Shown: positions 1-64,000 of the stretch, one piece after another
How positions within the stretch are numbered: position 1 is the first letter of the stretch
Layout: the number at the start of each line of letters is the position of its first letter
From: Micrococcales bacterium 31B
GTDB taxonomy: Bacteria; Actinomycetota; Actinomycetes; Actinomycetales; Dermabacteraceae
DNA: 64,000 nucleotides
Direction of reading: 5' to 3'
NCBI GenBank assembly: GCA_022803075.1
Contig: JAFFTF010000002.1
Location: 350,090 to 414,089 of the forward strand
Program-made: the position numbers and the translations under genes
Notes under the pieces: model-generated
Databases searched by the model: none
The model's input: only the letters and a program-made list of their open reading frames with translations
What the model was told of the DNA's origin: nothing

Positions 1-929
1 TGGCTGCTGGCGCTGTTCACCCTGATCGTCATCGGCGTCGCGTGTGTGTTCCTCGCCCTGTGGCAGCTCGGTCGCTACGACCGGGCCGAGGCCCACGCCG
101 AGCTCGTGAACCGCAACTACCATGCTGCCGCCGTGCCCCTCGACGCACTCGTCGCCGCACCCGACGCGGCGCTCCGCACCACCGACCAGTACCGACCCGT
201 AACCGTCACGGGCTCGTATCTTCCCCAGGACGGCGTTCTCGCGCGCAACCGCCCCCTGAACTCCCAGTCGGGTTTCTACGTGGTGGTGCCGTTTCGCACC
301 GAATCGGGGGCGGTGATCCTCGTCAATCGCGGCTGGGTGGCCTCCGACAGCCAGGGTGAGGTGCCCAAGACCGTACCCGCCCCGCCGACCGGCACCCTCA
401 CCCTCACGGGTCGCCTCGAAATGCCCGAAGAAACGCTCGAGGGCCGCACGAATCCCCCCGGTCAGGTGCAAAGCATCAACGTGCCCGTGCTCGCGGAGAA
501 CGAATTTGCCGCGCTCACCCCGCTGTACACGGGCGTCTTTCTCGAGATGAAGTCCGAAACGCCCGGGGTCGCGGCGAATCCCGTGGCCCTCCCCATGCCC
601 TCGGTCGACCTCGGCCCCCACCTCGGTTACGCCTGGCAGTGGTATATTTTCGCCGCGTTTTTTCCGCTGGGTTGGTTCGTGCAGGCCCGCCGCGAGGCCG
701 CGGCCCGGCGGGAGGAGGTGGGGCTGTCGGCCGCGGCACCGGAGCGTCCGGACGCCCCCGTGGCGGCGCTGGCCGGGGCAGCTGGGGTGTCTGGGGCAGC
801 TGGGGTGTCTGGGGTGGCCCCGACCGCGCCGAGCCGTCGGCTGCGCCTACGCGATCACTTCTCGGCGCGCAATGTCGCGGGCGAGGACGAGTTCGTCGAA
901 GACGCCATCATCGACCACGAGCAGCGCGG

Positions 930-933
<4 letters not shown>
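1..933 (+). CDS. SURF1 family cytochrome oxidase biogenesis protein (5' truncated by window)
   Basis: The frame is open from base 1, so the true start lies upstream. SURF1 proteins assist haem-copper (cytochrome c) oxidase assembly in the membrane. Visible: an N-terminal membrane helix (LLALFTLIVIGVACVFLAL) running into the family motif WQLGR, the central soluble domain with the ARNRPL and VNRGWV motifs typical of SURF1, and a second membrane helix near the C terminus (YAWQWYIFAAFFPLGWFV). The C-terminal tail is low complexity and contains a perfect 18-bp tandem duplication (775-810) giving repeated AAGVSG units. The stop overlaps the convergent ABC-F gene by 4 bp. The family call is firm; the exact oxidase partner is not visible here. 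Confidence 0.9.
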
Positions 934-2531
<1,598 letters not shown>

Positions 2532-2639
2532 CGTTCAATGCTACGCAGTCGCGGCGCGACGCCACGACTCGGGCCACCCTTTGTGATGCGTGTGACGAGG
2601 TCGACGCGCGGGCGCGGCCGGATCGCGTGCCTGCCTAGA

Positions 2640-3233
2640 ATGGCAGGCATGCCCCGCACCGTAACCTATCCCGAACTGGTCGAGGCGGTGGCCGGACGCC
2701 GCTCGGCCCGCCCCGCCGGCCCGCCCCTGCTGGTTGCGATCGACGGGTGCGGTGGTGCTGGCAAGACCACCCTGGCGTCCGCCCTCGCCCGGGACCTGCG
2801 CGAGCGGGCCCTGGCAGTCGAGGTGGTTGGCGTCGACGACTTCTCGCATGCGGGAGTGGAGACGTGGGACCACGAGGCGTTTCGTCTCGAGGTGGTGGGG
2901 CCCGCGCTGGCTGCGAGGCCGTTTGAGTATCGCGTGTGGCGGTGGGATGCCGCCGAGCCGGTGGGGGTGCGTCGCGTGGGGGCGTGCGATGTGCTGGTGG
3001 TCGAGGGGGTCTCGTCGAGCGCGACGGCCGCGCGGGTGCCGTGGGACGTGACGGTGTGGGTGGAGGCGAGCGAGCTGGTGCGCTGGCGGCGGCTCAGCGC
3101 CCGCGACGGGGACGACCTGGCGGGCGTGTGGAGCGATTCGTGGTGGCCGTCGGAGCAGCGCTATGTAGAGGCGGACGACCCGCGGGTTCGCGTGACGTAC
3201 GTGATCGACGCCGAGGGCCTTGACCTGCGCTAG
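2640..3233 (+). CDS. Uridine kinase-like P-loop NTPase
   Basis: The product is about 197 aa. It has a Walker A motif DGCGGAGKTT near its N terminus, followed by the VVGVDDFSH segment typical of the uridine kinase/phosphoribulokinase-like group, where the DDF/H region sits at the substrate site. A later basic segment (RWRRLSARDG) resembles the lid. The open frame extends upstream to 2538, but that part is Arg-rich and reads like non-coding DNA. I chose ATG 2640; ATG 2649 is equally possible. There is no obvious ribosome-binding site. The real phosphoryl acceptor is unknown, and many actinobacterial relatives are annotated only as uridine kinase family. Confidence 0.75.
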   Translation: MAGMPRTVTYPELVEAVAGRRSARPAGPPLLVAIDGCGGAGKTTLASALARDLRERALAVEVVGVDDFSHAGVETWDHEAFRLEVVGPALAARPFEYRVWRWDAAEPVGVRRVGACDVLVVEGVSSSATAARVPWDVTVWVEASELVRWRRLSARDGDDLAGVWSDSWWPSEQRYVEADDPRVRVTYVIDAEGLDLR

Positions 3234-3284
3234 GCTCGTGTTTTGGCGCGCACCGGGCGCGCCCGCGCATCCCCTTGAAGGCCC

Positions 3285-3935
3285 ATGCTGATCGACACCT
3301 CTGTGCTGCCCGCGTTCACCGCGGCGGCGCTCGTTATTGCCCTCACCCCCGGGGCCGACACATTCATCGTGCTGCGCTCCGCCATTGCGCGCGGGTTTCG
3401 CTACGGCATGCTCGCGCAGGCGGGGGTGCTGACCGGCATCGCCGTACAGACGCTCGTGATGGTGACGGGTTTGGGGCTGCTGCTCACGCAGATTCCCGGG
3501 TTTCTCGCGGCGCTGAAGTACCTCGGCTCGGCGTACCTGATCTATCTGGGTGTGATGTCGCTGCGGTTAGGGTTGAAGGCGCTGCGCTCGCGGCGGGGGG
3601 TGGCGGTCGAGCGGGGTGGGCGCGACCTCGGCGCGACGCGGAGGAGTTTCTACTTCGCGGGCGTGCTCACGAACCTCACGAACCCCAAGGTCTTGCTGTT
3701 CTACCTGGCGTTTTTTCCGCAGTTTCTCGGCACGGCGGAGAACACAGCGCTGCAGTTGCTGGTGCTCGCCGCGATCTTCGCGCTGCTGGGCGTCGTGATT
3801 CTCACGGCGTGCTCGGCCCTCGCTGCCAAGGTGAGCTCGAGCCTGTCGTCGCCGACCGTGACCGCGGTGCTCGATCTCGTGTGCGGGGTCGTGTTCATCG
3901 GGCTCGCGACGGTGGTGCTGTTTTCGGCGGTGTAG
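3285..3935 (+). CDS. LysE/RhtB family amino-acid exporter
   Basis: This integral membrane protein of 216 aa has about six hydrophobic segments. The N-terminal family signature is visible as LTPGADTFIVLRSAIARGFRYGMLAQAG, quoted here only in part: PGAD followed by a Gly-rich second helix. The central motif LTNLTNPKVLLFYLAFFPQF is the NPK-x-FFxxFxPQF region diagnostic of LysE/RhtB translocators. Members export amino acids or homoserine lactones, and the substrate cannot be told from sequence. The ATG follows a GAAGG ribosome-binding site. The gene converges on the zincin gene with a 4-bp gap. Confidence 0.88.
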   Translation: MLIDTSVLPAFTAAALVIALTPGADTFIVLRSAIARGFRYGMLAQAGVLTGIAVQTLVMVTGLGLLLTQIPGFLAALKYLGSAYLIYLGVMSLRLGLKALRSRRGVAVERGGRDLGATRRSFYFAGVLTNLTNPKVLLFYLAFFPQFLGTAENTALQLLVLAAIFALLGVVILTACSALAAKVSSSLSSPTVTAVLDLVCGVVFIGLATVVLFSAV

Positions 3936-3939
3936 GGCG

Positions 3940-4284
3940 CTACTCCCAGCCCAGCTCGTGCAGTCGCTCTTCGTCCATGCCGAAGTAGTGCCCCAACTCG
4001 TGCATCACGGTCACGAACACCTCGTGGCGCACCTCGTCGTCGTCCTCACAGATGTCGAGGATGTTGTTCTTGAAGATGGTGATGCGGTTCGGTTCGAAAC
4101 TAGGCCCCTCGGCGGCCTCGATCAGCGAGAGGCCATCGAACACGCCGAGGATGTCCTCTCCGTCGGGAGCCTCGTCTTCGACGAAGATCACCAGATTGTC
4201 GAAGGCCGAGTGAAACTCGTCGGGCACCTGGTCGAGGGCGTCGGCGACCGCCGCGTCAAAATCCTCATCGGTCATCTGGAGCAT
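3940..4284 (-). CDS. Small zincin-like metallopeptidase family protein
   Basis: The product is 114 aa and acidic, with no signal peptide or membrane segment. The zinc-binding motif HELGHYFGMDEERL lies at residues 95-108, with the HExxH histidines and a downstream Asp/Glu ligand candidate. The segment ITIFKNNILD before it is typical of the actinobacterial 'metallopeptidase family protein' (minimal zincin). This is a compact intracellular protein whose substrate is not known. The gene ends convergently with lysE. Confidence 0.85.
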   Translation of the reverse strand: MLQMTDEDFDAAVADALDQVPDEFHSAFDNLVIFVEDEAPDGEDILGVFDGLSLIEAAEGPSFEPNRITIFKNNILDICEDDDEVRHEVFVTVMHELGHYFGMDEERLHELGWE

Positions 4285-4349
4285 GGCTACATCGTAGGCG
4301 AGAAGCAGGGCCGCGGCGGGCGAGGTCCGCGATAGCGACGGCCGGGTAG

Positions 4350-6683
<2,334 letters not shown>

Positions 6684-6728
6684 TTCATCTCGGGTTCGCG
6701 CGGACGCCCGCGTGGCCCGTTCACCCGT

Positions 6729-6756
6729 AACGGCCGGCCCCCTGGGGTCGGCCGTT
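6729..6756 (+). terminator. Intrinsic terminator-like hairpin after icd
   Basis: AACGGCCG (6729-6736) pairs with CGGCCGTT (6749-6756), and the stem continues inward as CCCC/GGGG with a G-T pair. There is no clear T-run, as is common in very G+C-rich actinobacteria. Confidence 0.7.
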
Positions 6757-6788
6757 CGCGTTGAGTGGCCGTACCGGCTTAGGCTGGT

Positions 6789-7244
6789 GTGGTGCGCATT
6801 TCAGTCTTCAGCGACGCAGCCCTGCGCGTCTTGATCGTGCTCGGGGGCGACCCGACCCTCAGGCTCTCGGCGCGGGCACTGGGTGACGCGACGGGCGTGC
6901 CCCGCACGCACATTGCCAAGGTCACCACGCGGCTCACCGACCTCGGGCTCGTCGACGCCACCCGCGGCCGTTCGGGAGGCAGCCAAATTACCGCCGCGGG
7001 TCTCGCCGCTTCGGTGGGTCACGTGATGCGCTCCCTCAATCAGCGTGAGGACGTCGCGGACTGCACCTCAAGCGAGGTGGCCTGCCCCATGCTCACCGAG
7101 TGCCGCCTGCGCGAGGTGCTTAATCGGGCCCGCGAGGCGTTTTACGCGGCCCTCGATGACGTCACGATCGACAGCCTCAAAAGCCCGCGGCAATGGGAGC
7201 CGATTTTCGCGAGCATCGCGCTGCGCGAGGGCCTGGAGGCGTAG
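6789..7244 (+). CDS. nsrR: Rrf2-family nitric-oxide-sensing repressor (NsrR-like)
   Basis: This is an Rrf2 winged-helix regulator of 151 aa. The N terminus MVRISVFSDAALRVLIVL and the recognition region (TGVPRTHIAKVTTRLTDLGL) are family-typical. Three cysteines in the segment DCTSSEVACPMLTEC are the expected [2Fe-2S]/[4Fe-4S] cluster ligands. The gene directly precedes the flavohaemoglobin gene hmp, the classic NsrR target, and a palindromic operator lies between them. NO damage to the cluster would release DNA and induce hmp. The start is GTG 6789, or the next codon GTG 6792. The family is certain; the NsrR assignment rests on cysteine pattern and context. Confidence 0.9.
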   Translation: MVRISVFSDAALRVLIVLGGDPTLRLSARALGDATGVPRTHIAKVTTRLTDLGLVDATRGRSGGSQITAAGLAASVGHVMRSLNQREDVADCTSSEVACPMLTECRLREVLNRAREAFYAALDDVTIDSLKSPRQWEPIFASIALREGLEA

Positions 7245-7330
7245 GGCCCACGAACACGCCCGGCCCAAACCGGCCACGGACCAAATCGTGCCGAAAGTCC
7301 CGAGGAGGATGCGCGGGCGTCCCCCATACT

Positions 7331-7359
7331 TAAATTACGAATTGTGAATGCGCAATTTA
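7331..7359 (+). promoter_or_regulatory. Probable NsrR operator of hmp
   Basis: This is an imperfect inverted repeat centred on 7345. The outer arms TAAATT and AATTTA match exactly, and inner pairs (CG at 7338-7339 against CG at 7351-7352, and ATT against AAT around GTG) also match. It ends 28 bp before the hmp ATG, between an Rrf2 gene and its expected target, so it should overlap the promoter. The size and AT-rich half-sites fit known NsrR sites. Confidence 0.75.
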
Positions 7360-7386
7360 CCAACCGCCCCCACCACCAGGAGAATC

Positions 7387-8571
7387 ATGCTCTCGCAGCA
7401 GTCCCGCCCGCTCATCGCCGCCACCCTGCCCGTCATCGGCGAACGCATCGGCGCCATCACCACCGACTTCTACCGCCGCCTCTTCGCGGCCCACCCCGAA
7501 CTGCTCGACGGCCTGTTCAGCCGCTCCCACCAGCGCAGCGGCGCCCAGCCCCAGGCCCTCGCGGCGAGCATCGCCACGTTCGCCACCCACCTGCTGAACC
7601 ACCCCGACACCCTGCCGGAGCACATGCTTGCGCGCATCGCCCACAAGCACGCCTCGCTCGGCATCGCACCCGAACAGTACGACGTGGTCTACAAATACCT
7701 CTTCGAGGCCATCGCGGCAGACCTCGGCGACGCCGTCACCCCCGAGGTCGCCGCCGCATGGACCGAGGTGTACTGGCTCATGGCCAACACCCTCATCAAC
7801 CTCGAAAAGAGTCTGTACTCGCGCCAGGCCAACGACACCCACTGGGCTCCCTGGCGAGTGGTCGCCAAGACGCCCGCGGGCAGCGCTGCCCTGACGTTTG
7901 ACCTCGCACCCGCCGACGACACGCCCGTCACCCCCGCCACCCCGGGGCAATTCGTGAGCGTTCGCATACCCACCGCCGACGGCCTGCGCCAGGTGCGGCA
8001 ATACGCGCTCATCACCCCCGGCGGCCTCGAACGCCGCTTCACGTCCAAGCGCGACGACGCGGGCGAAATCTCTCCCCTGCTACACGACACGGTGCAGGTG
8101 GGCGACGTGATCGAGGTATCCAACCCCTACGGCGACGCCGCGCCCGCCACCGACGCGCCGCTCGTGCTCATCTCGGCGGGCATCGGCTGCACGCCCATGA
8201 CCTCCATGCTCAGTCACCTGGCCGCGCGACCCGCCGCGCACCCCGTCACCGTGCTGCACTCCGAGCGCCACCTGGAGACGTGGGCCCACCGCGAGCAGAT
8301 GCTCGACTACGCGAGCCGCCACGGCAAGACGACCGTACACCTGTGGGTGACCGGCGACGACGCCTCGGCGTTCGGCGCACCCGCGGGCACGACCCTGCGC
8401 ACGGGCCGCATGAGCCTCGCCGAGGTGCAGATTCCCGCCAACGCGCGACTGTACCTGTGCGGGCCGCTCAGCTTCATGCAGCAGGTGCGCGACGAGGCCA
8501 TCGCACTCGGCGTGGCGCCGGCCCGCATTCACCACGAGGTTTTCGGGCCGGACGCCTGGGTGGCCGCGTAG
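7387..8571 (+). CDS. hmp: Flavohaemoprotein, nitric oxide dioxygenase
   Basis: The product is 394 aa with three modules. The globin domain (about 1-140) has the proximal haem histidine in the IAHKH segment (near residue 88) and the heme-pocket QYDVVYKYLFEAI helix. The FAD-binding beta-barrel contains RQYALITP, the RxYS/T-type flavin motif. The NAD-binding domain contains GIGCTPMTSML and ends in HHEVFGPD. It converts NO to nitrate using O2 and NAD(P)H. The open frame begins at 7348, but that ATG lies inside the operator. ATG 7387, 4 nt after AGGAG, is the proper start. Regulation by the upstream NsrR-like gene is very likely. Confidence 0.96.
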   Translation: MLSQQSRPLIAATLPVIGERIGAITTDFYRRLFAAHPELLDGLFSRSHQRSGAQPQALAASIATFATHLLNHPDTLPEHMLARIAHKHASLGIAPEQYDVVYKYLFEAIAADLGDAVTPEVAAAWTEVYWLMANTLINLEKSLYSRQANDTHWAPWRVVAKTPAGSAALTFDLAPADDTPVTPATPGQFVSVRIPTADGLRQVRQYALITPGGLERRFTSKRDDAGEISPLLHDTVQVGDVIEVSNPYGDAAPATDAPLVLISAGIGCTPMTSMLSHLAARPAAHPVTVLHSERHLETWAHREQMLDYASRHGKTTVHLWVTGDDASAFGAPAGTTLRTGRMSLAEVQIPANARLYLCGPLSFMQQVRDEAIALGVAPARIHHEVFGPDAWVAA

Positions 8572-8586
8572 GCGCGTCGGCCTCCC

Positions 8587-10848
8587 TCACCACTCGTCTT
8601 CGCGGTACAGCGGCGGCGTGTCCTCGTAAGCCTGACCCTGCTGGTGATTGGGCACAATCACGATGCGGGTCTTGGTCGAATCGTGCAGCGAGGTGTAGTC
8701 GGGGTCGCAACCGTCGAACGCGAACTCGGAGCGCTTGGCCTCCTCGACGCAGTTCCAGGCCACGCCCGGCGGCAGCACCAACACGGTCATCATTGCGGCC
8801 GTGGGACACCCCACGGGGCCCGCATCGAAGCACAGCAGGTAGGTGCGCGAACCCGCGGGGCTGCCATACGAGCACCCCGAATTGGCGCACGCGTCATCGT
8901 CTTCGACGAACATGCCCGGGTACTGCGACTTGAGCGAGGCCAGAGAGAAGCATTGAGCACCCGATTCTGGAGTGATCGTGGCGCACCAGCGGCCCTGCAG
9001 CGCCTCCGGGAACCCCTCTACGCGCGTCTCGGGCACCGAGGTCTCGATGCCAATGGACAGCGCGTCCCCCTTCGCGACCTCGGCGAAGGTGTCGCCCATC
9101 GTCTGCACGAGCGGCCCGCCGTCCACCGCCACCGCGAGCAGCAGCGCCCGGGTGAGACCGTCGGCGTCGCGCGCGGCGGCCGAGATGAGGTAACACTCGG
9201 CAGTCACCCGCAGGAGGTTCACCACCTCCGCCTCGTCGAGCGTGGCGACGTGCGCTGGCGCGCCCTCCGCGAACGGATCGCCACCGAGCGCCAGCGGGTC
9301 GATGCCGCTCCCGAGGCACCTGGCCACATACACGGGGTCGGAGATCTCTTCTGCGCCCCCGGCATCGCGGCCCTGCGCGACGAGGGTATCGAGTAGGGCA
9401 GCCTCCACGGTGGCGAAGGCGTTGGGCTTCGCGCCCAGCACCTGCGGCGAGGCGTCGGGCGCGAAGGTGAGGCCGGTGCTCGAGTTCGGCAAGACGACCG
9501 CGTGCGCGCCATCGCTGCTGAACAGTTGCAGAACGGTCGCCGTGGCCCTGGCGTCTGGGGGCATATCGACAGAGGACGGGGCGTTCCCCTCGACCTCGCC
9601 CGCCGTCACGATGAGGCTGAAGGCGGTACCCTTCATGTTCGTGATGGCGAATCGCAGACGATCGTTGACGAGGCTCGCGCAGACGGGCAGCCCGGTGTCG
9701 ACCTTCTTCTCGAAGCGAATCTTGCGCTCGCCGATCGTGTAGGTGCGGTCGTCCGTGAGGCACTCGGGCAAAACCACATCGTTGACGTGGGTAGGCGAGA
9801 TGCGTTCGTCAAACGCGTCGGCCAGCACCTGCGCATACCCCGCCGTGTCGAGTCGCCACAGCGTGAACGATTCGAGCGATTTCGCGCTGACCGAGATCGT
9901 TTGTGTCTCGGTGTCGTACTCGACGGGCAGCGCCGTGCTCGCACCCTCCGCGTCTTTCACCAGGGCAACCACCCCGGGCACCACGAGGGGCGCGAGGTCG
10001 GGGCTGGCCAGGTGGGCTGCGGGCCGGACGCTCGCGGTCTCGCTGGCAGCGTCGGTGGCGCTGGGTTCGTCGGTGGCGCTGGGGCTCTCGCTGGGGATGT
10101 CGACGGGGCCACCGCCGTCCGTGGGCAGGGGTTCGCCGCCCACGGCGCGGTTGCCGTCCGGCGGCTCGACCCCGTCGGGCAGCGGCAGGCTCACCGTGAC
10201 CTCCCCGGTGCCTCGTTGCGTGGCATCCGCGAACACCGTGAGGCTCGCGATCGGCTCATCGAGGTAGTGACCCTCCAGCAGGTCGCTGGGGGTGGCCAGG
10301 TCGGCCGTGGGCAGGGCCTGCACCTCGGCGCCCGACGCGAAGGCCCCGCGCGCGGCCGTGACGGTCGCCTCGCCGACGGTGAGGCTGAGGCTCGCGTCAG
10401 CCACCGTCGTCGAAGCCCCCAGGGTGCACGTAGAAAGGCTGCGGGAGTCGGCGTCGTAGCCGGTCACCAAGCGCGTGAGACTCGCCCCGCCGAGGGCCTT
10501 CACCCCCGTGGCGCGAATAGCCGTGTCGACGGGAAAACGGGCCCCCGTGGCGTCCGAGAAAACCAGCACCCCGCCGCGCTGCTCGGTAATGGCGGACGCC
10601 TCGGTGGCGCTTAATTGCGCGACCTCGGTGGGCAGCGTGTCGGCCGGGCACGCGGCGAGCGGCACGTCGGGGCCTGACGGGACGAGCTGGCGCACCCCGA
10701 AGTAGCCGCCCGTGACCGCGACGGCCACGGCGGCGATCGTCGCGAGGGTGATGAGGAGCGGGCGCCGGGAGCGGCGCGGGCGCCCGGTGGGCGGCAGTGC
10801 ACCCGCGGGCGGAACGGGCGGTGGCGCGGAATAGCCGGCGTTTGACAT
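8587..10848 (-). CDS. Large membrane-anchored extracytoplasmic protein of unknown function
   Basis: The product is 753 aa. A Pro-rich cytoplasmic head (SAPPPVPPAGALPPTGRPRRSRR) is followed by one membrane helix (LLITLATIAAVAVAVTGGYFGV, about residues 33-54). A long extracellular part follows, with a Ser/Thr/Asp/Glu-rich low-complexity stretch (SESPSATDEPSATDAASE) in the middle. The C-terminal part holds several Cys residues (for example CANSGCSYGSPAGSRTYLLCFD), suggesting disulphides. I chose ATG 10848, preceded by AGGGGG, over the longer frame. No family is recognised. It is a single-gene unit, convergent with hmp and divergent from the GH35 gene. Confidence 0.7.
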   Translation of the reverse strand: MSNAGYSAPPPVPPAGALPPTGRPRRSRRPLLITLATIAAVAVAVTGGYFGVRQLVPSGPDVPLAACPADTLPTEVAQLSATEASAITEQRGGVLVFSDATGARFPVDTAIRATGVKALGGASLTRLVTGYDADSRSLSTCTLGASTTVADASLSLTVGEATVTAARGAFASGAEVQALPTADLATPSDLLEGHYLDEPIASLTVFADATQRGTGEVTVSLPLPDGVEPPDGNRAVGGEPLPTDGGGPVDIPSESPSATDEPSATDAASETASVRPAAHLASPDLAPLVVPGVVALVKDAEGASTALPVEYDTETQTISVSAKSLESFTLWRLDTAGYAQVLADAFDERISPTHVNDVVLPECLTDDRTYTIGERKIRFEKKVDTGLPVCASLVNDRLRFAITNMKGTAFSLIVTAGEVEGNAPSSVDMPPDARATATVLQLFSSDGAHAVVLPNSSTGLTFAPDASPQVLGAKPNAFATVEAALLDTLVAQGRDAGGAEEISDPVYVARCLGSGIDPLALGGDPFAEGAPAHVATLDEAEVVNLLRVTAECYLISAAARDADGLTRALLLAVAVDGGPLVQTMGDTFAEVAKGDALSIGIETSVPETRVEGFPEALQGRWCATITPESGAQCFSLASLKSQYPGMFVEDDDACANSGCSYGSPAGSRTYLLCFDAGPVGCPTAAMMTVLVLPPGVAWNCVEEAKRSEFAFDGCDPDYTSLHDSTKTRIVIVPNHQQGQAYEDTPPLYREDEW

Positions 10849-10982
10849 GAGTCCCCCTGAAAGACTGGCTTGAACTGGTCTCATTGAAACACGGCGCAAG
10901 TCACCACGCGCTCAGTTTACATAAGCCAAACGGCGTAGAACTGCCCAGATTGCGCCCCTAAAATCTTGGCGCGAATATTGGT

Positions 10983-11018
10983 AAAGCGCTTGACCGATTA
11001 TTCGGGCGGCCATAGCCT
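10983..11018 (+). promoter_or_regulatory. Promoter with LacI-type operator upstream of the beta-galactosidase
   Basis: A -35 box TTGACC (10990-10995) and a -10 box TAGCCT (11013-11018) are separated by exactly 17 bp. The perfect palindrome AAGCGCTT (10984-10991), core of many LacI/GalR-family operators, overlaps the -35 box. This fits sugar-responsive repression of the downstream glycosidase. No LacI gene is in the window. Confidence 0.6.
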
Positions 11019-11095
11019 GCAGTCACGCTTGTCCCACGGCGCGTCCGGCCCGCGTCATGGCGCCGCGACCCGCCCCGCAGCCAAAGGTGGCCCCC

Positions 11096-14000
11096 ATGAC
11101 CCCTCCCCTCGCCCTGTCGCGTCGACACTTCGTGGGGTTCTCGGCCGCGAGCGCCGGCCTCGCCACTCTCGGCGCGCCGCTGCTGCACCCCGCAGGTGCC
11201 CACGCCGGGGAGGCCCCCGCGACCTCGGCGGCGGGCCGCGCGGTCTCGTGGGATGCGCACTCGTTCTCGGTGGCGGGTGAACGCCTCAACGTGTGGTCGG
11301 GCGAGTTTCACCACTGGCGCCTGCCCTCGCCCGAACACTGGCGTGACCTGCTGCAAAAGATGCGCGCCGCGGGCTACAACACGGTTTCCCTGTACTTCTT
11401 CTGGGGCCTGCACCAGAGCGAACTCGGCGGCGACTTCGACTTCTCGGGCATCGGCGACATCGACACCCTGCTCACGATGGCAGCCGAGGAGGGCCTGTAC
11501 GTGGTCGCCCGCCCGGGCCCCTACATTAACGCCGAGGTCTCCATGGGCGGCCTCCCCTCGTTTCTCGTGAATCGCGAGGGCAGCCAGCGCACGACCGAGC
11601 CCGCGGCGCTGGCCGCCTCGCTCGCGTGGCTCAGCGCCGTCAACGAGATCATCGCTAGGCACCAGGTCACCGACGGCGGCGGCACCGTGGTGCTGTATCA
11701 GGTGGAGAACGAGCTCATCGCGGAGGACGCCGAGCGCATCGCGTTTCTCAGGGCGCTCGCCGACTCCGTGCGCCAGGACGGCATTACGGTACCCCTGTTC
11801 CATAACGACTATGGCCTGGGCGGGCGGTTCGCCGATCTCTCGACAACGGGCCTCGACTTCTACGCCTACGACCAGTACCCCCTGGGCTTCAACGCGGGAG
11901 GTCAACGCAACCGCATCGGCGAGGCGGAGGAGTCGTTTCGCGGCTTCGCCCCCGATTCGCCGCACTTCGTCACCGAATCCCAGGGCGGTGCCTTCACCCC
12001 GTGGGGAGCGTCGTTCAACGCCGACCAGGCCTACGCGTTCACCGACCCCGCGTTCACGCGGCAATGGTCGGTGCGCAATATCGGCAACGGGGTCACGGCT
12101 TTCAACTACTACATGATCTTCGGCGGCACCAACTGGGGCTGGACGGGCTCGCCCTCCTCGGGCTTCACGAGCTACGACTATGGCGCGGCGATCACGGAGG
12201 ACCGCAAGATCACCGAGAAGTTCACGGTGCAGAAGGAGTACGGCTACTACTTCGCGGGCGTGCCCGAGTGCGCCGCGAGCGATCCGGCACCGGCGCCGGC
12301 CGTCACGGTGCACGAGGGCGCGGCGGTGCTCGCCTACCAGCGCATCGCGCTCGACGCCCCCGCCGCGGGCGGCCTCACGCGCCGACTCGTCGGCGTGCGC
12401 CTCGCCGATTCGAACGACACCACCGACACGCGCTTCTCGCTCGCGCTGCACCCGGGCGACGCTGCGGGCGGGGGCGAGTGGGTAACGAGCGAAAGCGAGG
12501 GCGACGCCGTCGTCTATCGGGGTGCCTGGGAGCAGACGGCCGACCCCACCGCGCTCGGCGGCAGCTACCGCGCCTCCGCCACGACGGGCGACACGGCCAC
12601 GCACCGCTTCACGGGCACGCGCGTGCAAGTGATCACCCCGACGCTGACCGACTTCGGGGTGGCCGAGGTCAGCCTCGACGGCGCCGTGCACGGAACGTTC
12701 AGCGCGCGCGTCGACAGCGACCAAAACAAGCCCGCGCAGCAGGTCAGCTACGAAATCGGCGACCTCGCGCACGGGGAGCACGAGGTTGTCGTGCGCGTCA
12801 CGGGGCAGACCGCGCCCGGTGGCAGCAACAATGGTGGCGGCAGCCGTGTGGCCGTCGACGGGTTTCGCAGCATCTCCGATACGGCGGGCGCCCCAAACCC
12901 GGGCCCTGCCTCCGTGCGCTGGCCCGTCGTGCCGCAGGCCGAGGGCACCACATTGCGGCTCCCCGGCCGCGACGCCCTGCAGCTCACGCTGGGCGGGCTG
13001 CTCGGCCCCGCGCGTCTCGGCTACACCACGAGCCTGATCTTCGGGGCGGCGCTCCCCCGCCGCGGCGGCCACGTGCAGTACCTCGTGGGCCAGGGCGGCG
13101 AGCCGGGCGAGACCGTGCTGCTCTTCGACGAGGAACCCGCGGTTAACGCGGGCGCGGCGCACACCGTGTGGGATGCCGCCCGCGGAGAGCTGCGCGTGAA
13201 CTACACCCACGGCGCGCCCGAGGAGATCACCGTGACGCCCCGGGCGGGCACCCCCCTGACGCTGCGAATCATGGACCGTACCCACGCGGCGTCCGTCTGG
13301 CTGCTCGGCGGCCCCGATGCCCACCAGGGCGAACCCGCGCCCGTGATCGCGGTCGAGGGCGCCAACGTGGCCCTCACGGTGCGCTACGAGGGGGCCTCCG
13401 CGCACGTCACGGGCCATCTGTACGGCGCCGCCACCCTGCGCATCGACGCCCCCGATACGATCAAGACGGTGCACTGGAACGGCCGCGCCACCGCCGTGGG
13501 GTCCGGCCCCGTGAGCGTCGCCGCGCCCGGCCCGCAACCGCCCGCACCCGTGCAACTCGCGTGGCGCGGCACGGACGAGGCGCCCGAGGCCCACCCCGCC
13601 TTCGACGCGAGCGGCTGGACCCTCGCGACCGCCACCGACGGCTTCAACGGCTACCAGACGGTCGGCTCGCAGGGGGTCGTGCTCGACTCCAACCGCTACG
13701 GGTACTTCACGGGCTCCGTGTGGTACCGCGGCGAGTTCACGGGCGCGCCCGGCTCCACCGTGCGCCTGAACGGCAACGGCGGCACGGGTCAGCCCGGCCA
13801 CGGCAAGGCCCCCGCCTTCATGCAGGCGTGGATCAACGGCACCTACCTCGGCGCCGTGCCCGCCCAGAGCGACTGGCGCGAGCTCGCCCTCGCCGAGGGC
13901 ATCGTGCGGGTCGGCGAACCCAACGTGATCGCGGTCGTCGTACACAATCTGGGGCTCAACCTCGATTGGAGCGACGACGGGCTCAGCAAGCAGACCCGCG

Positions 14001-14518
14001 GCCTGTGGGACGCGAACCTGCCCGCCACCGACCCCGCCGCGTGGCGCATCACGGGCGCGGGGCCCGCCGAGTGGGCGGCGCAGGGAGAGCGCCGCATGTT
14101 CAACGTCGGCGGCCTGTTTGGCGAGCGCCACGGCTGGCACGAGCCCACCTTCAACGCATCGGCCTGGACGCCCGCGGCCACCCTCACCGCGTCGGCCCCC
14201 GGCATCCGGTGGTATCGCAGCGAGTTCACCCTGCACACCCCGCCCGGGCAGGAGACCGCCTACCGCGCGACGATCCACTCGGAACGCTTCGACGCGGGCC
14301 GCACCGACGGCAGCCAGGTGCTGATCTTCGTGAACGGATGGAACGCGGGCGTCTACATCGGCGACATCGGCCCCCAGCACGAGTTCACTATTCCGAGCGG
14401 GTGGCTGCGCGCCAACGGCCGCAACATGATCGCGGCCGTGGTGTGCGCGAAGTCGGCGGGTCAGGGCCCGCAGTCGATCACCCTCGACCCGGTCTACACG
14501 GCGACGCTGGCGCCGTAG
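11096..14518 (+). CDS. Tat-exported GH35 beta-galactosidase
   Basis: The product is about 1140 aa. The N terminus is a twin-arginine signal (LSRRHFVGFSAASAGLATLG), so it is exported folded. The GH35 catalytic barrel begins near FHHWRLPSPEHW. The acid/base region is YQVENELIAED (the ENE motif) and the nucleophile region is FVTESQGGAF. The motif FNYYMIFGGTNWG is also characteristic of GH35. The C-terminal two thirds are beta-sandwich modules like those of long fungal and actinobacterial GH35 enzymes, and may bind carbohydrate. Start ATG 11096 follows AAAGGTGG; the upstream ATG 11057 would bury the signal. It probably releases terminal galactose from plant or host glycans. The exact linkage preference is not readable. 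Confidence 0.9.
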   Translation: MTPPLALSRRHFVGFSAASAGLATLGAPLLHPAGAHAGEAPATSAAGRAVSWDAHSFSVAGERLNVWSGEFHHWRLPSPEHWRDLLQKMRAAGYNTVSLYFFWGLHQSELGGDFDFSGIGDIDTLLTMAAEEGLYVVARPGPYINAEVSMGGLPSFLVNREGSQRTTEPAALAASLAWLSAVNEIIARHQVTDGGGTVVLYQVENELIAEDAERIAFLRALADSVRQDGITVPLFHNDYGLGGRFADLSTTGLDFYAYDQYPLGFNAGGQRNRIGEAEESFRGFAPDSPHFVTESQGGAFTPWGASFNADQAYAFTDPAFTRQWSVRNIGNGVTAFNYYMIFGGTNWGWTGSPSSGFTSYDYGAAITEDRKITEKFTVQKEYGYYFAGVPECAASDPAPAPAVTVHEGAAVLAYQRIALDAPAAGGLTRRLVGVRLADSNDTTDTRFSLALHPGDAAGGGEWVTSESEGDAVVYRGAWEQTADPTALGGSYRASATTGDTATHRFTGTRVQVITPTLTDFGVAEVSLDGAVHGTFSARVDSDQNKPAQQVSYEIGDLAHGEHEVVVRVTGQTAPGGSNNGGGSRVAVDGFRSISDTAGAPNPGPASVRWPVVPQAEGTTLRLPGRDALQLTLGGLLGPARLGYTTSLIFGAALPRRGGHVQYLVGQGGEPGETVLLFDEEPAVNAGAAHTVWDAARGELRVNYTHGAPEEITVTPRAGTPLTLRIMDRTHAASVWLLGGPDAHQGEPAPVIAVEGANVALTVRYEGASAHVTGHLYGAATLRIDAPDTIKTVHWNGRATAVGSGPVSVAAPGPQPPAPVQLAWRGTDEAPEAHPAFDASGWTLATATDGFNGYQTVGSQGVVLDSNRYGYFTGSVWYRGEFTGAPGSTVRLNGNGGTGQPGHGKAPAFMQAWINGTYLGAVPAQSDWRELALAEGIVRVGEPNVIAVVVHNLGLNLDWSDDGLSKQTRGLWDANLPATDPAAWRITGAGPAEWAAQGERRMFNVGGLFGERHGWHEPTFNASAWTPAATLTASAPGIRWYRSEFTLHTPPGQETAYRATIHSERFDAGRTDGSQVLIFVNGWNAGVYIGDIGPQHEFTIPSGWLRANGRNMIAAVVCAKSAGQGPQSITLDPVYTATLAP

Positions 14519-14598
14519 GCGGCGCGGGCGCCCGACTGCGCTGGCGGGTGGGCCCGTCGTCGTGATGCGCGCGCACCGGCTCACGGTCGGTCTCGGCG

Positions 14599-14711
14599 CG
14601 CGGTGCTTTCGCCGCTGCGCACGGAGAGCGGGGTTGCCGTGTGGGCCGCCGACTCAGTGCGGATTCCCGTGGGTTCGCTCGATCACTGGGAGGGCTCGAC
14701 TCGCTGAGGGC
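14599..14711 (+). pseudogene. Duplicated 3' fragment of the gene at 18332-18763
   Basis: These 113 bp repeat the end of the downstream gene (18655-18767) almost exactly. In the matching frame, 14603-14707 encodes 34 residues beginning VLSPLRTESGVAVWAA and ending DHWEGSTR before TGA. Only three residues differ from the other copy, and the differences look like ordinary point mutations. There is no start or ribosome-binding site, so this is an orphan gene end. The surrounding 14519-14776 shows no other gene. Confidence 0.85.
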
Positions 14712-14776
14712 TTCACCGAGCACACCCGCAGATCGACACGATGAACCGCCAAAATCACGTGGATGGTGAGCGGAAT

Positions 14777-15268
14777 TTATGAGAACTGCTCCAGTTCAAA
14801 CCCAAACATGTTCCACCCAATCGACAGCGTGAGAATACTCCAGTCGGGCCCGCTCGGGGATGTCGATAACCACTCTATCGCCTTCTCCAATGTGACCACT
14901 ACTCCACCGACGGTAAAGTAACCTTCTTCATGGGCATGCATGAGGATATGCACCATGTCTCCATAGTGCAATGATTCGGCAATCTCGGGCGACTGCACGT
15001 CAATCCTATAAAAATGACCGGTCACCTGCTGCGGCAGGGCAACTTTCTGATTCACGAGGTACTTCATAAACAGTTCCGTGTCGCGATCTGTAAGAAATAC
15101 CCCGGCCAAGCATTCCATTTTCTCTAACGGATCCGTCAGCGAAACTGTTCGCAATAATTCTCCGGTCGATTGCACGCGATCACCATCCACACTTAAAATC
15201 CTGCTTTGGCGTCCTGGCGGATTTACCCGCCCCGTAATAGGTTTGTCCATTGGTCCAGGTGTACTCAA
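14777..15268 (-). CDS. Hypothetical protein in AT-rich island
   Basis: An open frame of up to 163 aa, clearly lower in G+C than the rest of the window. The reading is protein-like (LTDRDTELFMKYLVNQKVALPQ; YGDMVHILMHAHEEGYFTVGG), but I recognise no family and see no signal peptide. It overlaps the preceding damaged ORF by about 90 bp from the first ATG. GTG 15190 or GTG 15175, right at the preceding stop, are plausible later starts. It probably came with the neighbouring secreted-protein remnant as a transferred cassette. Confidence 0.45.
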   Translation of the reverse strand: MSTPGPMDKPITGRVNPPGRQSRILSVDGDRVQSTGELLRTVSLTDPLEKMECLAGVFLTDRDTELFMKYLVNQKVALPQQVTGHFYRIDVQSPEIAESLHYGDMVHILMHAHEEGYFTVGGVVVTLEKAIEWLSTSPSGPDWSILTLSIGWNMFGFELEQFS

Positions 15269-15763
15269 TGTTTGCTACGGCATAGAAGCCGTTTGTGTTG
15301 CTGTTATGCTTGCATTTGAACTCCATTTTCCAATTTTTGAGCGATTTCTGCCCGAAGTTCTGAGCATTCCATACACCCAAATAAACATCGTCGCCAAACG
15401 GCCTCGCCGTCCACAGCGAAACATTGTGAATTAGGTGGACAGGAGCAAGTGTGCACGTGACCTGACTGTGCACCCCAGAATCCATCCCGTCTCACCCGGA
15501 CCTGGTACAGATTTGTACCTGTCATGGAGATAATCAAGGTTTGCGGTACATCCTGCTGGATTGCTGGGATTTGGTGTAGACGATCTTGTCGAGAGTGTCG
15601 GGCCGATTTTTGTGTCTTCCAATTCGAAGACAATTGCCCCGGGCGGCGTTGGTAGTGGATCAATATCTTGCGCATGCGCGACTGCAGGTGGCATGAATGT
15701 CATGATTCCAACGGCAACCATTGCTCCCCACTTATATAGTACCTTCATTTGCCGTATCTCCAA
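15180..15763 (-). pseudogene. Remnant of a small secreted protein, apparently frameshifted
   Basis: The first frame (from 15763; a better start is ATG at 15748) opens with a signal peptide (KVLYKWGAMVAVGIMTFMPPAVAHA), then about 75 residues. Protein-like text then continues in a second frame (VPQTLIISMTGTNLYQVRV) and a third (VSLWTARPFGDDVYLGVWNAQ, then MEFKCKHNSNTNGFYAVA), ending at TGA 15180. Read as one, this makes a secreted Cys-containing protein broken by two small indels. Three separate tiny genes are less likely. Composition is AT-rich, unlike the host, suggesting transfer. Family unknown. Confidence 0.45.
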
Positions 15764-15855
15764 TACTCGCTGGCCTCACCGAACTCCGATGCATCCAAGC
15801 GCGATGTATGTCAGTCAGCCTGGCACGTTAGGCCTATTTTGTCAATGAAATTACT

Positions 15856-17301
15856 GGCTCTTCAGAGTTGAGTGTGGGGTGAGGCGTCGAGTCCTCCAGC
15901 GATGAGGAGCATGCGCAAGCGGTAGTGTTCGAAGTTTCTGAACCCGCGGGCGATGCGGCGGCCGAGTTCGATGATCCCGTTTATCGCTTCCGTGCCCCCG
16001 TTGCTCGCACCGTTGGTATCGAAGTAGGCCAGGAATGCGGTCTTCCATCGGCGGAGGGTTTTTCCCAGTCGGGCGATCTCGGGGATGGGGCAACTCGGCA
16101 GTGTGTTGATCAGCCGCGTAGCGAGGCGGCGGCCCTGGGCGGGCGTGGCTTGGTGGAACACGTCCCGCAAGTTCTGGGCGCAGTGGTAGGCAACTTCAAC
16201 ATGAAGGTGTGCGGGGTGAGCGGTGAACGCGGTTTCCAGCCGTTCCTGCTGGCGAGGGGTGAGACGACTGCGGGCGGCGCGCAGGACATGTCGGATCCCG
16301 TAGAGCGGGTCACCCTTGCGGCCGCGATGACCGAGGGTTTCTTGCTGGATCCGGCGGCGAACGTCATCGACTGCCGCGCCGGCGAGTTTGACGATATGGA
16401 AAGCATCCAACACTGCGGTCGCGTCCTCCACCTGGTCATCGATGGCGTTCTTGTATCCCTGGAACGGGTCCAAGGTGGCGACTTGGACACCCTTGCGGAA
16501 GTCCTCCCCGCGGGTTTGAAGCCAATCACGGTAGGCTTTCTCGGATCTGCCAGGGACCAGTTCCAGCAGCCTGGCAGTGGGATGGGGACTGCGGGTGAGA
16601 TCGACCATCCCGGTGAGTTCCTTGGGGCCACGTTTACGGGGGTCACGGTGGTGCCAGATGTGTTCGTCTACGCCGAGGACGTGCACGCCCTCGAAGCGCG
16701 ACGGGTCGTGCGCGGCCCGGGCCAGGACGGGTTCGATCTGAGACCATAGGGTGTTCCAGGTCGTGCCGAGTTGGCGGGCAAGACCCTGGATCGTTGCTCC
16801 CTCACGACGGAGTTGACCGATCGCCCACCGGATAGCGCGGGCACCGAGCAGGCCCCGTGGTGCACACACGGCAGGGTTCTGCTCGACGAAGGTGGATACC
16901 TTGCAGGCATCCTCTTGGCAGCTCCAGCGGCGTTTGCGCCAACGAATGGTGACGGGCCTGCCCGCCCACGGCGCATCGATCACGGAGACCGTCACTCGGC
17001 CGTGACCAGTGGCAATGACAGCGCAACCGGGGCAGCCGGCCACCGGATCACACGACTCCACCTCCAACGTCAGACCCGGGTCAGTCTTGACGACAGTGAC
17101 CAGATGCAGGCCAGGGAAGTCAAGGAGAACATCGCAACGTCCGCAACGGTCAAGCGCATCCGGGCAGGCACACGTAGAGTAGGTCATAGTCGAGGTCCTT
17201 GGTACGAGCAGAGGTAGAAGTCCACTCATCATCAAGGACCTCGACGCCTACCCCCAAATCCCCGCCACCACCAACCCACCCACACTCAACTCTGAAGAGC
17301 C
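15856..17301. mobile_element. Complete ISL3-family insertion sequence
   Basis: A 1446-bp element bounded by inverted repeats of at least 23 bp. The left end starts GGCTCTTCAGAGTTGAGTGT at 15856, and the right end is its exact reverse complement finishing at 17301. It carries one transposase gene whose stop codon lies inside the left repeat. Flanking 8-mers are AAATTACT on the left and ACTTTACT on the right, 6 of 8 identical, so an 8-bp target duplication, usual for ISL3, is only imperfectly visible. Confidence 0.92.
15862..17187 (-). CDS. ISL3 family transposase
   Basis: The product is about 441 aa. The N-terminal zinc-finger region (CGRCDVLLDFPG, then CPGCAVIATGHG) is followed by the helix-turn-helix and the DDE-type catalytic core. 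Landmarks are LGVDEHIWHHRD (first acidic residue), VATLDPFQGYKNAI and VLDAFHIVKLA (second Asp) and GTEAINGIIELGRRIARGFRNFEHYRLRM (Glu), quoted as key words only. The length is normal for ISL3 and the frame is uninterrupted, so the element may still be active. Start ATG 17187 (MTYSTCACPD) is preferred; the frame extends upstream to 17235. Confidence 0.93.
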   Translation of the reverse strand: MTYSTCACPDALDRCGRCDVLLDFPGLHLVTVVKTDPGLTLEVESCDPVAGCPGCAVIATGHGRVTVSVIDAPWAGRPVTIRWRKRRWSCQEDACKVSTFVEQNPAVCAPRGLLGARAIRWAIGQLRREGATIQGLARQLGTTWNTLWSQIEPVLARAAHDPSRFEGVHVLGVDEHIWHHRDPRKRGPKELTGMVDLTRSPHPTARLLELVPGRSEKAYRDWLQTRGEDFRKGVQVATLDPFQGYKNAIDDQVEDATAVLDAFHIVKLAGAAVDDVRRRIQQETLGHRGRKGDPLYGIRHVLRAARSRLTPRQQERLETAFTAHPAHLHVEVAYHCAQNLRDVFHQATPAQGRRLATRLINTLPSCPIPEIARLGKTLRRWKTAFLAYFDTNGASNGGTEAINGIIELGRRIARGFRNFEHYRLRMLLIAGGLDASPHTQL

Positions 17302-17581
17302 ACTTTACTCAAGGAATGTGCTCCACGTAAGGGCGAGGAGGAAGACAGCGGATCTGGGACCGGATCTCTTGAAAGGAAGGCCCACAGCCTCGTCAGTCTG
17401 AATACCCAGCCTGGCAGACTCGCGAAAACGATGCAGACCGAGGTCGGAGCCGAACACGCTGAAGTACCGTGAGTTGCGAAGAGGCGGCGGCCATCACGCG
17501 GTGACCGGGCGCGTCGGGTGACTCGCCTCACGGGCGCCGATTCTCAGCGGTTCCTCAGAGCGCGTGCGGAATCCTTACCGT
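17302..17581. other. Intergenic stretch between the IS element and the PAP2 gene
   Basis: 280 bp. One 81-codon open frame lies on the minus strand but has no start signal or recognisable protein character. I see no RNA gene. The last 20 bp should hold the promoter of the PAP2 gene. Confidence 0.4.
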
Positions 17582-18310
17582 ATGACCCTCAACGAAACCT
17601 CCCCTGCCAGCGCGGCCCCGCGAGCGTCCGCCCTGAATGCCCGCCCGGCGGCTCCCCTCGACCGGCTCGCCGCGCGGCCCCTGACCGGTCGCCTCACCCT
17701 CGCGGCCCTCGCCCTGGTGATCGTCGTGGGCGCGGGATTCGCGCTGCGCCCCATCACCGCGGAGATGCCCCTGCTCGTGTCGCTGTCGGCGCTGCACGTG
17801 GGGGCCGTGCAGGCCGTCACGCTCGGCGTGTATGCGGCACTTGAGCCTCCGTTCGCGATCTGCCTTGCGGTGGTGACGGCGGGCCTCGTCTGGGCGCGGC
17901 TGCACTCGTGGCGCGTGGGCCTGTGGTTTGGACTCTCGGTGGCGGTGGCGTGGCTGCCCGTGTGGATCATCAAGCAACTCGTGCACCGCGAGCGGCCCGA
18001 CGCCCTGCTGCTCGCACACCCGCTCACGCCCACTCCGCACGACCTCGGTTACCCGAGCGGTCACACCGCGTTCGTGACGGTCTTCGCGGTGGTGCTCGCG
18101 ACCCTGCTGGCGGGCTCGCGGTGGCGCGGGCTCGCGGTTACCCTCGGCGCGCTTGCCGTCGCGATGGTGGCGCTCTCGGTGCTGCTTGACGGCGTGCACT
18201 ACCCGAGCGATACGCTGGCCTCGATGGCGTGGGGGCTCGCCGTGACCCCCGCCGTGACCGTGATCGTCGCCCGCGTGGTAAATCGGGGCGGCGCGCTGCT
18301 CCGACGCTAA
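17582..18310 (+). CDS. PAP2 superfamily phosphatase (membrane phosphatidic acid phosphatase-like)
   Basis: About 242 aa with five or six membrane helices. All three catalytic motifs are present: KQLVHRERP (KxxxxxxRP), GYPSGHTAF (PSGH) and LLDGVHYPSD (the His/Asp motif, with Leu-Leu-Asp-Gly before the histidine in place of the usual SR start). Such enzymes remove phosphate from lipid phosphates such as phosphatidic acid or undecaprenyl pyrophosphate on the outer face of the membrane. Start ATG 17582 (MTLNETSP) is favoured over an upstream codon. Just downstream is the interrupted gene at 18332. Confidence 0.87.
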   Translation: MTLNETSPASAAPRASALNARPAAPLDRLAARPLTGRLTLAALALVIVVGAGFALRPITAEMPLLVSLSALHVGAVQAVTLGVYAALEPPFAICLAVVTAGLVWARLHSWRVGLWFGLSVAVAWLPVWIIKQLVHRERPDALLLAHPLTPTPHDLGYPSGHTAFVTVFAVVLATLLAGSRWRGLAVTLGALAVAMVALSVLLDGVHYPSDTLASMAWGLAVTPAVTVIVARVVNRGGALLRR

Positions 18311-18331
18311 GCCGCTGCCTACCTACCTCGA

Positions 18332-18763
18332 ATGACCGCCAATCGCCTCAGGAGCGCAACCGTGCACTCGTTTCTCGACCTGCTAAGTCGTGATCTCTCG
18401 ACCGCCTCGCTGCCCTGCACCCTCGGGCTCTATCATCGGCCCACTCAGGCCTGGGTGTACGGCGCCGGCGATGGAGCGCCCGACGATTTTGAGGGCGACT
18501 ACGTGCTGGCTCTGCCCGGCCGCATGTAGGCGATCGGGACCTCGGCCGACGGCGCGCCGTGCAGCCTCGACCTGATGAATGCGGTTCAGGATTGGGTGGT
18601 GGACGAGACTCGGCGCGCCTGGCCAGAACTTCACCTCGCTACGGGAGAGTCTCTCGCGGTGCTTTCGCCGCTGCGCACGGAGAGCGGGGTTGCCGTGTGG
18701 GCCGCCAACTCGGTGCGTGTTCCTGTGGGTTCGCTCGATCGCTGGGAGGGCTCGACTCGCTGA
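18332..18763 (+). pseudogene. Small unknown gene interrupted by an in-frame TAG
   Basis: The frame runs 143 codons from ATG 18332 to TGA 18761 and is broken only by TAG at 18527-18529. The two halves (TVHSFLDLLSRDLSTASLPC..., and MNAVQDWVVDETRRAWPEL...EGSTR) sit in the same frame with protein-like text running through the stop (AIGTSADGAPCSLDL). The second half is the part duplicated at 14599. There is no signal peptide and no recognised family. An amber mutation of a CAG or similar codon is the simplest explanation; the downstream half could only be made by re-initiation at ATG 18575. Confidence 0.7.
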
Positions 18764-18797
18764 GGGCGAGCGCGCAGCTAGTGCGTGAACTGCGGAC

Positions 18798-19448
18798 TTA
18801 GGCCGGGTCGCCCAGCCGGTATCCCTGGCCCCGAACCGTCGCGATGAGGTCGCGCTCGGTCTTGCGGCGCAGGTAATACACGTAGGTATCGACCGTTGAC
18901 TCGAGGTCGTCGCGCTCGAAAACCGCCGAGAGAATCTGCCGCCGCGAGAACGTCGTCTCGGGGTTGCGCGCGAGCAGTTCGAGCAGCGCAGACTCGGTGG
19001 GGGTGAGGGCGATGCGCCCCGTGTACGGAGTCGCGACGGTGTGCGCCTCGGGGTCGAACACCCAACTGCCGAGGTCGATCTCGCGGCCCCCTAGAGTGCG
19101 CGTGAGCGCCCGCAGCCGCGCCTCGAGTTCGTCGATCTCGAACGGCTTCACGAGGTAGTCGTTCGCTCCCGCGTCGAGCCCAAACACCCTGTCGGTCACG
19201 GTGCCGAGCGCCGTGAGCATGAGCACGGGGGTCGCGATGCGGGCCCGCCGCAGCCGCGCGATGAGGTCGGCGCCGTCGCCGTCGGGCAGACGCCGGTCGG
19301 TCACGATCACATCAAACACCCGGCTGCGCACGGCCTCCCCCGCCGCCGCGCACGAGGTCATGAGCGTGACCTCCCACCGCTCGCCGAGCACCTCGCACAG
19401 CAGGGGCCCCAACCGGGCATCGTCTTCGACCAGCAGCAGCGTTTTCAT
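18798..19448 (-). CDS. OmpR/PhoB-family response regulator
   Basis: The product is 216 aa. The receiver domain has the acidic pair VEDD near the N terminus, the phospho-acceptor Asp in VIVTDRRLPDGDG, the Thr in MLTALG and the Lys in YLVKPF. The C-terminal winged helix is of OmpR type (LTPTESALLELLARNPETTFSRRQIL; VDTYVYYLRRKTE). Its ATG overlaps the TGA of the sensor kinase gene (ATGA), so the two are one operon. Target genes are unknown. Confidence 0.94.
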   Translation of the reverse strand: MKTLLLVEDDARLGPLLCEVLGERWEVTLMTSCAAAGEAVRSRVFDVIVTDRRLPDGDGADLIARLRRARIATPVLMLTALGTVTDRVFGLDAGANDYLVKPFEIDELEARLRALTRTLGGREIDLGSWVFDPEAHTVATPYTGRIALTPTESALLELLARNPETTFSRRQILSAVFERDDLESTVDTYVYYLRRKTERDLIATVRGQGYRLGDPA

Positions 19449-20644
19449 GGGCGCTGACCCCGGGGACGCTCCGGCGGCCCGTACGCCGGCACGCTCAGCG
19501 AGAACGTGGTGCCGTCGGGGCCGGTGGCGTCGAGGCTCACCGCGCCGCCCTGCGCGCTCATGACATCGCGGACCAGCGCGAGCCCCAGCCCGTGGCTCTC
19601 GCGCGGCTCCCTGCCCTCGAACGTGGGCGGCACTCCGCGCGCGAACCGATCGAAGACGCGATCGGCGTCGATGCCGAGCAGCCCCGGCCCCGTGTCGCGC
19701 ACGCTCAGCGTCACGGTCGCGGCGGTGGCGCCCAGCAGCACGTCGACGCTACCCCCGGGCGGGGTGTGCGTGAGCGCGTTGTCGAGCAGGGTGAAGAGGC
19801 AGCGGCGCAGGGCGCGGGCCTCGCACGCCGCGTGCGCTGTGTGCGCGGGTGCACCCTTGGCCCGCGTGTCGATCTGGTTGAGTGCGACCGAGAGGGTGGC
19901 CGCGACGGGGCGCAGGTCGTCGAGCACCTCGTCGATCACGGCGGCGGCATCGCACCCGGAGCGCGCCTCGCCCAGGGCGCCCGCCTCGCCCAGGGCGCCC
20001 GCCTCGCCCTGAGCGCCCGCCTCGCCCCGCGCGCCCGCGCCGCCCCGCGAACCCGCGCCGCCCCGCTCACCTGCCACCGCGCCGCCCGGCTCCCCGCGGG
20101 CCACCTCGGCGTCCAGCATCTCGCCCACGATGCGCGCGAGTTCCGCGACGTCGCCCTGCACGTCGCGCGCGCGGAGGCTGCGCGGGTCGTCCGGCCCGAG
20201 GTCGCGGCGGAGGTCGGCCCCGAGCGCCTGCGCCCGCGTGCTGAGCACCGCGAGCGGGGTGCGCAGCTCGTGGCTCGCGTCGGCGACGAAGCGACGCTGG
20301 CGCGCGAGCGAATCTGCCAGCGGGGCGACCGCGCGTCCGGCCAGCAGGGTGCCCGCGAGGCCCGCCCCCGCGACCGCCCCCACGCCGACCAGCGCGACCG
20401 CGACCGCGAGGTCGACGGGGTCGAGCACGAGCGAGACGTGACCGCCGGGCAGCACGGCGCCCTCGCGGTCCACCGCCACCTTGTACCAGAAGAAGGCCGC
20501 GACGAGCAGCGCGCCCAGCACCACGAGGGCCGCCGAGACGGCGGCCACGCGCAGTCCGATGCGGGTCGCGGTGGCGCGCACGAGGGGCGCGTCGGCGGCT
20601 TCGCCTCGTGCTGGGGGGCGGACGCGCGGGCGGCTACTTGGCAT
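19445..20644 (-). CDS. Sensor histidine kinase partner of the OmpR regulator
   Basis: About 399 aa. Two membrane helices ([22 protein letters not shown] and [22 protein letters not shown]) flank a very short external loop. The phospho-acceptor H-box is [16 protein letters not shown]. The ATP-binding domain shows the N-box [21 protein letters not shown] and [13 protein letters not shown]. Between the H-box helices and the ATPase domain is an unusual Gly/Ala/Glu repeat tract. ATG 20644 is preceded by AAGGAGA; the longer frame upstream overlaps the regulatory region of the fuconate operon. The short sensor loop suggests sensing in the membrane or through a partner. Confidence 0.9.
19966..20080. 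repeat. Low-complexity tandem repeats inside the histidine kinase gene
   Basis: Near-identical 18-bp units (on the plus strand reading GCGCCCGCCTCGCCCAGG and variants) encode [18 protein letters not shown] steps of the kinase. All are multiples of three and keep the frame. Confidence 0.7.
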
Positions 20645-20742
20645 CTCAGTCTCCTTGGCCTCCCGCGGGGGACGGGAGTTCTCTGCCCTCGAATATAGCC
20701 GCACGGTGGGTCCGGGCGGCTGCCCCGGCAGTGCGGGCACGC

Positions 20743-20872
20743 AGATCTGATGTCTCAGCGCACCAGATCGGATGTCTGGGCGGCAGTTTGGACAATGAGA
20801 ATACTTTTTACCCAAAAACAGCGAACAAAGTGAGTCCCATGCCACTAGCATGTACTCATACATCGGATGTTT
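20743..20872 (+). promoter_or_regulatory. Three copies of an operator-like motif upstream of the fuconate operon
   Basis: The motif A(G/C)ATC-N-GATGT-(C/T)T occurs at 20743-20755, 20765-20777 and 20860-20872. The third is a 5-1-5 inverted repeat, ACATC G GATGT. The first two start exactly 22 bp apart, two helical turns. An ATC-N-GAT core is common for GntR-family regulators of sugar-acid genes; that assignment is inference. The region also contains the divergent promoter of the two-component system. Confidence 0.6.
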
Positions 20873-20919
20873 GGCCGCAATGTCGCGGCAAGACATCACC
20901 AGACCAATTGAGGAGACCT

Positions 20920-22245
20920 ATGGCCACCGTCACAGCCCTCCATGCCTTAGACATCAGGTTCCCCACCTCGCGTGAGCTCGACGGCTCCGACGCCATGAAC
21001 CCCGACCCCGACTACTCGGCCGCCTACGTGCGCCTAGAGACCGACGCCACCACCGGAGCGTCCGAACCCCCCGCCGAAACCCTCACGGGCCACGGCTTCG
21101 CGTTCACGATAGGCCGCGGTAACGACGTGCAAACCGCCGCCATCAAGGCCCTCACCCCGCACCTCGTGGGCCGCGACGTCGACGAGATCTGCGACAACCT
21201 CGGCGCCGTCTACCACGACCTCATGAACGACTCGCAACTGCGCTGGCTCGGCCCCGAAAAGGGTGTCATGCACATGGCCATCGGCGCCGTCGTCAACGCC
21301 GTGTGGGACCTGGCCTCGCGGCGCGCGGGCACACCCCTGTGGCGCTTCATCGCCGAGATGAGCCCCGAAGCCCTCGCCGACACGCTCGACTACCGCTACC
21401 TCAGCGACGTCTTCACTCGCGACGACGTGGTGGCCCGGCTGCGCGCCCTCGAACCCACGCGCGGCGAACGCATCGCGACGCTCGAACGAGAGGGGTACCC
21501 CGCCTACACGACCTCCCCCGGCTGGCTCGGCTACTCCGACGAGAAGCTCGTGCGACTCTGCCGCGAGGCCGTCGAGGCCGGCTTCAAGACCATCAAACTG
21601 AAGGTCGGCGCCGACGTTGACGAGGACGTGCGCCGCGTCGCCCTCGCACGCGAGACGGTCGGCCCCGAGATTCACCTCGCGGTCGACGCGAATCAACGCT
21701 GGGACGTCGCGAGCGCCATCGAGTGGATGAGCAGGCTTGAGGGCCACCAGCTCGCGTGGATCGAGGAGCCCACGAGCCCCGACGACGTGCTGGGCCACGC
21801 CGCGATTCGCCGCGGCATCGAAACCCCCGTGTCGACCGGCGAGCACACCCAAAATCGCGTCATCTTCAAGCAGTTGTTTCAGGCCGAGGCGGTCGACCTG
21901 ATTCAGATCGATGCCGCGCGCGTCGGCGGGGTCAACGAAAACCTCACCATCATGCTGCTCGCGGCGCACTTCGGCGTGCGCGTGTTCCCCCACGCGGGCG
22001 GGGTCGGCCTGTGCGAACTCGTGCAGCACATCGCGATGGCCGACTACGTCTCGATCAGCGGCGTGAAAGACGATCGCGCCATCGAGTTCGTTGACCACCT
22101 GCACGAGCACTTTGCGACCCCCACCGTGATTCGCGACGGCAACTACCTGCCGCCGCAGGCCCCCGGCTTCAGCGCCGAGATCCACCCCCAAACCCTCAGC
22201 GACTACGCGTTCCCGCAGGGCAGCGTGTGGTCCACGACCGCGTAA
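20920..22245 (+). CDS. L-fuconate dehydratase (enolase superfamily)
   Basis: About 441 aa, a mandelate racemase/muconate lactonising-type enzyme. Landmarks: [10 protein letters not shown] (the KxK catalytic motif), [10 protein letters not shown] (metal-ligand Asp), [18 protein letters not shown] (second metal ligand; this exact style is typical of L-fuconate dehydratase), VSTGEH (third ligand) and [15 protein letters not shown] (catalytic His). It dehydrates L-fuconate to 2-keto-3-deoxy-L-fuconate. ATG 20920 follows GAGGAGA. It heads an operon with a sugar ABC importer, which supports use of L-fucose or a related 6-deoxy sugar or sugar acid. Confidence 0.93.
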
Positions 22246-22283
22246 CCCCTCCCATCAGCACCAACACTTCAACGAGGAAGATC

Positions 22284-23363
22284 ATGAACAGCAAGAAAGT
22301 CATCGCCGCCCTCGGCGTCGTCGCCGCCCTCAGCGTCACGCTCACCGCCTGCAACCGCGGCACCGACGCCGCCGCGGGGGGCTCGGGTTCCAGCGGCGCC
22401 GCCGCGACCGTCACCGTCGGCCTCGACTACCCCCGCGCCGACTCCGACTTCTGGAAGGCCTACGGCACCTACGTGCCCGCCAAGGCCACCGAGGTGGGCG
22501 GCATCGACCTGCAAACCACGTCGTCCAACAACGACACCGCGGCGCTCTCCTCCAACATGCAGACGCTCACCGCGAAGGGCGCCAAGGCGCTCGTGATCGC
22601 GCCCCAAGACACCGCCGCGATTGGCGCCGCCGTGAAGAAGGCCAACGACGCCAACATTCCCGTCGTCTCGGTCGACACCATCCCCGACGAGGGCAACGTC
22701 AACATGGTGGTGCGCGCCGACAACGAGGCCTACGGCACCAACTCGTGCATCTTCCTCGGCGAAAAGCTCGGCGGCCAGGGCAAGGTTGCCGTGCTGCAGG
22801 GCGACACGGCCTCCATTAACGGGCGCGACCGCAGCAACGCCTTCGACGCGTGCATGAAGGAGAAGTACCCGAACATGCAGGTCATCAACCTGCCAACGAA
22901 GTGGGACCCGGCCACGGGCGCCACCATGCTGGCCACCACCCTGACTCAAAACCCCGACCTCGGCGGCATCTACATGCAGGCCTCGATCTACATGGATTCG
23001 ACGTTCCAGACCCTCAAGGCCAAGAACAAGCTGATCCCCGCGGGCCAGGAGGGCCACGTCGTGATCGTCTCCAACGACGGCGTGAAGGCCGAGTACGACG
23101 CCATCGCGCGCGGCGACATGGACGCCACCATCTCGCAGCCCGCCGACCTCTACGCGCAGTACGGCCTGTTCTACGCGAAGGCCTTCGCCGAGGGCAAGAC
23201 GTTCTCCGAGGGCCCCACCGACCACAACTCCACCATCGTGAAGGTGCGCGAGGGCGTGCTGCAAGACCTCCTGCCCGCGCCCGTCGTCACCAAAGACGGC
23301 GGCAAGGTCGGCGAGCTCGACACCGTAGCCACCACCGACCCCAACCTGTGGGGCAACCAGTAA
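22284..23363 (+). CDS. Sugar ABC transporter substrate-binding lipoprotein (ribose-binding type)
   Basis: 359 aa. A lipoprotein signal peptide with lipobox LTAC (cysteine about residue 22) is followed by a periplasmic-binding protein type 1 fold: VGLDYPRADSDFWKAYGTYV, then AKGAKALVIAPQD, and PVVSVDTIPDEGNVNMVVRADN, typical of ribose/galactose-type binding proteins. ATG 22284 follows GAGGAAG. It delivers a sugar, probably L-fucose or a relative by context, to the downstream permease/ATPase. Confidence 0.9.
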   Translation: MNSKKVIAALGVVAALSVTLTACNRGTDAAAGGSGSSGAAATVTVGLDYPRADSDFWKAYGTYVPAKATEVGGIDLQTTSSNNDTAALSSNMQTLTAKGAKALVIAPQDTAAIGAAVKKANDANIPVVSVDTIPDEGNVNMVVRADNEAYGTNSCIFLGEKLGGQGKVAVLQGDTASINGRDRSNAFDACMKEKYPNMQVINLPTKWDPATGATMLATTLTQNPDLGGIYMQASIYMDSTFQTLKAKNKLIPAGQEGHVVIVSNDGVKAEYDAIARGDMDATISQPADLYAQYGLFYAKAFAEGKTFSEGPTDHNSTIVKVREGVLQDLLPAPVVTKDGGKVGELDTVATTDPNLWGNQ

Positions 23364-23364
23364 T

Positions 23365-24849
23365 ATGACCGCTCCCCTGGTACGGGCCACGAAGATAGTC
23401 AAGACCTTCGGCCCCACGACCGCCCTCAAAGAGGTCAACCTTGAGGTCACGGCCGGACGCACGCACGCCCTCGTTGGCCGCAATGGGGCCGGTAAGTCGA
23501 CGCTCGTGTCGATGCTTACCGGCCTCGCGGCCCCCGACAGCGGCAGCATCGAGTTCGGGGGCGAGGCCGCTCCGCCGCTCTCCGACCGCGACGCCTGGCG
23601 CCAGCGCGTCGCGTGCGTCTACCAGAAGTCGACCATCATCCCGCACCTCTCGGTCGCCGAGAACCTGTTTCTGAATCGACAAGCGCTCGGGCGGCGCTTT
23701 ATCTCGTGGCGCGACCTGCGCACCCGCTCGGGTGAACTGCTCGAACGCTGGGACATCGACGTGAACCCCCAGACCATCGCCGAAGACCTCACGGTCGAGC
23801 AGCGGCAAATGGTCGAGATCGCGCGGTCGCTCAGCTTCGGCGCGCGCTTCATCATTCTCGACGAGCCCACCGCCCAGCTCGACGGCCCCGCGATTCGCCG
23901 CCTCTTCGACCGCATTCGCGAGTTCCAGCAGCAGGGCGTGACATTTCTGTTCATCTCCCACCACCTCTCCGAGGTGTTCGAGATCTGCGAGGACGTCACG
24001 GTCTACCGCGACGCCCAGCACATTCTCACGACGACGGTCGACGGCCTCACTCAAGACGCCCTCATCGAGGCGATGACGGGCGACGCCGAGGCCATCTCGT
24101 TCGACCGGGAACGGGGCGCGGCCTCCCAGCGCGTGATGCTGGCGTCCACGGGCCTTACCCGCGACGGCGAGTACCGGGGCATCGACCTCACGGTGCGGGA
24201 GGGCGAGATCGTGGGGATCGCGGGCAGCGGCGGCAGCGGCAAGATCGAGCTCGCCGAAACCCTCGTCGGTTTGCGCAAGGCGAGCTCGGGCAGCGTCAGC
24301 GTGGACGGAGCGACCGTGAAGGCCGGCAGCGTGCGCGCGGCGCTCGACGCGGGCATTGCGTTCGTGCCGCAGGACCGCCACCACGAGGGGTTCGTGCCGT
24401 TCATGTCGGTCGCCGATAACGCGACCCTCACCGTGCCGCGCAAGATCGCCCCGGGCGGCCTCATCAAACCCTCCCTGCGCGAGAAGCTGGCCCAGGGGTT
24501 CATCGCCAACCTCGCCATCAAAACCTCGGGGCCAGAGCAGAGCGTCGACGGGCTCTCGGGCGGCAATCAGCAGAAGGTCGTGACGGCGCGCGCCCTCGCG
24601 AGCGACCCCCGGGTGCTCGTGCTGATGTCGCCCACGGCGGGCGTCGACATCAAGGCGAAGAAGGTGCTGCTCGATGTCGTGGGCACCGCCGGCGACGCGG
24701 GCACCGCCGTGCTCGTCGTCTCCGACGAGCTCGATGACCTGCGCGGTTGCGACCGCGTGCTCGTCATGTTTCACGGAGACATCACCCAAGAATTCGCACG
24801 CGGTTGGGACGACACCGCACTCATCGCAGCCATGGAGGGCCTCGCATGA
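23365..24849 (+). CDS. Sugar ABC importer ATP-binding protein (tandem ATPase, RbsA/MglA type)
   Basis: 494 aa with two ABC domains. Domain 1 has Walker A GRNGAGKST, the RbsA-style signature LTVEQRQMVEIARS and Walker B IILDEPTAQLD. Domain 2 has a weaker P-loop (GSGGSGKIE), signature LSGGNQQKV and a Walker B region VLVLMSPTAGVD that lacks the usual Asp-Glu pair. Domain 2 is therefore probably catalytically impaired, as often seen in sugar importers. Only 1 bp separates it from the binding-protein gene, and its stop overlaps the permease start (ATGA). Confidence 0.93.
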   Translation: MTAPLVRATKIVKTFGPTTALKEVNLEVTAGRTHALVGRNGAGKSTLVSMLTGLAAPDSGSIEFGGEAAPPLSDRDAWRQRVACVYQKSTIIPHLSVAENLFLNRQALGRRFISWRDLRTRSGELLERWDIDVNPQTIAEDLTVEQRQMVEIARSLSFGARFIILDEPTAQLDGPAIRRLFDRIREFQQQGVTFLFISHHLSEVFEICEDVTVYRDAQHILTTTVDGLTQDALIEAMTGDAEAISFDRERGAASQRVMLASTGLTRDGEYRGIDLTVREGEIVGIAGSGGSGKIELAETLVGLRKASSGSVSVDGATVKAGSVRAALDAGIAFVPQDRHHEGFVPFMSVADNATLTVPRKIAPGGLIKPSLREKLAQGFIANLAIKTSGPEQSVDGLSGGNQQKVVTARALASDPRVLVLMSPTAGVDIKAKKVLLDVVGTAGDAGTAVLVVSDELDDLRGCDRVLVMFHGDITQEFARGWDDTALIAAMEGLA

Positions 24850-25868
24850 CCGTACCTGCCGACCAGACCCTGGGTGCCAAGGTGGCCCCGAGGCGTCCCA
24901 AACTAGCGGTACCGCAGGACGTGATTCTGCTCGTACCGCTCGCCGCCGTGCTGCTCGCGGGGTTCATCTACTCGCCGATCTTTCTCACCGTCTCGAACCA
25001 GGTCAACGTGCTGCAGGCCGTGACCGAGTTCGCGCCGATGGTGCTCGCGCAAACCCTGATTCTCATCTCGGGCCGCATGGACCTCTCGCTCGAGTCGACG
25101 TTCGGCCTCGCGCCCGCGTTCGCGGTGTGGCTGATCGTGCCGGCCGCGGCGGGCGGCCTCGCCGTGCTGCCGAACACGGCGGGAATGGGCTACCTCGCCA
25201 TCGTGATTGCGCTGGTGGTGGGCGTGCTGATCGGCCTGATCAACGCGGGGCTGATTCTCGGGCTGAAGCTGAACGGGTTCATCGTCACCCTCGGCATGCT
25301 GATCGCCCTGCGCGGTCTGCAAAAGGCCCTCACGGGCGGCTCCAGCCTCTCGGGCCTGCCCGAATCGTTCATGGCGGTCGGCAGCGCGACCGTGGGCGTG
25401 GTGCCTATCAGCGTCATTATCATGGTGGTGATCTTCGCGGTGGGCATCTTCGTGCTCACCAAGACCCCCGCGGGCCGCACCCTCTACGCGATTGGCGGCA
25501 ACGTCAACGCCGCGCGCGCGGCCGGTATCAACACCACCAAGGTGCTGCTCGTGATCTTCGTGTTGGGCGGTTTTCTGGCGGCCCTCGCTGGCATCATGCA
25601 GGCCGGACGCCTCGGTGGTATCCAGGTCACGCAGGGCAGCGGGTACATTTTCACCGTTTTCGCGGCGTGCGTGATCGCGGGAGTGAGCCTCAACGGCGGC
25701 AAAGGCTCGCTGCTTTCGGCCTTTCTAGGCATTCTGCTGCTGTTCGAGGTGCGTAATGTGCTCACGATTCTGGGCGTCTCGGATTCGTGGACCGACGCGC
25801 TGAACGGAGCGATCATTCTCGCGGCCCTCGCCATCGCTCGCTTCGCGAGCGGCAAGGCACAGGATTAG
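24846..25868 (+). CDS. Sugar ABC importer permease (RbsC type)
   Basis: 340 aa, about eight to ten membrane helices. The conserved cytoplasmic loop GRTLYAIGGNVNAARAAGI and the preceding GFIVTLGMLIALRGL helix are diagnostic of the ribose/xylose/galactose permease family. ATG 24846 overlaps the ATPase stop. It works with the two preceding genes to import the substrate of the fuconate dehydratase pathway. The remaining pathway enzymes (sugar dehydrogenase, lactonase, aldolase) are not in the window. Confidence 0.92.
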   Translation: MTVPADQTLGAKVAPRRPKLAVPQDVILLVPLAAVLLAGFIYSPIFLTVSNQVNVLQAVTEFAPMVLAQTLILISGRMDLSLESTFGLAPAFAVWLIVPAAAGGLAVLPNTAGMGYLAIVIALVVGVLIGLINAGLILGLKLNGFIVTLGMLIALRGLQKALTGGSSLSGLPESFMAVGSATVGVVPISVIIMVVIFAVGIFVLTKTPAGRTLYAIGGNVNAARAAGINTTKVLLVIFVLGGFLAALAGIMQAGRLGGIQVTQGSGYIFTVFAACVIAGVSLNGGKGSLLSAFLGILLLFEVRNVLTILGVSDSWTDALNGAIILAALAIARFASGKAQD

Positions 25869-25900
25869 CTGCCTCATCGCCCGTCGCGGGCGTGACATGC

Positions 25901-25940
25901 ACGTGGCCGCCGTCACCCCGAGGGGTAACGGCGGCCACGT
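25901..25940. terminator. Bidirectional terminator between the sugar operon and the lipoprotein gene
   Basis: ACGTGGCCGCCGT (25901-25913) pairs perfectly with ACGGCGGCCACGT (25928-25940), with an inner CCCC/GGGG extension. It sits between two convergent genes. Confidence 0.85.
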
Positions 25941-25956
25941 AGCGTTGCAGGCGTTG

Positions 25957-26670
25957 CTACGGCTTGATGACGAGCTGCGCGACCGGCTTCGTGAGGTCGG
26001 GCAGGAACCGCACCGTGTATTCGGTGTTCGGCTTCACGTCGAACGCGAGGTTGCCGCGGGCGGTGTCGCCCTCGACGAGGGGGGTGCTGGGCAGGCGGTC
26101 ATCCACACCATAGTAGTCATCGGCTTCGCGACCATCCGGGTCGCGGGCGATGAAGTAGATCGGGCTGGGATCGCTAGCGCCCTTGGTGGCGACCCACTGC
26201 ACGTCGAGCATGAGGATCTTGCCGTTATCGGGCGTCGAGTACGAGCCAGCCGGCGGATCGACATACGCGGCGGCGAGAATCGTGATGGTCATTTCGTTGC
26301 CATCGCGGTCCGTCGTGGTGAACGGCTTGTTGATTTCGATCGTCTCAACACCACCGGAGGCCGAACTCGACGTCGGCGAGGGAGAGCGCGTGGAACTCGT
26401 CGGTGCGGCTTCGGTGGGCGATTCGTCATCGGACGACGTCTCATCATCCGAGGAGGTCTCGTCATCGGACGACGTCTCATCATCGGACGACGTCTTCTCG
26501 TCGGAGGACGTCTTCTCGTCGGACGACGTCTTCTCGTCGGAGGACGTCGACTCCGAAGACGACGAACTGCTGCTGCTATTCGTCGAATTTGAATCGCTGC
26601 CGGTGCTGCTGCACGCGGCGAGGATGGGAAGCGTGAGGGCGAGCGTCACCGCTGCCAGGAGCTTCTTCAT
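25957..26670 (-). CDS. Secreted lipoprotein, paralogue A (Ser/Asp/Glu-rich linker, DUF4352-like domain)
   Basis: 237 aa. Lipoprotein signal with lipobox LAAC (MKKLLAAVTLALTLPILAAC), then a long Ser run and repeated TSSDEK/TSSDDE units, then a roughly 130-aa globular domain. That domain (KPFTTTDRDGNEMTITI; EYTVRFLPDLTKPVAQLVIKP) looks like the DUF4352-type immunoglobulin-like fold, a weak call. It is closely related to the adjacent gene at 26869, an obvious tandem duplication. It is probably anchored outside the membrane with the domain held out by the acidic linker. Function unknown. Confidence 0.8.
   Translation of the reverse strand: MKKLLAAVTLALTLPILAACSSTGSDSNSTNSSSSSSSSESTSSDEKTSSDEKTSSDEKTSSDDETSSDDETSSDDETSSDDESPTEAAPTSSTRSPSPTSSSASGGVETIEINKPFTTTDRDGNEMTITILAAAYVDPPAGSYSTPDNGKILMLDVQWVATKGASDPSPIYFIARDPDGREADDYYGVDDRLPSTPLVEGDTARGNLAFDVKPNTEYTVRFLPDLTKPVAQLVIKP
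26421..26552. repeat. Imperfect 18-bp coding repeats in lipoprotein A
   Basis: About seven degenerate units coding TSSDEK or TSSDDE on the minus strand. They are less uniform than the array in the paralogue at 27277. Confidence 0.8.
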
Positions 26671-26831
26671 GGGTATTCCCCCTGTGGGTTCGATGAAAGG
26701 TATGGACGCGGCGCGGGCATAACTCGACCGCTACAGCCATGCTAGGTGGCCGCCACCGCTTTCTGGTGCTGATTCTTAGTGTGCCGACCCAATCGGGGAG
26801 GTCTCCCCACCCGGTTACGGCGTCGTGCCAA

Positions 26832-26860
26832 CGACCACCGCCCTTCGAAAGTGGTGGTCG
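26832..26860 (-). terminator. Terminator-like hairpin after lipoprotein B
   Basis: CGACCACC (26832-26839) pairs with GGTGGTCG (26853-26860). It lies 8 bp beyond the stop of the gene at 26869 and before paralogue A. Confidence 0.65.
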
Positions 26861-26868
26861 CTCGCGGT

Positions 26869-27570
26869 CTACGGCTTGATCACGATTTGGCCCGCGGGCT
26901 TGTTATAGGTGGGCATGAACCGCACCGTGTATTCGGTGCTGGGCTTGACGTCGAAGTACACCATGCCCAGGGCTACGTCGCCCTCTACCAGCGGGGAATT
27001 CGGGAGATCGTCGCTACCGCCGTAGTACTGATCGGCCTCGCGGCCCTCGGGATCCCGCGCGATGAATCGAGTTGTCGACGGCCGCGAACTGCCCGTGGTG
27101 GCCTGCCACTTCACCTCGATCGCCAGCACCTTGCCGTTTTTGGCCTCCAGGTACTGGTTGGGCGGGTCGATGTATTCGGCCTTCGTGATGGTGATGGTGA
27201 TCTCATTACCCTCGCTATCGGTCGTCGTGAAGGGCTTGTTCAGTTCGATGGCGGCGAGACCCCCCGTGCTGCTCGTCTCGTCGTCGCTGCTGGTCTCGTC
27301 GTCGCTGCTGGTCTCGTCGTCGCTGCTGGTCTCGTCGTCGCTGCTGGTCTCGTCGTCGCTGCTGGTCTCGTCGTCGCTGCTGGTCTCGTCGTCGCTGCTG
27401 GTCTCGTCGTCGCTGCTGGTCTCGTCGTCGCTGCTGGTCTCCTTCGCCGTGCTCGAAGTACTCGAAGCGGCGCCGCTCGACTCGGTGTCTGAACCCGAGC
27501 CCGTGCTTGAACAGGCGGCCAGGACGGGCAAGGTGAGCGCGAGGGTGACCGCGGCCAGAATCTTTTTCAT
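26869..27570 (-). CDS. Secreted lipoprotein, paralogue B (TSSDDE repeat linker)
   Basis: 233 aa. It has the same layout as paralogue A: lipobox LAAC (MKKILAAVTLALTLPVLAAC), a Ser-rich stretch, nine perfect ETSSDD units, then a domain starting AAIELNKPFTTTDSEGNEITI and ending EYTVRFMPTYNKPAGQIVIKP. The two proteins share signal peptide and domain almost line by line, but their linkers differ in length and regularity. The domain may be DUF4352-like. The role is unknown; an exposed cell-surface position is implied by the lipobox. Confidence 0.82.
   Translation of the reverse strand: MKKILAAVTLALTLPVLAACSSTGSGSDTESSGAASSTSSTAKETSSDDETSSDDETSSDDETSSDDETSSDDETSSDDETSSDDETSSDDETSSDDETSSTGGLAAIELNKPFTTTDSEGNEITITITKAEYIDPPNQYLEAKNGKVLAIEVKWQATTGSSRPSTTRFIARDPEGREADQYYGGSDDLPNSPLVEGDVALGMVYFDVKPSTEYTVRFMPTYNKPAGQIVIKP
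27277..27438. repeat. Nine perfect 18-bp tandem repeats in lipoprotein B
   Basis: The unit CTCGTCGTCGCTGCTGGT (plus strand) is repeated nine times without change, encoding TSSDDE on the minus strand. Perfect identity of nine copies suggests recent expansion and likely length variation between strains. Confidence 0.95.
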
Positions 27571-27720
27571 GAGGACTCCCGGGGATGTGAAGGTGATGAC
27601 GTGGACCCGCGGGGACGGGACCGACTCTGAAATGATTACCCACCGTATGTGGCCCTGCTGCCGAAGTAAACCTTTGCGGATGGGCAGGAGTGCCCACGCG
27701 CGCGGCGCCGGGCGTTGCCC

Positions 27721-28389
27721 TTACTCGGACCCGTCGCCCTCCCCCGTCACATCGTGCGCCGTCGCATCCGCGAGGTGAGGCCCTCCCAGCGGGTCCACCC
27801 GCCACGAGACAACGCGCATTGTGCCGTCGGCCTGCACGTCGAGTTCGACCATGCCCGTGTTGCGCAGAAACTGCTCACCCTCCTCGCGGCTGTGGTTACC
27901 CTCCAACCGTCCGGCATAGGCTCGAATCGCCGCGCCGTGCGACACGACCACGACCTCGTCGTCACCACCGTGGCGCGCCGCGATACCGCGCAACGCGGCA
28001 TCGAAGCGTCCCAAAAATTCGTGCCCGCCCTCGCCGCCCGGCACCCGGTGATCGCCCGCGCCCGCGAGCCAGTGCCCGACCGCAGCGAGGTAGGCGGCGA
28101 CGCTGTCGGAGTCGGTGCGCATCTCGAGATCGCCAGCGACGATCTCCTCCAGCCCCTCGACCTCGACCGGTGCGAGCCCGAGCTCGGCCGCGAGCGGCGC
28201 CGCCGTCTCGTGCGTGCGCCGCAGCGGAGATACGTAAATGCCCGAGACAGTGCGCCCCTGCAAGGCGATCGGAATCGCCCGCGCCTGGCTCTCCCCCAGG
28301 GCCGTGAGCGGAGCGCCGGGCCGCGCAGTGTCGAGCGCCCCCGACACATTGGAGGAGGTCTGACCGTGTCGAATAAGCAAAATACGCAT
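27721..28389 (-). CDS. Histidine phosphatase family protein (phosphoglycerate mutase-like)
   Basis: 222 aa with no signal peptide. The catalytic RHG motif is at the N terminus (MRILLIRHGQTSSN), followed by YVSPLRRTHETAAPLA with the second Arg. The second catalytic His is in VVVSHGAAIRAYAG. This is the branch-1 histidine phosphatase fold. Substrates in the family range from phosphoglycerate to cobalamin intermediates, and nothing here decides. It stands alone on the minus strand. Confidence 0.92.
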   Translation of the reverse strand: MRILLIRHGQTSSNVSGALDTARPGAPLTALGESQARAIPIALQGRTVSGIYVSPLRRTHETAAPLAAELGLAPVEVEGLEEIVAGDLEMRTDSDSVAAYLAAVGHWLAGAGDHRVPGGEGGHEFLGRFDAALRGIAARHGGDDEVVVVSHGAAIRAYAGRLEGNHSREEGEQFLRNTGMVELDVQADGTMRVVSWRVDPLGGPHLADATAHDVTGEGDGSE

Positions 28390-28471
28390 GCCGCCAGTCT
28401 AGGGCGGGGGCGGTGGGCCGGACGCCATGTGGGCGGCCTGGCCGGTTAACCGCGGGTGAATTGTGGCCCGT

Positions 28472-28666
28472 CTACTCGCCCACGTCAAAGACGTCTTCAA
28501 TGCGACACTCGAAGACCCGCGCCAGGGCGAAGGCGAGGGGCAACGACGGGTCGAAGCGCCCCTTCTCAATCGAGATGACCGTCTGGCGCGAGACGCCGAG
28601 CGCCTCGGCCAACTTCTGCTGCGATAAACCCAGCGCGGTGCGGCGCTCCGCCACCGAATTGCGCAC
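28472..28666 (-). CDS. Small XRE-family transcriptional regulator
   Basis: 64 aa, a minimal helix-turn-helix protein. The core ALGLSQQKLAEALGVSRQTVISIEKGRFDPSLPLAF (key part SQQKLAEALGVSRQT) is the classic XRE/Cro HTH, ending FECRIEDVFDV. The GTG start at 28666 shares one base with the TAG stop of the upstream membrane gene, so the two are co-transcribed. The longer open frame upstream is only read-through of that gene in another frame. It probably represses its own operon through the 18-bp repeats at 29143. Confidence 0.88.
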   Translation of the reverse strand: MRNSVAERRTALGLSQQKLAEALGVSRQTVISIEKGRFDPSLPLAFALARVFECRIEDVFDVGE

Positions 28667-29130
28667 TAGTCGCGGCCCCGCAGTTTCAGCCAGCTCACCC
28701 CAAAGGTGGCCCAACCGACCAGCAAGATCGTGAGGCAACACGCCGCGACGGCGAGGGCCGCCTGGGTGGGCAGCAGCCAAGCGACGAATAACCCCAAGGC
28801 CCCCGTGCAGGCTATGGCCACGAAGGCGTTGTACCCGGCGGTGCGGGACCACTGGCTTTCTACGCTCTGCTCGAAGTGTTCGAGGTGGTCCGGCATCGAA
28901 TCGCTGCGCAGCACCGCCACCCAGGCGAGGGCGATAGCGGGCACCAGGGTGCAGCCCACGTAGATGAGGCCGCGCACGAGCGACGCATCGTCGGCCCAGG
29001 GCTGCCAGAAGAGGGCGCCGATCAGCAGTGATACGGCCGCTCCGAGGGGAACCGCGTGAAACAGGGCGGGCGTTGTGCCTCCGCCGATTTTTGAGGTGCC
29101 CCAGGTGCGGGGCCGCTTGGTGGTGTTCAT
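28666..29130 (-). CDS. Four-helix membrane protein of unknown function, paired with the XRE regulator
   Basis: 154 aa with four hydrophobic helices (LGAAVSLLIGALFW; LIYVGCTLVPAIALAWVAVL; AFVAIACTGALGLFVAWLL; AVAACCLTILLVGWATFG). The pairing with a tiny XRE regulator is a common two-gene arrangement in Gram-positives. ATG 29130 lies only 6 nt beyond a good -10 box, so the mRNA is probably leaderless. The ORF can be extended to 29151, but that would run through the -10 box. Confidence 0.75.
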   Translation of the reverse strand: MNTTKRPRTWGTSKIGGGTTPALFHAVPLGAAVSLLIGALFWQPWADDASLVRGLIYVGCTLVPAIALAWVAVLRSDSMPDHLEHFEQSVESQWSRTAGYNAFVAIACTGALGLFVAWLLPTQAALAVAACCLTILLVGWATFGVSWLKLRGRD

Positions 29131-29136
29131 GCCACG

Positions 29137-29186
29137 AAGATAGTCAAGCACGCTTTACACGTCAAGCATCTTTTACACGTCAAGCA
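29137..29186 (-). promoter_or_regulatory. Leaderless promoter with 18-bp tandem repeats (XRE operon)
   Basis: On the minus strand, TTGACG (29165-29160) and TATCTT (29142-29137) are separated by 17 bp, and the ATG follows 6 nt later. The plus strand holds two 18-bp repeats, GTCAAGCACGCTTTACAC (29143-29160) and GTCAAGCATCTTTTACAC (29161-29178), and the start of a third. They cover the -35 box and the spacer, as expected of a repressor site. Confidence 0.75.
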
Positions 29187-29242
29187 AACTTCACTACCAA
29201 AGGAGGGGCTCGGCCCCGCGGCGCAATACTTTCGCACCACCC

Positions 29243-29282
29243 TAAAAACGCCCGGCGCGGCAAGCACGCACGCACCGGGCGT
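29243..29282 (-). terminator. Rho-independent terminator of the secreted repeat protein
   Basis: On the minus strand ACGCCCGG (29282-29275) pairs with CCGGGCGT (29255-29248), with a 19-nt loop. A T-run (TTTTTA) follows at once, so this is a good intrinsic terminator. Confidence 0.8.
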
Positions 29283-29322
29283 CCCCCAGAAAACGCCTAC
29301 AGAAAACGCCCCCAGAAATCGC

Positions 29323-30048
29323 CTACCAGGGCGCGACCGTGGTGTTACCCCCGTACGTGGCCTCGGGCACGGGCGAACCGGCCGCCTCCCACGCCCACCG
29401 CGCGAGCGGCATGTACTTGCCCTCGAACAGCAACACCATGGGGTATTGCTCGGCGCTCACGGGGTTGATGTTGTGCAGGTATCGGCTGCCGATGATCCAG
29501 TCACAGGGCTTCGGCGCGGGCTGCCCCGCGCGCACCCACTCGTCGAAGGTCAACTGCACCCAGACCCACTCGTTCTTGTCGGTGGTCACGAACGACACGG
29601 CGTAGATCGAGTTCCACCCCGTGTACTTCACGTACTCGGCCGCCACGACGCTCGGCGTCGGATACCCCGCGCCCCGCCAGGCCGCGAAGGTCAGCTCGGT
29701 CGAGGTGTTCCCCACCACCGCGAACAGGCGATCGCTCGCCGCTATTTTCACGTACTTTGTGCCCGTGATCGCCGGGACGACGGTGGGCTGCGGATACCCG
29801 AGCCGCGCCCACTCGGCCAACGAGAGCCGCTTGGCGGTCTTCGTCACCGTGTCGACCTGAAACAAGTCGTCGGCGTAGTTGGTCTTTTGATAGACCAGCG
29901 CAGACGTCGCCGACACCGCGCTGCGGTCAGCCGGCGCGGCCTGCGCAGGCCCCGCAGCGACGACCCCCAAGGCCGCGGCGGAGAGCGAGAGCACGAGGCC
30001 CACGCCGACGCGTCGTGAAGTGCCGCGAATATAAGTCTTCGTGAACAT
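29323..30048 (-). CDS. Secreted repeat protein of unknown function
   Basis: 241 aa. A signal peptide (VGVGLVLSLSAAALGVVAAGPAQA) ends near residue 38. The mature part has four related units of roughly 45-50 residues, each ending in a Trp-containing helix and a Gly-x-Pro turn: LAEWARLGYPQP, FAAWRGAGYPTP, FDEWVRAGQPAP and LARWAWEAAGSPVP. Between them are short beta-like stretches (KYVKIAASDRLFAVV; EYVKYTGWNSIYAVS). ATG 30048 follows a strong AAGGAGGAAAA site. I do not recognise the family; similar repeats occur in actinobacterial secreted proteins of unknown role. Confidence 0.8.
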   Translation of the reverse strand: MFTKTYIRGTSRRVGVGLVLSLSAAALGVVAAGPAQAAPADRSAVSATSALVYQKTNYADDLFQVDTVTKTAKRLSLAEWARLGYPQPTVVPAITGTKYVKIAASDRLFAVVGNTSTELTFAAWRGAGYPTPSVVAAEYVKYTGWNSIYAVSFVTTDKNEWVWVQLTFDEWVRAGQPAPKPCDWIIGSRYLHNINPVSAEQYPMVLLFEGKYMPLARWAWEAAGSPVPEATYGGNTTVAPW

Positions 30049-30336
30049 TTTTCCTCCTTGAGGCAGCGGACCCCTCCCACCGCGCGGCACCACACTGAGA
30101 AACACTTTCATATGTGCCTCTCAGGGGGCATCGCGGCTTCACCTCGAATAAATATAGGTGGGACGCCGCCGCGAAACCAGACTCTGGACGCGAGATAGGG
30201 TGGCGATTTTATAACGACCACCCGGAGCCACGATATCCGCCTCGAGGCTGATGTGACGACGCGAGACCTTGTGTAGCGTTGTCTTACGACCCTCGCTCAC
30301 CGCGCACTCCTGCGCCGCGACCTGCTGTATTGCACT

Positions 30337-31362
30337 GTGCCCCTGACTGCACTTATTGCACTCGGCGCGGTGGCGGGGTTCCCCCCGAAGGTGGCGGTGA
30401 ACTCAGCGCTCGGGCACCCCCTCGCCCCCACACTCGCCCTGGTCGTCACCGTGCTCCTCGGCGCCGCGCTCGCCGCGACCTGCGCCGTGCGCTCGACCCA
30501 CCCCGCCGCAGCCCTCACCTGCGCCACCCTGATTGGGGTGGGCCACCTCGTCACGGGGGTGCTCCCGGCGTGGCGGCGCTCGGTTTTTCGCGCCGTCGCC
30601 TACTCCCTGGCCTCGCGCGGCAGCCGCCGCAGCAGCCGGATCGCCCTCGGCATCGCCCTCGGCGGGTCCGTTGCCCTCGGCCTCACCGTCGCCGTCACGG
30701 TGGGCCAGGCCATCGCGTTTGTGACCCCTTGCGCACTCGCCGGCGCCTGCTCGGCGGCCGCCTGGGCCCTCGGCGACATCTCCCGCCGCTCGCGCCTCGG
30801 CCGCGCAGGCGACGCCGAACATGCCCGACTGCGCGCCCTCGAACGCGAGCAGGAGGCCCGCCTCGCCATCCTCGATGAACGCGCCCGCATCGCCCGCGAG
30901 ATGCACGACGTCATCTCGCACGCGCTCTCGGGCGTGATCGCGCTCTCCGACGGCGCCCGTTACGCCGCCCGCGCGACGCCCGGCACTCCCGAACCCACCC
31001 TCGCGACCCTGCAAACCATCAGCGTGCAGCACGCCCTGAGCGCCGGGCAGCAACTCGCGGTGTATCGCATCGTGCAGGAGGCGCTCACGAATGTGCTCAA
31101 GCACGCGGGGCGCGAGGCACGCTGCGCCGTCGTGATCGTCTACGACGAGGGCGGGCTCGAGTTCTCGGAGATCGATACCGGACGCGGCAGTGCCTCCCTG
31201 GCAGCGCAGCCCGACTCCGGCGCCGAGGTGAGCGGGTTCTATCTGCGCGGAATGCGCGAGCGGGCCCGCCTGCACAGCGGCCAGGTTGACGCGCGCACCA
31301 CTCCGCACGGGTTCAGCGTCACCGGCCGTTTTGACTACGACACCACCACCGAAGGGGCCTAA
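30337..31362 (+). CDS. NarL-type sensor histidine kinase with an internal deletion
   Basis: 341 aa, start uncertain (GTG 30337; the frame is open back to 30277). Several membrane helices precede the HisKA_3 phospho-acceptor box IAREMHDVISHALSG. The ATP-binding part has YRIVQEALTNVLKHAG, DTGRGS and GFYLRGMRERARLHSG. Normally about 70-80 residues separate the end of the DHp helices from the N-box, but here LATLQTIS runs straight into LSAGQQLAVYRIVQ. The second DHp helix and the start of the ATPase domain are missing. The frame is kept, but function is doubtful, and its partner regulator is also broken. Confidence 0.75.
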   Translation: MPLTALIALGAVAGFPPKVAVNSALGHPLAPTLALVVTVLLGAALAATCAVRSTHPAAALTCATLIGVGHLVTGVLPAWRRSVFRAVAYSLASRGSRRSSRIALGIALGGSVALGLTVAVTVGQAIAFVTPCALAGACSAAAWALGDISRRSRLGRAGDAEHARLRALEREQEARLAILDERARIAREMHDVISHALSGVIALSDGARYAARATPGTPEPTLATLQTISVQHALSAGQQLAVYRIVQEALTNVLKHAGREARCAVVIVYDEGGLEFSEIDTGRGSASLAAQPDSGAEVSGFYLRGMRERARLHSGQVDARTTPHGFSVTGRFDYDTTTEGA

Positions 31363-31366
31363 ACCG

Positions 31367-31927
31367 ATGCCAGAGAATCGCATACGAGTGGCACTCGTCG
31401 ACGACCAAGACCTGCTGCGCGCCGGCTTCGCGATGCTGGTGAACTCGCAACCCGACCTCGAGGTGGTGAGCGAGGCGCGCGACGGGGTCGAGGCGCTCGA
31501 GCGGCTCGCCGCCGTGCCGTGCGACGTGGTCCTCATGGACATCCGCATGCCCCGGCTCGATGGGGTCGAGACCACGCGGCGCCTGCTGCACCGATTCGTG
31601 ACCCCGGACGCCTCGGTGACCCCACCCAGCGCGGCCGGCGCGGGTCGGGCGGCGGGGGCGTCCTAGCCGAGTGGCGAGACCAGCGCGGAGGCCGGGCGGC
31701 GGCTCGGCCTCACCGACCGCGAGTTCGAGATGCTGCTCGAAATCGCGCGCGGCCTCTCGAACGCTGAGATCGCTGCGAAGCATTGCGTGAGCGAGGCAAC
31801 CGTGAAGACGCACGTGTCGCGCGTGCTCGCGAAGTTGGGGGTGCGCGATCGCGTGCAGGCGGTGGTGATCGCGTACGAGAGGGGGCTCGTGCAGCCCGAG
31901 TCACCCGGGCCGGGCGGGGGCCCCTGA
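31367..31927 (+). pseudogene. Broken NarL/LuxR-type response regulator
   Basis: One frame from ATG 31367 to TGA 31925, interrupted by TAG at 31664-31666. The first part is a receiver domain with VALVDDQDLLRAGFAML and the phospho-acceptor VVLMDIRMPRLDG. It stops being receiver-like after VETTRRLL and jumps to linker-type sequence (HRFVTPD), so the rest of the receiver (Thr and Lys sites) is deleted. After the TAG the same frame encodes a complete LuxR-type HTH ([40 protein letters not shown]). A phospho-switch is impossible; a free HTH fragment from an internal start (31730) cannot be excluded. Confidence 0.85.
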
Positions 31928-32063
31928 GGCGCGCCACGACGCCGCTGAACTGGGCTGAACTGGGCTGTTACACCGACTGCACTTACGAAGCATTCCAAGT
32001 ATCGCTCTCGCGCCACGGGGCATAGACTGGCTTGCGAGCGCAGGATGCCGGGGGGTAGCGGAT

Positions 32064-34766
32064 ATGAAACTTTTGAAGCAACAGACGCGTCGAGCGGTGG
32101 GGGCCGCGATGCTTGTCACGCTCGCCGTGACGCTGCTCGCTGTGGCCTTTGGACTGTCTCCGTCACTCGGGGCCGCCTCGGAGCGAGCCGCCGCCTCGTA
32201 CTACGGAGCCGCCGATGTGGTGGCCGAACCGAGCCGGGGTGAGCCCTTCGCGGCCACGGTGCCAAGCGCCGCCGCGACGGCCGCGCAATCCGCCAAACAG
32301 GCCGCCGAACTTGCCGCCGCGCAGAGCATCGCGGCCCAAGACGCGTTCCTGCAGGCAGCCGCCAGCCTGCCCGGGGTCACGGCCCACTACGCGTTTGACG
32401 TGCGGTCGGCGCTCCTGGGCGCTCCCGGCGCGAAGGCCCCGGGCCAGGCGGCCTCGGGCTTCACCATTGCCGCGCTGCCCCCGGCTCCCCTCCAGACCCG
32501 TACCCTCGACGCGGGCGCGTGGCCCGCGGGCAACGAGATCGCCGTGCCCGCTTCGCTCGCAAAACGCGCGAACCTCACCGTGGGCGAGGCGCTCACCGTG
32601 TTCTTCGTGGAGACTCCCCGACCGAGCCGAACCGCGACGGCGCCCACCCCCCTCACCCTGCGGGTCTCCGGCATCGTCGCCGAACCGCGCGACGCCACGG
32701 TTGACGCCCACGCGGCGCTGATCGCACCGCAAACGTTCGCCGCCCAAACCACCACGGTCACTCGGGGTGCGCTGTTACTGGCCACGGAGCGTCCGGCCGC
32801 CGACCTGGCCCGGGACCTGTTCGCGCTCGCGCAGCGCACCGGGGCAGACCTCGCGGGCCCCATGGCGGCCGGAGCCCACACCGCCGCCCTCGACATTTTC
32901 ACCACCGCCGACTACCGGGCCGCCGAGAACGCGGCGGCGCACGGCATGCACCGAAACATCGCGGTGCTCGGCGTGCTCGGCGCCCTGGTCGCGCTGCTCG
33001 TGGCGGCCTCCATCGCGGTTCCGTTGCTGCGCACTCCCCCGGTTCCCAGCCCGGCGCTGCCCCTCAGTGCCCCGCGCGAACCGGCACCGCGGCCGCTCAC
33101 CCCGTACACCCTGCTCGTGCTGGGAGTCGTGGCGGGCCTCGTGGGCAGCGCGCTGGGTGGGTGGGGCCTGCGCGCTCTGGGCGGCAGCGGCCTGCTGGAC
33201 GCCGTGGTGCCCCTGGCCCCGGTCACCCCGGCGTGGTTCACGTACCCGTTGGGGGCGCTGGCGGGAGCGGTCGCGCTGAGATTCGCGGGTCATCGAGCCA
33301 ACCCGCCCGCACGCACCGCGGCGCAGGTCAAGCGGGCCCGGACGCGCGCGTGGCTCGTTGTCGCCGCCGCCACGGGCTCCGTGCTGCTGGTGGTGGCCTG
33401 GGTTCCGCCGGGTTCGCTGCCCCTCTCGTTCCTCCTGGTGGGCTTTCTGCCGAGCCTCGTGCTCGCCGTGGTCTGCGCCGTCGTGCTGTCGGCCTCGGTG
33501 ATCCCCCGCACCTATCGGGCCCTGCTGCGGTGCGTGCCGCGTTCGGCCGCGCGGCGCCTCGCTGAGGCAGACTCGCTGCGCGGCCCCGCCGCGGGTACCG
33601 AGACGGCTCGCGTGGGGCTCGTGTGCCTCAGTTTCGCGGTGGCTCTGCTGATGTGTGCCAGTGCGTTTCAGGCCTCGAGGGCCGCGCAGGCCGTGCAGCT
33701 CGAAACGTTCGGGGTGTTGACCCCGAGCCGGGGAATGCCCGAGGACGCCGCGACGCTTGCCCTCGGCGTGCCCGGAGTGGAGGCCGCTCAGGCCCTCCCG
33801 GGTGGGCTCGTGTACGTGGACGGCGCGGCGCCTCCCACGGTGCAAGACCTGGGCCTGCCGCAGTCCGCGAGCGCGGAGACCGCCGAGTCGGCCATCTTCC
33901 GTGCGGGGTGGGAGAACCGCGGCGGAGGCAGTTTCGCGCTGGTCGGTGCCACCACGAGCCAGTTGCGTGACTTGAGTGCGAACGCCGCGATTCCTGCGCT
34001 GCGGGAGGGCGTCGTGTATGCGTCGAGCGCGCCCGCGAACTATCGCGCGGGCTTCCACTGGAACCCGCATCAGGCCACGGTCACGTTTGGCCTGGACCCG
34101 AGCGCGCAGCACACCTTGCCGCTCGAAGTGGCCGACTTCGTGCCTGCGGGTCACCTCATAGCGACGCCCACGACGTTGGCCGCGTCGGTGGGGGCGCTGC
34201 CGCCGTTTGAGCTGTGGGCCCGGCCCGCCGCGGGGGTAACGGGCGATCGCTTGGCGGCCGTGTCGCACGGCATCTCGACAATCCTCGGACAGCACGGGGC
34301 CGAGGCGACAGACCTGACGCTCGACGCCGGCGGATACGCAGCCGCCGTGGCAGCCGCGCCTCTCTCGACGAACTTCGCGAACCTGCTGCTGTTGGTGTTC
34401 GGGGCCGCGACGGTGCTCGTGTTGACCGTCGTGAGTTCGTCGGAGTCTGCCCTGCGCGCCGCGAGCGGACGGCAACACACCATTCGCCTCACGGGTCGGC
34501 GGTTTGTCGATCTGTTCGGGTCGGCCTTGCTGCGCGGCAGTGTGGCGGCGGTGTGCGGGGTCGCGTTTGGCGGGGTCGTGGGCCTCGCGCTATGCGCTGC
34601 CTACCTCAGCGTGACCGGTGCCCCCGCCCTGGTGGTGGCCGTGCCGTGGCGATATCTGCTCGCCGCTGCGGCGTTCATGGTACTCGCCAACATGGTCGTC
34701 GTCTTGACGCTCGTGCCGTCGCTCGTGAAGATGCGGGTGCTGCGGCACGCCCCCCGGGCGGCCTAG
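32064..34766 (+). CDS. FtsX/MacB-like ABC exporter permease, possibly shortened
   Basis: 900 aa. The N-terminal helix (AMLVTLAVTLLAVAFGL) and a large Ala-rich extracytoplasmic domain are followed by a cluster of helices around residues 300-480 and a second extracytoplasmic domain, then C-terminal helices (LLLLVFGAATVLVLTVVSSSES...). It has the 4+4-like helix layout of FtsX-type permeases. The cytoplasmic motif expected after the second helix (REIALLRAxGAT) is missing and replaced by Pro-rich text (RTPPVPSPALPLSAPREPAP). It is upstream of an ABC ATPase and a second, clearly broken permease. Substrate unknown; TCS-ABC clusters like this often expel antimicrobial peptides. Confidence 0.7.
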   Translation: MKLLKQQTRRAVGAAMLVTLAVTLLAVAFGLSPSLGAASERAAASYYGAADVVAEPSRGEPFAATVPSAAATAAQSAKQAAELAAAQSIAAQDAFLQAAASLPGVTAHYAFDVRSALLGAPGAKAPGQAASGFTIAALPPAPLQTRTLDAGAWPAGNEIAVPASLAKRANLTVGEALTVFFVETPRPSRTATAPTPLTLRVSGIVAEPRDATVDAHAALIAPQTFAAQTTTVTRGALLLATERPAADLARDLFALAQRTGADLAGPMAAGAHTAALDIFTTADYRAAENAAAHGMHRNIAVLGVLGALVALLVAASIAVPLLRTPPVPSPALPLSAPREPAPRPLTPYTLLVLGVVAGLVGSALGGWGLRALGGSGLLDAVVPLAPVTPAWFTYPLGALAGAVALRFAGHRANPPARTAAQVKRARTRAWLVVAAATGSVLLVVAWVPPGSLPLSFLLVGFLPSLVLAVVCAVVLSASVIPRTYRALLRCVPRSAARRLAEADSLRGPAAGTETARVGLVCLSFAVALLMCASAFQASRAAQAVQLETFGVLTPSRGMPEDAATLALGVPGVEAAQALPGGLVYVDGAAPPTVQDLGLPQSASAETAESAIFRAGWENRGGGSFALVGATTSQLRDLSANAAIPALREGVVYASSAPANYRAGFHWNPHQATVTFGLDPSAQHTLPLEVADFVPAGHLIATPTTLAASVGALPPFELWARPAAGVTGDRLAAVSHGISTILGQHGAEATDLTLDAGGYAAAVAAAPLSTNFANLLLLVFGAATVLVLTVVSSSESALRAASGRQHTIRLTGRRFVDLFGSALLRGSVAAVCGVAFGGVVGLALCAAYLSVTGAPALVVAVPWRYLLAAAAFMVLANMVVVLTLVPSLVKMRVLRHAPRAA

Positions 34767-34880
34767 TCTCGTCCTCCTTAGGTATGATCCTCCGGGCGTT
34801 CTCTGCGGGAAAGTCATCCTTGCGGCCGACGACGCGCCACGCGACGCTGCATATCGTGGGACCTAGAGAAGCGCCCCACC

Positions 34881-35720
34881 ATGACTCGTTCGCCCAGAGT
34901 GCCCCATACGGAACTCGCACCTACCGCCCATGCCTTGGCCACGGCCGCCCTGCGCGCCGCGCCACAGCGCAACGAGAACTCTCCCGGGTTCGCAGCCTCG
35001 GCAGTGAACTTAGTCAAGCGCTACGGGGTCGGCGACGCCGCCGTCACGGCGCTCGACGGAGTGACCATGGGGTTTCCCCAGGGCGAGATCACCGCGATCA
35101 TGGGGCCCTCCGGCTCCGGCAAGTCGACCCTGCTGCACTGCCTCGCGGGCCTCGACACGATAGATAGCGGTGACGTGTGGTTCGGCGACCACAACCTCGC
35201 GACCATGAACGATGAGCAGCTCACCCTGCTGCGTCGCGAACGCATTGGTTTCGTGTTTCAGTCGTTTAATCTGGTGCCGACCCTGACGGCCCGCGAAAAC
35301 ATCCTGCTCCCCCTCGAACTCGCGGGAAGGCGCCTCGACGACGAGTGGTTCGGGTCGATTATCGAGATCCTCGGCATCGGCGACCGGCTCGGCCACACCT
35401 CGCGCCAACTTTCCGGCGGTCAGCAACAGCGGGTCGCCATCGCTCGTGCCCTCGCCACGAGCCCCACGCTCATCTGCGCCGACGAGCCCACGGGCAACCT
35501 CGATTCACTGGCGGGCGACGCGGTGCTCACGCTGCTGAGGGACTGCTGCAAATCGCTCGGGCAAACCATTGTCATCGTGACCCATGACGCTCACGCGGCG
35601 ACCTATGCCGACCAAGTGGTGATGCTGGCGGACGGCCAGATCGCGGACGAGATAGCCTCGCCCAGGGTCGACTCCGTGCTCGAAACCATGCGTTCCCTCA
35701 CGGCGGGCCATGCCCGATGA
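34881..35720 (+). CDS. MacB/LolD-type ABC exporter ATP-binding protein
   Basis: 279 aa. A single ABC domain: Walker [11 protein letters not shown]-loop [17 protein letters not shown] (typical MacB/LolD), signature [15 protein letters not shown], Walker [14 protein letters not shown] and switch His in VIVTHDAH. An N-terminal extension of about 40 residues precedes it. The TGA overlaps the ATG of the next permease gene (ATGA). The ATPase itself looks intact although both the downstream permease and the linked two-component system are damaged. Confidence 0.93.
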
Positions 35721-38235
35721 AAACTCTTCTCATCGGTACCCTGCGCTTTCAGCGCGGTCGCCTATTTGCCGCCTCCACCGCGGTGATTTTGGCGGTGGCC
35801 TTCGTGGTCGCGACACTGATGCTGCACGCAGCGTACCTCGGTGCCGCGATGAACAATCTTGTGAACGATGTCTCCAAGGCCGATGTCATCGTGAGCCCAG
35901 CCACCTCTGCCGTGGAAGACGCCCTCGGGGACCAGCAGACGCGCGAGTACCTGGATGCCGTGGAGAAGGCGCCCGGCGTGACGGCGAGTTTCGAGGTCTA
36001 CCGCAGTTTCGCGATGACTGGCGAGGATTCGGCCAACGCGTGGCAGTTGTATGCCTTCGACGTCATGCCCACCACGCCGGAGGCTTTTCGAGGAGCAACT
36101 CTGGAGCGCGGCACCTGGCCCACGGGCACCGATGTCGCCCTCAGCGAGAGCGTGGCGCACACCCGGGGCCTCGACGTGGGCGACTCACTGAGTTACGTCG
36201 TGACACTGCCCAGTGCGTCCGGCGACGGCATCGAAAAGCCAGTCACCGGCAAGGTGTCCGGCATCGTCCCCGTGCCGGCGACCCCCACGCCAGCCATGAA
36301 CTACGTGTCGCCCGAGCTGTTCGCGACCCTGTCGCACAGCGCGCTACCCGAGCAGGTGCTGCTGCGTGCCGACGATCCGGACGCCGTGGTGAGCAGTCTC
36401 CGGGCCCTCGCAGCGAGCCAGGGGCACCAGATTTCGGGCAATCAGTCTGTGCCCGCCCCGGGGGTCACCCAGGTCTCGACGCGCGCTGACTATCTCGACG
36501 GCATGCTGAAGGCGTCCACGGGAGAGGCTCAGGTGATGCTCTCGGTGGACCTGGGCGGCTCCGTGCTGGGCGTGCTCGCGGGCTGCGCCCTCGCCTATGC
36601 CGTGATCGGGGCGTCGTGGCTCGGCTCGGTCGTCTCGCTCGCCGTGGTGCCGCCCTCATGGGAGGCCGCCGGTCTCGGGCTGGCAGTGGGTACGGTGATG
36701 GCACTCGTGGCGGGCCTGCGCCCGCAAGCCCTCGCCACGCGCATTTCGCCGCTCAGCGTCATGCGCGCCACGGACGAGGTCGTGGCCGACGCGCATCCGG
36801 CGAAGGCGCGCGCCGCGGGCGCGATCCTGTTGGTGGCCGGTGGCCTCACGCTCCTGTGGCTGGGTTCGCGGGGTGGCCAAGGGCTCGCCTTCGCGCTGCC
36901 GGGAGGGGCGACCACGTTCCTGGGTCTGCTCCTGGCGCTGCCCTTTGGCGTGCCGCCGCTCCTGCGCGGCATGACTCGCTGCCTGCATCGGTTTCCCACG
37001 TTGGCACTTGCGGGCGCCAACGCCGGGCGCAATCCACGCCGCGTGACCATGACGGTCACGGCCATGATGGTCGCGGTCACCCTCGTCTCGATGTTCATCG
37101 TGGGTGCGGCCTCCATGAAAGAGAGCATGATCCGCGAGATCGAGGCACGTAACCCGGTCGATGTGATCGTGGACCAGGCGCGATTGGACGATCAAACCGT
37201 GCGCGCAGTGGCGGCTCTGGACGGCGTGCGGACGTCGGCAACCCTGCGGGGCGTCGCGGTGTATCCCGTCGGGAACGTGCCTCCCGCCTCGCCGGAGGTG
37301 ACGGCCGCGCAGAGCGAGAACGACGCGGTGACCTCCGCCAGTTACGGTACCGGTGGGCTGCTCCTGGCGGCGGGTGCTCCCCCGGCGCTCGCCTCGGTGA
37401 ACCGGTCCGACGAGGCTTTCGCCCCTGCGGATCACACACTGTAGGTGTCGCCGTCGCTGGTGTTTGACTACCAGGAGTCGGTATTCGACCCGAAGTCTCA
37501 AACCGCGCGGCTCGACGTGGGTGGCACCGTCGTGACGCCGCCCTATGTGGAATCGCGATTCGTTCCCCTTACCGCGTGCTCGTCAGCGAGGCGACCCTCG
37601 ACATGGTGGCTCCCGACGCTCCCGTGATCGAGGCGTGGTACTCCCTCGACGACACGTGGGATTTTCGTGCGGCCCAAGAACTGAGGTCGGAGGCGCAAGA
37701 GGCCGCAACCAGCGCGTCGCAAGAACTGCAGACGGCCGCGGGGGTGGACTACGGCAACTCCACGTGGCCCGCGGTGCAGGCCCCCGGGGTAGATCGCCTC
37801 GTCTACGAGGGGCTCGCGGCCCTGCTGCTGCTCGTGGTGCTGGCGCTGCTGGTGACCTCCGTGGTGATCGCCCTCGTGGGAGTGAGCACCACCATGTCGC
37901 TCTCGGTGATCGAGCGCCAGCGTGAGATCGGCCTGCTGCGCAGCATCGGCATGAGCACGCGGCAGGTGCGGCAGTCAGTGGTCGCCGAAGCCGTGATCGT
38001 GAGTCTCGCGGCGACCGTGCTGGGCGTGGTGCTCGGCATCGGCTTCGGCGCGGTGGGTACGGTGTCGGCTCTGCCCGCCTCGGGCACGATACCCGTGCGC
38101 ATCGAGATTCCGTGGTGGCAGGTGGGCGCTGCGGTGCTGGTCATGGTCCTGGCGGGCGTGGTAGCGGCGTGGACGCCCGCGCGGCGGGGTTCCCGGGTCA
38201 GCCCCGTGCGCGCCCTCGCCGAGAGCCCCACGTAG
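35717..38235 (+). pseudogene. FtsX-like permease gene broken by a TAG and a frameshift
   Basis: From ATG 35717 the frame is open for 575 codons to TAG 37442. Coding text continues in the same frame (VSPSLVFDYQESVFDPKSQT, then VTPPYVESRF) until about 37565, where it shifts. The remainder (YRVLVSEATLDMVAPDAPVI) is in another frame and runs to TAG 38233. That last part holds the C-terminal FtsX domain with ERQREIGLLRSIGMSTRQVRQS. The first FtsX domain is also shortened: STGEAQVMLSVDLGGSVLG lacks the usual helix and RExALLR loop. The gene belongs to the exporter with 34881 and 32064 and is now most likely non-functional. Confidence 0.85.
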
Positions 38236-38237
38236 TA

Positions 38238-38277
38238 CAAGACGGCGCGTTGCACCAGTGGTGCGACGCGCCGTCTT
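38238..38277. terminator. Strong bidirectional terminator
   Basis: CAAGACGGCGCGT (38238-38250) pairs with ACGCGCCGTCTTG (38266-38278), with an inner GCACC/GGTGC pairing. It separates the exporter remnant from the convergent suf operon. Confidence 0.85.
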
Positions 38278-38317
38278 GCTGTACTCGTTACAACTCGTTA
38301 CAACTCGTAGAAGTTCG

Positions 38318-38809
38318 CTAAATGTTGAAGCCGATGGCGCGCAACTGGTCGCGGCCGTCCTCTGTGATCTTTTCCATTCCCCACGGCGGCATCCACACCC
38401 AGTTGATGCGGTGCGTGCGGCAGAGCGGGTCGACCGCCGAGAACGTCTGCTCCTCGATCACATCGGTGAGGGGGCAGGCCGCGCTGGTCAGCGTCATGTC
38501 GAGCACAACGTCGCCGCCGTCTACGGTGACACCGTAGACGAGGCCGAGGTCCACGACGTTGATGCCGAGCTCGGGGTCGATGACGTCTTTCATCGCTTCG
38601 AGCACGGCGTCTTCGTCGAGGTCGTCGAAGTCGCCCGCCGTGGCCGCGGCCACGCGTGCGGCCTCGGCCTCGGTGAGGGCCGCGACGGCTCCCGCGCTGT
38701 CGGTTTCGGTCGCGGCGTCTACGGCGGTGTCTGCTGCCGTGGCCGCGTTCGCCTCGGCCGAGGCCGCCGCGTTGTCGGCCGCCTCGTTCTCGTCAAGCAA
38801 CTTCGACAT
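38318..38809 (-). CDS. sufT: SufT-like Fe-S cluster assembly protein (MIP18/DUF59 family)
   Basis: 163 aa. The C-terminal 100 residues form the DUF59/MIP18 domain: VLEAMKDVIDPELGINVVDLGLVYG, the active-site-like Cys in TLTSAACPLTDVIEEQ, and the C-terminal VWMPPWGMEKITEDGRDQLR typical of SufT. An unusual Ala/Asp/Glu-rich N-terminal extension (about 60 residues) precedes it and is probably disordered. It lies 2 bp after sufC in the suf operon and is thought to help Fe-S maturation. Confidence 0.9.
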   Translation of the reverse strand: MSKLLDENEAADNAAASAEANAATAADTAVDAATETDSAGAVAALTEAEAARVAAATAGDFDDLDEDAVLEAMKDVIDPELGINVVDLGLVYGVTVDGGDVVLDMTLTSAACPLTDVIEEQTFSAVDPLCRTHRINWVWMPPWGMEKITEDGRDQLRAIGFNI

Positions 38810-38811
38810 GG

Positions 38812-39570
38812 TTACTTCGCTGCCACGAGGTAACGGTCGTAGCCCTCGGATTCGAGGCGCTCGGCGAGCTCGGGGCCGCCCTCTTCGGCGATGCGGCCGT
38901 CGACGAACACGTGCACGAAGTCGGGCTTGATGTAGTTGAGGATGCGCGTGTAGTGGGTGATCAGCAGCACGCCGAGGCCCGTGTTCTCCTTGATGCGGTT
39001 GACGCCGGCCGAGACGACGCGCAGCGCGTCGACGTCGAGGCCCGAGTCGGTCTCGTCAAGAATGGCCATCTTGGGCTGCAGGAGTTCCATCTGCAAGATC
39101 TCGTGGCGCTTCTTCTCGCCGCCCGAGAAACCCTCGTTGACGTTGCGGGTCGCGAAGGCCGGGTCCATGCGCAGGGCCTCCATCGCCGACTTCACATCTT
39201 TGGTCCAGGTGCGCAGCGAGGGGGCCTCGCCGTCGATGGCGGTCTTGGCGGTGCGCAGGAAGTTCGAGACGGTCACGCCGGGTACCTCGACGGGGTACTG
39301 CATGGCGAGAAAAAGGCCCGCGCGGGCGCGCTCGTCCACCGACATTTCGAGCACGTCTTCACCGTCGAGGGTGACGGTGCCGCCGGTGATTTCGTACTTG
39401 GGGTGCCCAGCGATCGAGTAGGCGAGGGTCGACTTACCGGAGCCGTTGGGGCCCATGATGGCGTGCGTTTCGCCCGAGTTGATGGTGAGGTCGACGCCGC
39501 GCAGAATCTGCTTGGTGCCCTGCTCGGTCTCGACGCTGACCTCGAGGCCGCGGATTTCCAACGTTGACAT
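38812..39570 (-). CDS. sufC: Fe-S cluster assembly ATPase SufC
   Basis: 252 aa. ABC-type soluble ATPase: Walker A GPNGSGKSTLAYSIAGHP, signature FSGGEKKRHEILQM, Walker B MAILDETDSGLDVDAL and ITHYTRIL at the switch, all the exact SufC wording. It drives the SufBCD scaffold. The ATG follows AAGGAGACATAC. Confidence 0.97.
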   Translation of the reverse strand: MSTLEIRGLEVSVETEQGTKQILRGVDLTINSGETHAIMGPNGSGKSTLAYSIAGHPKYEITGGTVTLDGEDVLEMSVDERARAGLFLAMQYPVEVPGVTVSNFLRTAKTAIDGEAPSLRTWTKDVKSAMEALRMDPAFATRNVNEGFSGGEKKRHEILQMELLQPKMAILDETDSGLDVDALRVVSAGVNRIKENTGLGVLLITHYTRILNYIKPDFVHVFVDGRIAEEGGPELAERLESEGYDRYLVAAK

Positions 39571-39633
39571 GTATGTCTCCTTGTGGGGGTGAATTTTTGT
39601 GGACGCCGGGTGGTGCGTCCGAGAGTGCGTGGG

Positions 39634-39674
39634 CCTGGCGCCGTGGCTGCCTGTGGCTGGTCGACGGCGCCGGG
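39634..39674 (-). other. Hairpin in the sufD-sufC intergenic region
   Basis: CCTGGCGCCGT (39634-39644) pairs with ACGGCGCCGGG (39664-39674), an 11-bp stem with a 19-nt loop. It sits just after the sufD stop, with no T-run. It could stabilise or attenuate mRNA between the two genes. Confidence 0.5.
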
Positions 39675-39681
39675 CGGTGAA

Positions 39682-40869
39682 TTATGCCGACGCGGGGGTC
39701 GCTGCCAACTCGGCCTCAATGGCGTCCGTAATGCGGGCCTCGAGGGCCTCGATGCCGATCTGTTGGATCAGCTCGATGAAGAAGCCGCGCACCACGAGCT
39801 GGCGGGCGATTTCTTGGGGGATGCCGCGCGAGGTGAGGTAGAAGATGTGCTCGTCGTCGAAGCGGCCGGTGGCGGAGGCGTGGCCCGCGCCCTCGATTTC
39901 GCCCGTTTCAATTTCGAGGTTCGGCACGCTGTCGGCGCGCGCGCCCTCGGTGAGCACGAGGTTGCGGTTCAGCTCGTACGTGTCGGTGCCTTCGGCGGCC
40001 TTGCGGATCAAGACGTCGCCGATCCACACGCTGCGCGCGCTGTCGCCCTGCAGCGCACCCTTGTAGGTGACGCGGCTGGTGCAGCGGGGCGCGGCGTGGT
40101 CTACGAAGAGGCGGTGTTCGAAGTGCTGGCCGGCGTCTGAGAAGTACAGGCCGAGCTTTTCGACCGACGCGCCGGGGCCCGTGAACTGGGTCGAGGGCTG
40201 CAGTCGCACGGCCTTGCCGCCGAGCGTGACCACCACGTGCTTGAGGGTGGCGTCGCGGCCGAGCGAGGCGAAGTGCGACGAGGCGTGTACGGCGGTGTCG
40301 TCCCACGATTGCAGCGACACGACCGTGAGGTGCGCGCCGTCGGCGACCTTGATTTCGACGTTCTGGCCGAGCACGGCGTGACCGGTGTGGTCGAGCACGA
40401 TGGTGGCCTTCGAGTGGGTGCCCGCGCTGATCACGAGGTGCTGCGCGGCGGGTTCTGCACTGCCCGTGACGGTGAGGGTCGAGATGCCCTCTACCTCGGT
40501 GTCTTTGGCGATTTCGACGATGCTCGCGGTGGCGAAAGCGTTCCAGGCGACCACGCTGATGCGGTCTTCGGGTACGCCCACCGAGCCGACCAGGGCGTCG
40601 GTGCGGTCTGCCTCGCGCAGGGTGACGCCGTCGCGCAGGTCGGAGGTGACCGTGGCGGTACCGGCGGGGCCCGCCGCGAACAGCGGCTGGAGGTCCTTCA
40701 GCGCCGAGAAGCGCCATTCTTCTTCGCGGCCGGAGGGCACGGCGAAGTCGTCGAGCTGAAACGACTTGGGGCGTGCGGCGCGCGAGGCCTCGGGGGCTTC
40801 GGTGGCGCCGTGCGTGTGATCACCGTCGAGCGTGGCGCGGGTGTGATCGGTCGTGAGTTCGGTCGTCAT
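39682..40869 (-). CDS. sufD: Fe-S cluster assembly protein SufD
   Basis: 395 aa. SufB/SufD beta-helix family: VPSGREEEWRFSALKDL near the N terminus, YFSDAGQHFEHRLFVDHAAPRCTSRVTYKGALQGDSARSVW in the centre (the HHxPxTxS-type region; key words DAGQHFEHR and YKGAL), and the C-terminal YLTSRGIPQEIARQLVVRGFF. It forms the scaffold with SufB and SufC. The ATG shares one base with the TAA of sufB. Positions are consistent with tight co-translation. Confidence 0.95.
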   Translation of the reverse strand: MTTELTTDHTRATLDGDHTHGATEAPEASRAARPKSFQLDDFAVPSGREEEWRFSALKDLQPLFAAGPAGTATVTSDLRDGVTLREADRTDALVGSVGVPEDRISVVAWNAFATASIVEIAKDTEVEGISTLTVTGSAEPAAQHLVISAGTHSKATIVLDHTGHAVLGQNVEIKVADGAHLTVVSLQSWDDTAVHASSHFASLGRDATLKHVVVTLGGKAVRLQPSTQFTGPGASVEKLGLYFSDAGQHFEHRLFVDHAAPRCTSRVTYKGALQGDSARSVWIGDVLIRKAAEGTDTYELNRNLVLTEGARADSVPNLEIETGEIEGAGHASATGRFDDEHIFYLTSRGIPQEIARQLVVRGFFIELIQQIGIEALEARITDAIEAELAATPASA

Positions 40870-42296
40870 TAGCCGACGGCCCCTTCCATCTGGAGTTCAA
40901 TGAGTCGGTTGAGTTCGAGCGCGTACTCCATGGGGAGTTCTTTCGCGATGGGCTCGATGAAGCCGCGCACGATCATCGCCATGGCTTCGGCTTCTTCCAT
41001 TCCGCGGCTCATGAGGTAGAAGAGTTGCTCTTCGCTGACCTTCGAGACGGTGGCCTCGTGGCCCATCTGCACGTCATCGGTGCGCACGTCGACGTAGGGG
41101 TACGTGTCGGTGCGGCTGATGTCGTCGACAAGCAGAGCGTCGCAGAGCACGGTCGACTTGGCGTGGTGGGCGCCGTCGAGCACCTGCACGAGGCCGCGGT
41201 ACGACGTGCGGCCGCCCGCGCGCGAGACCGACTTGGAGACGATCGAGCTGGTCGTGTGGGGCGCAGCGTGCACCATCTTCGAGCCCGTGTCTTGGTGCTG
41301 GCCCTCGCCCGCGAACGCGATCGAGAGGGTTTCACCGCGGGCGTGCTCGCCCATTAGGTACACGGCGGGGTACTTCATGGTGACCTTGGAGCCGATGTTG
41401 CCGTCGACCCATTCCATGGTGCCGCCGGCCTCCACCTTGGCGCGCTTGGTGACGAGGTTGTAGACGTTGTTCGACCAGTTCTGGATCGTCGTGTAGCGCA
41501 CGCGGGCGTCTTTCTTCACGATGATTTCGACGACCGCGGAGTGCAGCGAGTCGGACTGGTAGATGGGGGCGGTGCAACCCTCGACGTAGTGCACGAACGA
41601 GCCCTCGTCGGCGATGATGAGCGTGCGCTCGAACTGACCCATGTTTTCGGTGTTGATGCGGAAGTACGCCTGCAGGGGGATCTCCACGTGAACGCCCTTG
41701 GGGACGTACACGAACGAGCCGCCCGACCATACGGCCGTATTCAGTGCCGAGAACTTGTTGTCACCCGAGGGGATCACCGAACCAAAGTATTCCTGGAAGA
41801 TCTCGGGGTATTCCCGCAGGCCGGAGTCGGTGTCGAGAAAGACGACGCCCTGCTTTTCGAGGTCCTCGCGAATCTGGTGGTACACCACCTCGGATTCGTA
41901 CTGCGCGGCCACACCGGCCACGAGACGCTGCTTCTCGGCCTCGGGGATGCCCAGACGGTCGTACGTATTCTTAATGTCTTCGGGCAGGTCTTCCCAGCTG
42001 GTGGCCTGCTTCTCGGTCGAGCGCACGAAGTACTTGATGTTGTCGAAGTCGATGCCGTCGAGGTCGCTGCCCCAGTTCGGCATGGGCTTGCGCTCGAAGA
42101 TCTTGAGGGCCTTCTCGCGCATGTCGAGCATCCACTGCTCTTCGTTCTTGCGCGTCGAAATGTCGCGCACGACCTCGACGTTCAGGCCGCGCCGAGCAGT
42201 TGCGCCCGCGTCGTTGGCGTCATGCCAACCGTATTCGTACTTGCCGATTGAGTTAATGACCTCATCTTGAGTCATCGGCTCTGTAGCACTGCTCAT
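40869..42296 (-). CDS. sufB: Fe-S cluster assembly protein SufB
   Basis: 475 aa. Highly conserved Suf[12 protein letters not shown], the [18 protein letters not shown] segment, [25 protein letters not shown] (key words FVYVPKGV), [16 protein letters not shown] with the cluster-site Cys, and the C-terminal [23 protein letters not shown] 42296 has a GGAGGG site and overlaps the sufR stop as ATGA. The longer open frame upstream is sufR in another frame. Confidence 0.97.
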
Positions 42297-43063
42297 TGTG
42301 GTGTTCCCTCCAGGAGTGGGATGTTGGTGGTGCAGGAATGGCCGCCCTGAGCGAGCGTCGCGAGACGCTGCACGGGCACACCCAGCATTTTCGCGAGGCC
42401 TTGAGTTTCGGCCTCGCAAAGTTCGGGGTATTGCTTCGCGGCGTGCTGCACCGGGCAGTTGCCCTGGCACAGTTGCAGCGAGGCGATATGAACGGACGCG
42501 GGGGCGGTCGGCCGGGCAGGGTGGCCGACGCTGGCCCCGGGGCGGGCCACGGTGGGCCCGGGGCGGGCACTGGCCGCGTAACCCAACTCAGCCAAGATTT
42601 CGGCGAGCTTTTCGACCTTCTCGCGCACCGGAGCGTCCGGGCTGATGCGCGCGTTGAGAATGGTTTCGATCTGCGACCAGCGGTCGGCGGCGAAGGCGCG
42701 CACGGCGTCGTCCCCGCCGAGTCGGCGCAGGTGATCGAGCGCCTGGAGGGCGAGGCCCTCGTAGTCGCGGGGCTGGGTGATCTCGGCTTTGTCGCCCTCG
42801 TGGAGCGCGACGTAGTGGCGCGAGGGGCGGCCGCGGCGGCGCTGACCGAGCAGGGCGGGCTGTTCGCGCTCGCTGATCAGGCCGTCGTCGACGAGGGCCT
42901 GCAGGTGGCGACGGATGCCGCTCACGGTGAGGTCGAATTGGTGCGCCAGTTCGGTGGCGCCGATGGGGCCCTGCTGCATGATCGCGTGCAGGAGGCGCTC
43001 GCGCGTGCCTTCGTGCTGGCTGTCTGCGGGTGCGACGAGTCGCTCGGGGGTTTGAGTACCCAT
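42293..43063 (-). CDS. sufR: SufR-like Fe-S sensing repressor of the suf operon
   Basis: 256 aa. An N-terminal winged HTH ([30 protein letters not shown]) and a C-terminal cysteine set ([22 protein letters not shown], then GHSC) that matches the SufR cluster-binding pattern CxxxC...C...C. It overlaps sufB and heads the operon. Loss of its cluster under iron shortage or oxidative stress would de-repress suf. ATG 43063 (MGTQTPERL) is chosen; the frame extends upstream through the operator region. Confidence 0.92.
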
Positions 43064-43107
43064 GCCGCTCACCCGCTCGCCTCGCGCCGCTGGAAAATAA
43101 ATTAACA

Positions 43108-43117
43108 ACACTAGTGT
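43108..43117 (-). promoter_or_regulatory. Probable SufR operator
   Basis: The perfect palindrome ACACTAGTGT sits in an AT-rich 30 bp upstream of sufR, between a TTACGA (-35-like) and TTAATT/ATTTAT (-10-like) pair on the minus strand. The flanking CAAC and GTCG extend partial symmetry. Autoregulation of the suf operon is the expected role. Confidence 0.6.
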
Positions 43118-43201
43118 GTCGTAATTGCGGCGGGCGGGTCTAGCAAGGCATGCCTAAGTATGGAGTCGGGTGCGTCACGTGTGGTGAGGCGCAATACAGA
43201 A

Positions 43202-43237
43202 AGCGCCGGGATGTCGATACGTCGACATCCCGGCGCT
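43202..43237 (-). terminator. Terminator after the M60 peptidase gene
   Basis: A perfect 16-bp stem: AGCGCCGGGATGTCGA (43202-43217) pairs with TCGACATCCCGGCGCT (43222-43237) around a TACG loop. On the minus strand it is followed by CTTTCTGT. Confidence 0.85.
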
Positions 43238-43273
43238 GCTGTGTTGGGGTGCTCGCGGAAAAACCGCTACGGC

Positions 43274-45976
43274 CTAAAAGACCAGGTTGTACCACCATTC
43301 GTGACCGAACATCTGTTGCACGAGGGCTTGCGCCTCGCGCACCGATTGCGAGTTCGAACCATCGCGGCGGCCACGGTCACGCGTGGGCGCCGCCGGGCGC
43401 TGCGGCGCGGGCTTGACCGTCGGCGTTGGCGTGGGGGCCACCGTCGGCTGGACGGTGGATTCGACCGTGGGTTCGACCGTGGGTTCAACCGTGGGTTCGA
43501 CCGTGGGTTCAACCGTGGGTTCAACCGTGGGTTCGACCGTGGGTTCGACCGTAGGTTCCACCGTGGGTTCGACCGTGGGTTCGACCGTGGGCTCCAACGT
43601 CGGCTCCACCGTCGGCTCGACCGTGGGTTCCACCGTCGGCTCCACTGCGGGCTCGACCGGGACCAGCGCCTCCAACTGAGCACCGAACTGCTCGCGCAGC
43701 TCGGCGGCCGACGCCTGCGACAGGCTATCGATCGACGCGAGCAGACGACCCGCGCGCTGCGCGAACAGACCCTCCGGGTTCGCCGCGACCGCATCGAGCA
43801 GCGCCTGAGCGTTGCGGGCGATTTCATCGCGAAGGGCCGCCTCGGCGGCAAAGGTGGCGTCCGCGCCAACGGGCCCCGCGGCGTCCGCAATTTCTGCCTT
43901 CACGAGACCGTGGGCCGTGACGACCCACTCCTGCTGGGTGGCCGTGTACTGCAGAGCGGTCAGGCGACGTTCCGTCGACGACTCAACAACGCGCAGGCGA
44001 TCCGGTTCGCGGTGCATGGCGACGATGCGCGTGCCGACGGGCGCGGCCAGTTGAGTCAGGGGCTCGTTGCTGCCGGCCTGGTTGCCGATGTATGAGCGGC
44101 TCAGCAGTTCGCTGCCGTTCGGCGCGATGACCTTGAGGTTCGCGTACTCGTCGGTGAACAGCACGTGCGGGCTGCGGTTCAGGTCGCGGATCGTGACCGC
44201 AGCGGCAGCGCGGTCGTAGTTCACGGAGAGGAACCCATCGTTGCCGAGACCCACGAATTCGAGGCGGGCCGAACCCGCGCCTATGGTGGCCGGGGCGTCC
44301 TCGTACGAAACCTGCGAACCTTGGTCGCCCAGCGTCACCGCGACGGCACCCGTCGCGGGCTCGAAGCCGGTCACCGTGTCGGCCGGGTAGCGCACGGTGT
44401 ACGTGCCCACGGGAACGCTGTCGAACGTGGCGACGCCGGCGCGGAACGGGGCCGAGGCCACCTCGGTGACGCCGTCGAACAGGCGCACGGTCTGGCCTTC
44501 GAGACCGCTCACAGCGGCGGACTGCGCCGTGATCGTTGTGCTCGTGCTGTAGTTGAGGGTGCGCAGTTCGGCGGTGGTAACGAGCGCGCCGCGCGAATCC
44601 TTGCCGAGTTGTTGCTTCACCGCGTCTGCATCGGCCACCTCGGGGAACAGGTAGCGGATGGGCAGCACGAGGGTGGTGGGCTGGTAGTCCATGAGGCGCT
44701 GACGCACGGGGTCCGAGAGGCGCAGTGCCGACTTCTCGTACAGGGCGGTGACGTTGAAGCCGTTCGCGAGACCCATTTCGGTGGCGATCAGGTCGCCGCG
44801 GCGCGTGTCGTTAAACTGCGCGCCGAGCTCGGCCTGCAGCTCGCGCACGCGCTGGTTGAAGGGGGCGAGCGCGTTCACGCCGCCGGCGGCGTCGCGGATG
44901 CGCAGCACGAAGTCGAGCTTGTCGCGCAGCCCGGCACCCACAATGTTGGCGGTGCCGTTGGCGAGGTACCGCTCGTCCATGGGATCGTGCTGCACCTCTT
45001 TGTTCATGCCGGGGTAGATCCACTCCGAGGCATTGTTGACGTTGCCCTGCATCGAGTGCGCGTAGACGTTGTTCCAGACCTCACCGAGGGCCAGGTCGTC
45101 GGCGCCCGCGGGCATGGTCATGGGCGCGTCGTAGCCGTGGCCAAACTCGTGCAGCAGCAACCAGCCGCTGTTGTTCCCGAGGTAATCGCCGAGGCTCCCG
45201 CTGTTCATGGCCACGTAGTCGTTGGCCGAGTAGTAGGCGGCGCCGGAGCCGTGGCGGTCGGGACGCACGAAGAAGCGCATCTCGCGGTCGTGGTGGATCG
45301 GGTTGGCATGACTATCATCGACTCCCAACCACGTGTCGTAGCTCGTCACGACCGCGCGGTAGCCCTCGATGAGCTGGTCGAGCGAGGTCAGGCCGCGGTG
45401 GCCGGTGCCGTCTGTCATGGCCTTCACGCTGGGCTTGTCGACGGCGGGGACGAGCAGCGAGGCCGCATCGTCTTCAATGACAGCGAACGGCGAACCGCCC
45501 TGCTCCCACTCCGCGTAGAAATCGGTGCCGTTCTCACCGTGGGTGAAGACGGGCGTGTCGTAGGACGTGCCCGAGGCCACGCGGAACTCCACCGTGGGAG
45601 CGGTGGGCCAGGTCGTTTCGTCCTGTAGGCGAATGAAGGCGACGCTCGCGGCCTTCGCGGTGACGGAGGACCACGCGCCGTTCTCGGGGGCGGTCACTTG
45701 CGCGTCGGTGGTCGAGCTGTCGCTCAGTAGGTTGACCGCGACGGGAGCGTTGCCGCTGGCAACGCGGAACTCCAGCACCGCGTTGGCGTCGAGAGTGACG
45801 CCCAGGGCCTGGCGGGCCATGCCCGTGCCGCGCGATGGGAGCGCGGTACTGCCTGATTTCAGTACGTCGGCTGTGATGGTTTCAGTCTCACCTGCTGAGG
45901 TGAGTGCGTGGGCGCTGGGGGCTAGGCCCACGACGGCGAGAAGAGCCACAGTTAGGGCTCGAAGGGAAAATCGCAC
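43274..45976 (-). CDS. Secreted M60-family (enhancin-like) metallopeptidase
   Basis: 900 aa. The signal peptide RALTVALLAVVGLAPSAHA is followed by a beta-rich N-terminal part. The peptidase has the zinc motif LLHEFGHGYDAPMTMPAG and the downstream glutamate in LGEVWNNVYAHS, the M60 gluzincin pattern HExxH(x)nE. Such enzymes cut O-glycoproteins such as mucins. A C-terminal low-complexity stalk of about 17 VEPT-like repeats and a short tail (GHEWWYNLVF) end the protein; no LPxTG sortase signal is visible. Start GTG 45976 follows AAGGAGG. With the GH35 enzyme it suggests a host- or glycan-associated lifestyle. Confidence 0.88.
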   Translation of the reverse strand: MRFSLRALTVALLAVVGLAPSAHALTSAGETETITADVLKSGSTALPSRGTGMARQALGVTLDANAVLEFRVASGNAPVAVNLLSDSSTTDAQVTAPENGAWSSVTAKAASVAFIRLQDETTWPTAPTVEFRVASGTSYDTPVFTHGENGTDFYAEWEQGGSPFAVIEDDAASLLVPAVDKPSVKAMTDGTGHRGLTSLDQLIEGYRAVVTSYDTWLGVDDSHANPIHHDREMRFFVRPDRHGSGAAYYSANDYVAMNSGSLGDYLGNNSGWLLLHEFGHGYDAPMTMPAGADDLALGEVWNNVYAHSMQGNVNNASEWIYPGMNKEVQHDPMDERYLANGTANIVGAGLRDKLDFVLRIRDAAGGVNALAPFNQRVRELQAELGAQFNDTRRGDLIATEMGLANGFNVTALYEKSALRLSDPVRQRLMDYQPTTLVLPIRYLFPEVADADAVKQQLGKDSRGALVTTAELRTLNYSTSTTITAQSAAVSGLEGQTVRLFDGVTEVASAPFRAGVATFDSVPVGTYTVRYPADTVTGFEPATGAVAVTLGDQGSQVSYEDAPATIGAGSARLEFVGLGNDGFLSVNYDRAAAAVTIRDLNRSPHVLFTDEYANLKVIAPNGSELLSRSYIGNQAGSNEPLTQLAAPVGTRIVAMHREPDRLRVVESSTERRLTALQYTATQQEWVVTAHGLVKAEIADAAGPVGADATFAAEAALRDEIARNAQALLDAVAANPEGLFAQRAGRLLASIDSLSQASAAELREQFGAQLEALVPVEPAVEPTVEPTVEPTVEPTLEPTVEPTVEPTVEPTVEPTVEPTVEPTVEPTVEPTVEPTVEPTVESTVQPTVAPTPTPTVKPAPQRPAAPTRDRGRRDGSNSQSVREAQALVQQMFGHEWWYNLVF
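43439..43660. repeat. 12-bp tandem repeats coding VEPT in the M60 gene
   Basis: Units such as GGTTCGACCGTG (plus strand) repeat about 17 times with small changes (TTC/CTC, CGACC/CAACC). They encode VEPT, with a few LEPT, VEST or VQPT variants. Confidence 0.9.
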
Positions 45977-46017
45977 CGTACCTCCTTAGAATGTGCGACT
46001 GCGATACTAACAATTTA

Positions 46018-46354
46018 AACTAAGTCGTGCGGGCGCCCAAAGCGTCCCAATGTCACTCAGAGTGACGGATATGGGCAAAGATCATACCTTACAGTGAGCT
46101 TGTTGCCCGTGACACTAAGCACGCCTGTGGGCGCGGCTGCCTGAACAGCACGAACGCACGGGGCTCCGCTCGGGCGGCCCCGTGTCACGCTGAAACAAAA
46201 TCTGGTCACTTCAGATCGAATTTCGGGGCGGGCCAGGCAATTGAGGGCGGGGCGTTACCGTGGACGCGCGGGTGCCTCGCTGGCACCGACTCCCCCGCTG
46301 GCCCGTGGCCCGGGCCGGGCAACCCCGCCACCCGCGCGTCCGGGCACCTGGGTC
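46018..46354. other. Gene-free stretch with strong inverted repeats
   Basis: No protein gene is supported here. It holds the upstream region of the M60 gene, a hairpin-like CACGGGGC/GCCCCGTG pair near 46160-46185, and a larger structure. In the latter GGACGCGCGGGTG (46262-46274) pairs perfectly with CACCCGCGCGTCC (46329-46341), enclosing GGTGCC/GGCACC and GCCCG/CGGGC stems. It may be a structured RNA or a terminator-like element. Confidence 0.45.
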
Positions 46355-46458
46355 TGTGTCAACGGCGGTTTGGAATTGACCGTTGGCGGCAAGTATTTTT
46401 GGACAGGGTCAGGCGCTTGGGTGTGCTGGGTGTGTGGGGCGTCTGACCGGGTTGTTGG

Positions 46459-47246
46459 TTAGTTCATGGGTCGGGTTCCTTTCCCGCTTTGGGCTTGCAT
46501 GAGCCTGATGGATTCGCCGCTGGTTTGGCAGAGGTGTGCGTGGTGCAGGAGTCGGTCTACGGTTGCGGTGGCAATTGTTTTGGGCATGAGTTCATCGAAT
46601 CCTGAGGGGTGAATGTTTGAGCTGATTGCTAATGATCGCTTCTCGTAGGAGGCTTCTACGACGCGGTAGAAGCCCTCGGCTGCGTCGGTGGAGACGGGTA
46701 ACAGGCCTATGTCATCGATGCAGATGAGATCTACGTTGGTAGCGCGGGTAATGGCTTTGTTGACACTGTCGTCGATTCGGTGTCGGCGTACGAGGGCACC
46801 GAGGTCTTCCATGCTCAGCCAGGACACCGACATGCCCTGATCGATGGCTTGTTGGCCTAGGGCTTCTAGGAGCAGGGTCTTACCGGTGCCGGAGGGCCCG
46901 CAGGCGATCAGGTTCTCCCGCCGCCGCACCCACTCCAGGGTCCGTAGGAATGACGTGGTTGCTGGTGGAAGGGTGGACAGTGCTTCGTCCAGACGTCGAA
47001 GGTTTTCCCCGTGGGGAATCCGGCGCGTTTGCGTCGAGTGGCTAGCATCGACTGGTTGCGGCCGGTCGCTTCGGCTTCGAGCAGGACACGAACAACTTCG
47101 GTAGGGTCCCAACGTTGGGCTTTCGCGGTGGCCAGAACCTCGGTGACGACAGCACGGGCGTGCGGCATCCTCGTGGTGCGCATCAGGGCGATCACGTTTT
47201 CCACTGCCGCGTCAGGCCGTGGCGGGCTCAGGGTGTTAGCGTTCAT
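46459..47246 (-). pseudogene. istB: IS21 helper ATPase IstB, one-base frameshift
   Basis: The N-terminal part (ATG 47246, MNANTLSPPRPDAAVENVIA ... RAGFPTGKTFDVW) and the C-terminal part (DEALSTLPPATTSFL, Walker A ACGPSGTGKTLLLEALG, Walker B LICIDDIGLLP) are in different frames. Comparison with the usual IstB text, TFDVW-DEA, shows that one base is missing in the C-run at 46989-46990. Otherwise the gene is full length. This could be a real inactivating deletion or a sequencing error in a homopolymer. The start overlaps the end of istA. Confidence 0.88.
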
Positions 47247-48785
47247 CGAGGGTTCCTTCACTGTTTTCATTACGGGTGGGTGTTACGGGTGTGGTGCCGA
47301 AGGTGGCCCAACTGCTGGTGCCTTGGCTTAGCCATTGGTCCTGGTCGGTGACGGTGTGGGTGGCGTCGGTGGCCTGGCCTGGCCTGCCGGTGGTGACGAT
47401 GGAGAGCAGGTCAGCGTGGGTGAAGCGTTGATGCACGGCCGCTGCGCCTAAGCCCTTGTCGACTTCGGTGGTGCCTAAGACCTTGGCGAGGGTGACGGCG
47501 CGTTCCATTTTGTGTCGGATCTTTTGTGTCCCGGCGGCAGCGGCTTCCTTCAGCCAGAGCGCTGCGCCGGCCCCGAGGGCTAGGAATTCTGTCTCCGCCT
47601 GGTTGGTCGGTCGGATCACTCGTTCCAGGGCACCAGCAGGGGCTGGTGGGAAGTGGCTCTCGATGATCGCGGGCGTGCCGGGGCGGGTGCGGTGGTGGCG
47701 GGCAACCTCGACCGGGCCCGCGTCATCGACGTGGACGATGACGACCTCGGTGTCGGTGGCGCGGACCCAAACCATGGCCCCCATGAGGGTGTGCGGCACG
47801 GAGTAACGACACTTTTCGAAGGTGACCATGGGTGTGTTCGGTGGGACCTGCCGGGTGTGGCCGAAACTTGCCGTGACGGGGGTTGCGGGAACCGCATGCA
47901 GTCGGGGTCGTTCAAGCACGCGGAGCATGTCGCGGGGGATTTCCAGCGTAGCCCGGTGCACCCGTGAGTTCACTTCGTCCATAAACACCTGGCAGGCCGC
48001 TTCCAACTCGGTGAAAGACCCATAAACGGGCGCAAGGTTCGTATCCTGCGGGACTAAGTCGGCTTTGGCGATTTTGACCGCGTTCTCTACCCCGCCCTTG
48101 GACGCGGGGTCAGCCGGTAGGCAGGTCTGCAGTGAGGTTGAGTAGTACCTCGCGAACGCGACAATCTGAGGGTTTCGCACTGGGATGCCGGCAACGTGTT
48201 CGACCGTGACGGTCTTTTCGTTATCGGTCAAAATGTAAGTGGGAACCCCGCCGATCAGGCGAAACGACCGGTCCAGGCAGCGAACACGCTCGGCAGGGTC
48301 TTGTCCCGCAACGGGAGCACGATACGAAACCGTGAGAACGCCAGCCAGGCGACGAACAGTACCGTCTTCTTGCCGTCTACGACGGGCCCGTCACCGTAGT
48401 CATACTGAAGCCACAGGCCTGGCTCCGCGGTCCACGGGCGGTGCACGCGGACATTGCGGGCCCGATAGGTGGCCTTCAGTTCCGCCAGAACATACCGTGT
48501 GGTCCGTTCACACCCGGTGTACCCCAAGGCGAGGAGCTTCTCATGCACGACGTCGCCGCGGATCTTCCCACGGGACTGCTCCACCCAGTCGGTTATCAGA
48601 GGCAGGAACGGATCGGTAATCCGGCCACGGCGACGCGCCAGGGGCGACTGCGCGCCTTCCTGACGGGCCTTCACGTAAGAGCGCACCGTGTTGTGTGATA
48701 CACCGCAGATTTTCGCGGCGTCCCGGTACGACCGGGTTAAATCGTAAGCAGCTAAAATTTCCATGAACTCTCCTGGAGACTTCAC
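47236..48785 (-). pseudogene. istA: IS21 transposase IstA, one-base frameshift
   Basis: The start is probably GTG 48785 (VKSPGEFMEILAAYDLTRSY), after AAGGAAGGGG. The HTH region (AAKICGVSHNTVRSYVKARQ) and the first part of the DDE core (WLQYDYGDGPVVDGKKTVLFVAWLAFSRF, key words QYDYGDGP) are in one frame. The rest (YILTDNEKTVTVEHVAG, SKGGVENAVKIAKADLVP with the catalytic Glu, and the C-terminal domain) is in another. One base appears lost at 48276-48277 (GCCTGGAC where GCCCTGGAC is expected). Without it the catalytic triad cannot be assembled. Confidence 0.88.
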
Positions 48786-49038
48786 AACAAGCCCCTTCCT
48801 TCCCTTCGACGGGTGAAAAAACGATTGGCATCGCCATTTCACCGCGGAAGGAAGGGGCTCTCCCCGTAACGAACGAGGGAATGGACAAGGGCATCCCCAG
48901 CACGCAAGACCATCCATGATGGCCACCCGATGTTCAAAAATGCTTGCCGCCACTGGTCAAAACCACTGCCGTGAACGGTCAGTCAGATTTTCCGCCCCCG
49001 GTCAGTTTAAAGTTGCCGCTAACAGTCGGGTCAAACGG

Positions 49039-52000
49039 GGGTCATCCCCGAGGGCGGGGAACAAACTTCGTGTCTGCTACGCCAGGCGAAAAGTACCGGG
49101 GGTCATCCCCGAGGGCGGGGAACAAACCTGTGCCTGCGAAGTGCTGCGCGTAGCGTCGCAGGGTCATCCCCGAGGGCGGGGAACAAACCTCAGTATGGCA
49201 GATAGTCCGTTGCAGAGTCCACGGGTCATCCCCGAGGGCGGGGAACAAACGACTCGGGCACCGGTCGTCCGGTTAGCGGTCTCGGGTCATCCCCGAGGGC
49301 GGGGAACAAACGCATTCGCGCGCCATCTTCAACGGCCAGGGCGAGGGTCATCCCCGAGGGCGGGGAACAAACCGCCTCTCGGTATCCGGTGACCCGTAGG
49401 GAGGGGGGTCATCCCCGAGGGCGGGGAACAAACGTCCAGCGAGGGCAGCGCCCTCTCCCAGGGGAGGGGTCATCCCCGAGGGCGGGGAACAAACGCCACG
49501 GGCGGAGACGAGACCCTTAACGTGGTGGGGTCATCCCCGAGGGCGGGGAACAAACTCATGGGGCCATGCAGGCCAGCGCAAGCCTCACGGGTCATCCCCG
49601 AGGGCGGGGAACAAACGTGGTCGTCCGTGGCCGCCTGTACGGCATCGAGGGGTCATCCCCGAGGGCGGGGAACAAACGGGGCGCACCAGCCACCCGAGGC
49701 CACGAGGGAGGGGTCATCCCCGAGGGCGGGGAACAAACGCTAAGTACCTCGTTGGTATGTCCGTCCCGCCGGGGTCATCCCCGAGGGCGGGGAACAAACC
49801 CCATGTGAAGGCCCAGTCAGTCATGGTGTGTCGGGTCATCCCCGAGGGCGGGGAACAAACGTCCACTCTGTTTGTGCGTAGATTTTGCGTGTGGGGTCAT
49901 CCCCGAGGGCGGGGAACAAACTCCCGAGCCGCCCTGTATCAAGCACGCTCCGACGGGTCATCCCCGAGGGCGGGGAACAAACCACCCGGGTTAATCTCAT
50001 GGTGGCACGATTACGGGGTCATCCCCGAGGGCGGGGAACAAACAGATATTTGAGGCCAGGGCCTTAATATTCCCGAGGGTCATCCCCGAGGGCGGGGAAC
50101 AAACAAGGTACTCGCCGCAAAGCGTTCCGGCTTCGCGGGGTCATCCCCGAGGGCGGGGAACAAACGGGATCGTCACGTCGATAGAGTGTGGCGGTGGCGG
50201 GTCATCCCCGAGGGCGGGGAACAAACGCGATCTTGTCGTGACCGGGCCAGGTGGCGTGCGGGTCATCCCCGAGGGCGGGGAACAAACCCGGAATTGAAAT
50301 CGGGCAAAACGTGCAAGCCGGGGTCATCCCCGAGGGCGGGGAACAAACTCGGCAACGTCAACTACGGGTTGCTCACCGAAGGGGTCATCCCCGAGGGCGG
50401 GGAACAAACATCGGCGCGGGCGATGATGACCTGGTGCGTCAGGGGTCATCCCCGAGGGCGGGGAACAAACACCGAACAACACCTACAAGCCGCGAAAGAA
50501 GACGGGTCATCCCCGAGGGCGGGGAACAAACCGTAGGCGACGGTTGCCCCGTGCAACTTCCCCAGGGTCATCCCCGAGGGCGGGGAACAAACACCGTTAT
50601 AATTTTGTTATGGCCGATTACCCTCGGGTCATCCCCGAGGGCGGGGAACAAACCCGTGAGTCACAGAACATCACACAGAAATTGTGGGGTCATCCCCGAG
50701 GGCGGGGAACAAACTTCGAGTTTGCTGGTGAGGCCGTTAGCGGCGGCGGGGTCATCCCCGAGGGCGGGGAACAAACCACGACGTTGCGGGGTACGTCTTT
50801 GCGGACAGCGGGTCATCCCCGAGGGCGGGGAACAAACCATTGTCCGCTGGTGTGGAAATGGCAACGGGTCGGGTCATCCCCGAGGGCGGGGAACAAACGA
50901 GGTGCCCATATTTCGCACCTTACTCAGCACGGGGTCATCCCCGAGGGCGGGGAACAAACGATGGTCTCGTGCGTGTGTGTCATTCTGTGGCCGGGTCATC
51001 CCCGAGGGCGGGGAACAAGCTTGGTTTGCGCGCTATACGCAGTAGGCGAAACCGGGTCATCCCCGAGGGCGGGGAACAAACAAGATTACGGTAATGTTAC
51101 GCCGCAATCCCTTGGGGTCATCCCCGAGGGCGGGGAACAAACTCCATGCCGAGGCTGACCCATTTGACGCCGGAAGGGTCATCCCCGAGGGCGGGGAACA
51201 AACGAGAAGTGAGCACGCCTGACCTCGAAGCCGTAAGGGTCATCCCCGAGGGCGGGGAACAAACCTCATCGCCTAGCCGAGCGACCTCCCGCTGCAGGGG
51301 TCATCCCCGAGGGCGGGGAACAAACTTAGCCCGGGTGCAGAGTATCCAACAACGAATAGGGTCATCCCCGAGGGCGGGGAACAAACTCGAAGGCTGGTAA
51401 CCAAATGATTAATATTTGGGGGTCATCCCCGAGGGCGGGGAACAAACCGGCCAGACTCCATTACGGCGCTCGATGACCTGGGGTCATCCCCGAGGGCGGG
51501 GAACAAACGTAAAACTGTGCGGCTGAACTGTGAATCTCGTGAGGGTCATCCCCGAGGGCGGGGAACAAACGACGGTGAGGCGCGTGGCTGGTGCGACGAG
51601 TGCGGGTCATCCCCGAGGGCGGGGAACAAACGAAGCGTTAGTGTCGTTGGGGCGGCCGGCTTCAGGGTCATCCCCGAGGGCGGGGAACAAACAACATATC
51701 ACGCTTATCTGAATTGCCACGCTGAGGGTCATCCCCGAGGGCGGGGAACAAACTAATAATTAGGGTGTGTGGCTACGGTTGCATAGGGGTCATCCCCGAG
51801 GGCGGGGAACAAACCTCTAGCACCTGCCGGCATCGGTTTGTGTCGCCGGGTCATCCCCGAGGGCGGGGAACAAACTGTGATTTCGAGTTCTTCGATCAGG
51901 TTGTGCAGGGGTCATCCCCGAGGGCGGGGAACAAACTCGATGGGGATGATCGGATCGTTCGAACCAGCCGGGTCATCCCCGAGGGCGGGGAACAAACGAG

Positions 52001-52546
52001 TGGACCTGCGAGGGCAACACTCTGCGTATGGGGTCATCCCCGAGGGCGGGGAACAAACGATGGAGCGGCAAATCTCCCTGTTCCTCGACAAGGGTCATCC
52101 CCGAGGGCGGGGAACAAACGCCGTGTTTCTCCTTTGCGCGATCAAAGGCGCGGGGTCATCCCCGAGGGCGGGGAACAAACGTTGACGGGTCGGCGGCGAA
52201 GGTCAATCAGGTGGGGTCATCCCCGAGGGCGGGGAACAAACTTGTGCATGGTTTCCACTACTTCCAAGGTGGTGGGGTCATCCCCGAGGGCGGGGAACAA
52301 ACGCGGTCCCAGACTTCGTTGAATCGATCATTGCCGGGTCATCCCCGAGGGCGGGGAACAAACGTGTGCGGTGCGACACCGGTCTCAAAATCGGCGGGGT
52401 CATCCCCGAGGGCGGGGAACAAACCCTCGTGCGGTGTCTGCCAAGCCGTTCCGCCACGGGTCATCCCCGAGGGCGGGGAACAAACGGTGTCGCGAATATT
52501 GACAACATTTTGAACGGGGGGTCATCCCCGAGGGCGGGGAACAAAC
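49039..52546 (-). CRISPR. Type I-E CRISPR array, 58 repeats and 57 spacers
   Basis: I counted 58 copies of a 28-bp repeat (plus strand starts GGGTCATCCCCGAGGGCGGG), spaced 61 bp apart and 62 bp at three places (starting 49161, 50687, 51481). Spacers are 33-34 nt and all look different. Read on the minus strand the repeat starts GTTTGTTCCCCG, has a CCCCG-CCCT-CGGGG stem and ends ATGACCC, the type I-E form in which Cas6e leaves an 8-nt 5' handle. The array runs away from cas2, so transcription is minus and new spacers enter at 52546. All repeats seen are identical except that at 50993, which ends AACAAGC. Confidence 0.99.
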
Positions 52547-52612
52547 ACTTGCTGACCAGGCAAAATAACTTCATTGCCATTCATTTTAGCTTAACTTGGC
52601 CCGCCAGCCACA
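52547..52612 (-). promoter_or_regulatory. CRISPR leader
   Basis: 66 bp between the cas2 stop and the first repeat, clearly AT-rich in this genome (minus strand includes GCTAAAATGAATGGCAATGA and TTATTTTG). Its position matches the leader that drives array transcription and spacer insertion. A TAAAAT -10-like box is visible; the rest of the promoter would extend into cas2. Confidence 0.75.
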
Positions 52613-52966
52613 TCAACCTGAGAACTTGCGCGCCTGTCGATACCTCCGAGCGTTCGAGACCGAGTGGCTTGGCCTACGCAGCGGCGCGGCCGACGGTCCC
52701 GGCCGTAACATCAGCGTCAACCCGTCAAGATCGACGGGGGTCCAGTCGTGTCCAGCCACGATGAAGTCGTAACCTTGTTCGCTGCGACTTGAGTAGACCA
52801 TCATGGCGCGGCCTCGTCCTAGCATCTCTAGCACCGTGGACCAGAGATTCTCTCGAACGCGCTTGGGCACGCGGCCCACGTAAACTCCCGCGGCGATTTC
52901 GGTCAACCACCTCGTCGCGTGCCCGCGCAATCCGTCTGGTGCTTTGGTGAGTACAAGCACTATCAC
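52613..52966 (-). CDS. cas2: CRISPR adaptation endonuclease Cas2 (type I-E)
   Basis: 117 aa with the I-E-specific Cas2 pattern: MIVLVLTKAPDGLRGHATRW, EIAAGVYVGRVPKRVRENLW and a C-terminal tail that packs on Cas1. With Cas1 it captures and integrates new spacers. Its ATG overlaps the end of cas1. The last gene of the operon, directly beside the leader. Confidence 0.96.
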   Translation of the reverse strand: MIVLVLTKAPDGLRGHATRWLTEIAAGVYVGRVPKRVRENLWSTVLEMLGRGRAMMVYSSRSEQGYDFIVAGHDWTPVDLDGLTLMLRPGPSAAPLRRPSHSVSNARRYRQARKFSG

Positions 52967-53916
52967 CAGTCAGCCTCTCCGTTCGCGTAGTTCGTGCCGC
53001 CGGCCGCCAACCGATCAGCGCCGTCCCAGAGGTACAACACGTCCGCATTATATGACTCGTCAACCTCGACATCACCAACCAGTAATTGTTTAATGTCGGC
53101 TACACATCGCCCAATGAGTCCGCCCTTGTGTATCTGATCTCTTACGCCGATTCGTGCGCGGCGACCAATGGGTGCAGCGGCATCCGTCTCTGCCGCCAAG
53201 CGAAACGCCAGCGGGATAGTCACCTCGGCCTTATAGAGATCCGCAATGTCATATACGAAAGAACGGTAATGCCCCGTGTGCACAAATCCCAAGCCTGGAG
53301 CGCACCCCAACGCGACAATCGCCGCGTGCACGACACCATAAAGAGCAGAGTTGGCGGCCGAGAGTGCCTGATTTACGGGTGAACCACTGTCGAATGCCTC
53401 TGCGTCGTAATCTCTGCCCGACCACTCGACTCCAGTGAGCCGGGCCTGCTCACGGTAAATTCTCCGGACGCGCGCTCCCTCCTTTCCGCGCAACTGCTGC
53501 ATGGAAAGAGTCGAGGTTTCTTCACCGGGAAATCGCATTTCATACATTGCCCTCGCCACCGCGAGGCGATCTCGCTGATTCGAGACACGAGCCGCCTGGC
53601 ACTCCAAAAGGCGCGTGGATCGAGCAAGTGAACTGCCGTGAGCGTAGTAACGCACGCCCTCCTCCCCAACCCAAATTGCCGTGGCACCGCTCTCGGCGAT
53701 GATCGTCATGGCCTGGTGGGTGACCGTGGTGCCTGGACCCAGCAAGATCGCACCGAGATTGGCAACAGGGACATGAATGGTGCCGCGTTCGTCGGTGACC
53801 GTCAGAGCGTTGGAGTCACGCGAAATACGGCTGCGCTCCACATACACAAAGCTCAAGCGATCACCCGCCCGCACCAAATCACGAGGTGCGGGCGGGCGAG
53901 CCCCAGGAATTGTCAT
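52963..53916 (-). CDS. cas1: CRISPR adaptation integrase Cas1 (type I-E)
   Basis: 317 aa. The N-terminal beta domain (DRLSFVYVERSRISRDSNAL) is followed by the helical catalytic domain with the metal ligands expected in QQLRGKEGARVRRIY (Glu), GLGFVHTGHYRSFVYDIADLYK (His and Asp). ATG 53916 overlaps the cas6e stop (ATGA), so the longer frame to 53958 is not used. Intact, so the system should be able to adapt. Confidence 0.97.
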   Translation of the reverse strand: MTIPGARPPAPRDLVRAGDRLSFVYVERSRISRDSNALTVTDERGTIHVPVANLGAILLGPGTTVTHQAMTIIAESGATAIWVGEEGVRYYAHGSSLARSTRLLECQAARVSNQRDRLAVARAMYEMRFPGEETSTLSMQQLRGKEGARVRRIYREQARLTGVEWSGRDYDAEAFDSGSPVNQALSAANSALYGVVHAAIVALGCAPGLGFVHTGHYRSFVYDIADLYKAEVTIPLAFRLAAETDAAAPIGRRARIGVRDQIHKGGLIGRCVADIKQLLVGDVEVDESYNADVLYLWDGADRLAAGGTNYANGEADW

Positions 53917-54626
53917 GCGGAGTCCGAGTTGATCTGAGCAAGTGTCACGAGCCCACATCCGTAGGCCCGTTCACGGCCAATTCCTCCGACGAGGGTGCGA
54001 CGCGCCAACTCCGGTTGATCGATACGAACTACTCCCTCAAAGGAAGCCTTCACAATCGTCACCTTTTGCCCCTTCGCGTCTGTGTTTCGCGTGAATGACT
54101 GCCGCTCAGCACCCATGTGCTTGATAATCGGCATGTCTGGAAAGTCCGGTGAATTCAACACACTCATTCCATTCTTACTGAGCAGATGAATCAACCATTC
54201 CTGCTGATGATGCACAGTGAGCAAGGGAACCCGGGCCTTGTGTTCCGGGCGTCCACCCTTTTGAGATCTGTCTTCGATAACCTGGCGCACTGGGTTAACC
54301 GTGGTGCGAAAGGCCCAAGGTTGACCGGGCTCAAGATTGTCTAACAGCGGGGCATAAGACTTGGTCAGCCATTCGCGCTTGGTCGGCCAACCAACCTGCT
54401 CACAGATATGCGTGAAGTCGGGCGCGTGCGGGCTAACGACATACAGCAGCGGGGTCGATGCCCCTCTACGCGTGTCGAGTCGCCAAAGAATACGTCCCTC
54501 ACCCGCGTAATCGTGTTCCGAGTTCGTGAACGAGGCCATGACGGCGGCGTGAATCACCTGCGATGACGAAAGAAATCGCCTCGACTCACGACGCGCCGGA
54601 TTGAGTTCAATGCGTGATAAATACAT
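53913..54626 (-). CDS. cas6e: crRNA-processing endoribonuclease Cas6e
   Basis: 237 aa. Cas6e/CasE landmarks: N-terminal MYLSRIELNPARRESRRFL, the catalytic-region His in SSQVIHAAVM (about residue 26), and the C-terminal Gly-rich loop LVGGIGRERAYGCGLVTLA. It cuts the repeat RNA at the base of the CCCCG stem and remains bound. The same stem is kept in both degenerate repeats at 62097-62185. Confidence 0.96.
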   Translation of the reverse strand: MYLSRIELNPARRESRRFLSSSQVIHAAVMASFTNSEHDYAGEGRILWRLDTRRGASTPLLYVVSPHAPDFTHICEQVGWPTKREWLTKSYAPLLDNLEPGQPWAFRTTVNPVRQVIEDRSQKGGRPEHKARVPLLTVHHQQEWLIHLLSKNGMSVLNSPDFPDMPIIKHMGAERQSFTRNTDAKGQKVTIVKASFEGVVRIDQPELARRTLVGGIGRERAYGCGLVTLAQINSDSA

Positions 54627-54638
54627 TGCGACCTCCTT

Positions 54639-55388
54639 CTAAAGCGATGACATGGGATCGTGACCGCCGTTTGGCCCGCCCGCGGTGGACTCGTGAGAAT
54701 CAGATACCTGCGGCTGCACGAGGGCGTCATTAGTGACCTCCACGTACTCTTCAGCCACGGCACGCGCCCGATACCGCCGGTGCTCCATGTTGAATGACAA
54801 CGGAAAGTCATCAAGCACCCGCGTTGGGCCATGAATGCCGAGGACATCAGCATCTGCCTGAACGCGCAGTTCAACGTGTGGCCGAGCGCGGTAACGCCAA
54901 AGGTTCTTATGCCAAGTGCTGGCCCGCCACGGCTCGCTGCGCGCCGCCTCCATTGCGCCACCTTGCTGTGCCCGTAAAAGCACGGGAGCGGACGGTGCGA
55001 ATGCGCGGCGGCCAAGATACAACGGGAACGTCGGTCGTATGAGCGCCTCAGAGAGGCCTTCAATCAGTTCGTCGTTCTCGCTTTCGACATAAGCGGTGAA
55101 CCGCGCATCGGCAAGGTAAAAGCGGTCGGTCAAAGGCATCGACTTTCCGTCGCGATTGATTGCGGTTTGAAAGTCCCTCTCTAAACGGCCTCTCTGCTCT
55201 TCCCTCACCGCGAGACGAATGCCCGTGAGTTCCTCGATGGGGTCACTTCGACGCATGCCCTTGGCGGCAGCGAGTAGTCCGATAATGCCCGACTTCGTAG
55301 GCATCTCCTCTGTCTCCCGTCGCGTAAATCGACTGCGGGAACCCCATGACTGCATGGGTCCCGCTAGCAGCAGTATGAGCGTTTTCAT
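54639..55388 (-). CDS. cas5e: Cascade subunit Cas5e
   Basis: 249 aa. The N terminus MKTLILLLAGPMQSWGSRSRF and the following PTKSGIIGLLAAAKGM are the defining Cas5e (CasD) motifs. It caps the 5' handle of the crRNA in Cascade. It lies 3 bp downstream of cas7e and 12 bp before cas6e. Confidence 0.96.
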   Translation of the reverse strand: MKTLILLLAGPMQSWGSRSRFTRRETEEMPTKSGIIGLLAAAKGMRRSDPIEELTGIRLAVREEQRGRLERDFQTAINRDGKSMPLTDRFYLADARFTAYVESENDELIEGLSEALIRPTFPLYLGRRAFAPSAPVLLRAQQGGAMEAARSEPWRASTWHKNLWRYRARPHVELRVQADADVLGIHGPTRVLDDFPLSFNMEHRRYRARAVAEEYVEVTNDALVQPQVSDSHESTAGGPNGGHDPMSSL

Positions 55389-55391
55389 GAA

Positions 55392-56513
55392 CTAGTTTCC
55401 GTTCACAACCGCTGCGGCGACCGTCGAACCCAGGTCTTTCAAGGTGACAACTTCACCCAACGCCGTGAAGTCCTCGCCGACGTCGACAGTCCGTGCAACG
55501 AAATTCTTGACTGCGGGCACCCCATAAAGTTGGGTGATGCCGTTGGCCTCCTTGACGAGTGCCGCAAGCGCTGGCTTCATATAGCCATGGCCGCGGCTGA
55601 CCACGGCGTCCTCGAATGCGTTGACGTAGTTGATGGGCTGATCGTCACGCAGAGAAACCAGCACCGCTGCGGGGAGAGTACGATTGCCGAACGTATTTTG
55701 CTTTCCCGTGGGCATGCTTTGAGTGAATGCCGCGATGAACGCATCGATACACTCAGACACAGCCGTCTCATCACCCAGGTTTGCTTTCAGTGCGTCGACG
55801 TTAATTGTCGCGTAGCGATACAGTGTGCTCGACGCGTACTCCACGACACCGATCATGTCAGCGCCCGCATTGTTTTCTTTTTCGCGGTCGTCTACTGCGG
55901 TGTAATAGTCACCCTCGGCCTGCACCTCATGCACACTCAGCGCATGCGCCACCTGGCAAGCTGCGTCGACGTTGATATCTGGCGAGTCGGCGACCATGCG
56001 TCCAAAGAGTGCGATGTCAAAGGAATGACCCAGATTCATGACACTCTTGATTTTTCGCGCCTTCAGTTCTGCGGTCACGTCGGACGCTCCGGCGGCCGCG
56101 ATCGCTGCATCGGCGAGTTTCTCTATTTGCAGAGCAGAGAGAAAGAACAGAGCCCCGGACTTAGCCATAGTCTGATCGCTCTCGCCACCTTTGGGCTTCT
56201 TCTTGTCCACCTTCACCCCCATGGCCGCGAAGGCAGACTCGGCCAGTCGCTCCGCACTATCGCTGAGATCTGGATTTTTGGCCTGAATGGCGTGCGCGAC
56301 CGCCTCTACGACGTGGAGGGTGCGGTGACCTACACGCGAGGCGTCAAGGTGGGTTTTGAAGTGATCTCGTGTCGCTTTCTTCCAGGACTGGCTGGACACT
56401 CGGTGACGCAACTTTCCGCCAAAGATTGCGGACTTTGGGGCGCCGGTGTCGTCGCGATTGATGTTGCTTGGGGGCACCGATTGCAGGGCGTGGATGTCGA
56501 TGTAAAGGGTCAT
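55392..56513 (-). CDS. cas7e: Cascade backbone subunit Cas7e
   Basis: 373 aa. Starts MTLYIDIHALQSVPPSNINRDDTG and GKLRHRVSSQSWKKATRDHF (key words SSQSWKKA), then ALSVHEVQAEGDYYTAVDD, matching CasC/Cse4. Six copies coat the crRNA spacer in the complex. Because the Cas7 thumb flips out every sixth base, mismatches at those positions are tolerated, which matters for the pseudo-spacer match at the cas promoter. Confidence 0.96.
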   Translation of the reverse strand: MTLYIDIHALQSVPPSNINRDDTGAPKSAIFGGKLRHRVSSQSWKKATRDHFKTHLDASRVGHRTLHVVEAVAHAIQAKNPDLSDSAERLAESAFAAMGVKVDKKKPKGGESDQTMAKSGALFFLSALQIEKLADAAIAAAGASDVTAELKARKIKSVMNLGHSFDIALFGRMVADSPDINVDAACQVAHALSVHEVQAEGDYYTAVDDREKENNAGADMIGVVEYASSTLYRYATINVDALKANLGDETAVSECIDAFIAAFTQSMPTGKQNTFGNRTLPAAVLVSLRDDQPINYVNAFEDAVVSRGHGYMKPALAALVKEANGITQLYGVPAVKNFVARTVDVGEDFTALGEVVTLKDLGSTVAAAVVNGN

Positions 56514-56527
56514 GATGCTCTCCTTAA

Positions 56528-57166
56528 TTAGTTGGATTCTGACGTTCCGTCAGCGGTGGTGGACTCGGCCGATGGCGTTCGATTGAAGTCGCGCGTCCAA
56601 CGCAGTGCGACGACTTTGGCACCGTCTTCGAACTGCATCGAATAGAGGTCCTTGGTGAGTTGTCCGTAGTCGAACGCAACTTCGGCAGCGCGGAGTCGCT
56701 GAATGAGCCCACGCAGGTGTACGCCCATAATCTCCGGCGTTCGGGTGCGAGTGATGCGCTCGAATGCCTTCCATGCTGAGGTCTCATATGCAGTCTTTGA
56801 ACTATCTCCACCCCGGTCTCGGTCGGCGAGGATCCGCACGGCGGTGCCGAAGTTAAGGCCATCGACATGCATCGAACTATTGCGCGACTGCTGATGCGCT
56901 CCGTAACACGTGAGGGCCAAGTGGACCGCATACTCAGCCACGGTAGGTTCGTCACCCGCGACAGATTCTTGTGGAAAATTGGCGAGAGTCACAGACAGCG
57001 AGTCAAACGATGAACTTAGTGGCTTGCCTAGCGCGCGCCGCAGTTTAGCCAGCTCGCTTCGTGCCGTGGAAGACAATTCACCGGACGCACCCGGCGATAG
57101 AGTCTTGATGCGGTGCACCACATGATTGGCCGCTTGTTGCGCCGAGGCATAACTTGATCCGTTCAT
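56528..57166 (-). CDS. cse2: Cascade small subunit Cse2 (CasB)
   Basis: 212 aa, mainly helical. Typical Cse2 wording: LSSTARSELAKLRRALGKPL, YAVHLALTCYGAHQQSRNSSMHVDGLNFG and AVRILADRDRGGDSSKTAYETSAWKAFERI (key words QSRNSSMH). Dimer in the belly of Cascade that stabilises the R-loop. Its ATG overlaps the cas8e stop (ATGA). Confidence 0.94.
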   Translation of the reverse strand: MNGSSYASAQQAANHVVHRIKTLSPGASGELSSTARSELAKLRRALGKPLSSSFDSLSVTLANFPQESVAGDEPTVAEYAVHLALTCYGAHQQSRNSSMHVDGLNFGTAVRILADRDRGGDSSKTAYETSAWKAFERITRTRTPEIMGVHLRGLIQRLRAAEVAFDYGQLTKDLYSMQFEDGAKVVALRWTRDFNRTPSAESTTADGTSESN

Positions 57167-58881
57167 GCCATTGCTCCTTTCTTGGGATGATTCGGAGCCA
57201 TCTCGGGCTCGGTTATCTTTTTGACTGAAAAGTCCAAATACCGCTGAGCGATGGCGCAGTTGACGTATTCGGTATCGGAGACCTTTCGGCCGCTAATCTC
57301 TGTCGCAGTGGCCCGATATATACGGTCATCACGAAGCGTCGTCATAACGACTTTCGCTTCACCACGCCACTTTTTAAGTGCTTCTTTGGCGTGCACCGCT
57401 TGCTGCTCTGCATTACCTTGTGGGTCAAGGTCAGCTAACCAACGTCGCATTGGCGCGTCGAACGCCCGCATCGCCTCAAACAAGGCGTTGGTGCGTACAC
57501 CTTCCATGAGACTGTCTGTTTTGGCGACAGCGGCGAGCAGCAGATTTTGCTCGAATCTCGCATACGCAAATGCGAGGTCGCGGGTGTCCTGCACCGCCAC
57601 TCGCAACATGTCTCCAAAGATCACGCTCCCGCTTTCCAGCATCGAGAGCCGCAGGTCAACCTCGTCGAACTTGATTTCGGCTACTGTTGCGCTCTGGGGC
57701 CCATATTCCATTCCCACTGCGGTCACATTCAGTTGGCGGTGACGTCCAATCTCTGGCGAGACTTCACCCATCCACCGCAGCACAGCGGGAGCGAGACGCG
57801 CTTGTACATTCTTTTTCTCAACCAGCACGTGCTGTTGAGACGGAAGAATCGAAGTGATGCTTCGCCAAAACGCTTCCCCCAAGTTGTGCTCGAGTGGCAT
57901 ATAGACGTCGGCCTGATAGCGTTTAGATTGAGGCTCGGAGTACCGCCACCCTGACATTGGTTCGGCCGTGTGGCCGTTCTGGGGCGTCCGTTTGTCGCCT
58001 TGGCTCAGAATCACGCCGGTAATGCGGCCGTCGCTCGCGACGAGTCGCACCCTTCGCGAGAGCCAGGTATAAAGTGCGACCGCACCGCCGCGACATTCAC
58101 GCGAGGGTGCCTGGTCGGGTTCTGCAAGTGAAAAGTCATCTCTCAGACTCGAAACCCCCTCCCGGCTGAATCCCAGCGCGTGTTCGTCAAAGTCCTCGTC
58201 CTGCATAGGCTGAAGTTGGAGGTTTTTGGACTCGTTTCCCGTTAGTGGCACAAGATTCAAGATCAGCGTCTCGCGCAGGTTGCGCCCATTGACGAAGACT
58301 CCGCCGAGATAGCCAGACCAGGCCTGCCCGATCGGATAGCCTTTACCTCCTTTAGCTAGGGGGTCGCCGACCGCCGCCGACTTGATGCCCGAAGGGTCAA
58401 AGGCGTGACAATGCACCAGCCACCGGGCGGCCTCCGCGTAACTCAGCGAGGCCAGTGATTCGCCTGACCGGGTGAATTGAAACTGGAATCCGTTGGGAAC
58501 GTCAGCGATCAGCCGCTCTAAAGTTGCGATCTCGCCATTTGTGGAGTGCAGGTTGGCTACCTGCATAAACGGTCTCTCGAGGTCCAGCAAGTCGGTGTAC
58601 GCTGCCAATCCCTTAAGGTCTTCATCGAATTCCGCCGAATGGAAGCCATGGGTCCACAGATCCAGCCAGTGCTCCCGACCTTGAGGTCCGCGAACTGCGT
58701 AGTGCACGATGGCCAGCAAGAGCCTGAGTTCCGCAAAACTTTGAGTGGGTAGTTCCTCCGTAATGGCACGGATTTCTTCACTCCGCTGCAACGCGTCACC
58801 GATAGAGACTTCGCCAGTCGTGCCGTCCAGCCATGTGACTGTTATCCACGGCTCATGCATCAGATTGAATGAGTCATTCAC
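57163..58881 (-). CDS. cas8e: Cascade large subunit Cas8e (Cse1, CasA)
   Basis: 572 aa. N-terminal FNLMHEPWITVTWLDGTTGEVSIGDALQRS and the ELPTQSFAELRLLLAIVHYAV helix are standard Cse1. The middle has YPIGQAWSGYLGGVFVNGRNLRETLILNLVP (key words VNGRNLRETL) and the C-terminal four-helix bundle. It recognises the PAM and recruits Cas3. The ATG overlaps the cas3 stop. Confidence 0.95.
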   Translation of the reverse strand: MNDSFNLMHEPWITVTWLDGTTGEVSIGDALQRSEEIRAITEELPTQSFAELRLLLAIVHYAVRGPQGREHWLDLWTHGFHSAEFDEDLKGLAAYTDLLDLERPFMQVANLHSTNGEIATLERLIADVPNGFQFQFTRSGESLASLSYAEAARWLVHCHAFDPSGIKSAAVGDPLAKGGKGYPIGQAWSGYLGGVFVNGRNLRETLILNLVPLTGNESKNLQLQPMQDEDFDEHALGFSREGVSSLRDDFSLAEPDQAPSRECRGGAVALYTWLSRRVRLVASDGRITGVILSQGDKRTPQNGHTAEPMSGWRYSEPQSKRYQADVYMPLEHNLGEAFWRSITSILPSQQHVLVEKKNVQARLAPAVLRWMGEVSPEIGRHRQLNVTAVGMEYGPQSATVAEIKFDEVDLRLSMLESGSVIFGDMLRVAVQDTRDLAFAYARFEQNLLLAAVAKTDSLMEGVRTNALFEAMRAFDAPMRRWLADLDPQGNAEQQAVHAKEALKKWRGEAKVVMTTLRDDRIYRATATEISGRKVSDTEYVNCAIAQRYLDFSVKKITEPEMAPNHPKKGAMA

Positions 58882-61800
58882 GCGGCAACCTCCTTGTTTT
58901 TACTCGTAAGTTCACAGGAGAGTCCTTTCTCTCGGGAATACCGCAACACTGCAGTTCCCAGGATGGGAGTTGTGATGGTGGATTCAAAAGTCGCGCTGTG
59001 GTGCTCGACTTGCTTCATGGTCAGAAAGAGTTCTCCCTGAAGCAGCTGGTGCCGACGCCAGACTGAGCACGCGCGTGTGGCACCTTTTTCGAGAACGTCG
59101 ATCACCTCATCGATGACATTTTCGGTACACAACGCGTGATGCAGGCGAATGCTCCACGAAGCGATTCGTCGAGCCTGCGAGTCAGACAGTTCATCGCTCC
59201 AATTTGGGGCCGAGGACCATGGGCTGCCAGGATCCAAGATGGCGGTGCCTTCGGGATCCAGGAGGCACAGAATCACCTCAATAGAATCCTGGCTCTGACG
59301 CACCCTTCCGCCCAAGGCGGACCCTGGCGCGTCCGGATCAGTCCCAGTATTTTTTTTCAGGAGACCCTTGAGGTTGGTTTGGCTGCCGTCACCGAAGTAA
59401 CTCAGTGTGTATTCGTCAGCCTCTCGCTTCGATGCGAGTCTGCGCCCGTCGTAACGCGCACGACTTTCGCTGAGTTCTGACGAGTCCTCGGGATCGTAAG
59501 CGGCCGCGATCAAGTCGGCGATGTCGCCCGGGAGGTTGATGCGGCGGTCCGAAGCGTCTAGGGCAAGAAAGGTGCGCCGCAGTTGATACTGCGAATACAC
59601 CTTTTCGGACCCTGGATCAAAGCGTGGCATCCCCTGATTGGATAGTTTCCGTACCAGCACGGTGCAGCGAGGCACTTGCAACGACTTTGGACGTTGAGTA
59701 CGTGGGCGGGGACCGTGACGATGAAGTCGACCGATGCGCTGCAGTAGTGCGTCCATGGGCGCTATGTCTGAATACAGCACATCAAAGTCGACGTCAAGTG
59801 ACTGCTCAGCTACTTGGGTGGCCACTACGACGCGGCGCGCAGCGTGCGGCGGGCGAATGAATGCGCCGAAACCGGCATCTTTACCGAAGGTGCGCACCAG
59901 GTTTTCATCGTTTTCCAACCGGTGGCAGGCCATGAATCGAGAGTGATTCAGAGTGACAGTGTATGCCCCACATTGACGCAGATGGTCGTATAGATTTTGC
60001 GCGCCGCTCACTGTATTGCGGATAACGAGCGCGCAGCCGCCATCACGCAAATCATCGGCCAAAGCTTTGGCGATGGTATCGAAATCGTCTTCCATGAATT
60101 GCAGTTCAACAGTAGGGCCCTGCTCGTCGACATTTACAGACGCACCCTCGACCGCGCCCGTGGCCGATACGAAACTTACCTGTGGATACTGGGTACCCAA
60201 CGCATCTGAGAATTGGTGCTCCTGTTCACGAACTATCTGCCGCACAGCATTGGAGAGGTCCGCCCTTTTGGGTCGTTCGCCTCGCTCGCGCGCCTCTGCC
60301 TCCAATGCCACGCGAATTGCCCTCGAATCACGCGCGGGCCCCTTGACCGTTGAATATGCGAGTGCGAGGTCGCGGCGCACAGGCTCCGGCAGGGTGGCAC
60401 TAAGCAGGATGACTGGGGTCTCCGAAGCACCCAAGATCACCAGCGCCGACTTCAAGAATTCGAGCATGTATGGGTCCGCACAATGAACCTCGTCGATTAT
60501 CACCACTTGCCCCGAGAAAGCCAGATGCCGCAACATGACATGCTTCGACCGCAGGCCCGCAAACAAGATCTGATCGATGGTACAAACGTTGACGTTCGCC
60601 AGAACTCGCTTTTTTCGTCCACGAAGCCATTCATGCGTCATCGCGCTTGGCCTCGCCTCGACGTCATCGTCGTAGACCTCCGACTCCTCAACAGTTCGTG
60701 CGAGACCGCTGAAGGCCGGCTCGCTGTAGGTTTGCTCGGCAAGGCCTGCAAACGATGCGTTGAGTAGTGCCTTAGAATGGATCAGACTGAGCGTGGTCGG
60801 TTCGCTGGTGACGACTTCGAGCCACGCCATAATTCGGGACAGCATCGCGTTCGTAGTCGCCATCGTGGGGAGGGCAAAAGTTACCCCGCTAGCACCGATC
60901 TCGTTAGCCAGGGCATGCGCCGCAGTGAGGGCACATTCGGTCTTTCCCATGCCCATAGGTGCTTCAACCACGTAAAGCCCAGCGCCTCGCCGCGACACGA
61001 GGTCAAAAACTTGGGCCTGCAAGGCGTTTGGTGCAAACCCAAACGTCGTTTCGTATGCTTGCCGGGAATCTCGCTCAGGCGCAATCGACTGCCACGGCCC
61101 TGGCAGTCCCAATCGGTGCCAGGCGTCGCGGGCACGTCTAGTCGTATCGCGTATGAAATCATGCGGATCGACGTCGGTCGACATGTAGGGAAACAATGAC
61201 TCGTCGCTGGCAATCCAGTCGACCATGATGACTAGCCCCGTTAGGACCATGAGGCTCGGCATGCTGGTATCGAGACGCGTGAGTGCGGAATCTTCAAACC
61301 GCTCCCCCACCAGCGCCTCACACCACGCAAAGAATTCGCTACGTACCTCATCCCATTGTGGCTGAAGGCCGGCATTTACCGAGGGGTCGAGCGTCCCTCC
61401 ACTACCATGGCTGTAGCCGTGATGCGCCCCGAGAATTGAAGCTACGGCTGCCGACACGCTTGGTTGCACGCCTCGCTCGTTGAGTGCCTCCTCGACGAAC
61501 AATTGGCTAGCCAAACTATGGTGAAGTTGCCGTCGTAAATCTGTATCAATGTGCTCCGGCACCTTCAAGCCAGCCTCGGTCATACGGTCCGCCAGGTGTG
61601 GCACCATCACCGCAAAACCGGCGGTGATCTTGCCGAGGTCATGCGCGGCCGCCAACAACTTCAGTGCCACTCGAGCCTCCTCCGGAGTGCACTGCATTGA
61701 AGCCAGGAGTAGATTGCGGATGCGCTCGCCCGCCCACCTGTCGAAGACAAGAGACGCCACTGCAGCGCTATCCGCTGCGTGCTGCACAAGAGGTAGCCAT

Positions 61801-61883
61801 TTGTTCGAGTCGGCGCGGTCGGACTTTGCCCAGACGCTCGCAAGCTTTGGTGAAAAACCTGGGTACCGCCCACTAAAGTCCAT
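58878..61883 (-). CDS. cas3: CRISPR nuclease-helicase Cas3 (HD + DExH)
   Basis: About 1001 aa. The HD nuclease domain has VQHAADSAAV and LLAAAHDLGKI; the helicase has Walker A VVEAPMGMGKTECAL, DEVH box VVIIDEVHCADPYM, motif III LLSATLP and motif VI LLQRIGRLHRHG. It degrades DNA marked by Cascade. I prefer ATG 61883 (MDFSGRYPGFSPKLASVWAKSD), which matches family N termini. GTG 61955 is also possible and would give a nearly leaderless mRNA, since the -10 box ends at 61964. First gene of an eight-gene operon. Confidence 0.95.
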   Translation of the reverse strand: MDFSGRYPGFSPKLASVWAKSDRADSNKWLPLVQHAADSAAVASLVFDRWAGERIRNLLLASMQCTPEEARVALKLLAAAHDLGKITAGFAVMVPHLADRMTEAGLKVPEHIDTDLRRQLHHSLASQLFVEEALNERGVQPSVSAAVASILGAHHGYSHGSGGTLDPSVNAGLQPQWDEVRSEFFAWCEALVGERFEDSALTRLDTSMPSLMVLTGLVIMVDWIASDESLFPYMSTDVDPHDFIRDTTRRARDAWHRLGLPGPWQSIAPERDSRQAYETTFGFAPNALQAQVFDLVSRRGAGLYVVEAPMGMGKTECALTAAHALANEIGASGVTFALPTMATTNAMLSRIMAWLEVVTSEPTTLSLIHSKALLNASFAGLAEQTYSEPAFSGLARTVEESEVYDDDVEARPSAMTHEWLRGRKKRVLANVNVCTIDQILFAGLRSKHVMLRHLAFSGQVVIIDEVHCADPYMLEFLKSALVILGASETPVILLSATLPEPVRRDLALAYSTVKGPARDSRAIRVALEAEARERGERPKRADLSNAVRQIVREQEHQFSDALGTQYPQVSFVSATGAVEGASVNVDEQGPTVELQFMEDDFDTIAKALADDLRDGGCALVIRNTVSGAQNLYDHLRQCGAYTVTLNHSRFMACHRLENDENLVRTFGKDAGFGAFIRPPHAARRVVVATQVAEQSLDVDFDVLYSDIAPMDALLQRIGRLHRHGPRPRTQRPKSLQVPRCTVLVRKLSNQGMPRFDPGSEKVYSQYQLRRTFLALDASDRRINLPGDIADLIAAAYDPEDSSELSESRARYDGRRLASKREADEYTLSYFGDGSQTNLKGLLKKNTGTDPDAPGSALGGRVRQSQDSIEVILCLLDPEGTAILDPGSPWSSAPNWSDELSDSQARRIASWSIRLHHALCTENVIDEVIDVLEKGATRACSVWRRHQLLQGELFLTMKQVEHHSATFESTITTPILGTAVLRYSREKGLSCELTSKNKEVAA

Positions 61884-61963
61884 GACAACCGCCTTTGCCT
61901 CGGCGCCTTCATGTTGCCCCTTCGCACCATGGAGTCGCCCGTGAGATTTCCTCACGTACGACG

Positions 61964-62030
61964 ACCCTAGCCGAGCAAGTAGCTAAACGTAAACATTTAA
62001 TTTTTGACAAGAACTTAAAAGTTCGAACTT
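61964..62030 (-). promoter_or_regulatory. cas operon promoter with a pseudo-spacer target and overlapping palindromes
   Basis: Minus strand: a -35-like TTTACG (61993-61988) and an actinobacterial -10 TAGGGT (61969-61964), 18 bp apart; TTGTCA (62010-62005) with TTTAGC (61987-61982) is an alternative pair. Upstream lies AAG (62030-62028) followed by TTCGAACTTTTAAG, matching the pseudo-spacer at 62125-62157. AAGTTC half-sites form overlapping palindromes at 62011-62024 and 62019-62030. Confidence 0.7.
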
Positions 62031-62054
62031 ATTTTTATGGCAGACTTGGTTCGA

Positions 62055-62067
62055 GGTGAGACTCACC
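62055..62067. promoter_or_regulatory. Perfect 6-1-6 inverted repeat between the pseudo-CRISPR unit and the cas promoter
   Basis: GGTGAG A CTCACC. It could be a protein operator or a small RNA hairpin. No T-run follows on either strand. Confidence 0.5.
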
Positions 62068-62096
62068 GATGCGTGCCAATGGGGTCGAAAATACAT

Positions 62097-62185
62097 CGGC
62101 AATCCCCGCGGTCGGGGAACCTGTTGACGTGACTGACACAAGCCTAAAAGCTCGAACGGGTCATCCCCGAGCGCGGGGAACATGC
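62097..62185 (-). ncRNA. Degenerate single-spacer CRISPR unit, probable Cas-regulating crRNA-like RNA (CreR-like)
   Basis: Two 28-bp degenerate repeats (62158-62185 and 62097-62124) enclose a 33-bp pseudo-spacer (62125-62157), the same spacing and direction as the main array. On the minus strand the first repeat keeps CCCCG-CGCT-CGGGG and the handle ATGACCC exactly. The second keeps CCCCG-ACCG-CGGGG but has lost the handle, which is not needed at the 3' end. The pseudo-spacer starts GTTCGAGCTTTTAGG; the cas3 promoter region has GTTCGAACTTTTAAG. Ungapped identity is 19 of the first 24 and 21 of all 33 positions, with an AAG PAM at the target. Transcript and function are inferred. Confidence 0.8.
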
Positions 62186-62254
62186 CACCGCTGACCACGC
62201 GTCGGCACCTCAAGACTACCTAACCCAACCAACCCGCCCCCCGGAGCGTCCGGC

Positions 62255-64000
62255 CTAGGCGAGCAGCCCGCGGATCTCGTCGGCCGTGAGCGACGCGGCC
62301 TGCGCGAACCCGCCCTCCAGCACCGCGTCAAACAGCGCGGCCTTCTGCGCCTTGAGCGCCATCACCTTCTCTTCGATCGTGTTGGTCGCCACCAGTCGGT
62401 ACACCATCACGCTCTTGGTCTGCCCGATGCGGTGCACGCGGTCGACCGCCTGCTCCTCGGCCGCGGGGTTCCACCACGGGTCGAGCACGATGCAGTAATC
62501 GGCCTCGGTGAGGTTCAAACCAAACCCGCCGGCCTTCAACGAAATGAGAAACACGGGAGCCTCGCCCTGCTTGAACGCGTCGATCACATCGGCGCGCTTG
62601 CGGGTCGAGCCATCCAGGTAGGCAAAGTCGATGCCCGCCGCGGTCAGCACCTCGCGCACTCGCCCCAAGAAGCCCGTGAACTGGCTAAACACGATAACTC
62701 GATGCTCTTCGGCGATGATCTCCTGCAGCGTCTCCACGAGAAAATCGAGCTTGGTCGAGGGCACTCCCTCGTGCGAAGGGTCCACGAGCGCCACGTCGAG
62801 CGCCGCCTGGCGCAGGGTCGTGAGCGAGCGAAACACCTGTATCTGATTGCGCGGCAGATCATCAAGCAACCCCAAGACCTTTTGCCGCTCGCGATTCAGC
62901 AGCATGTCGTACACGTGCCGGTGTTCGGGCGCGAGGTCGAGGTCGAGCACCTGCTCCACCTTGGGCGGCAGGTCGCGCACGACCTCCTCCTTCGTGCGGC
63001 GCAGCATGAACGGCCGAATCCGCCGCCGCAGCGTGTCGAGCACCTCCTGGTCGCCGTCGCGTTCAATGGGTCGCGCCACGAGCTCGTCGAAGCGGCGCTT
63101 CGCGGGGTAGAGCCCCGGCGCGACGATCGAAAAGATCGACCACAACTCGGCGAGCCGGTTCTCCATCGGCGTGCCGGTCGCGGCCACCTTGAACCCCGCC
63201 CGCAGCAATTTGGCACACTCGTACACCTTGGTGCGCGAGTTCTTCAAGAACTGCGCCTCGTCAAAGATCGCCCCCGCCCACGGCAGGTCACCAAACTCGT
63301 CAAAATCGAGCCTAAAGATCGTGTACGACGTCACGATGATGTCGTTCTCGTCGTGGTCGCGCGCGAGACTCCCCGCGCGCCGCCGCGACGTCTCATCCAC
63401 CGACGCAACCCGCAGGTGCGGCGCGAACTTACGCACCTCGTGCACCCAGTTACCGATCACGGAGGTGGGGCAGACCACGAGGTACGGGTCGTCCGACCGC
63501 GCCTGCGACACCATCGAAATAATCTGCAGGGTTTTGCCGAGGCCCATATCGTCGGCGAGCACTCCCCCGAGCCCCTGCGACTGCAGGTACGCGAGCCAGC
63601 GATACCCGTCCACCTGGTACGGACGCAGCGTGGCCCGCACCTCGCCCGGCACCTCGAGGGTTGCGTCCACCTCACCGCCCGTGAGTCCCTGCACGAGCTG
63701 CTGCCACGCCTCGCTCTGTTCCTGCACGAGGTTCAGCGCGGCGATGTCTTCGAGCAGCGACACCTGGTAGCGGCTCACGCGCAACTCGTCGGCCTTGGAG
63801 TCGTTCAGTTCGCGCGCCTCGTGAATCAGGTCGCGCAGCTTCTGCAGTTCGGGCACGTTCGTATCGAAATAGGTGCCGCTGGCGAGCACCATCACGCCGT
63901 CTTGCTGGGCCATCGCCGTGATGAGCTCGGCGAGCGGCACCTCCTCGCCGTCGATCGAAACCGTCACGTGCAGGTCGAACCAGTCGCGCTGGCCCAGTTC
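62255..64000 (-). CDS. SNF2-family DEAD/DEAH helicase (5' part outside window)
   Basis: 581 codons visible; the frame is open to the window edge, so the start lies beyond 64000. Motifs: DDMGLGKTLQIISMVSQ (Walker A region), PTSVIGNWVHEV, IFDEAQFLKN (DEAQ box), ATGTPMENRLAELWSIF, and the C-terminal helicase half with VIVFSQFTGFLGRVREVL, ISLKAGGFGLNLTEADYCIVLDPWWNPAAEEQAVDRVHRIGQ (key words DPWWNP and DRVHRIGQ). The visible N terminus (DWFDLHVTVSIDGEEVPL) is typical of long bacterial SNF2 proteins. Bacterial SNF2 ATPases act on DNA-protein or RNA polymerase complexes. The hairpin CCGGAGCGTCCGG (62241-62253) follows the stop. It reads toward the pseudo-CRISPR unit and cas3. Confidence 0.94.
   Translation of the reverse strand, partial: ELGQRDWFDLHVTVSIDGEEVPLAELITAMAQQDGVMVLASGTYFDTNVPELQKLRDLIHEARELNDSKADELRVSRYQVSLLEDIAALNLVQEQSEAWQQLVQGLTGGEVDATLEVPGEVRATLRPYQVDGYRWLAYLQSQGLGGVLADDMGLGKTLQIISMVSQARSDDPYLVVCPTSVIGNWVHEVRKFAPHLRVASVDETSRRRAGSLARDHDENDIIVTSYTIFRLDFDEFGDLPWAGAIFDEAQFLKNSRTKVYECAKLLRAGFKVAATGTPMENRLAELWSIFSIVAPGLYPAKRRFDELVARPIERDGDQEVLDTLRRRIRPFMLRRTKEEVVRDLPPKVEQVLDLDLAPEHRHVYDMLLNRERQKVLGLLDDLPRNQIQVFRSLTTLRQAALDVALVDPSHEGVPSTKLDFLVETLQEIIAEEHRVIVFSQFTGFLGRVREVLTAAGIDFAYLDGSTRKRADVIDAFKQGEAPVFLISLKAGGFGLNLTEADYCIVLDPWWNPAAEEQAVDRVHRIGQTKSVMVYRLVATNTIEEKVMALKAQKAALFDAVLEGGFAQAASLTADEIRGLLA

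Follow-up and report, generated by a model that had tools for sequence, protein, structure and literature searches.

CreRs mediate autorepression in CRISPR-Cas types I-B, I-E and V-A (Liu 2023, as reported in PMC13131331). In type I-B, the seeds of CreA pair at nucleotides 1-5 and 7-11 (PMC8501985); in the numbering used here, in which the PAM-derived base is position 1, these are positions 2-6 and 8-12. Engineered type I-B systems with spacers of ~24-26 nt or less repress without cutting despite an active Cas3 (PMC10989794, PMC10551041). Here we describe a mini-CRISPR upstream of cas3 in the window, i.e., the whole 64,000-nt stretch of Micrococcales bacterium 31B DNA that was analysed. Very probably, this unit is an autorepressor of CreR type that acts on the operon of eight cas genes. 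Since CreR has already been published, including for type I-E, the unit would belong to a known class.

The window contains a complete type I-E set, with 8/8 cas genes in one near-gapless operon at its right end (overlaps or gaps ≤14 nt; Table 1). The cognate effector and Cas6 are thus intact in this genome. The main CRISPR array follows the cas2e end of the operon, and an IS21-family transposase gene (47236-48953) adjoins the array trailer end.

Two degenerate copies of the array repeat (GTTTGTTCCCCGCCCTCGGGGATGACCC, the reference for the identities in Table 1) were found upstream of cas3 and off the main array. They are 61 nt apart, the same as the array units, and are the only pair with array spacing outside the array; isolated repeat-like windows of 18-19/28 also turn up elsewhere by chance. 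Each stem, folded alone, gave the fold of the array stem. Folding and sequence thus bore out the first-pass annotation, which had claimed two degenerate repeats at array spacing, intact Cas6 stems and an exact leading handle. Its RNA coordinates (62158-62097) were wrong; because Cas6e cuts at the stem base, the expected RNA is 62164-62104. This RNA is predicted to consist of a 7-nt handle, the 33-nt guide and a 21-nt 3′ hairpin part. A canonical I-E CRISPR array was also considered for the unit and was ruled out by the repeat identities (25/28 and 19/28) and the 21/33 target match.

Table 1. Features of the type I-E locus and of the mini-CRISPR upstream of cas3 (positions in the window)
Feature	Position	Strand	Remarks
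main CRISPR array	49039..52546	-	58 repeats, 57 spacers (54 of 33 nt, 3 of 34 nt)
cas2e	52613..52966	-	TIGR01873
cas1e	52963..53958	-	TIGR03638
cas6e	53913..54626	-	TIGR01907
cas5e	54639..55388	-	TIGR01868
cas7e	55392..56513	-	TIGR01869
cas11/cse2	56528..57166	-	TIGR02548
cas8e/cse1	57163..58881	-	TIGR02547
cas3	58878..61955	-	TIGR01587, TIGR01596; start maybe GTG at 61955 or ATG near 61881
AT-rich island, putative promoter region	61986..62041	.	75% AT; upstream of cas3
target (protospacer) upstream of cas3	61996..62028	-	21/33 identity; guide positions 1-6, 8-13 matched
overlapping second site	62021..62053	+	AA-flanked, 9/10 core positions
PAM, AA on minus strand	62029..62030	-	adjoins target; AA recurs at 20 loci
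degenerate repeat 2 (trailing)	62097..62124	-	19/28 identity to array repeat; stem intact, handle now ATTGCCG
predicted mature crRNA-like RNA, 61 nt	62104..62164	-	predicted from the I-E Cas6e cut
pseudo-spacer (guide), 33 nt	62125..62157	-	sequence GTTCGAGCTTTTAGGCTTGTGTCAGTCACGTCA; 61-nt repeat-to-repeat spacing
degenerate repeat 1 (leading)	62158..62185	-	25/28 identity to array repeat; stem and handle ATGACCC intact

The guide and its target aligned without gaps and were identical at positions 1-6, 8-13, 15, 17, 20-24, 28 and 33 (21/33 overall; 12 of the first 13), so that every statement of the earlier alignment proved exact. Both strands of the local region were searched for the best match, and first-order Markov shuffles gave the chance of such a match as 3e-4 for the first 13 nt, 5e-5 for the first 24 nt and 1e-3 for all 33 nt. 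GTTCGANCTTTTA occurred without mismatch exactly twice in the whole 3.93-Mb genome, in the guide and in the target only. The first-pass annotation had called the target a promoter. The target lies in an island of 75% AT upstream of cas3, and a scan for sigma-70-type promoters gave none above threshold; the promoter is therefore putative.

The AAG PAM proposed earlier was correct in its AA part and over-specific in its fixed third base. The targets of the 20 guides described below share only AA and vary at the next base, and the first base of the array spacers in this genome is C (28), G (18) or T (11) and never A (0; n = 57), a bias at the PAM-derived position. AAG is thus one case of AA followed by a loose third base. 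AA preceded 1 of 3 protospacers matched by array spacers in phage records, and phage data alone would not settle the PAM. The match in Streptomyces phage ToastyFinz (29/33) has AA before the protospacer; those in Microbacterium phage Hendrix (29/33) and Pseudanabaena phage Pam4 (30/33) have no AA. Array spacer matches (nos. 10 and 47, counted from the leader end) fall in major capsid genes.

The target contains a perfect 12-bp palindrome, AAGTTCGAACTT (62021-62030), through which the guide could in principle address both strands. The overlapping second site on the plus strand exists because of this palindrome and may be incidental to it.

A search of genome contigs with the Cas3 N-terminus revealed no relative, and no close-identity copy of the operon was present in the same-family genomes searched. 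The best Cas3 N-terminal matches were ~40% identical, and the genus was represented by one genome in the collection searched. The mechanism was therefore tested at other actinobacterial I-E loci. Set 1 consisted of the regions upstream of cas3 in actinobacterial I-E systems, 166 after removal of redundancy; every I-E-repeat-like hairpin was taken, giving 1469 candidate guides, mostly ordinary array spacers. Set 2 comprised 76 loci from named organisms, fetched with Cas1. Under the strict rule, guide positions 2-6 and 8-12 all had to match within 600-700 nt upstream of cas3 (600 nt in set 1) and outside repeats. As a control, each guide was given the promoter of a random other locus in ten rounds per set, which kept real base composition and mixed clades.

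In set 1, there were 21 strict matches, 15 of them after AA; the tenfold swapped controls gave 32 matches, none after AA. Set 2 gave 13 matches, 6 after AA (one being the reverse complement of another), vs. 25 and none for the swapped controls. Both sets together contained 20 loci with an AA-preceded strict match, this window included, vs. 57 swapped matches, none of which followed AA (Fisher test for the combined AA excess, 1e-11). Because the list includes related loci (L085/L163, L128/L129), slightly fewer than 20 of these cases are independent. Besides this window (L009), the AA loci include a Microbacterium MAG (L190), Aeromicrobium camelliae (L198), Specibacter cremeus (L215), two Actinomycetales/Micrococcales MAGs (L225, L228) and genomes from several families. 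A 9/10 seed threshold was too loose for counting (AA 13 vs. CG 13 in set 1), and when repeats were left unmasked in a looser scan, array repeats matched one another and produced many false positives. The strict rule selected only 20 of ~240 surveyed loci, which were unevenly sampled; judging from these sequences, the mini-CRISPR unit is either a minority trait or more degenerate forms are missed by the rule.

If the unit is a CreR, unrelated I-E loci should have mini-CRISPRs of their own, with different guides that match the upstream regions of their own cas3 beside the same PAM. The finding of 20 such loci vs. none among swapped controls agrees with this prediction and supports the CreR autoregulation proposed in the first-pass annotation, in which repression itself is presumed. 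At some loci, L106 and L119 among them, the guide aims at a small ORF and not directly at cas3; thus, not all of the 20 loci are CreR proper. Two side observations concern single loci. Upstream of cas3 in L053, one guide has two tandem AA-flanked sites 22 nt apart (TAATGCATCTTA and TAATGCATCCTA). In L097 (6550-9464), two overlapping frames of 520 and 523 aa together make up cas3, reflecting a frameshift or an assembly error.

Every sixth guide nucleotide in Cascade is flipped out and unpaired. With the PAM-derived base counted as position 1, the flipped-out positions are 7 and 13. Positions 2-6 and 8-12 match by test selection, and only the remaining positions are informative. Their match rates (n = 20; chance, 5/20) were 12/20 at position 1, 5/20 at 7, 7/20 at 13, 14/20 at 14, 14/20 at 15 and 9/20 at 16; beyond position 16, matches were approximately at chance level. 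The lack of constraint at 7 and 13, with their neighbours held, is, judging by these rates, the six-nucleotide rhythm of Cascade. Drift at these two positions is therefore evidence of selection that keeps the sequences as Cascade guides. The seed mismatch placed on a flipped-out position by the first-pass annotation is accordingly a family-wide pattern. In the related loci L085, L088, L163 and L170, the guide and target cores were unchanged, and the target changes fell at 7 and 13. The covariation test named in that annotation was run at other loci, and covariation was seen in the related pair L128 and L129: the guide base at position 11 and the corresponding target base are T/T in one locus and C/C in the other, and most surrounding sequence has diverged. 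The target in these two loci overlaps promoter hexamers (TTGACA-17-TAAACT/TAGCCT). The sequence evidence thus covers the anatomy, PAM, seed match, recurrence with its statistics, constraint pattern and covariation at related loci.

The guides fell into two sizes. Guides of 33 nt with distal mismatches were found in this window and in L019, L035, L053, L064, L110 and L198, and L225 has a guide of 32 nt. About half of the 20 guides are 20-22 nt long (guides of this size: L033, L085, L098, L106, L128, L129, L132, L163, L190, L215 and L228). No size between the short and the 32-33-nt guides was observed, and L119 was unsized. The arrays of genomes with short-form guides carry ordinary 33-nt spacers. 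The size difference of 12 nt equals two Cas7 footprints. The relatives may therefore have two ways to avoid cutting, namely 33-nt guides with distal mismatches or guides of 20-22 nt; by analogy with the engineered type I-B systems, the short guides would repress without cutting in type I-E.

At some loci (L033, L035, L060, L064, L098, L102, L106, L119 and L126), a small Shine-Dalgarno-led ORF encoding a hydrophobic peptide of 27-61 aa lies behind the AA-flanked target. From their sequences, these loci are candidates for type I-E addiction modules of the CreTA kind, the toxins being peptides. The small ORFs of L102 and L106 differ at 8 of 27 codons, all nonsynonymous, with no sign of coding constraint, and a Pfam search of the small peptides gave nothing convincing. 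A wider interpretation, to which we give somewhat less than an even chance, is that regulatory mini-CRISPRs with PAM AA form a broad class in actinobacterial I-E systems, have evolved there repeatedly and come in two discrete sizes, 33 nt and, shorter by two Cas7 footprints, 21 nt. With a short guide, Cascade would naturally have an altered stoichiometry, able to repress and unable to cut. Part of the class would guard short hydrophobic peptides (addiction), and the rest, including the unit in this window, would autorepress cas.

The unit could alternatively be the decayed remnant of an array, with a spacer that came accidentally from its own cas promoter, a self-targeting tolerated by mutation, and no remaining activity. 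The degeneracy of its repeats is in keeping with such decay, and self-targeting spacers are known in many genomes. However, an accident would not produce such a match at 20 loci, each time beside AA, with both stems and the first handle kept. Position-specific constraint within the first 15 nt, together with drift at 7 and 13 and with covariation, shows that pairing is maintained in the family. Decay is thus an improbable explanation. It is quite improbable that the unit is a CreTA-like addiction module, in which the guide would repress a toxin (a small RNA or a peptide) in the cas3 leader, instead of or besides the cas operon. Other surveyed loci do aim their guide at a small Shine-Dalgarno-led ORF between the mini-CRISPR and cas3, and a CreT toxin need not be encoded by an ORF and can be a small RNA (PMC8501985). 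In this window, however, the search for a small Shine-Dalgarno-led ORF between the target and cas3 revealed none, and the gap is only 40 nt (to GTG 61955) or ~115 nt (to the possible ATG near 61881).

The perfect palindrome in the target would also fit the idea that guide and target are operator copies of an ordinary DNA-binding regulator and that their CRISPR-like context is incidental. The guide copy (GTTCGAGCTTTT), however, is not palindromic and begins exactly at the repeat handle; the guide/target match extends past the palindrome; and at the other loci unrelated sequences appear in the same register with the same PAM. We consider this idea highly improbable.

For CreR-type autorepression, the preferred reading, we infer transcription, processing, Cascade loading, repression, absence of cutting and derepression as follows. 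The mini-CRISPR transcript would be cut by Cas6e into the 61-nt crRNA-like RNA, which would load into Cascade. The RNA would then pair with the site upstream of cas3 through positions 2-6 and 8-12 and some further pairs, next to the AA PAM, and the bound Cascade would block transcription of the eight-gene cas operon. Cas3 should not cut, because pairing beyond the seed is too poor for a full R-loop. Cascade would thus limit its own production, and repression should lift once Cascade is drawn off by ordinary crRNAs or by anti-CRISPR proteins.

The locus is a well-supported I-E case, and the literature surveyed, which for CreR consisted of reviews, names no such RNA for this lineage. Such units can be recognised from sequence, with no experiment, by a simple rule that combines a degenerate repeat, the handle, positions 2-6 and 8-12 and AA. 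Because positions 7 and 13 drift, natural variation alone reveals the base pairs that Cascade needs for regulatory binding, and the 21-nt size class provides natural templates for repression-only type I guides.

As presented in reviews, CreR (Liu et al. 2023, via PMC13131331, PMC12737573 and PMC12948488) is likewise a mini-CRISPR outside the array; its crRNA-like RNA is complementary to the cas promoter to a limited extent, it has no toxin gene, and it is reported for subtypes that include I-E. The known CreR is an autorepressor, whereas the unit here is known from sequence alone. CreA of CreTA (PMC8501985, PMC9458426) likewise lies next to the cas operon as a pseudo-spacer between two degenerate repeats, and its PAM-flanked target and its seed (nucleotides 1-5 and 7-11, i.e., 2-6 and 8-12 here) are further shared features. 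It differs in that it represses a toxin, whereas the target here immediately precedes cas3 and no small ORF separates the two; moreover, the CreA studied there is of type I-B with PAM TTC, and this unit is of type I-E with AA. CrePA (Shu et al. 2025, as described in PMC12737573) also uses a crRNA-like guide and Cascade to repress a neighbouring gene. According to that description, its target encodes a toxic protein in which a KilA-N domain is typical; between guide and cas3 here there is no gene of this kind. The lack of a Shine-Dalgarno-led small ORF from target to cas3, where a non-coding RNA toxin could yet be encoded, sets the unit apart from both CreTA and CrePA. The engineered short-spacer repression by native type I-B systems (PMC10989794, PMC10551041) is relevant to the 20-22-nt guides of the relatives; it is engineered and of type I-B, whereas the spacer of the unit here is a full 33 nt long and pairs poorly in its distal part. 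Relative to the CreR prior art, as judged from reviews, the present analysis adds three points: such units recur across actinobacteria, their drift at positions 7 and 13 can be read from sequence alone, and their guides come in two sizes.
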